Positions 1 through 64,000 of a DNA stretch of 64,000 nucleotides are shown one piece after another (within the stretch, counting starts at the first letter, position 1; each line of letters starts with the position of its first letter). The DNA is taken from assembly GCA_030248295.1 (NCBI GenBank), contig JASANH010001669.1:56034-120033 (forward strand). The letters run 5' to 3'. The notes beneath the pieces were generated by a model. The model was not told the origin of the DNA, did no database searches, and saw only the letters and a program-made list of their open reading frames with translations. The translations under genes were made by a program, and so were the position numbers. This DNA comes from Mesodorylaimus sp. YZB2_4 (taxonomy: Eukaryota; Nematoda; Enoplea; Dorylaimida; Dorylaimidae).

Positions 1-807
1 TCAGTGAGCAAGTATATCATGTTTTTCTGTCTCTTGGTAGGTTAGGATCTTCTACGCTGAATCATATGCTCGAAACTACGACAGTACTCGTACTACCTGT
101 TGTGTGACTCGATGGAGTAAGCGTTTATCATTATGGAGCGCGTTTGTCAAGCGTTTATCATTATGGAGCGCCTCTGAAATTAATCGGAATTGGGTAGCAC
201 CCCAAAAATAAACTGCTTTAACTGATTTGATTAGGTTGCGAGATATGTGGGACAAAGACCATTCGATGACGCTGATTGGCATCAGGGCAGAAAACGGCGA
301 TGCGGGGATTAGGCAGCGCAGCGGCACACGCCATTGATGGCAAGCAGTATACACCTGCTCAGAATTGAGTACCTACTGAAGGCATCTCAAGCGTACGGAT
401 GTTACATATTCCATATGCATTGTCTAAACCTACACGGCCAAAAGATGAGGGGCTCACCTGTCTCAGACAGACACAACTTGAATCTCCCTCAGAAAAGTAT
501 TATTTCGAAAAATAAAAACAAAGAGAGGGGTAACAGGGTGCGGTTCAATTCCTGACCAAACCCCTTCTCCTTGAGGGTAATTCTGCATTCTGGCTGTCAA
601 AAAGTAGTTATATTGAAAGAAAGGGCGGGTAACATTCGTGGAAATCTACAAAACCGCATCTAAAACAATTTGTTAAAGTCGTTGCTGTAGTGATTGTATT
701 GTATGACTTCGACTGCGAAGCACAGATCGTGCACTGATATAGCAGAAGGACACATAAACGAAAGAAAAATAAACAACTTATGTGGAGTAAAACTAATCAT
801 AACGGGG
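1..807. other. Spacer with one short direct repeat
   Basis: No credible gene is seen. The only structure is a direct repeat: a 23-bp unit containing GTTTATCATTATGGAGCG occurs at about 119-141 and again at 149-171, a 30-bp period. Small open frames here have no recognisable domain. Confidence 0.5.
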
Positions 808-1140
808 TCAAGGAATGTAATTTAAAACGTTTGTCTTAAAACTTGTCACATAATAAGTCCAGGCGACTTCGTTTGGTATTGAGTTCCATAGAACAATCGA
901 TATGCCTGTTTAAACGATCCAGTTCGGGGTCGAGAGTTGCTGAGATGGTGTGGCGGCAATCCAATGCGGTGACTGCGGCGTAGTCCGGATTGCTCGGTGT
1001 TAGCAAACGGGCATTCCGATAGGCATGGTATCCGTGATAGAACTTGTAAAAATTGAACGAGTTTCAGTTGTTGACGGCGACGCTTGAGACTTGACCAATG
1101 CATATCTTGAAGAATGCGAATGATAATATTGTGTTGATAG
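808..1140 (-). pseudogene. 3' remnant of a LINE ORF2 (C-terminal region after the RT)
   Basis: Read on the minus strand, this encodes a series matching the C-terminal region of the LINE at 17-19.5 kb. It has WSSLKRRRQQLKLVQF (compare WQSLQTRRKQLKLIQL), then an R..H..GLPPHHL stretch (compare QPHHL). After a frame change it has LWNSIPNE (compare LWNKLP) and ends at a TGA at 808-810. The frame break near the LWN motif shows it is dead. It probably belongs to a diverged relative of that LINE family rather than an exact copy. No RT catalytic region is present. Confidence 0.75.
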
Positions 1141-1876
1141 TTCTAACCTGTCCGGCTATTAAAAAAAGTGTCTCAAAGAAAGGCAGTAGGCAGCGTAGAG
1201 GCAAAGAGGGCAGAGTAAAGCGTCGAAAATTCGGTATTCCTGTTTGACAAGTCATCAATTTTCTCCGTACTCGTAACCACTGTGCAGTATGAATCGTGGT
1301 CGCGTTCAAGCCAAAGAAAGAGCGTAAAAAGTTGCATCGGTCGTTTAGTTTCAGTTGAGAAAAGTGTATACGTGCTTGACCAAGGGATATTTACCCCACA
1401 AAACAATCGGCCTCACGCGCATTCTCGTGTAATTTGATAATGCAGGCAGTGGAAACCCCACTGCCGATCAAAAATTTCCCATTGAGAAGCTGCTCGAAGT
1501 CGAGACGTACCTCAATTCTTTGGCTGGATGTTCACGAAACAGTTGAGGTAGGAAAATAAAGATAAAGAAATCGAACTCGACTTTATTTGATTGGAATTTG
1601 CTCCCATGTTCACTCGAATTGCGTTGATTATGACTTCACTGTCCCAGAATTTGAAAGCCCGCAGTATGTAGTAAGCTTGATTCTGACTCACTTGGTTGTC
1701 TGCTAAAGCGCGGCAATAAATCGCAACACGGCCTTCTCGGCCTTCAACCTCGCGATTATAGTCTTGCCTAGGGTGGAGTTTTTACGAGCATTGTTTTGTC
1801 AAAAATTTCAGCAAAACTGATTCAGTTTCTGCGTCTTTTCCTGTTCAAAAGAGAAGAATATCGATAGGAAACATTT
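1141..1876. other. Upstream region of the NDR kinase gene
   Basis: No coding region is recognised. The interval should contain the promoter and 5' untranslated sequence of the kinase gene that starts at 1877. No clear TATA box or initiator could be singled out. Confidence 0.35.
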
Positions 1877-8755
<6,879 letters not shown>

Positions 8756-9352
8756 AAGTAGCCGATGAGCAGGGGTTTGTAAAGTAATGTATGGGTTTGT
8801 GATTTTGTGTCCTTTGGTTAACCACACTTTCAGAGGGTCTATTTTTCTGCAGTAGCCTTGTAGGTTTTGAAGGAGTTTGGAGTTGGATTGCTGTATGATA
8901 GGACTTTTGTGCATTTTGAATCTGTGTTATTAGTGCAAGATACAACTCAATTATCTGAGTTTTGCACTGCTGTAATCGGTTTACATAAATGGGGCATGGA
9001 TTCTGTGTATTGGCGCAGGGCTGCATTAACATAGCAGGAGTAGTTCTTTCTGTGTCCGAAGTCCCAGAAGCTTTTCAATTTATTATAGTGTCTTTTTGGA
9101 ATAAAAAGCCTTTTTGTAAGAGTTCAAAAGTAGTGGCAATGTAACACAAACAACATTTTGGTTGAGGTTTAACACCTTCCTGGGATGCAGTTGAAAATGC
9201 TTGCAGTCCGATCTGGTGCTGGTCGTTGGTCGTGAGGAAATCATGCCATGGACTTCGGGAAGGGGGGGCGCCACCGCTCAAGGACTTGGTAAGTTTTGGT
9301 ATCAGCCCTTCCCTGGTCACTCGGATTGTAACATTGATGCCTGGAGCTGCGG
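8756..9352. other. 3' flank of the kinase gene
   Basis: This stretch should hold the kinase 3' UTR. An AATAAA lies near 9100 (TTTTTGGAATAAAAAGCC) and could be the polyadenylation signal about 350 bp after the stop. No other gene is seen. Confidence 0.45.
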
Positions 9353-9715
9353 TGGCTGAGTCAAGTCTGGCTGGGCCCGCATTGCTTGGGCCAGCAACCC
9401 TGACTGGACGGCACTTTAGTAAGCCTGTTCTCAGAGAGGAAACCAGTCTTCGATTGTGACTGACTGAGCAGTTGGTCGCTAGCCTTGCACACCTGGTACT
9501 GTCAAGTGGCGGACGCAGGTGTGATCCTGGGACACTCGTGCTGGCACAGGATGCTCCTATTGAAGACACAGAGGTAAGCTGCCGCGAGAGCTGGTCACCT
9601 CACGGCCTCGGTTATCATATCATGACTGCTGGCCGGCTGTCGGCAAAAACTGGTTGGAAGTCCCGTGGGAACTGGGGCGGCGGAAGACCGAATCCACAAA
9701 AATTTTTTAAAAAAT
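9353..9715 (+). mobile_element. SINE-like repeat, family 1, ending in A-rich tail
   Basis: It matches in order the repeats at 59461-59935 and, inverted, 44765-45078. Shared blocks are GCTTGGGCCAGCAAYCCTGAC, GGCACTTTAGTAAGCCTGTT, CTTGCACAC..TGG, ACTGTCA.GTGGCGGAC and GGGAACTGG..CC, then CCACAAAAATTTTTTAAAAA. The tRNA-like head is worn in this copy. Confidence 0.72.
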
Positions 9716-10515
9716 CGTGTGCACATACTGGCGGCTAATCATTTTGTGTTATGCGTCCCTTCACCCGCGGATTTTGGGTATGTGGCAGGCACGAACATAA
9801 GCATGGGACTAGACTGCTTGTTCCTGTGTTCCCACAATGGCTTCCTTGGTCCACTAGGTCAGTCATTTTCATCAATGCACAAAGCATGATGAGGATACCT
9901 GCCCTGTTGGATTTGCGGCCCTCTTTTACTTTGGTAGCATAGGCCTCAGGGGCTGTTTCTAAAGCATTGAGGCCAGGGTAAAGGTAAGCAGTAGTGCACT
10001 GCACTATTTTGGCCAGTGCTAAAATGACTTGAGTCATCCTTTTTTATTTGTGAAACAAGATGAGACCTGTCTTGGGACGCGCCCTATGGGTAAGAATAAG
10101 GCACCTATGGGACAGCTATTGTGACACGTCCTAAATTGGTGTCTCAGCGTTGTCCCAAGCTGCTGTCCTAAACAGTGCCCCAAACTCGTGCCCGTCCTGA
10201 TATTAGGATGGCATTGTGAAACTGGTCCCCTGCTGATTGTGAGTCTTGTGCTAGTGCAGTTATCTTACTCGCACAGTCCCCTGCACAGTCCCCTGTGTGC
10301 CAGTGTAGTGCTTGCTTGCTTGCGTATGCCATCCATCCGTGGCAGCCAATCTCTCTTCCCATTTGTTCAAATCCAAACTTGGCTTCATTGGACCAAGATA
10401 TTATGGCTGCACCGGCCACTTCCAGCGTGGTAAGGCGCCTTTTCTCGGAATCCAGCATTGCGTGGGGGGGAAGAAACCAATTATGCGGCAGGGAGTCGGA
10501 ACAGGAATTCATGTA
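9716..10515. other. Intergenic, SINE family 2 tail fragment
   Basis: Around 9735-9770, AATCATTTTGTGTTATGCGTCCC resembles the tail of SINE family 2. A short direct repeat, GCACAGTCCCCT, is found at about 10274. Open frames on both strands show no domain. Confidence 0.4.
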
Positions 10516-11044
10516 CAGTCGAGTCCACTTATAGTCACACCGGATAATGTCACAGTCCGGTTATTATCACAGGTTTTCAAAGCCCCGAATTTTTTCCCTA
10601 TACTTTGTGTGTATTTTGAGTTCGCTTATTATCACGCTGAATTTGGCTTAGTCCGCTTATTGTCACATAAATTTCTTGGCAAGACCGGATAAGTATTAAA
10701 AAAGAGTCACATTTTACCTCTTGGCAGTCTGAAACAAGTGCGAAATCGTCAAAAACTAGGATTTATCGCAAGAAAACGCTTGCATGAAGGCGCATGGCAC
10801 CTTCATGCTTCAGCTTTGATCTGACTGATCTTCATAATTTTGATTTCTTTGGTTACAAAAAGCTTTGAGGAAGCGTTTCACCTTTTAAAACGCTAGGAAT
10901 ATATGAATATGATAAGGAATGGCGATAAAACGCATAAAAGTAAAGATTTAGTCATTTTAGAGTGTACTTCGGTTCTAGTCACAGTCCGGATATAGTCACA
11001 TTTTCTTCCCGTCCGGAGCTAGTGATACTGAGCGGACTCGACTG
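10516..11044. mobile_element. pogo/Tigger-like MITE (529 bp, TA target site)
   Basis: The ends CAGTCGAGTCCACTTATAGTC and GAGCGGACTCGACTG are inverted and flanked by TA (10514-10515 and 11045-11046). Inside each end are repeated TTATNRTCAC and TATAGTCACA words, probably transposase-binding repeats. The CAGTCGA-type terminus with TA recalls pogo/Tigger elements. There is no transposase frame, so it is non-autonomous. Confidence 0.8.
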
Positions 11045-11046
11045 TA

Positions 11047-11823
11047 TTTTTTACTTTCAATGGGTGTGAGTTTTTTTAGTTTTCCTAAAGCCGTCAAAAA
11101 CAGCTTTACATATCTTTTTGAGCTTGATAAAGATTTAGTTTCTTGGGCTGCACGTGAAATTTCAGGTAATGCCAGAAAATTGTCAGCTGTAGTAAACTTT
11201 GTTGGAAAAACTACGAGCACAGAGAAGCTTTGTTGCTGGTGCAGATAATGAGCAAAATTTTTTGACCGATCAAATTGTCAAAGTCGGAGCCAGAATATTT
11301 ACAGCTGCTCACAGGTCAACTGTCATGTCAGAAAGTTTTTTGGTTCGGTCAAGTTAGGATCAGGTCAGAAAATTTTTGAAAGGGTCGGTCAAGGTCAGGG
11401 TCAGGTCAGACAGTGGAAAACCCAGGTCATTGGAACACTAGTGTCAATTCGTCATCTTGCCAGCTTGCGAAATCCTTTTTTGGTGAGCCCCTTCCACAAC
11501 CGCATATCCTGCGTACGCCCCTGCACCAGGCCACGAGCCGAGAGGTTCAAAATTAAAGCGCTCTTGCACTAAAACTTCTTAAAACTGCTTTACTAACATC
11601 ATCTACCTAAAGTCACAAATAATTCACTCACAGGTAGGTACGATATTCTTGATCACAAGTCAATACCAGAAGTCAATCCAAAAAAATTCGAACCTAATTC
11701 TAATCTACTGTAGAAAAAAAGCATCACAAAAGTCACACAGTGATTGGCTATCATAAAAGGCCCGCAACTGTTTTGTACGGCACAATTTGTGAAAAAGTTT
11801 GAAAATGGAGCTTGTAAGAACAA
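11047..11823. other. Intergenic with GGTCA-rich simple sequence
   Basis: The stretch 11309-11408 is enriched in GGTCA/GTCAGG words. No gene is recognised between the pogo-like MITE and the stop codon of the GlcNAc kinase. Confidence 0.5.
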
Positions 11824-14800
11824 TCACAGCGTGGTTTGAAAGTACACTTCTGCGTTGGTTGTGAAATCGATGGGTAAGGCGATTCCGGCTTTCTTGGCTG
11901 CACTGTACGCGGCACCAATGGCGGGCGAGGTTTTCAGTCTAAACAACTTGATTTCTTGAATTTTTATATCGCCACGTCCTCGCGGCTGAAGACCTTCGAG
12001 GAACCCTAAAGAAGACAGAAAATTTTGTAAGGACTGCATGAAATTTTATCGATCGATCAGGTGGGACAGTTGCCAAACCGAAACATGTTAACAAATTTTT
12101 TATATCCTGTATAGACTGCTGAAATTTTACATTTGAATAGTCTTTAAAATCTAGATTATGATACAATGGTGCCGAAACCATTTCCTACCTTCTTTCAATA
12201 AATCGAAGCTTTTCCACACTGATCCAACAGTAACAATTGGCAGACCATCTTGTTGCTTGAGCAAAACTTTGTCAGCATACTTTGCAACGGCTAGTACATG
12301 ACGGCCGAGAATTTTGCCAGCTTCTCGAAAGAGATGGAAACATAATAAATCCTTGTCTTTGACGGCGCCTGAAAATATGCGAAATATTTGGTGGTACAAC
12401 AAGTATTTAGTGAATAATTTAAAACATGAAAAGCAACAATGTTAATGGAAACTGTTTATTGCTTCGTGCGCAGGCTGGCGCATTCTGATTGGCTATCCCA
12501 CTCGAGGCCACGCCCACTGCTGCTCAATGAGTGAGAATTACGGGCACTCGATTTTCAGCGGATAGAAATAACATGACTGGTAAATCCAATGCAAGCTACG
12601 CACGCTACATGCTGTAGTTCCACTTGTCAAAACCAGGAACACAAAGTGACGAAAAAAAAACCAAACCTACCATCCGATAAAACTTGGCAAAATTTAGCAA
12701 ATCGGGCCTTGTCGAACTTTTTGTGCAAATGATCCAAAATGCCCACTTTATTACGTAGTTGATAGAATGTCATCATCTTCTCCTTGACGTAAGATGTATC
12801 GTAGGGGCAATTTGTAATACCGTCATCCGCATCAAAAACTGTCCGTATGGCTTGCATGGCTATCCAGAATGCTGAATTAAAGAAAAGTCAGATCAGTCCT
12901 ACGGGCATCGACATACGATATGCTGAAGTGGCCAAGGTCTTAATGGTACAGAGTGGACTGCACTAGTAATTCCATACGCGCGGGTTCAACTCCCACTCTA
13001 GGTTCAAGTTTTTGTGCATGGAAAATCATGGAGCCTCTCTGACTATTTTTATCAAATCTTATAAGAATGTGTGCCTCACGCTGACATGCCTCTCTTCTTT
13101 TGTAAATTTCAAACTTTCATATGAAATCGATCAAAATTCAGGCAGCACAAGCCTCTCCGAAATGGCATGACGGCACTTTACATTGTGCCGGTCCCTTCGC
13201 CATTGTATGCTTTTCTACGACGTGAAACATGAAATCGAAGAGGACTCGCACAAAATGTTCTCATCAAGCAGATATGCTTTTTCTTGCCACTGCTTGTATG
13301 AAACAGTTTTGTGGTCACAAAACAAGAAAGAAAATGCAAGCCGCAATTACTCACCACTTCCATGATCACCAATCATGTGACCCCATCCACCACAACAATA
13401 AACCCGACCGTCAGGATTGAGCAACCGACAGGATGAACCAGTGCCGGCAATGACCACGATACCACCTAAACAACGCCATCGACTTACTCTGGGCTTGCGC
13501 ACACGCAAAGGTAGAACATTCTTGGTATCGGAAATTTGAAAACCCTTTCCTTACCCTTTTCCAATGCAGTGACGATCGTGCCGACAGAATCGCTAGTCAA
13601 ATATTCATAGTCGCATACATCGGGATATAAGGCTTTGAGTGTCTCCAAGAAATCTTGATTCGAGTCAGCATCCTCGGCTCCGCTCAAGGCCAAACCCTAG
13701 AATGGCTGCCTTGAAATAGTGATATAGGCTACTTTCAGCTTCTGTTTTTTTGAAATTCTCAAAATTATCACTCAGCAGCTTCTGTCAGTTTGCCTGAATC
13801 CCATTTTCTCTAGTCTTAATTCAGGTTTCGCTTTCGTGCTGATCGTGAGCCACGCAAACACTGCTAGCCTCTATGCGAGGTGGATAGTATTGACTAAACA
13901 TACGATCACACTGACATTTGGGGTCTGCACGATGCTGATAAGGCTTATCACAAAGATGCCACTACTGGTCAAAGTGAAGCAGAATACACTCTAACTGCTT
14001 ATCGTGCTGCCACTTTTACTTGTGTAAATTAGGAAGTAAAACCAGGTGAATCAGAGCCAGTCATCATTCCTCACTGACTGGTGTGCCGCATGCTGAGAGA
14101 CAGATGCGTTGCTGTTTTTCCCATCCCAATTTGATAATCAGGAAAGATGATCATGTTCCTGGCGAGTCAGAGCACATTCCAAAGACAAGTGAGGCCAGTC
14201 CCATGCACACACTTTTGTTTTGTGTCAGGCACTGATTGATAACACTGAGCTTTGGAAATTTCCACCGTCTGGGAAAACGTAAATACGCCGCATCAGAGGG
14301 ACTGCAAAGAGCAAAGTCCAACAGATACGTTCTATTAATTTTTATAAACATTTAAAAGACAAAAGGGTTCGAGCCTCAGTCAGAGTAACATTTTTGTTAA
14401 AAGTGCCATGGTTTTTACAAATTACTGTAGATGCTAGAGTTTTTAGAAAATTATGAGCGGGCACTTACCAGTCCTTTGATTTGCACATTTGTAGGTAGTC
14501 CAGCTTCGCGTTTCGCCTCGTAAACCAAGTCATTGACACGTTTTGCAGTCTCTTCCATGCCATTGAGCTTAATTTAAAAAAGAGAAAGTTTTAAACACAT
14601 CGAAACGCATCAGATTCGATCACATTGCTTATTCTATGAATGTGTGTTTGACTTTTTGAGATTTGGGTGATCAACCACAACCTAGCTGAGTCAGATTGGT
14701 TTGGCTTTATGCCTATTTAGCAGCCATCTAGGTCGTTGAGATCGCCAGGATTGTCCAAATCTTGACAAAAGTGGCTGCAATGGATCGAGCACCCATATTC

Positions 14801-14969
14801 TGCCCCAACTTCTGATAATCACTCTGATCAGCCTCCCACTCACCAAATAGTTAGTCCCAGCCCCATCTGTCCAAGTCAATATCTCGCCATCATTTCTGAT
14901 CAGGACCAATTTGGAATTGGTAGCTCCGCCTTCCACACCAGCAAAATACATGCGCTCATTTTCGGCCAT
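11824..14969 (-). CDS. NAGK: N-acetyl-D-glucosamine kinase, seven exons
   Basis: Minus-strand exons 14969-14844, 14567-14469, 13696-13555, 13465-13355, 12871-12671, 12368-12189 and 12005-11824 join in phase into 346 residues (human NAGK has 344). It should phosphorylate GlcNAc to GlcNAc-6-phosphate in amino-sugar salvage in the cytosol. The N-terminal [10 protein letters not shown] (11-20) is the first phosphate-binding loop. SGAEDAD and TSDSVGT contain the conserved Asp (about 111) at the sugar site. AGTGSSC (about 128) and [10 protein letters not shown] are the second phosphate loop and the ROK/BadF-type signature. [11 protein letters not shown] near the C-terminal third is family-typical. 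The start is ATG at 14967-14969, directly before the conserved N-terminus. Every junction is GT..AG. It appears intact and single-copy here. Confidence 0.95.
12930..13035 (+). mobile_element. tRNA-like fragment in a GlcNAc-kinase intron
   Basis: In the intron between the fourth and fifth coding exons, GCGGGTTCAACTCCCACT looks like a tRNA B box and T-arm, preceded by TGGTACAGAGTGGACTGCAC. The pieces do not fold into a full tRNA, so a SINE head or tRNA pseudogene is more likely. Confidence 0.35.
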
Positions 14970-16618
14970 ATTCGTGCTGGCAGTTGGTGTTTGTCCACGG
15001 CTCGATCGTTCAGGAAATTGTACAAAATGCAAATCGTCGTGATGCCGATTCTGTTTTCCGCCTTGGTGATGCCCACTCTGATCTACTGCCTTTTCCTTCC
15101 GACCGTGCTCATTGCTTTTATGATCTAAAACCATCTCTCTTTCAGGGTAGTCAACTAAAATGGTCACTTACAAACCAGAATTTATGGTAGACTAAAGGAA
15201 GAACAGGAGTTTTTGTATGAGAAAAGTGTTGATCTACTTCGGGGCGCTATCAATCTCAAAAGATGGAAAACAAAACTTTGGTAATTTCCATTGGTTCGCT
15301 GGATGTCAGGTGGTAAGGTTCAGATAATGGATGGGGTCCAGCCAGACTTTGCATGGGTGAACGGTAGAGGTCTACCGCGGAAAGGGCAAAGACAGGCCTA
15401 TCGGAAGGCAATGCGACTGCCCCCCTCCATATCACTCGTTAGCTATATCAGTTTCTGGCAGGCCTGTTCGCCGTCTTCCGAGGCCAGACCGCAGAAAGCG
15501 GGCAGAGAAGGTAGTTAGCCTGCGTCCAATCGTTGAGAGCACAGTCATGTCCAGCCCCCCCATCTCTGGTCGGGCGCCTCCTCAGTCAAACAAAACCATC
15601 CAATATGTAAATAAGATTTTGAAATAATTATTTTAAAGACAATTATCTAAAACCCAAAAACTCTTTGCCCTGCTGCCGTGACTGAAAAGAAATGAAATGA
15701 TGCGAGTGTTGTCACACACCAGCTCTGCAGCTATCCCAGGAACTAAAGAGCGCCTGGCGGAAAGTCGATAAGCAGAGCAATAGAAGAACACAAATGACGT
15801 CGAGGATAGGCCTGGCGCGAAGGGTGCAGAGCAGGCGTATCCAGTAGTTTGCACAAGAACTAGGCCAGATAGAAAGCATAGCAAACGAAGAACTTTTCCA
15901 TCGCATTTTTAAAACACATAACAGCAAAACTTCAAAGGTGAACATTGCCCGAGTGAGAACCAAGCGAAGCAGGCCAATCAGACACAGCCATCCATCACGA
16001 GTTGGAGAGACTTGAAGAAACATAATACGGGCAGAGAGTAGAAGTAAGAGAAAGGGTGGGGGGGGGGGGGGGGAGGGGGTAGCTGCTCATATCAACACCA
16101 TAAAAGCAGTTTCATGTAGTTTTTTGCCAGTGAACATCAACTTTCGCAAGCAAGATCTATGGAATGGGTTATGTACATTAGGTATATCTGGTCCAGCCAT
16201 CATTAAGAAATATGATTGCGTAAGATAAGTTTATGTCATAGGCGTTAAAATAATTAAAATAAAATACTGTATTGCCACTGTATATGGGGCTACTATAACA
16301 ACAGCATACCATAAACGGGTTCTTTTGATCTACACATACCAGTCTAATAAAGGCGGGAGATTTAAAATTTGTGCGTATAAACGCTGTATAGGTGGAACAG
16401 CTGATGAGCATGTCTATGTTATGTATTTCTTGGATTTGCGTCTTACTTTTTCTTTAACAAAAGCCAAAATGAGCAGGTAAATAATTTCTTTGCTTAATTG
16501 GTATGCCCACCTGGTGGGGCGCCTGCTGACTAACGAAAAGTCCTACATAGCATACGTTAATAGTGATTAGTGAGTACCAGCCATGTCGCAGAATGGTCTA
16601 AAGTAAGCGTTCTTCCTT
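14970..16618. other. Intergenic, no gene recognised; G16 tract
   Basis: The minus-strand frame continuing upstream of the GlcNAc-kinase ATG is 5' flank. A G16 run followed by A and G5 lies at 16058-16079. Nothing else is recognised. Confidence 0.5.
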
Positions 16619-17166
16619 CCCTTCCCTGGTCAAACTGTTAGTAACATCAAGTAGCTACTGTACGATACCTGTGCTAGAAGATAGTTCTCGCGGCTCTACA
16701 AAACTACGGTACTTTACGTTACAAATGAGGTCTATATAGTTCCGGGAAGGGTTTTTCGGCGCCATTCGGGCACCGTTCGACGGATTTTGATGAAGTTCGA
16801 CCCAAGCATGCGGGACATGGCACCCGAGAACCCTACGATGGGATTTCGCGAAATTTTGATCGGTTCGGGAGATATCGATCAAAAACGACTTCTGAAGTGT
16901 GGACCCCGCACTGGAGAATACGGGTCCGCAAGTTTGACCAGGGAAGGGGTAGGGTTCTCGGGTGCCATGTCCCGCATGCTTGGGTCAAATGTCATCAAAA
17001 TCCGTCGAACGGTGCCCGAATGGCGCCGAAAAAACCTTCCCAGAACTATATAGACCTCGTTTGTAACGTAAAGTACTGTAGTTTTGTAGAACCGCGAGAA
17101 CTATCTTCTAGCACAGGTAGCGTGCAGTAGCTACTTGATGTTACTAACAGTTTGACCAGGGAAGGG
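16619..17166. mobile_element. Fold-back (palindromic) element, 548 bp
   Basis: Two arms of about 220 bp (16619-16840 and 16947-17166) are near-perfect inverted copies around a ~105-bp centre. The outer ends read CCCTTCCCTGGTCAAACTG and its complement. Both arms carry open frames ending in VEPRELSSSTG, simply because they mirror each other. No protein family is recognised. The right end abuts the truncated LINE. Target duplications are not clear. Confidence 0.85.
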
Positions 17167-19550
17167 TTAAGCCCCTGCCACTCACGAATGATACGATGCT
17201 TTTTTGATGCAACATCTCACTTGTTCGATTGACGTTCAGTACTGGTAAAGTTTCAAAGAAACGAGTGCCTGACAGGCGTACCATTCGACTGATCAAACGA
17301 GTGGACTGGGCTGAAGTTAATGATCACATATCGAACCGGGACCTTGAGCAATTGGTAAACTCATCGTCAACAGTCGATGATGCGTGCCAACAATTGGTCT
17401 GGGGGTAGCTCTCTGAATTCAGTTCTAGACGAGCATTTGCCCAAACGTGTGGTTCGCATGGACAAGCGATGTCCTTGGATGAACAACTGTCTGCTTCGCC
17501 TCATACGAGAGAAAAATGCGGCATATAAACGTTGGAAGCGCGATGGCAATCTCGCTGATGAGTACATATTCAAAAATTTGCAACGCCAATGTAAAAATAA
17601 CATTCTTGAAGCAAAGCGAGATTTCGTTGTCAACACTTTCACTGATGATCAGTCGTCTAACGACTTTTGAGCCGCTTCCAGGACACTATCAACACATGAT
17701 CAATCGATTCCTACAGTTTCACGGGATGATATGAACTGCCCTATCTTTGGTTCATTAGCTATTTCATATAAATTCAATGAGCAGTTTGCGAGAAATTTTA
17801 ATTCTTCTGACTATGGTATATTTGAGGCACTCCTGTCGGTCACTATTGATGAATTCGACTATTCAGTGTCTAGCAAATTCATTTTGAGCTGCATACGTCT
17901 ACTCGAGTCACGCAGCGGACCTGGTGAAGACGGTCTCACTGTGTCGATTTTGAAGAACATTGCACCATCACTTTGCCCTGCTCTCGCGGCTTTGTTCAAT
18001 AGATCAATTGAATCGGGCATTTTTCCATCGATGTGGAAATCAGCAAAAGTTTGCCAATACCAAAGCCAGGGTACAAGTCGTTAATCAGTAATTATAGGCC
18101 GATATCGCTTCTGTCGATTATATCAAAATTATAAGAAAAACATGTGGACAGATTGCTGCGCAAATTTATTCAGATTTCGCCTGACCAGCATGGGTTCTAG
18201 AAGCGTCGAGGAACAAACACTGCGCTCATTTCTATTTCGCAACAGATCTATGATTGGTTGGATAGTCCTAATTATAAGTTCGTCCTGTCGCTTTATTTCG
18301 ATTTGGCAAAAGCCTTCGATAAGATTCGCCGTTTCTCTTTATTGTCGACACTCCAAAATCATCATCGTGTTTCAGTCAAGTTGCTTGCGTCGATCAAGTC
18401 CTATTTATCGAATCGAATCCAGCATGTCTCAATTCGTGACTGCGCCTCAGCTGACTTGCCAGTGGTTGGTGGCGTCCCTCAAGGCAGCGTGCTTAGGCCT
18501 GTATTATTTATCGCGTGTATGGATCCTCTGCTTGTGGAGTTCAAATATCGATATCCTGACCTTTCCTTGGCTGCTTTCGCGGATGATTGTCGGCTTCTCG
18601 TTCCAATTAAAAATCTGGATGACATGGTTGTTACAGCTCAGCCTGCTATCGATTTTATTAGCTTAACGATATCAAAAATTGGACTAGCATTCAATACCGA
18701 CAAAACAAAATCCGTTGTTTATCATCTCCGTGGCTCACGATCAGTGCGAGAACAGCCTGCTCTGCGTTTGAATGGCCAACAGATTAAATTAGTCGATCGA
18801 ATCAAATATTTAGGCGTTTTATTTTCTTTCGGCATGAAATTTTCTGCTCATGTTAGCCAGGCTGTCCGAAGTGCATGCTCTATGATCGGCGCCCTTAAAC
18901 GGAAATTCGGACGATATGTGCATTCTAGAATTCTCGGAACTGTTTATCAATCCTGTGTTGGATCAAAGCTTGAGTATGGTGCCGTTTGTTGGGACCATAT
19001 TCTGTCCAAGGATATTCTGGAACTTGAAAGAGCTCAGAAGCTAGCCGCTCGATGCTGCCTCAATGACTTGACTATTCCTTACGAATCTGCTTTGAATAAA
19101 CTCGGTTGGCAATCTCTTCAAACCCGTCGTAAGCAACTGAAGCTAATCCAGCTTTATAAATTTCTTCATAGAATTCAGGAATATCACCACCAATACAAGA
19201 AAGAAGTCGATTGTGGTCGTCGTCACAGCCAGAGATTAGTCCAGCCTCACCATCTTGTGGTTCCTGTGCATCATACAGTCGCTTACACGCAGTCTTTTGA
19301 TTTTTCTGCAGTCACCTTATGGAACAAGTTACCAGTGGGCATAGCCGAGAGCAACCTTGCGATCTTTTTATCGTCAATCAAAAACACGATTTTATAAATT
19401 TTCGATTGGTTTTTTGACTGGTTTGTCTCTTCCTTGACCAATACTTATTTTGGTAGTTTTTTAATTTTTAATGTTCTGCTCTTTTCCATGTCTTTCAATG
19501 CCTGAGTGCAGTGTAACTGCTTCATTGAAAGTAAAGTCATAAGTCATAAG
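17167..19550 (+). pseudogene. 5'-truncated LINE (Jockey/CR1-like) with decayed reverse transcriptase
   Basis: The ORF2 is spread over several frames. About 17230-17670 is the linker before the RT (PWMNNCLLRLIREKNAAYKRW), broken by TGA at 17668-17670. The region 17731-18084 holds SGPGEDGLTVSILKNIAP, and about 18070-18130 holds SNYRPISLLSIIS. Then 18258-19397 carries YFDLAKAFD, GVPQGSVLRP and the catalytic FADD, then LQTRRKQLKLIQL and TLWNKLP. Both catalytic-palm aspartate blocks survive, but upstream frameshifts and stops mean no full protein. The endonuclease is missing (5' truncation). The 3' end after 19397 finishes in repeated AAGTCAT units (about 19532-19550), a typical LINE tail. The clade assignment is inference. 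Confidence 0.88.
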
Positions 19551-21593
19551 CTGAGAGATTTTTAAAGCCAAATTAGCGAATTTTAGCCGAGCTATCTTCA
19601 AAAGAATTTTTACCTCGCATCGTCAGCAGCACCAGGATAGTAGCTCGAGGGAATCCCGGACCATACGTTGGCTTCTTAGACAATATGGTGTGCCAGCACT
19701 GTTGGTGTCCGATAGCCAAGACTATCTCCTTGTTTGGCTTGTCTCTCCATTTCGAGAACCCTGATAGTAGTGGGCAGGCCGCCACGGCCTGGCATGAGAG
19801 GTCAGAGAGGGTCATTAAACCCAGGATGAACCCAACCGCGCGCTTCCAACCAGCGGATACACGAAACAGTGCAACACCGAGGCACAGGAAAGTACTCTCT
19901 TATTCCCCAAGGACAAATACAAATTCATTTTCGAGCAGTTTAGCGAATGAACCCAATAAGTAAACTGAGAGTAAAGAAGACTGGATGAAACAAAGCGTGA
20001 CCAAACTCAAGCTTACTGTTCTCCTGCATCAATATCAGCAGCGGACACGAATTGAGCAGCGGGCCAGATCAGGCTGTAGATGATGAGATAAAATCATGGA
20101 TCATCTTCAAGACACGAACCTGACCAAAAATGGGGCTTCGGCGATATTGATCACCAAAAATCAATTTTCAAAGCTAGATCGACCGCCGACACATCATTCG
20201 ACGCGGAAATAAGCGTACTTTACAATACCCGTATTGGCATCTCCAAATTCCCCATATACACTGCTTTAAACGAAAAATACCGCGAAATTTAAATTTTCAA
20301 AAAATTTGAAAACTAAAAAAACATGCTCAACTGACAGGAAGAAAAATGATTTTTATCAGGGATGAGAGGGCACCCTTAAGGCATCATCATAAAAAAAACC
20401 GCTTAATTCAGTTCACCTTTTGATAACTTATAACCGAAGAACCGCATTTTGCAAAATCAAATTTTCGACAATTTTACTTTTTTGGTAAATGAAAACTCTG
20501 ATGAATTCCGGGGAGAAATAAGAATGCACCGTGCTGTAGAGCGCAAAATGCTACAAACTGAGTTATACAGCAACAAAATTGCTTCCGAGCTTGATCAACG
20601 ATGAAGTCATACATTGTCAACGACGGGAATTTTCGGATTTCGAGATAGCACATCGGAGCCAAAGTTCGCAGGCGTTCGTGACGGCTGGAGGCAACTCTGT
20701 ACAGATCAATGACGCCTTCTATGAACTGTGTGAATTGCTTCGAGTTGACTTTGTCCCACATATCAGTAATGTATTTCTTCGCATGCTTTTGAAGAACTCC
20801 TCGGGGGCATATGAAACATGTGCCGACATCACTTCATCGGCCACTTTCCTTGCCACATTTACACTCGTTCATTTAAAACTAAGTGCTAAATTTGCAAACT
20901 CCTTCCATTTCCGAAAGCTGACTGATTTGGCTGGTATTCCAAGAGTTGTCGCTATGAAGCGGACCCCCTGTTTGCCTTGTTCACCCCTATCGGCCCACAG
21001 CGTCAACTGGGCAAGCTATATTTTTCACTTGGCCGCCTCCGGGTCGAGTGTACTAGAAACCCTGTCTTGAACAAAGCTTTTGAGGCGTATAATTTATGAA
21101 CGCACTGAACTGCTTGCCAGGAGTTCTCAGTATCCCTGATCACCTCGCTCCAATGGTCATGCTAGTTAAGCTATCGTCAGTTTGCTGGCTTGAAAAATGA
21201 AGCAATACTTCCATTTTATACGTGGTGCAGTAGTCACTATACGGATTATTTCGCAGGCCTAGTACAACAAAATTTTTAAATTTCCCGCTGTGAGCCGTGT
21301 GTGACAGTTTTTAGGCCCCGCACAAGTCTGCGTGCGTGCGGTGAAAAACGGTATTGTTTTTATTATAAAAAAAAGCTAAGTCATTAACTGGGAAAAATAC
21401 AGAATACATAAAATTCAATGTGCCTTTTGCATAAAGCTGTAACTGAAATAAAGTCAGATTTCACATTTTGCGCGGCTTATGAAATGTGCCACTTTACTTT
21501 CGAAACACTTGGCGACTGCATGTTGATTTCCTGGTCTTTTTGCATGTTTCTACGACCATATAAGCATTTATATCAAACAAGAAACAACCACAA
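19551..21593. other. Intergenic; one unplaced open frame
   Basis: No confident gene. Minus-strand 20474-20761 (95 codons) and plus-strand 20579-21070 (163 codons) overlap, so at most one is real. The minus frame, read with its upstream part, has CKCGK and CFIC-like cysteine pairs but also a stop, and could be a worn transposase. I do not recognise either. Confidence 0.35.
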
Positions 21594-24500
21594 TTACACA
21601 ACAGAATTTCCCTCAGGGGGGACAATGATAACTTTCTGCGGCGCAGGAATGGCATTTGTCATCAATTGCCCTGAGTTTATAGGTTCCACTTTTAGAATCC
21701 TATTCCTCCATCTTGTCTTGACCATGCAATAATGGACAGCATAAAAAAGCACATGCATTATGCTGACTATCGACATTCCTAAATATAAACCAATGACGTT
21801 ACCAAAATTGCAAAAGGACAAATAAATTGTTGTCGATTTGGTCTCAACGTGTCGTCGATAAACGAAATCTGTATAATAGACGTGCACTCGACTGAATATT
21901 AGAGACTCGGTATTCGATTCAACTGATTTTTTCAAATCCGCATAACTAACCATAGTTGAATATTCATAATATTGGCATTGTTTCGGACAGGTTTGCTCTG
22001 ACGAAAACGCTTCTTTGCTGTCCTCTTCGATTCGTCTCACAGCGTTATCCATCTTAAAAATACCAGCTTCTTTTAGCACTGCATGGGTCAGGTCATTTTT
22101 TCATTTTTTTGTTATGTGTTGGGGAAGGAAAGGGAAATGCACAAAATAATAAGGGGAAGGGAGGTTCACATGTACGTTAGCATCGACCGAACCACCGAAC
22201 CGGCCGAACCGAACCACCGGATTGGCGATTTTTACCGAACCGAACCGAACCGGCTTTTTTGGACCGAACCACCGAACCGAAAAACCAATTTCGAATTCCC
22301 TCTTTTATTGGAAAAAACGCGGTCATTTTGTTTGAGGTTTCGTTTCAGCTATAAATTTCGCTGTCCTTTTTTTTAATTATCTGGTCTTTTCTTCATTATC
22401 TTCAAAATTTCAGTTTGAAAAATGGTTAAAAAGGAGGGACTTCTGAATATTTTAAAAATATCGGGTGCCATAAAGGATGACACTAACATAAATGGCTAGT
22501 TTTCTGCGGAAGCAGTCGCGTTGTAGTAACTTTTACACTGACACAGGAAGGACAGAGCATTTGCTTCATCAGGCAGTGCACTCACAAATCAGTGTCCATA
22601 GTACTGAACAGTTGCCTGTACAACAAATTAAAAGTCAAGACCTTAGAAATTCGGTTACCCCGCTGGTCATGTCGGGTAAAGGTACAGTCAATGATTCCGT
22701 TCATCTTAAAATGGTTTGCCAGCAGCTGAGAAATATGGAAGAAAGGTATTTGGGAACAACTGGACATCTCAGCAAGATGGCGCGAAGGCTCAAACCCACA
22801 AAGATTCAGAGAAATGGTGCAGGGATCACTTTCCCTGATTTTATCGAAGCTAACCGTTAGCCTCTGAATAGGCCCGATTTGAATCATTAGACTATTCAGT
22901 CTGGGAAGACTTTGCTTATGCAATGAACTGGGATCGAGTGAAGTCCAAAGCAACTCAAAAAGCTGAGTTAAAGCTTGCCGTGGAACGAATTCGTTTAGAT
23001 ATTGCGAAAAAAGTTGTGACAGTTCGTACTTCGGCTATATCGCGTTTTAAAAACGAATGGTGAATATAATGGCTAGCAGAATAGGTCAAAGTGACTCAGA
23101 ATTGAATGCTGAACACAATGGTATCAAATTTACCGCGATAACTTTCAGATTAAGGCTGGTAGAAGACGAAACATTTCCGGGTCATTCTTTATGGCACTCG
23201 ATATAGAAGATGATACTTTATGTAGGATGTGCTAAGGGTGAACATAGAAAGTTCGGTTCGGTTCGGTTCGGTCCAGTTCGGTTCGGGTTCGGTGAGATTT
23301 GAGAAAAAGTTCGGTAAGGTTCGGTTCGGTGCAAAAACCGTGTTCGGTCGATCCTGGCATGTACGATGGCCAGACCTGTTCATATTCCTGCACTCGCCCA
23401 ACACCTTGAGATGCATGCCATTATTGCAGTAAATAGGGATCAGGTCTTAATCGTATGATACCATGTGATCTTAACCAAACATGCCTCGAACTCTCGAATC
23501 TTATCTTTTCCTGTATATTAAGACACACACTATCAAGTTAGGGTTTCGTTCCATGTCGCCCAGTCCATAAGATTTTAATTTTTTGCCAATTTTTGTGATA
23601 CGAGAAGGTACGAGGCGCCCAGCTGGCGCGGAAGCTTTAATGTCGTCTCTGCAAAGATCACCTCTTCTGAGGGTACAGTATCTTTGGCACGTGCGCAGCA
23701 CAAAAAGAGAGGCACCTGATCGACTAATGTAAGGACCAGCTATTTTACCAGGCACTGCAACTGATTCGCGAGTATTCTTGCCAGCACTACCTCTGAAGCA
23801 GCCAGGATCAAGTTGAGATAACCATTGCTGACTTACTTGCTTAACAAAACTGCTACCAAACTTTTCATTCGTTTTGGCGTAGTCTGAATCGAATTCCCGT
23901 TGCATGTTGGCGTACCAGCCAGCAACCACACTCATCAACGCATACACTTTGCTCGAATGACATACAGCCGTTTCGTTTGGACGATAGTGATAAAAGGGAG
24001 CGTAACATTGTATATATTTCCATACCCAGTTCTGAGCAGCGTCCGCCCTACAAGTGTATCCGTACGGATCATAGTGATAGTTTTCCATCATTTTTGGCAG
24101 ATGTTCCTTGTCGTAGCAGTTCCTTGCCAGTCGATGTTCGCTTCTGGTCACTTTGATAAAGGTCTCTGAATCGCTCGAGGCTGGTGCAGGAGAAAGATAG
24201 GCGACGATGGGAGACGGGTGCACATGAACTAGAAACCCATTGGAAGTGTCGTCCTCGGCCCATGGTGCTTGGCTCGGATAGGCTATTGCGTCAAACGATA
24301 GTCCGCTCTTGATATCTTCTGTTGTCTGATATAGCGTTGAGGCTGGACGCAGACTCGTCTCGTCAAAGCTCAGCTGAAACACATCCGAGGTGCAAGAAAG
24401 AATTGTGGTATTTGTCAATGCTATGCCTGATATTCAGTGGAAGTACGCGATGTCAATTATCGAAAACGAGATGCTAGAGTGTTCAATCGGTTGAGTCCTC

Positions 24501-25343
24501 GGTGCAGTATACGTGCCCTGCTCCCAGGGGAGGGGGGCATAAGACGTCAGACTAGGTAAACTGGTCATGAGAGGGGACGACAGTCGATCCGAAACCATCC
24601 CCACACATGAAAGTGGGCAGGTGCGTACCTACAAGCGACCTAGTGCTTACCGCGATTGCGAAACATACACCATCATCGGAGACAATCGGATGGAACACTT
24701 TTTCGCAACATTCGAATTTCATGCCGCTAAATTGACAATTTGTGATCATTTTCTCACAGCTGGCGAGCATGGTCACCATGAACGAGGAATAATCACGCAT
24801 TTGAGGATTTGCTGCATCTAACTTCTCAAAATACTTTGGCAAACGCTGATCGATTTGTCGAACTCTTGTGGTTTTCATTAAATACAAGGTAAATTGTCGC
24901 AAAAATTCATCCTCTGTGATACCAAATTTGGAAACAGTACGTTTGATATCTTCTGGTACCGTAATGTTAGTTCGGACAAATGTTTCGTTGATGGAAACTT
25001 GAGAGCATACGGTAACATTGGGTGCGGGCGCGTAAGGTAAATTGAAGATATCTTCCACTTCGTCCACATACTGATTCATGATGAAGTCATCGACTACTAA
25101 ATAAGTGTAGTAAAGCGATAGACATAAAAAAGTCAGCAGAAAAGCTTGGAAAAATACACGAATCCAGGTAATTTTCTCGTTGAATGCTTCTTTCCATCCA
25201 GCGACACTTATTTTGTCCACAAATTGTTCCCAAGCGTCCTTTACTTCCTGGCACGCTTCGTCGCCATCCTCATCATCGTTGGACATCGATCGATTGATTA
25301 GATTTGCACGCAAAGTCACACTGAAATCTTGACCAGATCCCAT
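21594..25343 (-). CDS. DEG/ENaC family sodium channel subunit, three exons
   Basis: Minus-strand exons 25343-24651, 24373-23837 and 22052-21594 join in phase to about 562 residues. Family knowledge: trimeric amiloride-type cation channel at the plasma membrane, with two membrane spans and a large cysteine-rich outer domain. Seen here: TM1 at about 61-84 (IRVFFQAFLLTFLCLSLYY); the post-TM1 segment with N-glycosylation sites (NETF, NITV); GVCFAI at the exon 1 boundary, resembling the family GxCYxF motif; and CPKQCQYYEYS before TM2. TM2 (about 493-519) has GLYLGMS with the G-x-S selectivity filter. The N-terminal His-Gly gating motif appears as Ala-Gly (48-49), an unusual change. Exon 2's donor (GTAAGT) and exon 3's acceptor (TTTTTAAG) are my choice; the intron between them holds a transposon. 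Confidence 0.87.
22177..23357. mobile_element. 8-bp-TSD element with GTTCGG-rich ends in DEG/ENaC intron 2
   Basis: The direct 8-bp repeat CATGTACG flanks it (22169-22176 and 23358-23365). The termini TTAGCATCGACCGAACC and GGTTCGGT...GGTCGATCCTGG match the ends of the element at 7997-8495. Just inside each end is an array of ACCGAAC or GTTCGGT repeats in opposite orientation (about 22185-22280 and 23250-23345), resembling subterminal transposase-binding repeats of hAT elements. It is 1181 bp long. The interior holds a mariner-type remnant rather than a hAT transposase. Confidence 0.82.
22750..23063 (+). pseudogene. Tc1/mariner-type transposase C-terminal remnant
   Basis: Reading through frame changes gives QQDGAKAQTHKDSEKWC, then FPDFIEANR and a stop in place of Trp, then RPDLNH and LDYSVWEDFAYAMNW, ending at TGA 23061-23063. 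QQDGA-(x)-PDLN-x-LDYSVW is the second half of the DDE/D core of Tc1/mariner transposases. Two frame breaks and a stop make it inactive. It sits inside an element whose 8-bp target duplication does not suit mariner, so it is probably a nested insertion or passenger. Confidence 0.72.
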
Positions 25344-26161
25344 TTTAGATCACTAGCCGACTTGGATCAGAAAAAGAGGATGTACTGAACGAACGGGCAG
25401 ACCAACCAGGTCGAGTCGGACGTGAGCAAAGGGGTCGACTGGGAACGTGTGGATTTCGTTCTTCCGTTGTCAGTGAGACGCCGCCCCGTCCCCAAAGGAT
25501 TGATTCGATAGGTTTGAGTCCATTTCGTACTAACAGAGGCCACATCTTGGGATTGGCTTAGCCTGGCACTTGTCACGACGAAGAGGAAAAATCCTACTAC
25601 AACACCCCATTGGTACTCTTATATGTGTATATAGAATCTATAAACCGTTAACCGTAATCTATGGTCACCGTTTCCACGGTTATCACAGAATGGTGCTGTT
25701 AGAGGTGGGTGTGTCCTAGCGATCTTTTAGGAGCCCGATATCATTAGCGACATATCGGGCAGCAGATAAAAATTGAGTGAAAATTTGAGCAATATCCTAA
25801 GATGCCAGGATATTTCCCATAATTTTAGATTCATGCGTACAGTAAATGTGTTCATCAAAATACTGCATGTTCCCAGAGATTTGAAACATGGTAGAGAATT
25901 TTTAGAGAACATGGCCTCTGGGCCTAGGAGGAGCTATATTCGTAAAGGAGACACAAACGGTTAAAATTCTTGGTGTGCAAAGTATCTCAAAAGTCCGGTT
26001 ACAGCTTTAATTCAGCAAAATCTCCCTCAGTCTCATATCTGAATAAAAGTTTGTGGAATGTTCAGCAATCAGTTTACTCTGTCAAAAAAATTACGGAATC
26101 GATCACTATCTTAATCAATGACTTAAAATGCCTTGGTGAACACTTGGCGACAGCACCAAGC
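25344..26161. other. 5' flank of the DEG/ENaC gene
   Basis: No gene is recognised. The channel's promoter should lie here. A palindromic AACCGTTAACCG-like stretch is near 25643. Confidence 0.35.
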
Positions 26162-26430
26162 TTATTCTACTCTCGAGTCAATGTGTCGCGGCGAGTCGCA
26201 GGTATGGACCTTTGCCCCCAACATATCCCAATCACAATAAGCCAGCGGGTTCAGATCGGGCGGGAGGATATTCGCCATTCGTCTGGCAATGAAGGCGGGA
26301 TCCATACAAATGTACTGTACTTTCTCAGCGATTTCGGCGTTTTTCTAGTCATATATGAGCGGTGTGCTGAACCGGCCTGCTCCGAATGCGCATCAAACCA
26401 TATGCACTACCTTTCCTGGTTTCATTTCAT
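26162..26430 (-). pseudogene. Mariner-type transposase remnant
   Basis: Minus-strand translation gives a DDE-core tail: EQAGSAHRSYMT (where QQDxAPAH is expected, so the catalytic Asp is lost), then in another frame ILPPDLNPLAYCDWDMLGAKV, ending at TAA 26162-26164. PDLNPL-x-Y is the family signature. It differs from the remnant at 22.8 kb, so it is a separate lineage. Confidence 0.68.
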
Positions 26431-29400
26431 GAATTTTTTGCTAATCGTAAATACTGCATTCCCGCTTGCGAACCCAGAATGTCAGAGGGGTCTGACCTGA
26501 GAGTTATGAGTGAGGGGGTAGACAGTAGCGAGAATTCATAGCTTACCATTAGCAGGATTCGAAGGATTTAAAAAACTACCCATGTTTATATCGATTTATA
26601 TATGCCTCGCCGGTTATGTTATGTTGACTAAATTTGAGTAATTCTTTTTAGACATTTCTCTTGTTTTGGTATCATGTTTTGTGTCCTATTTTGAGAAAAA
26701 TATGATGATTTGATGATTTGGAAACTCGATGCCGCTTTTTTGCACTTTCGCATTTTTGTATCATGTGTGTTGTGTTTTATGTTTCTTGTGCTCCTAGTGC
26801 GCATATGCGTTTGCACAAGAATAAAATATGATGAAGATGATATGTGGGCATCCACAAGTTATCACTCCGATTTGACCAAGCAGATTTACAGTTTTGCCTG
26901 TGCAGTTGCTGTTTCTCATGTCTGCACTGCCCATAAAAACATGAAGAGGTACCTATCTTTGAAAATATATTGTGTTACTGAGCGGGGAAGCAACAACAAA
27001 AGTATACTACTCAGGAAGTATACTCAGGAAGGATACTCAACATGCAACAAAAGTAGGCAGGCGTAAGAGAGCAAAGTATTAAAAAAGCTGGCTACTTCAG
27101 GAGCCAAAACAAAGCCAAGACCGAAGGGACAATATGACAAGATAGGAAGGGGGCTGTTTGTGATTTGTAGTCGGCCTGTAGCTCGATGTTAAAGATTCCC
27201 AACGACACAACACTAGACATCTGATAAATTTTACCTCGAAAACCACTCAAAAATTATTTTCCATGCATTTTACCTTCACTTACGCGACAGATTTGTAATT
27301 TTTCCTTTCAGATTTTGGATTGGACATGCGGGTTGAATTGTGCAATCCAAAAAGATCAGGCCGACCCGGTAGTGAACTATTAATCCCATTCATCACGCGT
27401 GCATTCGTCATTCATCTGACCACACTGTGTAATTATATTGATCGAAGTTTCCGATATGTTTACGGACTTGTATTAATCCTATGAGCGCACACCAGCATGC
27501 AATATATTTGTTGATTCCCAGTCTATGAATGTGAGAAACCGTTTGGGATAAAAACTTCTTGATGTCTAATTCGACAGGATGCATGTGATGCGTTGATATT
27601 AAGGGTACCCAGGACTCTATCGATGAAATTCTAAATGTGTACAGCCTAGACCTTTGTTTCCGATAGCTAAATGAAGCTTTTCTCGTGCCGCGCTATCTTC
27701 TATACTCATGTCTGTTATGTGAGGGCAACCTCAACTCGCCTCTCCGTTCACATCCTGCCACTGAACTAACGTTAATTCTCTCCATCTGAGTGCGGCAGGC
27801 ATGGCGGTCAAGTCATTCCTCATTCGCAGGACCATTTATGCCTGATAAGACAGCTATTATGCAAACAAAAGGTGATAAAAAGAACTAATAAAAAGAACAC
27901 TCTTTCATGCTGCCCTGGAGGGTTTTGCCCATTTTCTCCTTAGTGACTGAACGAGAAGGCCTAGAAGGACAAATGGAAATGGCTAATGGCTTCTCTGGTT
28001 AAAAGAAAAAGCGGTAATGATAGCATGGAGACGATCTCGTTTTGATTACCCGCCGTATATTCTGACTTGGCGATCAGTTCCGGTGCATGAGACAGCGAGA
28101 GTGGGGTTCGAGTAGGAACGGTTGGTTCGCCACTCGACATCTTTCCATGAGCGCCCACACATTCCAATGGCTGGCAACACTTGGCCATACCGTAGGTGGC
28201 CACGTGTCAACATGGGATGGTAGTAGGAGGATAGGTTTGATTTATTTGCGCTTTCTGCTCAGCGAATTACGTCATTTCGCAAAGTTTTTAATTAATCGAT
28301 ATGCGGTCTGTGTGCCCTGAGTGGACTCCACACGGGTGTATGAATAATGGGAAGGCTTACCATATTTCTTACACCCCCATTCAATGCACAATTGGTCACC
28401 CGATGCTTATAGTACTCATTTCTGTCTGTAGCATTGAGCTCATGGCAGGGCAGTCACCAGATTCCCTATGCCACCTTCCTGCTAGGAGTTTCAAGCAGTT
28501 GCTCGAAGAACGGAAGAATTAATAGTGTAGCGGATTAATTGCTTATCCTGCCACGGGACCAACTAAGCTAACTATTGCATTTACATGTTACGCTAGCCGG
28601 ATAATGGCAGCTTGCGACTCGACGGAAAAGGACGCAAGTGAGCGAAATCAAGTATACCAAATGAGGAGACGAGTATCGACGATTTTCGTTCACGGAAACA
28701 ACATCGCTAATTACTGGCTCGCCGCATCTGCGAAGGCACAGTAGAAAGAGTTGGCGAGGAAGCGGCTCACCCAACTTGTTCCAAGGCCGTAACGCACGGG
28801 CAGACGACTTGGAGCTAGGGGAGGAAGAGGGGAGGCTATGGATATGCTAATGATAATCCGGCCATGCATGGAAGGCTCCCTAATAATTCCTTGGCGGTGC
28901 CTCCAAGGAGCACTAAATCCCAGCCAACAATTTCCACCCATTACTTCATTATTTTCTTTGAACCTTTTCCGTAGCCTGACGTGTGATGTGGCAATTGGCT
29001 GCAGGGGCAGTAGCCCCAGGAGATTAAATGTTTTGGTTTCCTCTATCCCACTCTCATGGTTGCTATTGCACAGAGAGAGGGCCAGCGCCTGGTGACGGAG
29101 TTGTCAGGTGTGGTGACCAGCCAAATAAAACGAGCAAAATACTCGTAGACCTTGGGATAGAGAGTTCATTTGCCAATGGCCGTACGGCTTGGAGTAATCT
29201 TTCGAGTTCTTATTGTCATATTACGTAGCTACTAGTCCTGTCGCGGCTAACAGTAAGTACGAGACGCGTGCTGCCCGTTTTTGGGACGCACAAGCGGCCC
29301 TTCTTCTCGCTAGACGAGCATCTCGCCAACCAATACAATACTGCCTTCTTCATGGCAAGGAGAGAAAATGATTTGCGATGCAAACCGGCAAGGACTCGTC

Positions 29401-32400
29401 GCTGATCGGCTTGTTTCACCCGAAAAGAATTAATGCCGATGACATCCAGTAAGATCATCATTCATCCCCTGCGCCAGTTTTCCCCATGATGTTCAATACG
29501 TCGCAAGTTCAAAGTGACTCGCGTTTCACCAATATCAACGGGTCCTGGCAGCTCCTAATGTTACAGATTGTTGAAGGAAGAAGTCGTAAGACGACTACGA
29601 GCGATACGGTTTCATGAACTTACAAGTTCACGAAAATAGGCTCATTGCAGGACTTATAACTTTTTTACGAGTCAGACTGATCGTGAGACTCGAGGGACTT
29701 GTAGGATTGCTCGTTTTCATCAATTTAGCCACTAGTTTCTAGTTCTTGTCGTCACTTGGCAGATAATGATTATAACAGGAAACCAGAATCTCTCTGCTCT
29801 AACTCACGAACACACCTTGCGCCCTTCACTTTCTACAAAATCAATGCGCTGCTGCCTTTTACCTTGGAACTAATTTACAAGTTCTGCCTCGATCTCCCAT
29901 GGCTCTTTCTCATACCCCTTTTCACAAGGACTGATGATTATCGTGGCGATTCGTCATACGGCTGGGACATGTTGCTTGTACTTCGTCATACTCACCGCAG
30001 GTTTCTTGGACGGCCATAGCTTCCTTGTAACCAGGCACTTCACGCTTGCATTTCTAACTTGTGCGTTTGCTTTTGTCATTTGCGGCACTTGTAACACGTT
30101 CGAGCGCCTCGATGAAACCGGGCCCTGGGTGTGACCTCAGACCTCTTATTCTTACATATACCTGGGAGTAAAAGACAAACCTAATATTCATTGAGCGGGC
30201 ACGCATGGTGTGTAGATTGTTGAACTTTGGATACTAGAATGAATATGGACCTCGTAACTGTGGTTGATGCTGACGGACAGAAAAATGATAGGTGATTAAA
30301 ATGAAACGTAGTCTTGTGCCTGCAGTTGTTTTAACGTTGCAGGCACATGGTTTTGATTTTTTTGTGCCACCAACCTTTACCATGCCGTCTATAATGGAGG
30401 GCACGGTATCTAAGCCAGCGAACCCCTTTTTATCCCCACAAGCTAACAGGGAGGAAACCATAAAAGATCGCCTCATGATGATTTGCCCCGCCACATCAGG
30501 CTTCATGAATAATTCTTTCACATCCGAAGGTCATAGATCTCGATTGAAACTAATTCACGTTAGAGGGGACTTCTGTCTTTCTTAGACCTATGCTTCATGA
30601 TTACTATCACTTTCAATGGTCTCTTTGGCTCCCTACGAGAGGCTTCTTATTCGCGTGGCCACAGCCAGGTTAGCTCGGTATTGGCATCGTCATGAATTCG
30701 CCACACCGCAAGATTCCCTACTTCTTTTCGTTCCTGAGCATTCTTTGCGCCAACGCAAGCAAGTGACATTGACAACGGGAACATTCGCTCTGTTGGAAAA
30801 ACTTGTCCAACTTTCTCGACAATCTCCTCAGGGTGTCGTTCCAGGTGGTCCCAATGCGACTGAAGGGAGAATATTTCCTCGACGTGGGCGATCTAATTAG
30901 GTTTGATTTCGCACGGGATTCTTCCCTGTAACATTTCTTTTTATAAACCAATTAGTAGATTTTGATTCCTCGTGGTTCTAACTGACCCAACCTTGTTGTT
31001 TTAATTAATGAGGATGAGGACTGAGGAGTCCATTTGAAACTCGCATCAGTGCACAACATCGTGCCAAACAAAGAGCTCGTGCACGGAGTATCGGCAGGGG
31101 ATACACCCTATCTTCTGCCGGATCTCATGATTTTCTGGCTATCCTCTAAATAGTGATGGCGCTATTTTGTAGGTACAGTAGGTACCTTCTAGGTGCCTTG
31201 GCGGTCGCTTTGTTTAGATACTGTAGATAAATGATGTCTGTTGGACTTACAAATTTGTAAGAACTTTTGTTCCGAATACTGTATTACTTGTTCAGACTTT
31301 CAGGTGCTCAACAGAACTGTCAGCCACAGCAGATATCCCAAAAGCGTCAATTGCTCAGAATCTAACAGGTAATATTTCATTTGTTACCGAGTGTATAATA
31401 TTTAGTATCAGTACGAGATCATTTCTTCGCGCCTAAACTATCTCCGGATGCGGCCAATCGATTTTTCGTACGTCACAGTATCATCATACCCGTCCTGGTC
31501 CGGTCGGGCCAAGGTGGGTGTAACATGAAAAATTGACAAACATCCCATTAGCAGCATAAAGCTAATACAAGATTCATTTGTGAGATGACGCGGAGCTCAC
31601 GAAATAAATATATCTATCCTCAAGAGTATAGCAGCATTGTGCATGGTCGGCAGACGGGCCTATCCCTGTGAACGAGCTTTTGTCGCAATGCAGCATTTCA
31701 GTTATTATTACTGATAAGTAAAAGCTATTCAACTAGTGCGAGAACGAGCCTAATAGTTAATTACTCTTCGTGGGCTGTTTTGCGCGATGTAACTAATCCC
31801 AGTACGTTGGGGTCCAAAACTCAACTCCAACCGTCTGGCTTCGATCTTGATCTTCCTCCCCCTGGAAATCAATGTGAACCCTCACCCTGTCCAGTCCATC
31901 CAGTCTGTCTCCTGTTATCCCTTGTTTGATTGGCGGAAATGATTGAGTTCTGGGATTTGTCAAGTCTTTTAGCAAAACTGTTTGCTAGGCCAGCACCGAC
32001 CTACAGCTACTCGGGAAGGCCCCTCGCCGCTCTACTTCAACAAATCCTGATACCCTCCATCTAATTTTGACAGTACACTGTCCTTCCTATTCCATCTCCA
32101 TAAGCAGTAGCTCTGCCATTAGCTCAGGCGTAATCTTGAAACGTCAGATTTGTCACAGCTCTTGCATTTTAACTTTTTGTCTCGACCCTTGCCTTTGAAT
32201 TGTCTTCAGCATTAGTCATTTGTTTCAGAAGTATGATGACCTTGTCCATCCATATGGACACAGGGGTTCGAGAAGCAATAGAACCTTCCGCCTATTTGCG
32301 TGGCCATAGAGCTGTAGAACACGCCCCTCCCGAGACGTGACCACCAGGCGATAGCCGTCTTGTCGAGCTTAGTCTGACCAGGCGCAACAGAATCATTTGA

Positions 32401-33340
32401 TCGGGGCTCCTATGGGCGAGCGACAATGAGCAGTACAAGGGTTGACCCGGGTCAACGTGGCTAATGAACCCTAATGAACCCTGGTTTTTCAACAGAACTT
32501 ATTCAAATTTTGTCATTTTGCCTGATTTGTCCATATTACATTCATAATTAGTTAGCTACAGTATTTCACAAAACATGCCTGCCAGATGCGAAAAGCCTCT
32601 TTTTTTAATTTTTGATGGTCTACTCAACTTTAAAAAAGGTACTCAACTTCCAGAAAACCAGCTTTCACGGGCCTTTACTCCCACTTTAAAAGTTGCATGC
32701 CAATCAGATGCAAAAGAGGTCTGCTGCAGATTCTTTTTTACTGGCTTATCAGCTGTGCTCCGACTTTAACATCCTGCATATTGAGCGACTCCTGCCATCA
32801 TGGCTACCAAGCCTGTCACCAAGAATGGATATCCGAAGGAGTTGACCTACAGTATAAGTCAGATATCTGATTTATAGGTTTAACTCCTTGCATATCCACA
32901 CACTACACGACAGGTGCGAGGGTGAATGCCTACTTAAGCGCCTTGATTCGGGGCTCCGTATATTTTTGTGCTCTGCACATCAAATTCGAATTTTCGAACC
33001 TGCTTTAAGTTTTCAGTGCGCTGTCGCTCATCCGCGATGTCACCCACTCAAGTCGCTCTGACCTGGGTCGATATTTTGTATTGCCCGGGTTGATCCGGGT
33101 GAATGAGCTCACTAAACTTTGTGTTTGCTGCATACAGATGGGCATGCGTCGTCAGACACTGTACATAGTATTACCAGCATGGTAATGCAAAAGGCCTCTT
33201 GAGTTTTATTATAAACATCTTGCAAACTAAGAAGCCATGTACCCGCCTTTTTATTTAGAATAATCGGGTGGTCGGGATAAGTGAAAATCCTGTGATTTCC
33301 GTGTTCCATGCGTGCTAAAGTTTTCTTTTCTGATCTAGAC
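26431..33340. other. Long featureless interval
   Basis: Nearly 7 kb in which I recognise no conserved protein, tRNA or bounded transposon. Open frames up to about 120 codons (e.g. 26710-27066, 29756-30019, 30292-30585) have no domain and overlap others. A stem-loop is present at 32823-32897 (separate entry). Worn non-coding repeats or lineage-specific genes cannot be excluded. Confidence 0.45.
32823..32897. repeat. Imperfect stem-loop
   Basis: TGGATATCCGAAGGAGTT and AACTCCTTGCATATCCA are inverted copies about 40 bp apart. It may be a small fold-back repeat; function unknown. Confidence 0.5.
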
Positions 33341-33341
33341 G

Positions 33342-34511
33342 ATGGACTCGGAATTAGAGCAAGATCGGTTCAGCGTCGGCGACTCCAATTTTCTTCTTGT
33401 TGCCTCAAAAGACATAGGCAATCCTCCCGAGGCCAATACTCAAGACAACCTCACCTATATCCAACCAAACGCAGAAATCACCAAGCCTATCAATGTGCTG
33501 GAGATAATGATTTCCTCCTTGTACACCACTCTGTTCATAGCCGGCCTGATTAGTAATATATACGTTATAACCATCGTTCTGACCGTTTTGCGTAGCCGAG
33601 CCTGCGGCAGATTGACAAATATCCTCATCTATATCCTGGCTTTAGCAATTCTCAACACACTCGTCACTTGCTCGATGCCAGTGGCTGTGGCAGATATCCT
33701 AAGTGGTTATTGGCCGCTACCAAATTATTTATGCCCGTTCTATTGGACGATAGAAATGTTAAATAAAACAATGTCATCGATGATTATTCTTTTATTAACT
33801 ATTTCATGCTATTTTGCGGTTTGCCGCCCCCAAGTTAAGATTATGTATAAAAATGGATTGTCGGCCTGCGCTCAGTTGGGGCTAGCGCTCGGAGCAGTCG
33901 GGTGGAAAATTTATGCGATATTTTATTACTATGATATTTTTTATCTAATGGAAGAGAATGCTCAAGAAAATTCTACATTGGCCATAGTTGGAAGTAAATG
34001 CCTTTTTCAACCTGGTGACCAAAATGATGAAAAAGCTGAAACGTCGTTTGTGCTATCCTCATTCGTAATCGGTTATGTCTTGCCTATTTTACTTATCGCC
34101 GCATGTTATATCGCAATTTTGAGGCGGGTATATTTTGTTCGACGGCGTCAAAATACGGGTGCAGAATTTTTAGATCGTGATCGCGTAACTTGCGCTCGAT
34201 CGAATCGCAGATTTTGTCGGACAGCAAAATCGGTGGCCATGTTGATTATTTTCCATTTATGCACTTGGACACCGTTTTGGTGCGTCACTATGCCAATGTA
34301 TGTCCATGTTGGACAAGACGGTGAAGTGAATGGAAACCCTGATGAAAAAGCTTCTGCTGATGCAGGAATGGCGTGGATGCTTGTTACTTTAGTTTCTCAT
34401 TCAACACCATTTGTGAATTGCGCTTTTGCTCCATTATTGTACACTCTGTCTAATAGCCAGATTAGAAATTCATATAAAAATTGTATTACCAAAAGAAAAG
34501 TCACAGTTTAA
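33342..34511 (+). CDS. Divergent rhodopsin-class GPCR, single coding exon
   Basis: A 389-residue protein with seven hydrophobic spans at about 54-80, 93-120, 131-160, 174-196, 236-262, 297-320 and 343-370. The disulfide cysteines Cys131 (start of TM3) and Cys220 (second outer loop) are present, as is an N-glycosylation site (Asn36). The TM3 end SCYFAVCRP matches the (D)RY-x-AVCRP pattern of peptide and amine receptors, but DR is replaced by SC. TM6 FHLCTWTPF retains the aromatic/Pro core. TM7 has AFAPLLY where NPxxY is expected, and TM2 lacks the usual Asp (LALAILN). A likely orphan peptide- or chemo-receptor relative. TCTAG just before the ATG could be a 3' splice site of a 5' UTR intron. 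Confidence 0.85.
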   Translation: MDSELEQDRFSVGDSNFLLVASKDIGNPPEANTQDNLTYIQPNAEITKPINVLEIMISSLYTTLFIAGLISNIYVITIVLTVLRSRACGRLTNILIYILALAILNTLVTCSMPVAVADILSGYWPLPNYLCPFYWTIEMLNKTMSSMIILLLTISCYFAVCRPQVKIMYKNGLSACAQLGLALGAVGWKIYAIFYYYDIFYLMEENAQENSTLAIVGSKCLFQPGDQNDEKAETSFVLSSFVIGYVLPILLIAACYIAILRRVYFVRRRQNTGAEFLDRDRVTCARSNRRFCRTAKSVAMLIIFHLCTWTPFWCVTMPMYVHVGQDGEVNGNPDEKASADAGMAWMLVTLVSHSTPFVNCAFAPLLYTLSNSQIRNSYKNCITKRKVTV

Positions 34512-35938
34512 TGCTTGTATGAGCACTTTGTGAGTTTTGTATGTCAGACTCAAATGCGGTCATTCGTTGATCCGGAGGATCGATGCTTGGCTACGTCCAA
34601 TGATTTTTCAATGTTTTATGGTGACATATTTTTGACATTGACGTTGCTGGATCAGAATACATTTGCTATCTGTGTTACTGTATTTTGTGCAACACTAGAC
34701 TCACGTTCTCAGACTTTGCCTGCCATAACGAATGACAACACGATGTCCTTATAAGCGCTGGATAGGGATAGGTCGGGATCACTTTTTCGGGATCGGGATC
34801 AGGTTAATCCTGATCAGGACGATACCTATATACCAAAAGGCACCAAGTGTCAAAAATTCACTTTTCAGAAAACAACGTTCAAAGTTTTTGCTTCTGAGTG
34901 TGTTGACATGCAAAGCACTAGCTTGAACCGAAGTGCTGATTATGGTGGATGTAAGTCCGGCCATTTTTAATTTATAAGTTCCGCTGATTTCATGCAGCAC
35001 AATCGCCCTCTTGCTACATTTAGCAGACCTCGCAGATGCAGAAATGTGTCAGATTTTTGTGGCGAGTGCAGCCGATTGGCACCAAGTGCATCATGTTTCC
35101 TTCCCTGCATTCGGGCATTTCTTTTTTGAATCAGCCAAAACGCACTAACTGCAGAAAAAAGACGCAATGAGTGCCTTTTGGCCTGCGATTTTCGGCAGAT
35201 GAGAATCAGAAAAGTGGGTATTTTGGGGGCTCAGTAACTCATGTCATACGGTAGATACGGTTGCGTCGTTTTGACAGATGAAACTTCTGAGTGCTTGGAG
35301 TATGTCTCGGCACTTAAAACATTTTTTGGCAGTTTGACAGTTGGTGCCTTTTGGCATATAAGTATCGAGGATCAGTTTTTTGCATTGGTTTGTTTTTTGC
35401 CTCACTAAAGCACACTTTTTAGTCATCCAGGTATTTGTAAAGTTCTTGGGCCGATTTTCAATCATTATATATGTATAAACTGAAATTGATCAGTACTTGT
35501 GCAGGCTCGATCCACGTTCAGCAAGGTGAGTCTAGGCTTGAACCTCATTCGACTGAAAATTGGACAGGCTAAAAGACAGTGTCTTATGTTTTACACTAGC
35601 GCCATCCACTGATTTTGATAGACCTGCTAAAGAAACGAAAAGTTGCCGTTTGACCGTAAATTGACTGCTTTAGATAACCTCAAAGTATTTGACCACCAAG
35701 ACGGCTTTGGAAATGGGACTTACCGTAAGTCTGTCCACAGTCCATATTTGGCCACATCATCAAACATATTGCTCCATGAGCAAAAATTTATGAAGTGCAT
35801 TAACTACGTTATCAGGCTGGCCACTTTTGCAAGGATCCCACTGCCACTTTGTGAGCACCACACCTGCATATTCACCAAGAGAACGTACGTAGTTCTATAA
35901 AGCGATGTCGAGTATAAATACATTCGGTGCACCCACAA
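34512..35938. other. Intergenic, with MITE end and GGCACC-type repeats
   Basis: The interval holds a GGGATAGG-family MITE end (34765 onward). It also has scattered short repeats of the type TTGGTGCCTTTTGGC (about 34838, 35079, 35170, 35341). No gene is recognised. Confidence 0.45.
34765..34830. mobile_element. GGGATAGG-family MITE, terminal fragment (inverted)
   Basis: TA then GGGATAGGTCGGGATCAC followed by TTTTTCGGGATCGGGATCAGG is the reverse complement of the right end of copies 1 and 2. Only about 65 bp is recognisable. Confidence 0.65.
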
Positions 35939-36011
35939 GCCTTGGTGGCTCAGTCGGTAGAGCGTGAGTCTCATAATCTCAAGGTCGTGAGTTCGATCCT
36001 CACCCAAGGCA
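35939..36011 (+). tRNA. tRNA-Met (CAT), elongator type
   Basis: The cloverleaf is complete: acceptor stem GCCTTGG/CCAAGGC, D stem GCTC/GAGC, anticodon loop CTCATAA (anticodon CAT), T arm GTGAG-TTCGATC-CTCAC and discriminator A. The U-U pair at positions 31-39 is also known in eukaryotic elongator tRNA-Met. The A box (TGGCTCAGTCGG) and B box (GTTCGATCC) are intact. No intron. The genomic CCA is absent, as expected. Confidence 0.96.
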
Positions 36012-36329
36012 TAAGCTTTTGCGAGTGCGCATGTAAAAATTTGACTCAATTTTGATTCTGTTAAGCCAATTTTTAAGAATACTCATTAATCTATTCATAA
36101 ACGCAAACACATCAAAATAACCCTATAATCAGAAAAAATTAACCGAGCCGCTGCCTTGGTGGTCAGCCGGGCCGCGCTCGCCATGCGGCACAGACCACTT
36201 CTTCCAGACTGTACCAAGTGTTCTCGCTGGGAGACCCCGTCCCAGGCACAGAGTCGGGGCTGATACACCTCCTTTACTGCATATCTGCACAGACAAAGGC
36301 TCATTCGAAACAGCACAGTGCGCACTAAG
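36012..36329. other. Spacer downstream of the tRNA
   Basis: The tRNA lacks an obvious T4+ terminator at once; the first clear T run is near 36057-36073. A GC-rich stretch (36140-36260) resembles dispersed repeat sequence. No gene. Confidence 0.35.
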
Positions 36330-37145
36330 TTATGCTCTTCCACGACCTTTCTTATTCGGTTTTTGGAACTTTCTCACAACAAAAAAATATTCCTTGCTCA
36401 CTGCTCCGACCCAGAATTTCTTTTTGCCATATATCTCACTATCAGCCTTGGAAAAGACGGCAATGACAGTAACTGCATATTGGCCAAGACCGAATGTGTG
36501 ACTCCATCGATTCGGCGGTGCCGGCTGACCTTTGGCAGCAATCATGGGGTCAATGAACGGGACATATTTTCCGTCTTCCCATTTTTTTATTTGCAGTTGA
36601 TACGAGCTCAGACGCTTATCGCGCACCTGATTCCACTCAAACTCAATATTTTTCCCAGGTTCAATGCTAGTGTTGTTAAGCGGCTTCCGTAATTCGGGTG
36701 TCCCTTCTAGTTTGTACTCCGTCACTGGTGTTGTCACTACCGGATCCACTACAGCGAATCTTAAGACAGGACTGACCTCCCCTTTTCCGCTGATATCGTA
36801 AGTCACCACAAATGCCTCGTAGGAGCCAACTATTTCAGGCTGAAATTCGTACCAAGTGTCCTCTGTGAAAACGCCAGGATTTTTGAACTGGGGAAGCTCT
36901 TCTGCGAAATATTGATCTTTTTCGCGTATATATTTGGAAATGTACAATCGGTACTTTGTCGCTTGTGGCACCTGCTCCCAAATAATGACCGTGCCCCTGT
37001 CCTTAAGGATTTTGGCTTTGTCTTTAGGTGTAACTATTCGTGTGGAGATTGCCATTGTCGGCAAAATGTTTGAGAAAAGGATGGAAGAAACGATAAACAC
37101 TAAAACAAGGCGGATAATTTCTTTAAATGTCTGTACATCAACCAT
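36330..37145 (-). CDS. Secreted protein with two predicted FN3-like regions
   Basis: A 271-residue frame from ATG at 37145. Residues 10-30 (IIRLVLVFIVSSILFSNILP) form a signal peptide or signal anchor. Two repeated beta-rich regions follow. The first is about 37-130 (TVIIWEQVPQATKYRLYISK...GSYEAFVVTYDISGKGEVS). The second is about 148-250 (IEFEWNQVRDKRLSSYQLQIKKW...GQYAVTVIAVF). The W-x-x-V...YxLxI and GxYxxxVxA patterns resemble fibronectin type III folds. The C-terminus is basic (KPNKKGRGRA). I do not recognise an orthologue. There is no visible intron, so it may be an intronless gene or one large exon. Confidence 0.72.
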   Translation of the reverse strand: MVDVQTFKEIIRLVLVFIVSSILFSNILPTMAISTRIVTPKDKAKILKDRGTVIIWEQVPQATKYRLYISKYIREKDQYFAEELPQFKNPGVFTEDTWYEFQPEIVGSYEAFVVTYDISGKGEVSPVLRFAVVDPVVTTPVTEYKLEGTPELRKPLNNTSIEPGKNIEFEWNQVRDKRLSSYQLQIKKWEDGKYVPFIDPMIAAKGQPAPPNRWSHTFGLGQYAVTVIAVFSKADSEIYGKKKFWVGAVSKEYFFVVRKFQKPNKKGRGRA

Positions 37146-39127
37146 TGTAGATGATGGATTTTAGAAATGAAAATCATCATTGCATATTTGTGATTATCTG
37201 GATCACAGAGGGTCACGTGAAATTTTGGTTTCGATAGTCACAGCAGCCGTGGACTTTCCGTAGTAAGGAGGGAAAGAGGGCCGGGTGCGACCTGTCACCA
37301 CGAGCCCACTAGGAGCCACTCATCGGACGATTATGGGTGGCAAAAATGGACGGGATTGGATGGGGCGGGTATATTTCAGCCAAATATAAAGGAGGTGGCT
37401 ACTTTGAGATTAATTGGAATCCGGGTGTTGGCTTTTGCGTGGACACAACTTTAACGTTAGAAAACATGAATGTGCTCACATTTCATGACAGGATGCGAGC
37501 AGGCACCATGTGGATCCTGGGATCCAGCATGGCCTACATGGCTTGGAAACTGTACGCCAGGCCGCGGGTGACTCACCCAAACCCAAACCCGGGGGAGAGA
37601 CCACCCCACCAACCCGGACAGGCCCCCCCCCCCCACCCCCCCCCCCGGAAACACCCCCCCCCCCCCCCCCCTGTGATCTTGTTTTTGCAAACCACATTCC
37701 ATTGAATACTCGTACTGTTTTGTAACCGAAAAAGTCCATATGCATATAAACTTTTTCCGCTGTCATTTGAAAAATCTTCGGTAACGGAACTGCAGTAATT
37801 TGAATCAATCGCGTGAGCCCCTGGTTTGGTGATGGCCTGTCCGCGGTAGCCACCAGTCAATGAATAACCGGCAACCGTCTTGGATAAGCCCTTGAGGTTG
37901 AAAATGTCCACACTGAACCAAGACAGCTGCATACTGTGCTGTGGCGTGCTGTGGCGTGACGGGGCGGGCGGTGGGGTAAGAATACACAGATTCGATTCCA
38001 TTACGATAAGATCTGGAATTTTCGACTCAGTAGAACCGTGCAAGGCTGGCTTACTTGGCCGAAAATACATGTGGAATGGTGGAAAGAAACTGGAGTTCTT
38101 GTTTCATAGGGGTCAGAAGCGGGGTGGCGAGTCAAAAGGCTGACTTTTGTGCGTGTCCTTTACGAATGGCCCTACTGCCTACACATGGCAACAAAAAAGT
38201 ATAAACTGCAGCGCAGTAATTACCTTCTTGCCTACCGGGCTTGCCTACCTTCTTGCCCGGGTACCTACCTGCATAAGGTCCGCAACATAATTCAGTCAGA
38301 GTTGCCCACAAACGTTTGTTCATTTTTTGACCCGAAAGGATCTGAACGTCTTTCCTAACTCCTTAAGCGTAGATCACCAGTCCAACTGAATCTCCTTGCA
38401 TGACTGTGTCTTTCTCATAACCAGGCCCACGCTGTCGATTATTCACTAATCGTTCTCGAAATACCTTGCATGCATAAACGTGTTCTAGTTGTGTGAGTGC
38501 AATTCAGACGTTGTCGAATCTTAATGATATACATAACTAGAATAAGCCTATCAGCTGACGATCAGTGAGCTGCTTCATCTTGAATGCGTCATGGTACCAA
38601 GCATGATTCATAAAAGTCTGAGTCTGAATCTGAAACCTTTATTCATTAAAAAAACGAATAAGTTCTTTCGAGACTGAAATTTATGAATTGCAGGCAGTGT
38701 GTGGCCATGATAAACAAATAAGAACAAAACCATTTTCTGTAATCTTCGCGTACGTTCTAGCCTGCAAGAGGTCAGTCACCCACCGCCAGGCGTAGAGAGA
38801 ACTTTAAAATTCTCAGACGGCCAGAGTTCGGTTTCCAGCTGCGCCAAGCAAACTGTGACACAAGCCTTTCACCGCGCTACACCACAGAGGCGGCTTCGAC
38901 AAGAATTTTCTGGAATGACTTCCAGGCATGCATCGAAACATTCAAGCCATGGAGCCTGTACAAGCACAAGAAAAACAAACGTCGCGCGGTCACTATCGTT
39001 GATGCGTCTGGTCCTGAGTACACCCAAGTAGGTACAGTCTCTGGTGGCCACGGTTTTGTCTACCCGTATTGCTTTGCTTGATAGAGAGAGGCGGGCTCGT
39101 CATGCATTCAATCCCCAGTGATGGAGG
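37146..39127. other. Intergenic with poly-C blocks and one possible exon
   Basis: 37623-37671 holds C12, C11 and C18 runs separated by a few bases; the proline- and glycine-rich frames across it are artefacts. On the minus strand, about 37685-37930 reads with coding-like texture (WFSVDIFNLKGLSKTVAGYS...SSIQWNVVCKNK-like), but it lacks clear splice sites and family. About 38875-39010 is a dispersed repeat also found at 55345-55450 (shared ATGACTTCCAGGCATGC). Confidence 0.4.
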
Positions 39128-40425
39128 TTGGTTTGCGAACCATAAGCACGCTTGTACGCCAGGCCGCGGGTGACTCACCCAGTACCGTCAAAGTGCTCCG
39201 AGTGGAGAGACGGACCCCAGCTGTCGATCGAACACGGACAGGGTTCACTGCCCGCCAGTCATCGTCCCAGGAAACTTGTATCTCGTTCACGATGCCCTCT
39301 GCTGTGTGTGCTGCCCCCCCCCCCCCCGCACAGCCGTGCTTTTACGGTTTGACTTCTGGTCGACTATAGGCAAAAATGATCTTCAGCCCGAAAAAATTTT
39401 AACAAAGCCAATGTAGTCTCTGGCATTTCTTGTATCTTAGCTAGCATATCAATTGTAGAAGTGAACTTTCAATTTCTAGACGCTCCTTCTTCGAAAACAA
39501 AAACCATCAAGGTATTCGCAGAAACGCGGCGGGTCAGTACAGTAAGTGGTATGGGAAATTTTAGAGCAGGCGGCGTGTTTTCAAGATTAAAAAAAAACTT
39601 TTACTGGAACCGCGTATCCTTCAGCCACATTTGCAAAACAATACATTCACTTCACACAACTGCTTGTTTTGTAATCTTATATATTAGTCGTGTACCAGAT
39701 TTCTCCAGTCAAGTGTGGCCAGGCAACTGAAATGGCTAATCCTAAAACTCTTAGTCTTTTATTTGCTCTGTTTCATATTGTAAAAGTAGAAACAGCTGAA
39801 GTCTTCACGCCAATTGCATTTGAGGCAAATGACACAATGAAGGTGAGTAAATTTTCATAATCCTTTCGTGAAAAAATGCTGATTCCTTATGATTTTTTTG
39901 TCCATACATAAACGTCAACACAATTACGGCTGCTACACGGTGAGTGGAGAAGGTCGTGAGACAACGTGTACAAGTGTGGGATGCACGCCAGACGGCAGCT
40001 CAACCAGCGTATGGCAATGCAGATACATCGAGTACTATGACAAGTGCATGTGCGTCAGGGGTGAGCTGCCACCGCACGAGTCTGTCTGCTATACGACTTA
40101 CGACGAAACTGGCTGGGTCACTGGGTGCTTGACGGTCAGCTGTCGCGGCGAATGCGAGTACGACGCGACCTCTCGTCAGTGTTACTGTAGGAACGTGTTG
40201 TAGGGACATGTTCCTCAATAACGAACCCAGAAAGGAGTATTGGAAAGAAGCAGTGATGATTGCATGCCTTGAAGTAATAAGATAAAATGTAGATACATGA
40301 AATACCTGTTGCTACAAGTATTTATCTAACTTTGGTAGGCGTGAAATTAAGAAGCTATAAGTAGATCTACCCGATATTGATACGATGACACATCTAAGGG
40401 CTAAAAAACTTTCCTAAGATGGGAA
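39128..40425 (+). repeat. Segmental duplicate A (cysteine-rich locus)
   Basis: This block is homologous throughout to 56560-57713. The upstream part (SINE-like GTGACTCACCC...GTGCTCCGAGTGGAGAGACGG, the promoter and the first exon) and the distal 3' part are clearly diverged with small indels. The stretch 39891-40267 is nearly identical to its partner. A C14 run at 39314 here corresponds to only four C's in the partner. Confidence 0.88.
39732..40203 (+). CDS. 12-cysteine small secreted protein, copy A
   Basis: First exon 39732-39842 encodes a signal peptide (MANPKTLSLLFALFHIVKVETA) and ends in a strong donor AAG|GTGAGT. The second part, from about 39919 to the TAG at 40201-40203, encodes 12 cysteines. 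They form two tandem six-Cys modules with similar spacing: C-x11-C-x4-C-x11-C-x8-C-x-C and C-x12-C-x4-C-x3-C-x8-C-x-C, both opening with CYT. The splice into exon 2 is unresolved: no AG occurs from 39848 to 39944, and the AG at 39945 gives the wrong phase for this donor. An ATG at 39889 opens the Cys frame without a signal peptide. Probably extracellular and disulfide-bonded. I recognise no family. Confidence 0.6.
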
Positions 40426-40454
40426 CGGCAGACACGAGGCAGACGGCTAACCCA

Positions 40455-40602
40455 CCGGCCTCGTGGCCTGGTGGGTCAGCCTTCTGCTTCTCACGCCAGG
40501 TGCGCAGTTGGGCGAGTGTTCGACTTGCGGGCGGGTAAATCATTTCGTGAAAAATGTGTCCCCTCACCCTCGAGTGCGCATAAGCGTTTGGTGATGAGGT
40601 AA
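40455..40602 (+). mobile_element. tRNA-derived SINE, family 2
   Basis: A tRNA-like head with A box (CGTGGCCTGGTGGGTCAGC) and B box (GTGTTCGACTTGC) is followed by the tail TAAATCATTTCGTG...ATGTGTCCCCTCACCCTCGAG and GCGCATAAGCGTTTGG. The tail recurs at about 46987-47030 and 5705-5765. A stem GCAGACGGCTAACCCACC / GGTGGGTCAGCCTTCTGC overlaps the head. Confidence 0.72.
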
Positions 40603-40945
40603 TGTAAGGGTGTGACTATTCGAGTTATGACCTGCAGTCATCATGGATGGCTAGTTTTCCTGTTCGTTCGATCCAGGTCAGCCGCCCTAGCTGTTTTGGA
40701 ACTGGTGTCCCGAGACGGCCTAGCTGTCCTAGCCTGTCTGATTCATTTCCGCCCGCTCCCTTTGCTCGCGTGCCCGGCGCGTCGAGTTGTGTCTGTATAG
40801 TGTTCCTTGGTTGGCTGAGCAAGGTTTCGCCAGTCAGTTTTGTTTTGTGAGTCTGCCCAGTGCGGTTGTGTATATCAGTAAAGCTCTTTGCTTGTTCGTA
40901 TCGTTTTGGATATTCGCACGCCTAGGCCGTCCCTAGGCTACTACA
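40603..40945 (+). mobile_element. Putative 5' LTR of a Ty3/gypsy-like retroelement
   Basis: This 343-bp stretch starts TGTAAGGGTGTGAC and ends GGCTACTACA (TGT...ACA termini), with CAGTAAAGCTC as a possible poly(A) signal. It is followed at once by TTGGTTTCCATGCCGGATC, which fits the place and TGG start of a primer-binding site. The complement of that segment contains a TTCGATCC T-loop-like motif, but the spacing is 2 nt short of a true tRNA 3' end. No 3' LTR was found in the window. Confidence 0.55.
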
Positions 40946-41089
40946 TTGGTTTCCATGCCGGATCGAACTCGGTGGTCTTGTTCGTGATTGAGTTTTACGA
41001 TTCTTCGATTCGTATTTTCAAATTTTCGTCAATTTTCCGTTAGCAGACCTAGTCAGCCTCGCTTTTTTTTCGAATTCGTGCAGACCTCA

Positions 41090-43792
41090 TGGCGTCCGTT
41101 GACCGCCCAACCCAGACCCGCTTCAAAGTCCTCCTAGTAGTTCGGACCCAGTGAACTCGCCGATGGGTCAGCAAAACGGTACGCCGCCGCCGAGTATCAG
41201 CCAAGCTGGTCACTGGAATCAAGGAACGTCCGATGGAACGTCGCCTGTTGATCGCACACCCTGTATGAGCTGGTTGAATCATCCCGCCGGTGTCAGTCAA
41301 GCCAAGCATGTACAGCAGTAACAAGGTCACGTCCTTCGCCGAGCGTAAGAACTTCATAATTACGAAATGGAACTGAACGAACGTGCCTTGCAAGTGCAAC
41401 GAGATCAGAATCGCCTCAATGGGGGGCGTCAGCAGCTGTATCGCACCCAGGCCGTATCGCCGACTCAGCAACAGAATGCTGGTAAGCCCATGTCAGCGAC
41501 CACAGTGGCGCCGACGGTAACCCTGGTCATGCCCTCGACTACGACCCAGGTCCAGGGCCAACTCCCGACGGCTCATCATTCCGAGCGACGGTTTTCATGG
41601 ATCAAAGTTTTGGCAATCAAGGATCCCACGTTTTGGCAGCAATTGTCTGCTTTGCCCCCCCCCCCAGGGCCACGAGAGAACCCGATGAACTGAACGTTTT
41701 TATGGCTTCGCGACTAGCCGTCCGAGTGGCAGCAGCAGCACGAGCTCAGATCGACGTCTCCACCGCTTTTGGTCTAGCGTCAGGACGCATGGAATTTTGG
41801 ATTCACCAAGTTCGGTACCCGCAAGTGGACCAGGTCGATTGGTATGTCCCGTTGCCTATTCGCGTCCGATACCCGCATCCTCACACCGGACAGCCGTTAT
41901 TGCTTGTGTTAATGTGATATTGCTTCTGGCCGATACATTTGGCCACTGGCAGTGCCAGTACAGCCGCAATCGATGCAGCAACACGTTGTTCAGCCGAGTG
42001 TGCAGCAAAAGGGAGCCCTGGGCTCAAGTGGATACACCGCTCAGCAAGCCAATGAGTTGGCCTCGCAGTACAATGCCGCATACACGGAAGTAGAAGACGA
42101 TCAACCCTTGACGCCTGTAGTGCTGCCCAGTGGTCCGCCGCCAACCGCCCAGCCATACGTGCCAATGCCAGCTCCTGTGCCAACGCCAGCCGATTTTGCG
42201 ACCAAGATGGCCCAGTTTGTGACAAAGATGAACCAAATGATGCAAATGATGCAGCCGTCAAGCGCCACGACAATCCCGAAAGCAGGCCCGAAATCGCAAT
42301 CTGTATTGGCCCTGCCCGCTGTCCTGTCTGATGACCAGTCTGAAAGCGATTCTGACACGCCATCCGAAATCGAAGTACAGCGTCGACGACATCGACAGAA
42401 CAAAGAACCAGGTCGACTACAACGAACTATTTCGAATGCCGAAATCGGTCGATCCAGGCTGAAACTCGCTCTCAACAGAGGCAAAGTCCCCCGTTTGACG
42501 CTCAATGCGTATACTGGGTCGCCGCTACTATATATATATACCGTATACTATACTCGTCCGGTTGGATGAGTGGTTGCAAGAGTATCGTATGAAGATGCAA
42601 GCTTATGAGTATGTCTCCAATGCGGAGTTGTTACAGCTTTTGCCTATGTATCTGGGAGACTCTGCTGGTCCATGGTTCCATCAGTATTTCGAAACACAGC
42701 CAGATCCATCAAGCGTCCCGTGCACGAGGCTAATCGCCGACATGTGCAAGCATTTTCAACTGCACGATGAGTCGTATCTGATCACGCAGCTCCAAGAACT
42801 CAACCCGAATTTTGGAGAATCCTATGTCGATTTTGGCAATCGTCTCGAACGAGCTGCAAAGCGAGAATATCCTAGTTTGACGAATTACCAGTTACGATGG
42901 CAGCTGATCAATGCGTTCTGTCGTCATTTGCCAGCCAAGCTGGCCGAATCTATTCAAGAACATCTGATCGATTCTGTTCAGCATGTCACGTTTGAAGAAG
43001 TCAAAGTCCGTGTTACCAAGTGGCAGCTGCGTCATCCCGCATCAGCCTCAATGAAGAAAGCTGGGCCTAGCCTGCCAGCGGTCACTGCATCTGTCATCGC
43101 TGAAAAACCTGGAGAAGACGAAGCACATCTACAATGTTCAAGCCCCGCCAAGCAATCAGTGGTATTTTGGAGAATCAGGTGCTCATCCAGTGTCTGCCCC
43201 GCCCAGTCAATGGTCGTATGCTCAGCCCCAAGAACTCTATCAAGCTAATGTACAGATCCAAAGGCACGCTCGCTTCGCCTGCCTGCTGAAGGATTGGGAA
43301 TGTGGCCCTATCACTCGCCTCATACTATTTACTGTATACCTACGACACAATTGCGCCGATTTCGATTCCGTTAAATGTCGCTAGTATGCAATGTCGAGAA
43401 TGTCACCAGTTTGGTCTCATCGCTGCCCACTGTCCAAGACGTCCAGTTTTTGGTACATGTTTTCGAAATCCTGGTCATGGTCGATTTCATCCCACATCTG
43501 TATCAATCCAATCTCTTCCAAGTACAACATTTCCAAGCTCACGAACAGTACGCCTCTCAGTTTGGCCCCAGCCAAATCTACGACAGGCCGCCCCAGATTA
43601 TTGCGCAGCAGCATTCGCCTGAACTGCAACAGCCGAGCACGCCAGTCGTTCGAATCGCTCAGCAGCCAGCCTAGCAGGCCCAGCCAAGTCAAGCAAGAAT
43701 CGTTTATGCCAATGTCCAGTCTCGACAGTTGCCTGATCAGGTGCCAGTTGAAGTCACAAAGCAAGGTCGTCCTGCTGTGCCAGAGCCGTTTA
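41090..43792 (+). pseudogene. Decayed gag of an LTR retroelement
   Basis: Gag-like sequence is spread over shifted frames. A Gln/Pro-rich N-terminal part lies at 41367-41680 and 41952-42520. The capsid-like core at 42540-43060 (WLQEYRMKMQAYEY, LGDSAGPWFHQY, LNPNFGESYVDFGNRLERAA) matches Ty3/gypsy retrotransposon Gag. A zinc knuckle follows near 43392 (CRECHQFGLIAAHC), in which the His of the CCHC box is Leu. Many frameshifts make it inactive. At 43792 it is cut by a DNA transposon; the frame resumes at 45372 with FMDGVWLAA. Confidence 0.78.
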
Positions 43793-44179
43793 GGGGCCAT
43801 CCATAAAGGTCGACCGCACAAAATCTCGATTTTTTGACCCCCCTTCCCCCGACCGCATGCCGACCACTTATCGCGAACCCCCCTCAAAAATGGTCGAGCA
43901 CTTCAGCCAGACCCCCTCCCCCTTCCAAACGCAGTTTTGTGAAATGTGTCGTCTTATGCTTTCTTGAGCTTTTACAAGATGCCATTGCCTTCGAAAACAA
44001 ATCGTTTTTGATTTATTAAGCGGATTTCTATTTTGTAAAAGCCTCCACAAACTTTTCCCACAACTTTTCCCCATATTTTTTAAAAATTTTGCGGGTTGGG
44101 CCGCGCCGGCTCAGTTCTCTGCGGGACTTCTAATCATATTAGCTGGCATGCAGTCATGATATGATAAGCGCGGCTGTGA

Positions 44180-44754
44180 GGGATAGGTTGGGATCCCAAT
44201 CCTGATCCTGACATTGAGGCATCGGGATTCTGCTAATAATTATGATATGCATAAGCATGGCAGGTACACTCTGATCCATCATATCTGCCATTAAGCAGTA
44301 GCGATGAAGAGGCAACAGCAACATCGGCTCAAATCGATAATGATAGCAACACTAATTTTACTTAGCCTGGGCTGACCTTGCTGGACGCGTATCGAAACTG
44401 CGAATGTACCGTATTTCCTCGAAATCCTCCCCCTCGGGTTATTCACCCCTGTCTAGACCCCGATTGAACTTTATTCTCCCCCCTCTGGTAATTTTGCCCC
44501 GTTTGGGACCCATTTGAAAAAATTTCTCCCGCGGGGAGAATTTCGAGGAAATACGGTACTCATCAATTTCAGCTTATCTATAATGACTGAAACTCGACCT
44601 GATAAAAATCTGGATGACTAAAGTATGCTTTAGTCTTGAAAATAGACTCATCTCCTTCGTGCGTGCAAACTGTTCGACCTCAAACAAAAAATCCCGATCC
44701 CGATCGGGCTTGCCCTGATCTCGATCCTGGAAAAAGGTGATCCCGACCTATCCC
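44180..44754. mobile_element. GGGATAGG-family MITE, copy 2 (nested)
   Basis: The ends are GGGATAGGTTGGGATCCC and GATCCCGACCTATCCC. The right TA is present (44755-44756); the left is GA, probably mutated. It aligns along its length with copy 1 (CTGACATTGAGGCATCGGGA, GGCAACAGCAACAT.GGCTCA, then the distal GATCCCGACC). It carries a CCGTATTTCC MITE that copy 1 lacks. Confidence 0.86.
44409..44556. mobile_element. CCGTATTTCC MITE (148 bp), innermost insertion
   Basis: The inverted ends CCGTATTTCCTCGAAAT and ATTTCGAGGAAATACGG are flanked by TA (44407-44408 and 44557-44558). Copy 1 of the host MITE reads straight across this point (CAAAGGTACTGGTCAA near 5889-5904), giving the empty site with a single TA. 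Confidence 0.88.
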
Positions 44755-44764
44755 TAGAGGTGAC

Positions 44765-45078
44765 CAGCTCTCACGGCAGGTTCCCTGTGTCTTCACTGGG
44801 AGCACCTCAACACGAGGGCATACTGGGTGAGAAGGGGCTTGGCGTTGGCTTATGGACCATCTCGACTGGTGTTTGAAGAGAGTTCCCCAATTCTCTGCCC
44901 CTTGGGTGGGCGTCCGCCGTTTGACAGTAACGTGGTGTCGCCCGGAGCCAGGTGTCCTAAGCCAACGACAAGCTACTAAACTGGCGTCCTCCGTCGGAAT
45001 AGAACCTCGGCCTCCCAGTCAGGGTTGCGGGCCAGAAAGGCGGATCAACGCCTACATCAGCTGAGCCATCGCCTCCCA
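44765..45078 (-). mobile_element. tRNA-derived SINE, family 1 (minus strand)
   Basis: On the minus strand from 45078 there is a tRNA-like head: GGAGGCGATGGCTCAGCTGA (A box TGGCTCAGCTGA) and GAGGTTCTATTCCGACGG (B box). The body shares GCCAGTTTAGTAG, CACCTGGCTCCGGGCGAC and ACTGTCAAACGGCGGACG with the copies at 59.5 and 9.4 kb. Confidence 0.78.
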
Positions 45079-45380
45079 ACTTTTTTCTTTCAGATCAGAT
45101 GCCATTCCAGTTGGGAATAAGAGTCCTGATGAAGCCGAAATTGCATTATCGAGAATGAACGACCAAGGAGAAGAGAAAACAAAAAGTTTTGAAGGTTTGA
45201 ACGCGCACTACTGGTGAAGATAAAAGGTGTTTTTTGTCATCAAAAGCTAAAAATTTGCTGCGGTCGACCATTGGCCGCTTCCCCCATCCCCCGACCGCAG
45301 CTGACCACTTTTTGCTAAACCCCCCCCCCCCCCCCCCCCCTAGGCTGCGGTCGACCTTTATGGATGGCCCCTTTATGGAT

Positions 45381-45419
45381 GGCGTCTGGTTGGCTGCTTA
45401 GACCAGCCAACCAGACGCC
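45381..45419. repeat. Perfect 16-bp hairpin
   Basis: GGCGTCTGGTTGGCTG and its exact complement flank a 7-nt loop (CTTAGAC). It begins 10 bp after the TTTA-site transposon. It may be the remains of a short fold-back insertion. Confidence 0.85.
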
Positions 45420-45429
45420 TAATGTTAAA

Positions 45430-45925
45430 AGACGATTTTCGCCGGCTAATAACTCAAGAACGGGTTGACGAAAATTTTTCGATTTCTCGCACGCTTTGAA
45501 GAATCGGCCGAGTCTACAATCGTGCCAATTTTTATCAAAATCCGTCCAGCCGTAGTTGAATTCCAGAATACGCGATATCTTGTTCAGGGGGAGAAGACGA
45601 GGAGGAGGAGGAGGAACAACATGTGCCTAGATCAACAACCAGAGGTCGTACAGTTGTGAATGTTAGTTTTTCTGAAAGCTGAAACTTTCGGACTCTGCCT
45701 TTTGACGGTCATTTCTTTTAAGCTTCAATTTCCGAAAAGTTATTCCTTAAAATACTTACTGTTTCAGCTGTTTTTGTCCGTCGCCCGTCAAATACTGGAC
45801 GGATTTCGATAAAAAATTGGCACAGTTGCAGATCTGACCTATCTTGCAAAGCGTGCGAGCAGCCAACTTTTTTGGTTCAGTCATTCTTGAGTTATCGACT
45901 AACGAAAGTAGTTGGCGCTGGTGTT
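45430..45925. repeat. Diverged inverted repeat, arms ~120-140 bp
   Basis: Left arm 45430-45550 (AATAACTCAAGAACGG...CTCGCACGCTTTG...GTGCCAATTTTTATCAAAATC) is mirrored by 45785-45925 (GATAAAAAATTGGCAC...AAAGCGTGCGAG...TTGAGTTATCG). This is probably an old fold-back element; no coding region. Confidence 0.7.
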
Positions 45926-46691
45926 TCTGTTATTTCATTTTCGGCGCGAAGCTTAGAAACATCAACTGAACTGGTTGAGGCGCAGCGCCATTGATTGGCT
46001 AGGCTCAGCGGGCTCTAACGAAGATGGGTTTGGTGCACAGCAATAAATTTGCCGGTAATAAATTGAGAATATGCGAACGAATATAAATGATTTGGAAAGA
46101 GTTTCCGTGGGCAGGACATGTTCTCTTAAATGTGGGGGGGTAATATTGTTGAGAAAAATTCGAGCTAATAATAACTTGACAAACGTTGCGGATCCTGAAT
46201 TTCAGCTTCTGAGGGAACAGAAGTTCAGATCACCCCGAGCATGACCCAGTTCTTTTTAGGCTGGCTTCAGTTTCCGACAAGTTGCCCCTTTTTACATGGA
46301 TTAGAGCATATTTTGTTTGTGGCAGAGAGTGGCTTTTCAACAGCATTTTTGTTTCCCGACCACGAGGCTCTCAGTTCGAGTTTAGAATGGTTCAGAATTT
46401 TTGGTTTTTGTTTCTCGTCTTTTCACGGGACAGACAAACGTTATTGCGAACAAGGAATATGAGGGTGGTCCTTGACTTTTTGCCCAGTCAGAGATAAGGT
46501 TTCGATGCGTAAAAGAAGTACTTAATTTGCTGTTTTTCCTGCAGCCTGTATATCTTAGAGCCTGCAGCTTGTTAGCACATATTGGAAAAATCTGTGCATG
46601 TCGTCAGTAGGAGTTTCTGACTAGTATGAAATGGTCGATCGGTGAGGTGTTTAGGCCACTAGTTTGTAGCAAAAAAAACGAAAAACGGTCT

Positions 46692-47418
46692 TATTATTTC
46701 CAAAAAGTCTGTTATGACAGACTCGAAACTTTTAGACTAGCCAATGCACGCAGTGAAACCAGGGCTTAGGATGGCTGGTCTACTCGGCCAGTGCTACGCA
46801 ATCACGGTTTAAGAAAAATGTCTGAGCAGAAGCTGCTTTTTCTGCATGAAAATCAGGACTACTGATCCTGGCAACGAGCAGAGGACCATGCAATCCTGTG
46901 CTTGTGGTCTACTAGTGGGCTAGCAGTGTTTAACTCTGGGGATATGCGCGCACATGCTCATAGTAGGTAATGTTCAAGCCGCGGCTAGGTAAATCATTTT
47001 GTTTTATGTGTCCCTTCACCCTCGAGCGTGTCATCACTGATATGATAAACCATGAGCATGAACATAAAGTTGGAAGAAGGGGAGGTAGGATTGTTGAGAG
47101 TGTTTCTCGAGGTTAAGGCATTTTACAATAAGACTTATCACTTTAATCGCAGCGCTACAGCTTCAGCATTATGCAGGTTTTTTTGTGGAACAGCACAGCT
47201 GCCTTTGGGGAGCCTGTCTGAACAGCAGCAGTACACAGCAGAGAAGCATGTTGGATTTGATTTGGACATCGGCAAGCATCTGTTTGCGAGTGATTATGCA
47301 CTGTGCAGTGCAGGCCACCTCCTTTCCTTGCGGCCGAGTAGACCAGCCATCCTAAGCCCTGGCATTGGCTGGTCTGAAAGTTTCGAGTCTGTCATAACAG
47401 ACTTTTTGGAAATAATAT
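46692..47418. mobile_element. Element with ~85-bp terminal inverted repeats and a SINE tail inside
   Basis: The arms TATTATTTCCAAAAAGTCTG...GGGCTTAGGATGGCTGGTC (46692-46785) and the complementary 47330-47418 are inverted. The region 46975-47045 carries a family-2 SINE tail (TAAATCATTTTG...CCTTCACCCTCGAG). The open frame 47052-47543 runs out through the right arm and has no domain. Target duplications are not evident. Confidence 0.65.
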
Positions 47419-47898
47419 GCTATTGCAATCGTCAGTGTTCGCCTTGCCTCCATATGCGATTCCGTCAGATATGGTCAAGCCTAGTTGGTTCAGCGATGGA
47501 AAGGATCAAGCTCGTCGACTTGCGTTTCATCAAGTCCATGTGATGCGAGTCATGGTTTTTGGATGTCCCAGTGTCGCAAGTAGTATAGGAGCGATGGTCA
47601 CACCGTCACTCCTCCAAGTCACTCAGGGTGGAGGAGGTCAAGACAGCCCACCCTTAGCCAATGTACAGTACTGGCTCACATTACTGACCCAGCCAATGAC
47701 CATATCGGCGGTACTCACTGTCCATACCCAGTATCATCCATGTGATTGACACATGTCAAATTCAAATCCAGCTTAAGTGACGCTTCTATGAAGCGGCGAG
47801 GTTTTTTGAATTTCCCGCCTTTACGTATAAAGGGCCTGTTATGTGTGCTATGTTGCGCCAATTCGGAAGTGACAACAACATGTCTTCGAAACCTACAG
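47419..47898 (+). pseudogene. Probable retroelement remnant
   Basis: After the inverted-repeat element, a coding-like stretch (FALPPYAIPSDMVKPSWFSD...AFHQVHVMRVMVFG) continues in the texture of the gag region, but no motif is diagnostic. Confidence 0.3.
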
Positions 47899-48256
47899 CG
47901 GAGCAGCTCGGAGCTGCTCATTTTGTTGCAGGAGCAGTTCCTCCTTACTGAGGAGCAGCCCGGAGCTGCTCATTTTGTGGCAGGAGCAGCTCCTCCTTGG
48001 TGAGGAGCAGCTCGGAGCTGCTCATTTTGTTGCAGGAGCAGCTCCTCCTTGGTGGAGAGCTGCTCAGAGTTGCTCATTTTGTGGCAGGAGCAGCTCCTCC
48101 TTGGTGGAGAGCAGCTCGGAGCTGCTCATTTTGTGGCAGGAGCAGCTCCTCCTTGGTGGAGAGCTGCTCAGAGTTGCTCATTTTGTTGCAGGAGCAGCTC
48201 CTCCTTGGTGGGGAGCGCAGCACTTTGGTAGCAGGAGTAGCTCCTACTTTGTGGGG
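47899..48256. repeat. Tandem array of ~52-bp units, about 6-7 copies
   Basis: Units start near 47901, 47953, 48005, 48057, 48110 and 48162, with a shorter, diverged end. Each has GAGCAGCTCGGAGCTGCTC then ATTTTGT.GCAGGAGCAGCTCCTCCTT. Both halves are self-complementary, so each unit can form hairpins. The period is not a multiple of 3, so the Ser/Leu- and Ala-rich open frames here are artefacts. Confidence 0.93.
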
Positions 48257-48402
48257 ACCTTTCCATTTTATGAGGTGAGCGGCAAATGTGAGAGCATACA
48301 CCATGCCAGTTTCCTACAAATCCAGTCAGGGCGTTCACTTTTTACCTTAGGCGGCTTTACTTCATGGTCCATGTTGCACTTATAAGCCTACAACCCCGCT
48401 CA

Positions 48403-48480
48403 TATTAGCGGGGGAGCTGCTCATGTTAGCGGGGGAGCTGCTCATGGTAGCGGGGGAGCTGCTCATGTTAGCGGGGAGCA
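48403..48480. repeat. Tandem array of 21-bp units
   Basis: About 3.5 copies of TTAGCGGGGGAGCTGCTCATG. It shares the AGCTGCTC core with the 52-bp array 150 bp upstream. Confidence 0.9.
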
Positions 48481-48489
48481 GCTTCCAAT

Positions 48490-49460
48490 CCACTCGCTCG
48501 ACAATGATACGCCACGCATTCTTGGTACCCATCCTGTTTATCTGTCATTTCGTCCTCTACAGTATAAAGTGGCTGTTTCGCATGACCCTAAGGGTCTGAT
48601 GACGATATTATTGGGTCAAGATAGCAACAACCTGTAAAATCATACGTTGTCCGAAAGCGAACGAACAGTCACATATTGTGCTGGAGACCTCAAAGGTATC
48701 AAAGTTCCATACGTGCCTACCAAGCCTCAGTCGCCAGTGGGCATTGCCAAAGTCGCAGTCACTCAACAAACGTATGCCACATCCACCGGTCAATGGTCGC
48801 GTCACAGTCAATCAGCTTCGTGTCCAAGATATGGTACTATATTTCGATTCGAGTTTGCAGACGAAGAATGGTCCTGAATAGCTCGCTGACAATCCTGTCA
48901 ATGTTGGTCTCGACCCGTGGTCGCAAAATGGCAAGTAGCTTCCCCACTTGAAATCGACCCTGATGCGTCCAATGGCAAGATAGCTACAAAATCTGCTATG
49001 GACTCGCAGGCCAAGCTTGCCGGAGCAATCAATACAAAAAACTGCGGCAAGATATCCGATTTTTCCAAGCAAATGGTCAAAAATTACGAAGGCAAGAATC
49101 GATTAGTCAAAGTGTCGAAAGTCATGGTCTCCGATGGTCAGCAAAATTGGTCATGCTCGCCAGTACATCCAAGCCATGCCAGAAAGTCATCAGCCAAGCT
49201 GATCAGGAATGCATTCGCCAAAGTCAGCTCAAGTATGCTTCAGATTTGTATTTGGATTTATTTGCCTCTCTGACTGCATCACCCGAAGCGGCCACCGAAC
49301 TGAGCCTATTTTGTTGCCTACAGTAAGCCAGCCTGACTTATTGTTAGTCAGTCCAGTCTGCCTCGTCCGCTTTTCCTGTGGTGATGCAGGTCAAGCTTGT
49401 CTATCTCGAATTTCTCCTATGTTTGGTTCTGGCCTAGTCAGTCTATTCCTGGCTTAGGCT
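48490..49460 (+). pseudogene. Retroelement remnant downstream of the arrays
   Basis: A coding-like frame (GTHPVYLSFRPLQYKVAVSHDPKG...KVAVTQQTYATSTGQWSRH) interrupted by stops. Its codon texture and GQWSRHSQ-type repeats resemble the gag region at 41-43 kb. No protease, RT or integrase signature could be read. Confidence 0.4.
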
Positions 49461-49474
49461 TGACGAGGTGCCAT

Positions 49475-49741
49475 CTCCTTCGAAGACAAATCTTTTTTTG
49501 ATTCATGGAGTGGATTTCTATTTTGTAAAAGCCTCCACAAACTTTTCCCCATATTTTTTAAAAAGTTTCGCGGGGTGGGCCGCACCAGCCCAATTCTCCA
49601 TGGGACTTCCAATCATATTAGCTGGCCAGCAGTCATGATAACTATGATAAGCGAGGCGGTGAGGTGACTAGGGATTGGCTGGGATCCCAGTCCCAATCCC
49701 GATCCTGATCCTGACATTGAGGCATCGGGATTCTGCTGCTA
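49475..49741. repeat. Partial copy of 43975-44240 including a MITE end
   Basis: Shared: GGATTTCTATTTTGTAAAAGCC, CCATATTTTTTAAAAA, CAATCATATTAGCTGG, CAGTCATGAT, and then the start of a GGGATAGG-family MITE (49671 onward, preceded by TA). Both copies have the MITE at the same point, so the duplication followed that insertion. The copy stops near 49741. Confidence 0.8.
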
Positions 49742-50435
49742 CACTTCGGCTTGACTGATTGGACCGCAGTGCTCGTGATGGCCAGCGTCTGGATTCGAAA
49801 TCACGACTCCATTGCGAACACGTACGCGACTTTTTTGGCGATCTCGCAATTCTTTGCAGAGTTCCTATGTCAATGCTATGTCTATGTCATAGGAAAAAAT
49901 TCGCAGTGTGTTAGGAGTGTTGGAGGAGGGGAGGGTCAGCGATGCGAATATTCAGCATTATCTTAGAATGCAAGCAGTTAAACTTTGCCATCTATACCAA
50001 CACTAAGGGAGAAATGTTGGCTGATCGCAAGATTTGTCGGCTTGACGAGGTCTGAAAGCGGGAAGCTACTGTAGGTTCCTAACACTGTTCAGTGAGTCTT
50101 CATCAGGCTAACATGCACCGCGCTAAAATATTGATCTCGTGTTGCCTGGTGCAGAGGTGGCTGAAGGCAACCTGACCCACCTAAATACGTACTGTATGTA
50201 CAGTCAACTACACCAGACCTATCTGCCAGCCTTCTGTCGCGCGACGTTTAGATAAAAATTTGATTTTTTAAATAACCCCAGACCACCACGCACCACAAAA
50301 TACCTTAACAACCATCACGATAAATGAAATAGTGTACCAATGTCATCCTTTCCCCACAGTAAATAACCTGAACACTACGCCCAGCGCCTAGATTCATATA
50401 ATTTTTTCGATTTCACTGTCTGCAAATTCTTTCAT
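49742..50435. other. Intergenic between retroelement debris and astacin
   Basis: No gene is recognised. The 3' UTR of the minus-strand astacin gene should be within its right part; AAATGA-rich sequence near 50325 and TTTATAAT at 50434 are present, but no signal is certain. Confidence 0.35.
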
Positions 50436-52584
50436 TTATAATGTGGTTTTGAATAAGCTGTCGCACCCACCGCACGATTTGATGCAATCTTTGTTGAACT
50501 GTGGTCCCATTGTATTGTCGCTGCAATATTTGAGTATAGTGGCGTTGTAGCCGCAATCACGGTACTTGTCCACGCAAGTGGTTGGAACGCAGTACATACG
50601 CTTAAGTTGCAGCACGTCGCTCGGCTGAAGGATGTGCCCGTCAGCTATGAACTTGCCATCGACCGTCAGAGTGTCCGGTCTACTCCTATCGCCGTAATAA
50701 TACATCGTGCCGTATTGCATTGTCGAGTTCAGGTTGTAGGGTACGCCGTACGATGTGCTCTTTGTTTCCAGATTATAATTATGCAGCGAGTTTTCAGGAA
50801 TATTGGTCTTGTAGACTTTGATATACTTATCGCGGTCGTCCCGGCTTTGCTCATGATGACCGCCGAGCGCATGTATTGCTTCGTGCTGCAAAGTCGATTT
50901 AAAGTAATTGAGTCCCATGCAATTTGATTTGCTCATCCATAACGGCTGTGGTTGACTTTTGTCGACCACCCATCCCACGTAGCTTCGACCCCCGCAAAAA
51001 CTATTCGGTGTTATCACCAAAACTGTGTAGTCATTGGAAGAAGTCTGGGAGACTTTCTCGAATTTGATACAACCAACCGCTGCCGCCAGTTCGTTCAAGG
51101 CATCGGTCATTGCTTGTTCCTCTTGACTGCTGAATGAGCCATCTTGCGTCCATCGGATCGGCTGCGGCCAGAGGTACGTATAGTCGTAATTGATCCACTG
51201 CTCGAAAAACAGTGAGCCGGCACGTTTCTTTCGTGAACTTGGTTGACCATCAGCTCCTTTGTCGTCCAATTCCGCGATCGCAGCCTCAAGCTTGCTCTGG
51301 AGACAAGACAATATCGCGTTCCCACAGTCCATCGTCGGCTGGTTCGATCTCACCCAAACCTTGCTTTTGGTACCATTTCACCTTTAGTTCTTGGATTTTT
51401 TGTAACTGCGCCTCGACTTGGGTCTCCACTTCTTCGTCAGTGGCGTCTTTGAGTTTGCCGAGCCTCAATCCTTTTTTCAGATCGTCCTTCACGTGCTTTC
51501 GTCGTGCTTTATCTTCATTTGATTGTCCTTTGCATTTACCTTTCTTCTTTTGGCAATTTGCCTAAAGTTATTCATACTGTGGCAGATAGTAAGGGAAGCG
51601 GTATTATATGTGTTTCAGATTTTTAAGACCGAATAAGGCTACCCTGTGTCCAATAAAACTGTACCTTAAGCGAGGTAGAGCGCATAAAATTCAAAAACCA
51701 AAGTGACCCCTCACAAACCCCAGTGCACTCACAAGAGAACATCGCCAGCCGCTAAGCCGAACTTGTCAAAATAAAAAAATCTGTTTTGTTCTCAGGCGCA
51801 AAAGAAAGCTCTCTGCAAATTATCATAGGTATCTGGCCAACTGGTAGCGTCTAAAGTCCCGCGAATTTTTTAATTTTGTGGGGTGAGGAACCCAACGTTG
51901 AGAAAAACACGCAGGGTCCCTTTCAAACTAGGGTTTTTCGGATTTCAGGCTTCGAGTGTACGCCCCATCGCTTTGCCTGCCCAAAAACAGTCCTAGAGAA
52001 TTCAAAAATTTCGTGGGACTTTATGAGCTAACCGTTGCTGACCAGTTGGCCAGACGCCCCTTATATTTTGCAGAAAACTTTCTTTTGCGCCTGAGAACAA
52101 AACAGAATTTTTGGATTTGACAAGTTCGGCTTACCGGTTGGCGATGTTCTCTTGGCCCGCGACAAACCGCAGTGCGGTGGGGTCGACCGCAACCCCCCCG
52201 CCCCCCCCCCCCCCATCCTATTCCTGTGGTACAACATCGGGGGTGAGGGTATGAGGGACGCTTGGGGGAGCCGGGGCCTGGCGGGCTGACCATGCCCCAG
52301 TTCCCCCAAGCTGTACCACAGGAATGGAGGGGATGCGGTTCGTCCGCTCCGCCTTAAGGGTTGGCCATGTTCTCATGTTAGTGTAATGCATGAAACCCAC
52401 TCTAATCGGGCGTAACTCCGATGCTAGCACTTACCAGAATCTGCTCTTTTTCTTCATCAGTGAACACTTTATTGGGCGCCTTGCCCTTCGACGCCCCAGG
52501 TACGTTAGGTGGGCGTGGGGCAGTGATGGAAGAAATTGCGACCACTGCCAGAATAACCAGTGAGCAAAGAAATTGATGGTTCAT
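50436..52584 (-). CDS. Astacin metalloprotease with ShKT domain; frameshift in the prodomain
   Basis: Exon 1 (52584-52435, 50 codons) has signal peptide MNHQFLCSLVILAVVAISS and a GTAAGT donor. Exon 2 starts at 51561 after ACTTTAG. The prodomain ends near SRKKR, a furin-like site. The catalytic domain has the zinc motif HEAIHALGGHHEQSR (50885-50841) followed by DDRD, and the Met-turn STMQY, where Gln replaces the usual His. A C-terminal six-cysteine ShKT domain (CVDKYRDCGY...CIKSCGGC) follows. The architecture is that of secreted nematode-type astacins. The prodomain motif LWERDIVLSPEQ corresponds to the family FxGD segment, but its frame hits TGA at 51288-51286. The catalytic domain is in another frame. 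Either one extra base near 51287-51295 breaks the gene, or an 85-nt intron (AAG|GTGAAA to CTCCAG) restores it while removing that motif. Confidence 0.83.
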
Positions 52585-55205
52585 GGTTTTGCTGCCCACT
52601 TGATTGAATTCAGTGCCTACTGAATAGAATGACATAATCATAGTCTATGCTCAGTCCATGCCTGTTGATCGGTAGCTCAAAAAATAACCCCTCGCCCCCG
52701 CGGCGGCCTTTGCTTGCGTACAAGCTTTTCTATAAAGAGTTTACGGAGGGTCAGAATCGTGTTGACAGCATATGACTGACAGCCCTGAGAGGGAAAAAAA
52801 CGCACTCTCTTCTTGCAGTCCAGTGTGCTGGCCGCTTTACTTTTAAACGACTCGAGTCTCTAGCTCTCGAAATCCTTGGCCTATCCCAGGACGAACTAAT
52901 CGTAAGACAAGCCAGTGGACGGCCTTAGCCACAGGAACGAACCCACGCAGCCCACGACGCCTCGTGTATCGTTTATTCGTCAACCACACACAAGGGTTGT
53001 TTAGGCTCACAACTCGAAGGGCGGCCGCACGTGTCGATCCTTACGGGGGTTCTGATGGTCCTGAGCCCGAATTGCCCAGAGTGCAATTCAGACCAGGAAC
53101 TCAATACCGGTCGTCACCCAATTCCTGCAAACCAAACCAGTCACTCGGCCTCATGTCTGGCCCTGACCTACGAGAGGCAGACCAGCTCCCTGAACCAGTG
53201 CACCGATAGGTGCAGACAAGTGTATCCACGCCTATTACACTCTCTACCTCCAGTACAACAAGATCGTCCTCAAAAATTAAAAAGATACTGTATGTCAGAT
53301 TCTTCCCTTGTGGTAGGATCTTGGTTAAACAAAAGCTAAGAAAATGCAAAGACGCATGGACTTTCCAACATGTCGTACCTTTTCGCTGTAAAAAGTCGAG
53401 ATGTGATGGTACAATGGCTACAGCGGCCATCTATGTGTACCGCAATGTTAATTAATACCAAGCTTACATACATACTAGGCTTCTAATGAGCCAGTCCCCT
53501 CAAAACTGTGTTGGTCTCAGATTCCTAAGGTACCTGTCCGTTCTAAAGAAAGGTCGAGAAAAGAATCCACATGTAAAATATGTGGTTTGACTGGTGCCTA
53601 CATGTTTCACATCGCTCTTGGGTCCACGTGATGAGCGCGGAAGTCAATACGTGCTGGCGGATCCAGCTGGGTCAATCTTGGAGGATGTACAGTATGAAGC
53701 CTGTATCCCTAAAGGGGTTTCAGCACCAAGAGATTAAGATCTGTGCCGAAGTCACCTCCCCAAAGGTCATGAAAGAGAGGTTTCAAGACGGTAAAAGAAT
53801 TTGTGTCCCCCCCAGCTTACCTCCAGATTCAAAGCTTGCTAGCCAATAATTTTGAAATAGAAACACAGCCAGTACGGGTTCAATGATGAGTTAGACGCTC
53901 TCGCCTTTTTATACCCAGCGTTTAGGCACCGTTCTGAGACTGGTTATATAATTATAGTAGCATTATCATTCGTCATAAACTTGCTCGATCGTAGAATTCG
54001 TTCATGCATAACTATCGAATGTGAGGTCGACTTGAGTCGAGTCACATAATTATTTGCTTTGATGGCAGTTAAAATCAATCACCAGAGAAGCTGGATTTTA
54101 ATGCTCGCTCCTACGCGATTAAATTTAGCTCGCACTACTGTTCAACGTATCCATAATAAAAGGCTTTGTACCGACGATCGCAGCGATCGTATGTCATTTC
54201 GTAGAGAATTTCGTAGAGTTAGAACTCCACGTGTCCCTATGACTGAAATATGTCTATGCTTACGTGGCCGTTTTTGGTCGCCTCACTGCTCTAACACTCC
54301 CAGTCAAATTCTCATTGATGAGCGAGTGGTGGAATCATCATCAGTATGCATGCAGGGGTAATAATCACTGTCCAGAGGATAAGAGTACTTCGCTCTGAGC
54401 GACCATGCCCATGCAATCCTGGCTTTTTGATCGTTTCAGCCAGCTAAGGCAATGGCATTGTTAAAACTGATCCAACATGGCCAGTTCATGAAAAGCCTCA
54501 AAAAGAGATATTTGCGGGTGGGGACGTCGATGTTTGCAGAGACTGTCCAAAGCCACTAGTCTTGAATTGTGAAGCTGAAGCTTTCCGCGAGATTATTAGC
54601 TGTGAATAAGACACTAAAAGGATGAAAGACCCTGCGGGCGACCAGCGTGATGAATCCTCTATTTCCCTTCGATGAATCCCCTGCGTGATGGAATCCTCAA
54701 TTTGCTACGACTTAACGTGACCTATGCGATACCCTTCCCCCAGCTTCGGGTGGGAATACCCACACGCGTGCGTGGTTCGAATCACCCTTGCGCGGTTACT
54801 ACCAAAACGGACGCTAAACGATAGCTCTTTATTGGACCGACGGAAGGGTAACTCTACGAATGTGAATTTCTAACGATTAGACAAGCATTTGAAAAGGGGG
54901 TCCTGTGACGTTTGCCCCACTCAGTCGATTCTCCCACTGTGTCGTTTCCCCCACCGTGCCTGTTGGAGGAATCGACTCGCTGAGACATGTGGTCTCCCCC
55001 CACTGTGCCGGCTCCTCAACCGTGTCGCTTCCCCCGCCAATGCGAAATTGCCTAGCTCGGGAAATCAATTAAAAAGAAGATATACATTTAGGCAGTAACA
55101 CCTGGGCGAATTCACTAGCATGACAGCTGCAGATTTTGGCAAAGCAGTTTTCTCACTCACGAAACATCAGGCTCATCTTTGTTCTCGGACTAGTAGTACC
55201 TTGGA
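52585..55205. other. Upstream region of astacin and intergenic DNA
   Basis: The astacin promoter lies here; TTTTCTATAAAGAG near 52727 is a TATA-like site about 145 bp upstream of the ATG. A C14 run is at 52201-52214 inside the astacin intron. From 53 to 55.2 kb no gene is recognised; 54059-54361 is a 100-codon Arg-rich frame without a domain. Confidence 0.4.
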
Positions 55206-55240
55206 CCCAGCATCGACCGTTCTGACCGAACCGATCTGAG
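55206..55240. mobile_element. Solitary CCAGCATCGACCG-family end
   Basis: CCAGCATCGACCGTTCTGACC followed by GAACCGATC matches the termini of the elements at 7997 and 22177. No matching right end or 8-bp duplication was found downstream. Confidence 0.5.
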
Positions 55241-55302
55241 GGGTGCAGGGGTGATTAGCATAGCAATCGACAACTGCGGCTATCGGGCGGAGTGGACAAC
55301 TG

Positions 55303-55353
55303 CGCTACAATATGCCTCGCGCCAGCACTGTTGGCGCGAGGCATATTGTAGCG
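55303..55353. repeat. 51-bp near-perfect palindrome
   Basis: Two 24-25-bp arms (CGCTACAATATGCCTCGCGC and its complement) meet with almost no loop. The right-hand arm leads into a dispersed repeat shared with 38875-39010 (ATGACTTCCAGGCATGC). Confidence 0.85.
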
Positions 55354-55584
55354 TTGGTGAAAAGAATTTGCTGAGAATGACTTCCAGGCATGCGTCTAAA
55401 CATTCAAGGCAGGAAGCTACATATTGCTTACAAGGACACGAAAAACGAAAGCCACCTGGCGACCAGGTATATGTCGACATAACCGATAGCACTTTTTCAA
55501 CGGGGCGATATTTGATATGAACGAATTGCTAGTTTGCATACTTGCAGGTCATGCATCTCCGCTTATGATTAGGATACCGCAAAG

Positions 55585-56470
55585 TACTGTTCGAAATTGT
55601 ATGGCTTTTTAGCTTTTGTATTGTATTGTATTGTACGTAGCACCCAACAATCAATTTTGTATTGTATTGTACTAATACAAAAGCCAAAAAAAACTTTTGT
55701 ATTGTATTGTATTCTTTTGCATTGTATTGTATTATATTGTACTGCCAAATTTGCGCAAAATTAATAAATCCACAGATGCCATAATAAATCCACCGATGCC
55801 ATCAAGTTTTAACTGAGTGGCCGAATCTTCACGTTTCTTTTTCATTTCACCTTCATTTTTTTTCATTTCTATATATTGCGTTTCATGACGACATTTCACA
55901 TGGAACTCAGAATTGTTGGGATACCAACCAGACACGACATGACCGCATTTTTGACCATTCGAACCAACAACAATGCATTCTGATTCTTTTCTAGCCCCAA
56001 CTTGAAATAGGTCGAAATATTTCCAAACGGCTTTTCGCTTTGTACGAGAATTGCACAAAACTCGATCCCCCGTGTTTTCGGCAGAGGAGGAGCAATTATT
56101 TCCAAATGAGTACCTTCGGATGAAGAAGAAGACATGACTTGATCCGTATTTTCTATAGGAGAAACAGTTCCGCCCAAATAAATATCATCGGATGAAAAAG
56201 ACATGATTTCATTTGATGAGAAATTACTGTATGATGCGCAGGATCTATACAAACTCGCCTGTTTAAACTGCAAATGCAATGCCGTAATACAAAACTTACA
56301 GGGAAAGTTTTTGTATTGTATTGTATTGTACATAGCACCCCAAAATCAATTTTGTATTGTATTGTACTAATACAAAATCCCTAAAAAGTTTTTTTGTATT
56401 GTAATGTACGCAGTACAATACAATACAATACAAAAACTTTTGTATTGTATGAGTACAATTTCGAACAGTA
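55585..56470 (-). mobile_element. hAT-type element with BED-finger remnant
   Basis: The terminal inverted repeats TACTGTTCGAAATTGTA and its complement are flanked by the direct 8-bp repeat CCGCAAAG (55577-55584 and 56471-56478). Arrays of TTGTATTGTATTG-type words lie inside both ends in opposite orientation, like hAT subterminal repeats. The minus-strand interior encodes KAVWKYFDLFQVGARKESECI...C..H-type sequence resembling a BED zinc finger, which many hAT transposases carry at the N-terminus. An upstream Ser-rich acidic part is in another frame. There is no catalytic domain, so it is an 886-bp deletion derivative. Confidence 0.82.
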
Positions 56471-56559
56471 CCGCAAAGGTTACTTTTCGTAGAATGTTGC
56501 ACCCTCTAGCACCAGTGTACCTGTCTCTCACTTGCTCTGCTTGTCATCGAAGTACTAGT

Positions 56560-57713
56560 CTTCTCTACTGGGGTCTTACAGGGTGACCCACCCAGTTCAG
56601 TTGACGTGCTCCGAGTGGAGAGACGGAAGCAAAACGAGGAGACAGTCTCGGCTGTCCAACACTGACACAGCACACCCTCCATCGTCCGGGGAAGTAACCA
56701 GTCTAGGGTGCCCTCGTGTGAGGTGCTCCTAGTGAAGTTACACAGGCACTCTTCTGTGTGTGCTAGGCCCCGCACAGCTGTGCTTGTAAGGTTTTAACCG
56801 CTGGTCGACCAGGCAAGACGGACTTTGGAGTAGAACTTTAAAGCGCTATCAAGTATTTGTATACGAAATACGACGGGTCAGTAATTGACATGGAAAATGC
56901 CATTGCATGCCAGGCATTGAAAATGTGCTTCCAATAGCCCCATTTGCAAAAAATACATTCACTTGGCTGTTTTGAAACTACTGCACATAACATTGTATAA
57001 CAGTCGTGCATCAGATTCCGCCAGTCAAGTAAATGTGGCCAGGGAACTAAAATAGCTAGGCCCACAACTCTTACTCTTCTCTTCCCCCTGTTTCATATTT
57101 TACAAGTAACAAGGTCTTCGCGCCAATTGCATTTGGGGCAAATGATAAGGGTGAGTGAATTTTCAAAATCTTTTCGCGAAACCATGCAGATTCTTTGTGA
57201 TTTTTTTGTCCATACATAAACGTCAACACAATTACGGCTGCTACACAGTGAGTGGAGAAGGTCGTGAGACAACGTGTACAAGTGTGGGATGCACGCCAGA
57301 CGGCAGCTCAACCAGCGTATGGCAATGCAGATACATCGAGTACTATGACAAGTGCATGTGCGTCAGGGGTGAGCTGCCACCGCACGAGTCTGTCTGCTAT
57401 ACGACTTACGACGAAACTGGCTGGGTCACTGGGTGCTTGACGGTCAGCTGTCGCGGCGAATGCGAGTACGACGCGACCTCTCGTCAGTGTTACTGTAGGA
57501 ACGTGTTGTAGGGACATGTTCCTCAATAACGAACCCAGAAAGGAGTATTGGAAAGAAGCAGTGATGATTGCATGCCTCAGAATAATAAGCTAAACTGCTA
57601 AATAAAAAAACTATCGCTACAAGTTTTCGTCTAACTTAGAGGCGTGCTCTATTTAGATCTGCCTAACATTAATACGACGATGCATATAACTAGAAACCTT
57701 GCCAAAATGAGAG
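56560..57713 (+). repeat. Segmental duplicate B (cysteine-rich locus)
   Basis: Partner of 39128-40425, with the same order of blocks: SINE-like GTGCTCCGAGTGGAGAGACGG, GCACAGC.GTGCTT, TTTGCAAAA..ATACATTCACTT, CCAGTCAAGT, the signal-peptide exon, the cysteine exon and the 3' flank. It is diverged except for about 57199-57576. Confidence 0.88.
57052..57511 (+). pseudogene. 12-cysteine secreted protein, copy B (start codon lost)
   Basis: The position of the start ATG in copy A reads ATA here (57052-57054). The signal-peptide exon has two deletions (about 7 and 5 bp) that scramble the frame. The cysteine-rich part (to TAG at 57509-57511) differs from copy A at one silent base (ACG/ACA Thr). As read, this copy cannot make the secreted precursor, though another upstream exon cannot be excluded. 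Confidence 0.7.
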
Positions 57714-59460
57714 AGGTAATCTTCTAGTCGGAATTGTGACCCATGTCAATCACGAGCGCAGACAGGGCGAGACATCGGCAGGGTAACACGGGAAATCAGC
57801 AAGATGCTTGTGCATCAAATAGCACGTCCAGCAGTGTTTCCATTTCCTCGCTGCGAAGGTCAGTTCTGTGACCATAGGTCTCTTGAATTGCATGCCCATT
57901 TTGATTTTTCCTGCATGACATTTTTTTTACAATAAAAATTCAAAATCTAGGCAGTAAACGCAAGATATCGTAATTTCCACGAACCTGAGAAAACTTCACG
58001 ACAAACTTATCCGAAAATCGAACATAATTTTCCAAATGGTAAAGTGACTAAACTTTTCAGATTCTCCGCGTGCCGGAAGCTCGCGACGAACGGTTTTTTG
58101 TCGAAAAATTTCCGTTTGCAACGAGCTGCAAAAGTTTTGCCGCTGCCGCGTGGAATGGTCCTCCAGGTCTATACTTCCCTGCGACAAAACGGTCTCTTTT
58201 ACGATGCTCGCAGCTTAATTCGGAACGGTCTTGGCCTGTGCGCGACAGATTTTTTTTGTCGCCGTCGTAGTGCAAGGAACTATAGACGAGGCTATAGTCC
58301 CTTGCACCAACCCTGAAGACCAGCTGGAACCAGTGAACTGCGCCGACTTTGCGATTACAAATCCCCTCTTTTATGTCAAGCCAGAAAACGCGTGTCTCAC
58401 AATTTTATGCCCGCCCAAGGCTTTTCTAAGAATATGTATGCGCATTTGATGCTATCACTCAAATGCTCGAAGGACATGTGGTCGACTAATGCGCAGTGTG
58501 CGTGAAGGTGTATGCTCTTTACAGTAGGTGTAGCTGCCCACGCGTTTTCGCAGGGCTGGAAAGAAAGGTCCACGGGTTTTCAACTGAAATAATTCGGCCA
58601 TTATTAAAAATTTTAATGTACCTGTAGATATTGAGAGGCGAAATCACTGATGGATAACTCTATTGTGACTGGAGAGCGCCTGTATCGATATGCATCGCAA
58701 CAGAACAGTTCCTCGCTCTTTTCAAGAGCAGAGTTAAAAGCAACTTGCAGTGTGGCATGAATGCGGTTTTACGGCGCAGCAGGCAGCAGTATGATTGAAT
58801 CTGGTTTTGCCGTAAAGGATTTTTGCATGTAATCATCGTAGTCAAGTCCGTGGACGTCTAGCACCTTTGAAAAACTTGAAAAACATGTAGGTTTATGAAA
58901 TCCTGCGCTTGCTTACTCATTACAGTAGCTCTTGTGTCTTTTCCTTCTTTAATCACCCCCTTCTAACTAAGCGAAAATTAATAATGTTTTCGACGACCGT
59001 TGGACCTTGTGACAAGCTGCGTAGTTTATACCTCTTTAACATTTCTGTACAAATGAGATAAATTGAGCCGCTGCTAGATAAAAATATGCTTCTACGACTG
59101 CTCTTTGGAACAGTAGGTACATAATCTGTTCACACAATTTGTCGAAAGTGGAGCAATAGAACAGAATAGACACAGAAAGCAAGATATCTCCCCCCCCCCC
59201 CCATATACTTACTTCGCCTACCTATGCCACTACGACATTTTTTAAGAACAGCGAAACAGCGAATGCGAATGCGTAATACGCAAATTTCTCAACTGCTCCA
59301 GACAGTAGGTACAAGTTTGCGTATTCCGTATTTTTCCTGCAGTAAGTCAGTGCATATCTAGTCCCATACTTCGACTAATAATCTGAAGCACCCTCCACTA
59401 AATCATCGGCCGCCATGACAGTTCCACAGACATTCGGACATGGCAGTATATTTCACTTGA
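57714..59460. other. Intergenic with hairpin and half of a diverged repeat pair
   Basis: 58270-58307 is a hairpin (GTGCAAGG..CTATAG / CTATAGT.CCTTGCAC). 58231-58449 is an open frame with several cysteines but no clear start. 58810-59200 is homologous to 60360-60690 (AAAACATGTA, TCCTTCT..AATCA, CAAATGAGAT/CAGATGAGAT, AGAAAGCAAGA). C13 at 59190-59202. Confidence 0.45.
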
Positions 59461-59935
59461 AAGCCGCGGTGGCTCGTTGGTTCCGCACTGCTTGGGCCAG
59501 CAATCCTGACGGGTTGGCCGCAGTTCTGTTCCGGCTGAGGATGGCAGTTTAGTAAGCCCGTTCTCAGAGTGGGAGCTGGTCTTCGATGGCAATTTTAGCT
59601 ACAGTAGTCCGTCGCTGGCCTTGCACACGTGGCTGGCTCTGGGCGACTCACGGTACTGTCACGTGGCGGACAGCGAACGAGTAGAGAATGAGGAAATAGG
59701 TTCTTGAACACCAGTCGGGAAGGTCTCTCCCTTCTCGCCAAGTATCATCCTGGGATGCTGATGCTGGCACAGGATGCCCTCGTCTGCTGTCCCTAGAGGA
59801 GACACGCAAGGGGAAGCTTTTGCAAGAATAGGTCACCCCACGGCCATCTTATCATCATGGCTGCTAGCTGGCAACAAGCGAAATAGGTTTCGAGTCCTGT
59901 GGGGAACTGGGCCCGACCCACAAAAATTTAAAAAA
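59461..59935 (+). mobile_element. tRNA-derived SINE, family 1, fullest copy
   Basis: The head GCCGCGGTGGCTCGTTGG holds the A box and GCAGTTCTGTTCCGG the B box. Body blocks are GGCAGTTTAGTAAGCCCG, CCTTGCACACGTGG, GGGCGACTCACGG and ACTGTCACGTGGCGGAC. It ends GGGGAACTGGGCCCGACCC and an A-rich tail. About 100 bp in the middle (about 59660-59750) is extra relative to the 9.4-kb copy. Confidence 0.8.
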
Positions 59936-61829
59936 AGAATATATGATGTCCGTTTCGCCTATGATCAGCTTTAATCGTCTGACGGGAAAAATTTCTGTTA
60001 GCTTCAATCATGCCTATCTCAGCGTCAGCTGCTTATATCAATACAAGCAAGGCAAGCGACGCCTATGGTATGATATGCATATGATTCTTCTGCAATTTTC
60101 TTTCCTATTGTCGTTTTGGAAACATGAGCGATTCTGATACTGATGCAGAATTGCGTTGTGCTGACGCCCAACTACAACAAGAATGAGAGCAAAGGGGAAT
60201 TTTATATGCGTCCTACGAAATATGGAACGGATAGAATTTGAAATTTCTGTCCAAGCATTCGCGCATTTCACTGAATCGTGAGATTAAAAAAAATGGGGGC
60301 AGCAAAAACGCGGTTTGATGGCAGTCCAGCTTGAGTGAATGTTATTTGCTGCCGGCTAATCGATGAAGCAGTTGCGCTTTTTACATGTATCTTCGTAATC
60401 AAGTCCATGGCAGACAAGCAGCTTTTAAAATTGGAAAAACATGTATTCCTTGTGATCAGGCCTCACTTATTAGCTGTCCTTTCATTCTTTTCAATTATCT
60501 CCTTCTAACAAAAAAACGACCTTTGGACATTGCTGCGCACTTCCAACATGCAGATGAGATCTAGCTTGAGTCAATTTCCTCTGCTAGAAAAAATGCTTTC
60601 ATGACCCTTTGAAACGCTAAAGAATCTGTACAGTCGATCACTACAGTCAAGAAGCAAAAAGCAAGAAATTCTTTCCTCTTCTATCCCCGCATCTTTCTCC
60701 GCCTGCCTCTGCCGCTGCCACTTCGGCACTTCGAAGAGCAAACAACGCTGAATCCAAGTCAGTAACGGTCATAATCAGTGGCGAGAAGGGCTTGTGATCA
60801 GCGAATAGCGGTGATTTCCTTGTTAGTTTTCGAGCACAGTTAAAAGAATTTTACAGAAGCATGACAAGCGGTAAACACCTGCGCACAAGTTCAGTCATAT
60901 GCTACAGTAAGTTATATACAAATATAAAATAAGAAGAAGTTTTTTTGGGCGAATTTCCAAAGGGTTACCTGTCCTAGAGGTATATTGCGGCCACAATTAT
61001 TGACCCTAGCTGCCATAGTTCGGCATCATATTCCTGGGGTTGTTAAATTTTAAGGCAGGTTTCGGCTTTTGTCGCATTGGTTTTGATTTCTGAACTACGA
61101 CTTGACCTCCCGCTGACACAAGTTTAAGCAGCAGCAGTTTCAGAGTAAAGTCATGCACAAGCGGCAGACTAGCATTTTTGTAAGTCGTGTAGTGTTGCAG
61201 CCCTGGTCTACCCACTCACTAGTCATCGAGGTTCGACTACGGAAAAATATCTACAGTAGGTGATACCATTCGAGCCGCCTTCCATCAAATGTTCTAGAAG
61301 ACCCATGAGAACAAAGGAGGCCTGGTGATATTCCTAAGCGACGCGGGGTGGTCTAGTTGGGGTGGTACAGTAAGTAAAGGCGTGTCTGCCGCTACCTTTG
61401 TCGGTAAAGTAACTAGACGGTACAGTTTGACACCATCGACGGTTTGCATGTTGCAGCGGGCGATCTCACACTTGCACAGTGCAGCAGCATCGAGCGGCTG
61501 AGATTCCTCTGGGTATGTGATACAAGTCGATTTGTTCAGCTATATTAGCCCTGAAGCAAATAACTGCGCAGTTGTACGAAGCAGGTCGCAATCATAACAT
61601 CCTTAATTGGCTTCATTGTGCGGAGCTATCAAAAGGCACGGCACCTTTTGAATTTTTACAAGAGCTAGTTTTTCTCGAATGTAGAAAATGCCAGAACAAA
61701 AATTTTTCAACATTTTTGTTATTTCAATAATTACGAGGAGCTAGTTAATAGTCATAGTACCGCCGTGAGCATATAAGAGAGCAACAGCGTCGAGGAAGCT
61801 ACTCGACCGTATTTCGTTAGCAGTGAGCG
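59936..61829. other. Intergenic, second half of the repeat pair and promoter of the small secreted gene
   Basis: 60360-60690 pairs with 58810-59200. CATATAAGAG at 61770-61779 is a TATA-like site about 58 bp before the ATG at 61830. No other gene is recognised; a minus frame at 61006-61215 lacks an ATG. Confidence 0.45.
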
Positions 61830-62139
61830 ATGGCTTTGATCACTGTGCTGATTTTCAGCTTGATTCTGAGCTCGTTCGCCAGTGAGATGGCAGGAAAATT
61901 TGAAAAGGAAGAGAAAGAGTAAGGTTTCTGTATTTGGTAACATAATACAGTATCACTGTACTTCTGATGATATCTCAAACAGGATCGATCCAAAACTGCT
62001 GGCCATCGGATTGAACAAGACAATTAGAGAAGCCCAAAACACCCAGAAACCGACTACTGGAATAAAATTGCGTATCGTTGGTAAACTTGGCATCATTAAT
62101 TGCTACATTAGTGTGTCACGATGTGCTCGTATAGGCTGA
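61830..62139 (+). CDS. Small secreted protein, two exons (81 residues)
   Basis: Exon 1 (61830-61918) encodes signal peptide MALITVLIFSLILSSFAS and EMAGKFEKEEK. The donor is GA|GTAAGG. A 64-nt intron ends CTCAAACAG, and exon 2 (61983-62139) continues in phase with IDPKLLAIGLNKTIREAQ and ...KLRIVGKLGIINCYISVSRC, ending in TGA. The mature peptide would be about 63 residues with two cysteines. A TATA-like CATATAAG lies 58 bp upstream. The in-phase junction, signal peptide and short intron make it credible. No family is recognised. Confidence 0.68.
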
Positions 62140-62527
62140 GGTGACACCGATGATTGGATTCGCACAAGTGCTACTACTGCATGAAGAAACATGAAGAAAC
62201 TGGTTTTTAAAAATACATACAAGGCATCTGCATATTTCTTATTGCGATGTGATCTACAGTATTAGCACTTCGGACTACAGATGTACAGTGCATATAGCCG
62301 CACTACATGGTGCCCCAAAAGTTTTCATACATACAAGTGTTTCTTGCTTTTCTTTTGGAAGTTTTAGCGCATTTCAACGTTGAACCGTGAGTTATCAGGC
62401 ATATATGTATGTATAGCTTATTTCATCAAATATTCGAATAGCCAAGTGAGTAGCCAGGGAGATAGACCGTGATATTTTTCTAAAATTTCCAACAACTGGC
62501 AGTGAGATAATTAATCAAACGCTTTCC
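62140..62527. other. Spacer, nothing recognised
   Basis: 3' flank of the small secreted gene and the border of the LINE fragment. No structure seen. Confidence 0.4.
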
Positions 62528-63182
62528 TCAGATCGAAAAAAAAACTGCGCCAACACATTTTGACACTTTGAAATTTAGAGCGTCGTGAATAAATTGGGTG
62601 AGTCGTACAAGAGCTTTTGTCGCAGAGTGATTTGTCGCAGATAATATTGGTAGAAGTGAGATAGGCCGATAATTAGCAGAGGACCCTGCTTGGCAACAGG
62701 TACACTTTCCAACACGATGGAAATCGACATTCCAGTAACGACCGCTTACATAGCTCAGAAATAGCCGTAGTGATAGAGGGGCAATATTTCGAAGAACAGG
62801 GGCTGTCAAGCCATCAACTTCAGGTGAACCATTTAAGCGGAACGAGTCTAATTGCTTCCGAACGAGCCCAATGGAAACTCCACAATCAAAATAATCGCCA
62901 GCATCAAGTGCCGGTGGGACATATTTGATGTTTTTATTCCCACTGAAATTTCGAAGAAACGAATCTTGCAATAAGTTGGCCTTCTCTGCAGATGAATAAT
63001 AGACTTTCCCAAATTCCTCAGTCAAGGCTGGGATAGATCGATCCGAGGGCAAGAAACGGAGATAGGCAGCCTAAAATTCTTGAGACGAATGACAGTCAGC
63101 AAATTGGCGATGCACATAATCCTCGTGCGCCTTTCTAACATTCTTTCTGACTTGCTTCCGCAATCTAAAAAAGCAGCCATGC
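62528..63182 (-). pseudogene. LINE fragment, same family as 17-19.5 kb
   Basis: The minus strand reads LRKQVRKNVRKAHEDYVHRQF..SSQEF, a TAG at 63073-63071, then AAYLRFLPSDRSIP...GSPEVDGLTAPVLRNIAP and SANYRPISLLPILS. These align with the pre-RT region of the other LINE (SSNDF-stop-AA...GEDGLTVSILKNIAP...SNYRPISLLSIIS). It is truncated before the catalytic palm. Confidence 0.82.
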
Positions 63183-63232
63183 TCACCCCTCACTAGTTAC
63201 GGTGAGTCATCGATCCCCCACCCCCGTGGACT

Positions 63233-63740
63233 ATGTGCTAGCACTTATGTGCTCTCTTTCTTCGTCAATGAACACTTTATTGGGCCTTGCCCTCCGACGC
63301 CCCAGCCACGTTCGGTGGACGTGGAGCAGTGACGAAAGAAATCACTGTGTAATGACGATCCCCAATGTGGCTCGCACAAGCACTTGTCTGCGGGCTCAGG
63401 TTCTCAGGGGCTTGAGGTTGTAGTATGAGGACTCACAATCCCGAACCGAACTCACCAAACGTGCACAGACTACGATGAGCCATACTCGATTATTCACACA
63501 CAGATATTCCCGAAACGCACGTACACTACTACTCTCGGTGACAGTCAACCAACAGTCTCCCTAGCATAGCAATGCACACGCCCGACCAGAAGTATGCAGC
63601 ATTACACTATCATTCGGATACATGCGGACGCACGCTATCATTCCAGCACAGCTTCATCGCAACTGCCAGGATAACCAATGATCAAAGAATGTGAAAATTC
63701 ATGGCTGTCGTGCCCACTCCTACTGTATAGAATGACGTAT
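63233..63740 (-). pseudogene. Dead copy of the astacin first exon
   Basis: 63233-63340 and 63658-63735 match 52440-52540 and 52543-52640 of the astacin locus (AATGAACACTTTATTGGG; ACTGCCAGGATAACCA; TAGAATGACGTA). The start ATG survives at about 63702, but the signal peptide reads MNFHIL-stop-SLVILAVA, with TGA for the Cys codon. About 310 bp of foreign sequence (63345-63655) splits the exon. The donor region (GTGCTAGCACTTATG at about 63234) has lost the clean GTAAGT. Upstream sequence to 63900, including a TATAAAAT at 63866, resembles the astacin promoter. Confidence 0.82.
63345..63655. mobile_element. ~310-bp insertion in the dead astacin exon
   Basis: The astacin locus is continuous where this sequence interrupts its copy. 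It begins TGTGTAATGACGATCC and ends near CATTCCAGCACAGCTTC; it could be a solo LTR or a SINE-type insert. No convincing target duplication or coding frame was seen. Confidence 0.5.
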
Positions 63741-64000
63741 TTTTTTTATTTTTTTTCACTGGCACTTTTTTCGTAGCATTAATTTAAAGGTGAATGACGC
63801 ATAATCCGTTCACCCACGATAAGCCCATGCCTGTTTCACTGCGGCTCGTAAAGTAACCCCTTGGTATAAAATCCCTCGCCTACTAACTCTTTCGCAGTAG
63901 CCCGCAGAATCTTTAGCTTTCGATCTCTAGAGCGCCAAGATAGAGGTCAAAAACTGAAAGGATGTGCCTCAGAATCTTCCCTTGCCATGAGATCTTGTCA
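63741..64000. other. 5' flank of the astacin-like pseudogene
   Basis: Continues the similarity to the astacin promoter (CATGCCTGTT...AGTAACCCCT) with TATAAAAT at 63866. The window ends here. Confidence 0.4.

What the first reader, a model, noticed from the sequence alone, without database searches (positions are those of the whole stretch)
39891..40267. Near-identical cysteine-rich exon between two otherwise diverged duplicates: gene conversion
From 39891 to 40267 and 57199 to 57576 I find essentially one difference (ACG/ACA, silent). The sequence on both sides (promoter, signal-peptide exon, distal 3' flank) is plainly diverged with indels. Copy B has lost its ATG and signal-peptide frame, so selection on copy B cannot explain the identity, and the tract includes 3' UTR. 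Recent conversion across ~17 kb is the simplest reading.
Basis: seen in the sequence. Interest (0 to 1): 0.72.

Follow-up and report, generated by a model that had tools for sequence, protein, structure and literature searches.

The report
Recently copied exon between gene duplicates
A 380-base piece covering the main coding exon of a small, probably secreted, cysteine-rich protein has recently been copied between two old, otherwise diverged gene duplicates in an invertebrate animal, an ordinary process (gene conversion) with the twist that the copied piece seems to carry a damaged splice signal.

Summary
A (39890-40269) and B (57198-57577) differ at 1 of 380 positions (silent). Their homologous flanks differ at 101 of 402 positions plus 11 indels, with abrupt edges; 0 of 20,000 column shuffles come close.

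The window is the end of contig C277, which overlaps the start of C25 at about 99%. C25 carries a second version of B (B') with the same breakpoints, which speaks against a chimera at B. Gene conversion is the best reading. It is recent: A equals the inferred B/B' ancestor at 380 of 380 sites.

Two supporting points are amended. B has lost its ATG, but its signal exon is open and returns to phase. The shared "promoter" is partly a dispersed repeat.

New: the only other relatives found (E, F; 38% and 33% identical) have the same two-exon structure with an AG acceptor. A, B and B' have TG at the homologous place, inside the tract, so the tract carries a non-AG, probably damaged, acceptor. Direction is unproven; A to B is mildly favoured. 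A known kind of event, of modest interest.

The parts
39890..40269 (+). Conversion tract, copy A: last 11 nt of intron 1, exon 2, 66 nt after the stop
   Evidence: 1 difference in 380 to copy B, 2 in 380 to copy B' on contig C25; flanks 25% different
57198..57577 (+). Conversion tract, copy B
   Evidence: contig C25:1650-2029 is a second version (B') with the same edges
39732..39842 (+). Copy A exon 1: ATG, hydrophobic signal-like sequence, 111 nt, ends in phase 0 before GTGAGT
   Evidence: sequence, phase by arithmetic; the exon structure matches relatives E and F
39843..39900 (+). Copy A intron 1 (58 nt), GTGAGT...TTTTTTTG: ends in TG, not AG
   Evidence: position inferred by homology with E and F, whose phase-0 introns end in TAG a few codons before the KRQ segment
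39901..40203 (+). Copy A exon 2 with stop: 100 residues, 12 Cys, KRQ near its start
57052..57150 (+). Copy B exon 1 remnant: ATA in place of ATG, 99 nt without stop, phase 0
57151..57208 (+). Copy B intron 1 (58 nt), also ends in TG
57209..57511 (+). Copy B exon 2 with stop
38898..40424 (+). Extent of the duplicated unit around A that can still be aligned, in four pieces
   Evidence: blastn pieces against 55359-57712; two of the four pieces lie in the dispersed repeat
55359..57712 (+). Extent of the duplicated unit around B, interrupted by an insertion at 55585-56470
39128..39373 (+). Dispersed repeat upstream of A (related sequence at 56581-56816 upstream of B)
   Evidence: 49 match rows in the genome at E <= 0.001, A itself included; 40 of 1508 first-look candidates scored
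54666..64000 (+). Contig-end overlap with C25:13-8315, 41 mismatches in 7926 aligned columns: second version of the stretch that holds B
   Evidence: C277 ends at window 64000

Best explanation
A and B are old tandem duplicates, 17.3 kb apart and in the same orientation, of a small two-exon gene. Exon 1 encodes a signal-like peptide. Exon 2 encodes a segment with KRQ near its start and 12 cysteines. A recent interlocus gene conversion replaced about 380 bp of one copy, from the last bases of intron 1 through exon 2 into the 3' UTR, with the sequence of the other (shown: mosaic and its edges; inferred: conversion as the mechanism). It happened before or about when the two assembled versions of B (B, B') split. 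Direction is not proven. A to B is mildly favoured because B has no ATG, yet its exon 2 is intact, and B' has since lost a conserved cysteine. The tract carries a TG in place of the AG acceptor that the relatives use, so the copied exon is probably not spliced at its homologous site (inferred).
For: Mosaic divergence: 1/380 inside, 101/402 outside, abrupt at both ends, 0 of 20,000 shuffles reach it. The 66 nt after the stop are identical (P about 5e-9 at the flank rate), and there is one change in the 100 third codon positions, so protein selection alone fails. The tract holds intron sequence, so a spliced cDNA is not the source (sequence). B' on C25 has the same edges with B-type flanks. A equals the inferred B/B' ancestor at 380/380 sites; 95% upper bound 0.8% against 25% in the flanks. 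The B-B' difference in the tract (3/380) fits the overlap-wide rate (expected 2.0, P = 0.31). B' changes are Cys40 to Ser and Glu44 to Gly of exon 2 (numbering mine). The tract length fits reported averages of about 500 bp in one yeast study and 200-300 bp in most follow-ups (PMC3924818, passages).
Against: Flank identity (75%) is below the 80% above which conversion is said mainly to occur (PMC3924818, passages) and the 92% proposed in PMC3966225 (passages), so a single exchange between such diverged copies would be unusual unless exon 2 was already more alike. Locus A is assembled only once, so an error at A is not independently excluded. B and B' come from one assembly and could be recent duplicates and not alleles. 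No outgroup is close enough to polarise direction. The TG acceptor is present in both copies, which weakens 'A is the healthy donor'.
Confidence: 0.9

Rival explanations
1. Recurrent conversion (a variant of the best explanation, not exclusive of it): exon 2 has been homogenised again and again while the flanks escaped and diverged; what we see is the latest round.
For: Flanks at 75% identity are poor substrates for a first exchange (published limits). GC3 of the converted exon is 64% in A against 44.7% and 48.5% in E and F and 40.5-58.5% in six long ORFs of the window, as GC-biased conversion would give.
Against: Only one tract with one pair of edges is visible; the GC3 comparison has few and partly unverified coding stretches, and the astacin ORF (58.5%) comes close.
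Confidence: 0.35
2. Assembly artefact: reads of one copy were used to build or polish the other.
For: Locus A is represented once in this assembly; no reads were available.
Against: B and B' on two contigs have the same mosaic; B and B' carry three private differences between them; polishing would not be expected to erase 25% divergence over 380 bp in register (inference).
Confidence: 0.05
3. Strong purifying selection on exon 2 alone keeps the copies alike.
For: Frame and cysteine pattern are kept in A and B.
Against: One change in the 100 third codon positions and none in 66 nt after the stop, while flanks differ by 25%; B lacks a start codon; relatives E and F are only 38% and 33% identical in the same exon.
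Confidence: 0.02
4. Pseudogene-to-gene transfer (a direction of the best explanation): B (no ATG) was the donor and gave A its non-AG acceptor, silencing A, as in CYP21A1P/CYP21A2 type events (recalled).
For: The acceptor TG lies inside the tract while E and F have AG; published work found TG only as an alternative site near an AG within 28 nt (PMC2374985, abstract and passages), while in A the next AG ends 44 nt after the TG and none lies in the 40 nt before the exon. B and B' do have an AG ending 19 nt before the end of the TG.
Against: If B had been a long-standing pseudogene its exon 2 should carry stops or frameshifts, and it does not; the TG may predate the duplication.
Confidence: 0.3

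Closest known systems
Interlocus gene conversion between duplicated genes (reviewed in PMC3924818; passages seen)
   Same: Short in-register tract (380 bp), same orientation, 17 kb apart, sharp edges
   Different: Flanks only 75% identical, lower than the range given there as usual (above 80%)
GOT1 paralogs of the copepod Tigriopus californicus (PMC3728101; abstract and section list seen)
   Same: Mosaic of low and high divergence between animal paralogs; conversion that does not keep every copy functional
   Different: Different gene; population data there, here one assembly with one locus in two versions
Pseudogene-mediated conversion such as CYP21A1P/CYP21A2 (recalled; only a search listing seen)
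   Same: Exchange between a gene and a copy with a lesion, a lesion lying inside the tract
   Different: Direction unknown here; not shown that A is or was functional
TG 3' splice sites (PMC2374985; abstract and passages seen)
   Same: Intron whose homologous 3' end is TG after a T run
   Different: Published human TG sites have an AG acceptor within 28 nt; in A the nearest AG ends 44 nt downstream, whereas B and B' have one 19 nt upstream

Membership tests
Interlocus gene conversion | Paralogs much more alike in a bounded tract than in both homologous flanks | tested here: met
   1/380 against 101/402; 0 of 20,000 shuffles
Interlocus gene conversion | Tract in register, no target-site duplication or displaced insertion | tested here: met
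   No gap inside the tract or at its left edge; the nearest gap on the right lies in the flank beyond 40269
Interlocus gene conversion | Identity not explained by selection on the protein | tested here: met
   66 nt after the stop identical; one change in 100 third positions
Interlocus gene conversion | Not an assembly artefact | tested here: inconclusive
   B seen on a second contig; A assembled once, no reads
Interlocus gene conversion | Flank identity high enough for efficient exchange (above 80%, PMC3924818; about 92%, PMC3966225); not strictly defining, exceptions are stated in PMC3924818 | tested here: inconclusive
   The measured value lies below both limits: 301 of 402 flank positions identical, 75%; identity of exon 2 before the exchange cannot be known
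Interlocus gene conversion | Non-reciprocal transfer with a donor and a recipient | not testable with these tools
   No outgroup close enough; E and F are 38% and 33% identical in protein
Retrocopy / cDNA insertion | Intron removed, poly(A), new location | tested here: not met
   Intron end inside the tract, no poly(A) at the edge, homologous position
Functional TG-AG 3' splice-site tandem, copy A | AG acceptor within 28 nt of the TG | tested here: not met
   Next downstream AG ends 44 nt after the TG; none in the 40 nt before the exon
Functional TG-AG 3' splice-site tandem, copies B and B' | AG acceptor within 28 nt of the TG | tested here: met
   AG ends at 57189 (B) and C25:1641 (B'), 19 nt before the end of the TG; distance alone, no RNA evidence
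Known protein domain family for exon 2 | Match to a Pfam model or a solved chain | tested here: not met
   Pfam: 0 families for P0001 at E <= 0.1 and for 4 of 4 members at E <= 10; PDB sequences: 1 match at E 1.4, none by profile at E <= 10; Foldseek on a weak model (pLDDT 65): 71 matches at E <= 10, none at E <= 0.001

The most novel reading that the evidence does not exclude
The converted exon carries a non-AG acceptor that conversion has spread between paralogs. Either one copying event disabled a previously working gene, or this animal uses TG as a sole 3' splice site in A, which the human survey (PMC2374985) reported never to find.
Probability: 0.25. Interest if true: 0.45.

Novelty: new member of a known kind. 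Interest (0 to 1): 0.27.

Why it matters
It is a clean, short, very recent conversion tract with a second version of one locus to support it, at a flank identity (75%) where conversion is thought to be rare. The shared TG acceptor makes a testable case of a lesion spread, or tolerated, by conversion in a family (four loci found) of probably secreted cysteine-rich proteins that matched no Pfam family here. As a mechanism it is well known.

Tried and rejected
Protein selection, retrocopy and chimeric assembly of B were considered and disfavoured. The idea that C25 holds a third, unrelated paralog was dropped: C25's start is another version of the contig end. A possible further copy at C25 about 15.75-16.1 kb matched only the dispersed repeat stretch; beside it lies what reads by eye like a retrotransposon polyprotein on the other strand (not searched). 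Further family members were sought with A, E and F as protein queries at E <= 10: each found the same 5 places, B's locus counted twice, so 4 loci; more distant members may have been missed by the first look. Alternative splice pairs for A that keep the frame by arithmetic exist (10 pairs among the GT and AG tested), but each drops 16 to 30 residues of exon 2, with the KR site and the first cysteine; stops were not checked in them. A structure model of exon 2 (4 sequences, pLDDT 65, pTM 0.41, eight strands) is too weak to name a fold, and the Foldseek hits are chance level. A literature search on conversion in invertebrates was used only for PMC3728101. The species was not identified; the COX1-like sequence reads best with AGR = Ser (judged by eye).

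Full report
What was checked. The window is G000:C277:56034-120033 of an unnamed 145-Mb genome in 1067 contigs, and C277 ends at the window's last base. Pfam matches in the window include an astacin, a rhodopsin-type receptor and amiloride-sensitive channel stretches, so the source is taken to be an invertebrate animal (inference). Two regions, 39600-40430 and 56930-57720, were aligned together with their counterpart on contig C25. The A/B tract is 39890-40269 and 57198-57577, with 1 difference in 380. The 5' flank has 58 mismatches in 261 compared bases and 6 indels; the 3' flank has 43 in 141 and 5 indels. In 40-base windows the difference count goes 8, 5, 0 at the left edge and 0, 2, 7, 11 at the right edge. 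With columns shuffled 20,000 times, the longest run without a difference was 85 (observed 330) and with one difference 114 (observed 380).

The third copy. A DNA search of the whole genome with the tract found 3 places: A, B and C25:1647-2029. BLAST of C25:1-20000 against the window showed that C25:13-8315 matches window 54666-64000, the end of C277, in four collinear pieces at 98.9-99.2%. So C277's right end and C25's left end are two versions of one stretch, most simply two haplotypes left unmerged. A recent segmental duplication is not excluded. The two versions differ by an 886-bp insertion present only in C277 (55585-56470), with terminal inverted repeats and an 8-bp duplication, and by length differences at window 60669-61207 and 63896-63907. 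B' has B-type flanks (B-B': 1/269 and 2/142 mismatches) and the same tract (3 differences from B, 2 from A). All three variable sites in the tract are private to B (1) or B' (2), so A equals the inferred ancestor of B and B'. The overlap-wide mismatch rate is 41/7926 aligned columns; 3 in 380 fits it (P = 0.31). The distance between A and that ancestor is 0/380, upper 95% bound 0.8%, against 25% in the flanks.

Why conversion. The tract lies in register between homologous flanks, covers coding and non-coding parts (66 nt after the stop identical, P about 5e-9 at the flank rate), and contains intron sequence, so it is not a cDNA copy. The length suits reported tract lengths (averages of about 500 bp in one yeast study, 200-300 bp in most follow-ups; PMC3924818, passages). 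What does not fit well is the flank identity of 75%. PMC3924818 states that conversion mainly occurs above 80% identity but can occur below, and PMC3966225 proposes about 92% (passages). Either exon 2 was already more alike than the flanks, or earlier rounds of conversion kept it so. GC3 of the exon (64% in A) is higher than in E and F (44.7%, 48.5%) and in six long ORFs of the window (40.5-58.5%), a weak hint of recurrent, GC-biased conversion.

What the gene is. Protein searches with A, E and F each returned the same five places at E <= 10: A, B, B', and E and F, which lie 77-78 kb to the left of A on the minus strand of C277 (18451-18759 and 17550-17852). In exon 2 E and F are 38% and 33% identical to A. 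All share two exons with a short phase-0 intron (E 50, F 56, A and B 58 nt), a hydrophobic first exon, KRQ near the start of exon 2 and a cysteine pattern; A has 12 cysteines. A signal peptide, a dibasic cleavage site and a secreted disulphide-rich peptide are the natural reading (inference; no signal-peptide program was run). No Pfam family or solved chain matched beyond chance.

The acceptor. E and F end their introns in CTGTAG and TTTTAG. At the homologous place A, B and B' read TTTTTTTG, a TG, and this lies inside the converted tract (39899-39900). A has no AG in the 40 bases before the exon, and the next one ends 44 bases after the TG. In B and B' an AG ends 19 bases before the end of the TG, which is within the published distance limit. 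The published human survey found TG sites only as alternatives to a nearby AG, within 28 nt, never alone (PMC2374985, abstract and passages). So A is probably not spliced normally at that place, unless this animal differs. Ten GT/AG pairs in A keep the frame by arithmetic, but each loses 16 to 30 residues. No RNA data were available, and a base-calling error shared by the three copies is not excluded.

Copy B. Its start codon is ATA in both versions, and no in-frame ATG lies upstream before a stop. Its first exon is 12 bases shorter than A's (gaps of 3, 4 and 5) but has no stop, and it meets exon 2 in phase. In B' a cysteine shared by A, B, E and F has become serine, as expected of a decaying copy. 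This makes A to B the slightly better direction, but it is not shown.

Upstream similarity. It was left out of the flank statistics, which start at 39600.

Verdict. The event is of a known kind. The shared non-AG acceptor is the one point that could make it more than that.

Noticed in passing
55585-56470: 886-bp insertion present in C277 but absent from C25: ends TACTGTTCGAAATTG in inverted orientation, 8-bp duplication CCGCAAAG; looks like a hAT-type non-autonomous element (type recalled, not tested).
   Followed up: partly
54666-64000 and C25:13-8315: Unmerged contig ends: C277 and C25 overlap at about 99% and are probably neighbours in the genome.
   Followed up: yes
39128-39373, 56581-56816, C25 about 15751-16100: Dispersed repeat of about 170-250 bp; the longer matches elsewhere are 72-78% identical (1508 first-look candidates, 40 scored). 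SINE-like in size; no Rfam match in the window at this place.
   Followed up: partly
60669-61207 and 63896-63907: Length differences between the two versions of the contig end (C25:5124-5328 and C25:8017-8222).
   Followed up: no
47849-48264: Tandem array of a 52-bp unit that lies mostly within a 170-aa open frame at 47873-48385.
   Followed up: no
16619-17166: 218-nt inverted repeat, 95% complementary, 112-nt spacer.
   Followed up: no
51732-52154: 114-nt inverted repeat, 88% complementary, 195-nt spacer.
   Followed up: no
G000 contigs C73, C273, C741, C47 and others: 15 COX1 match rows, several with TAA/TAG stops and fragmentary: probably mitochondrial DNA copies in the nuclear assembly, and a COX1-like frame on C73 that reads with AGR = Ser.
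   Followed up: partly
35939-36011: tRNA gene (Rfam, 69.3 bits).
   Followed up: no
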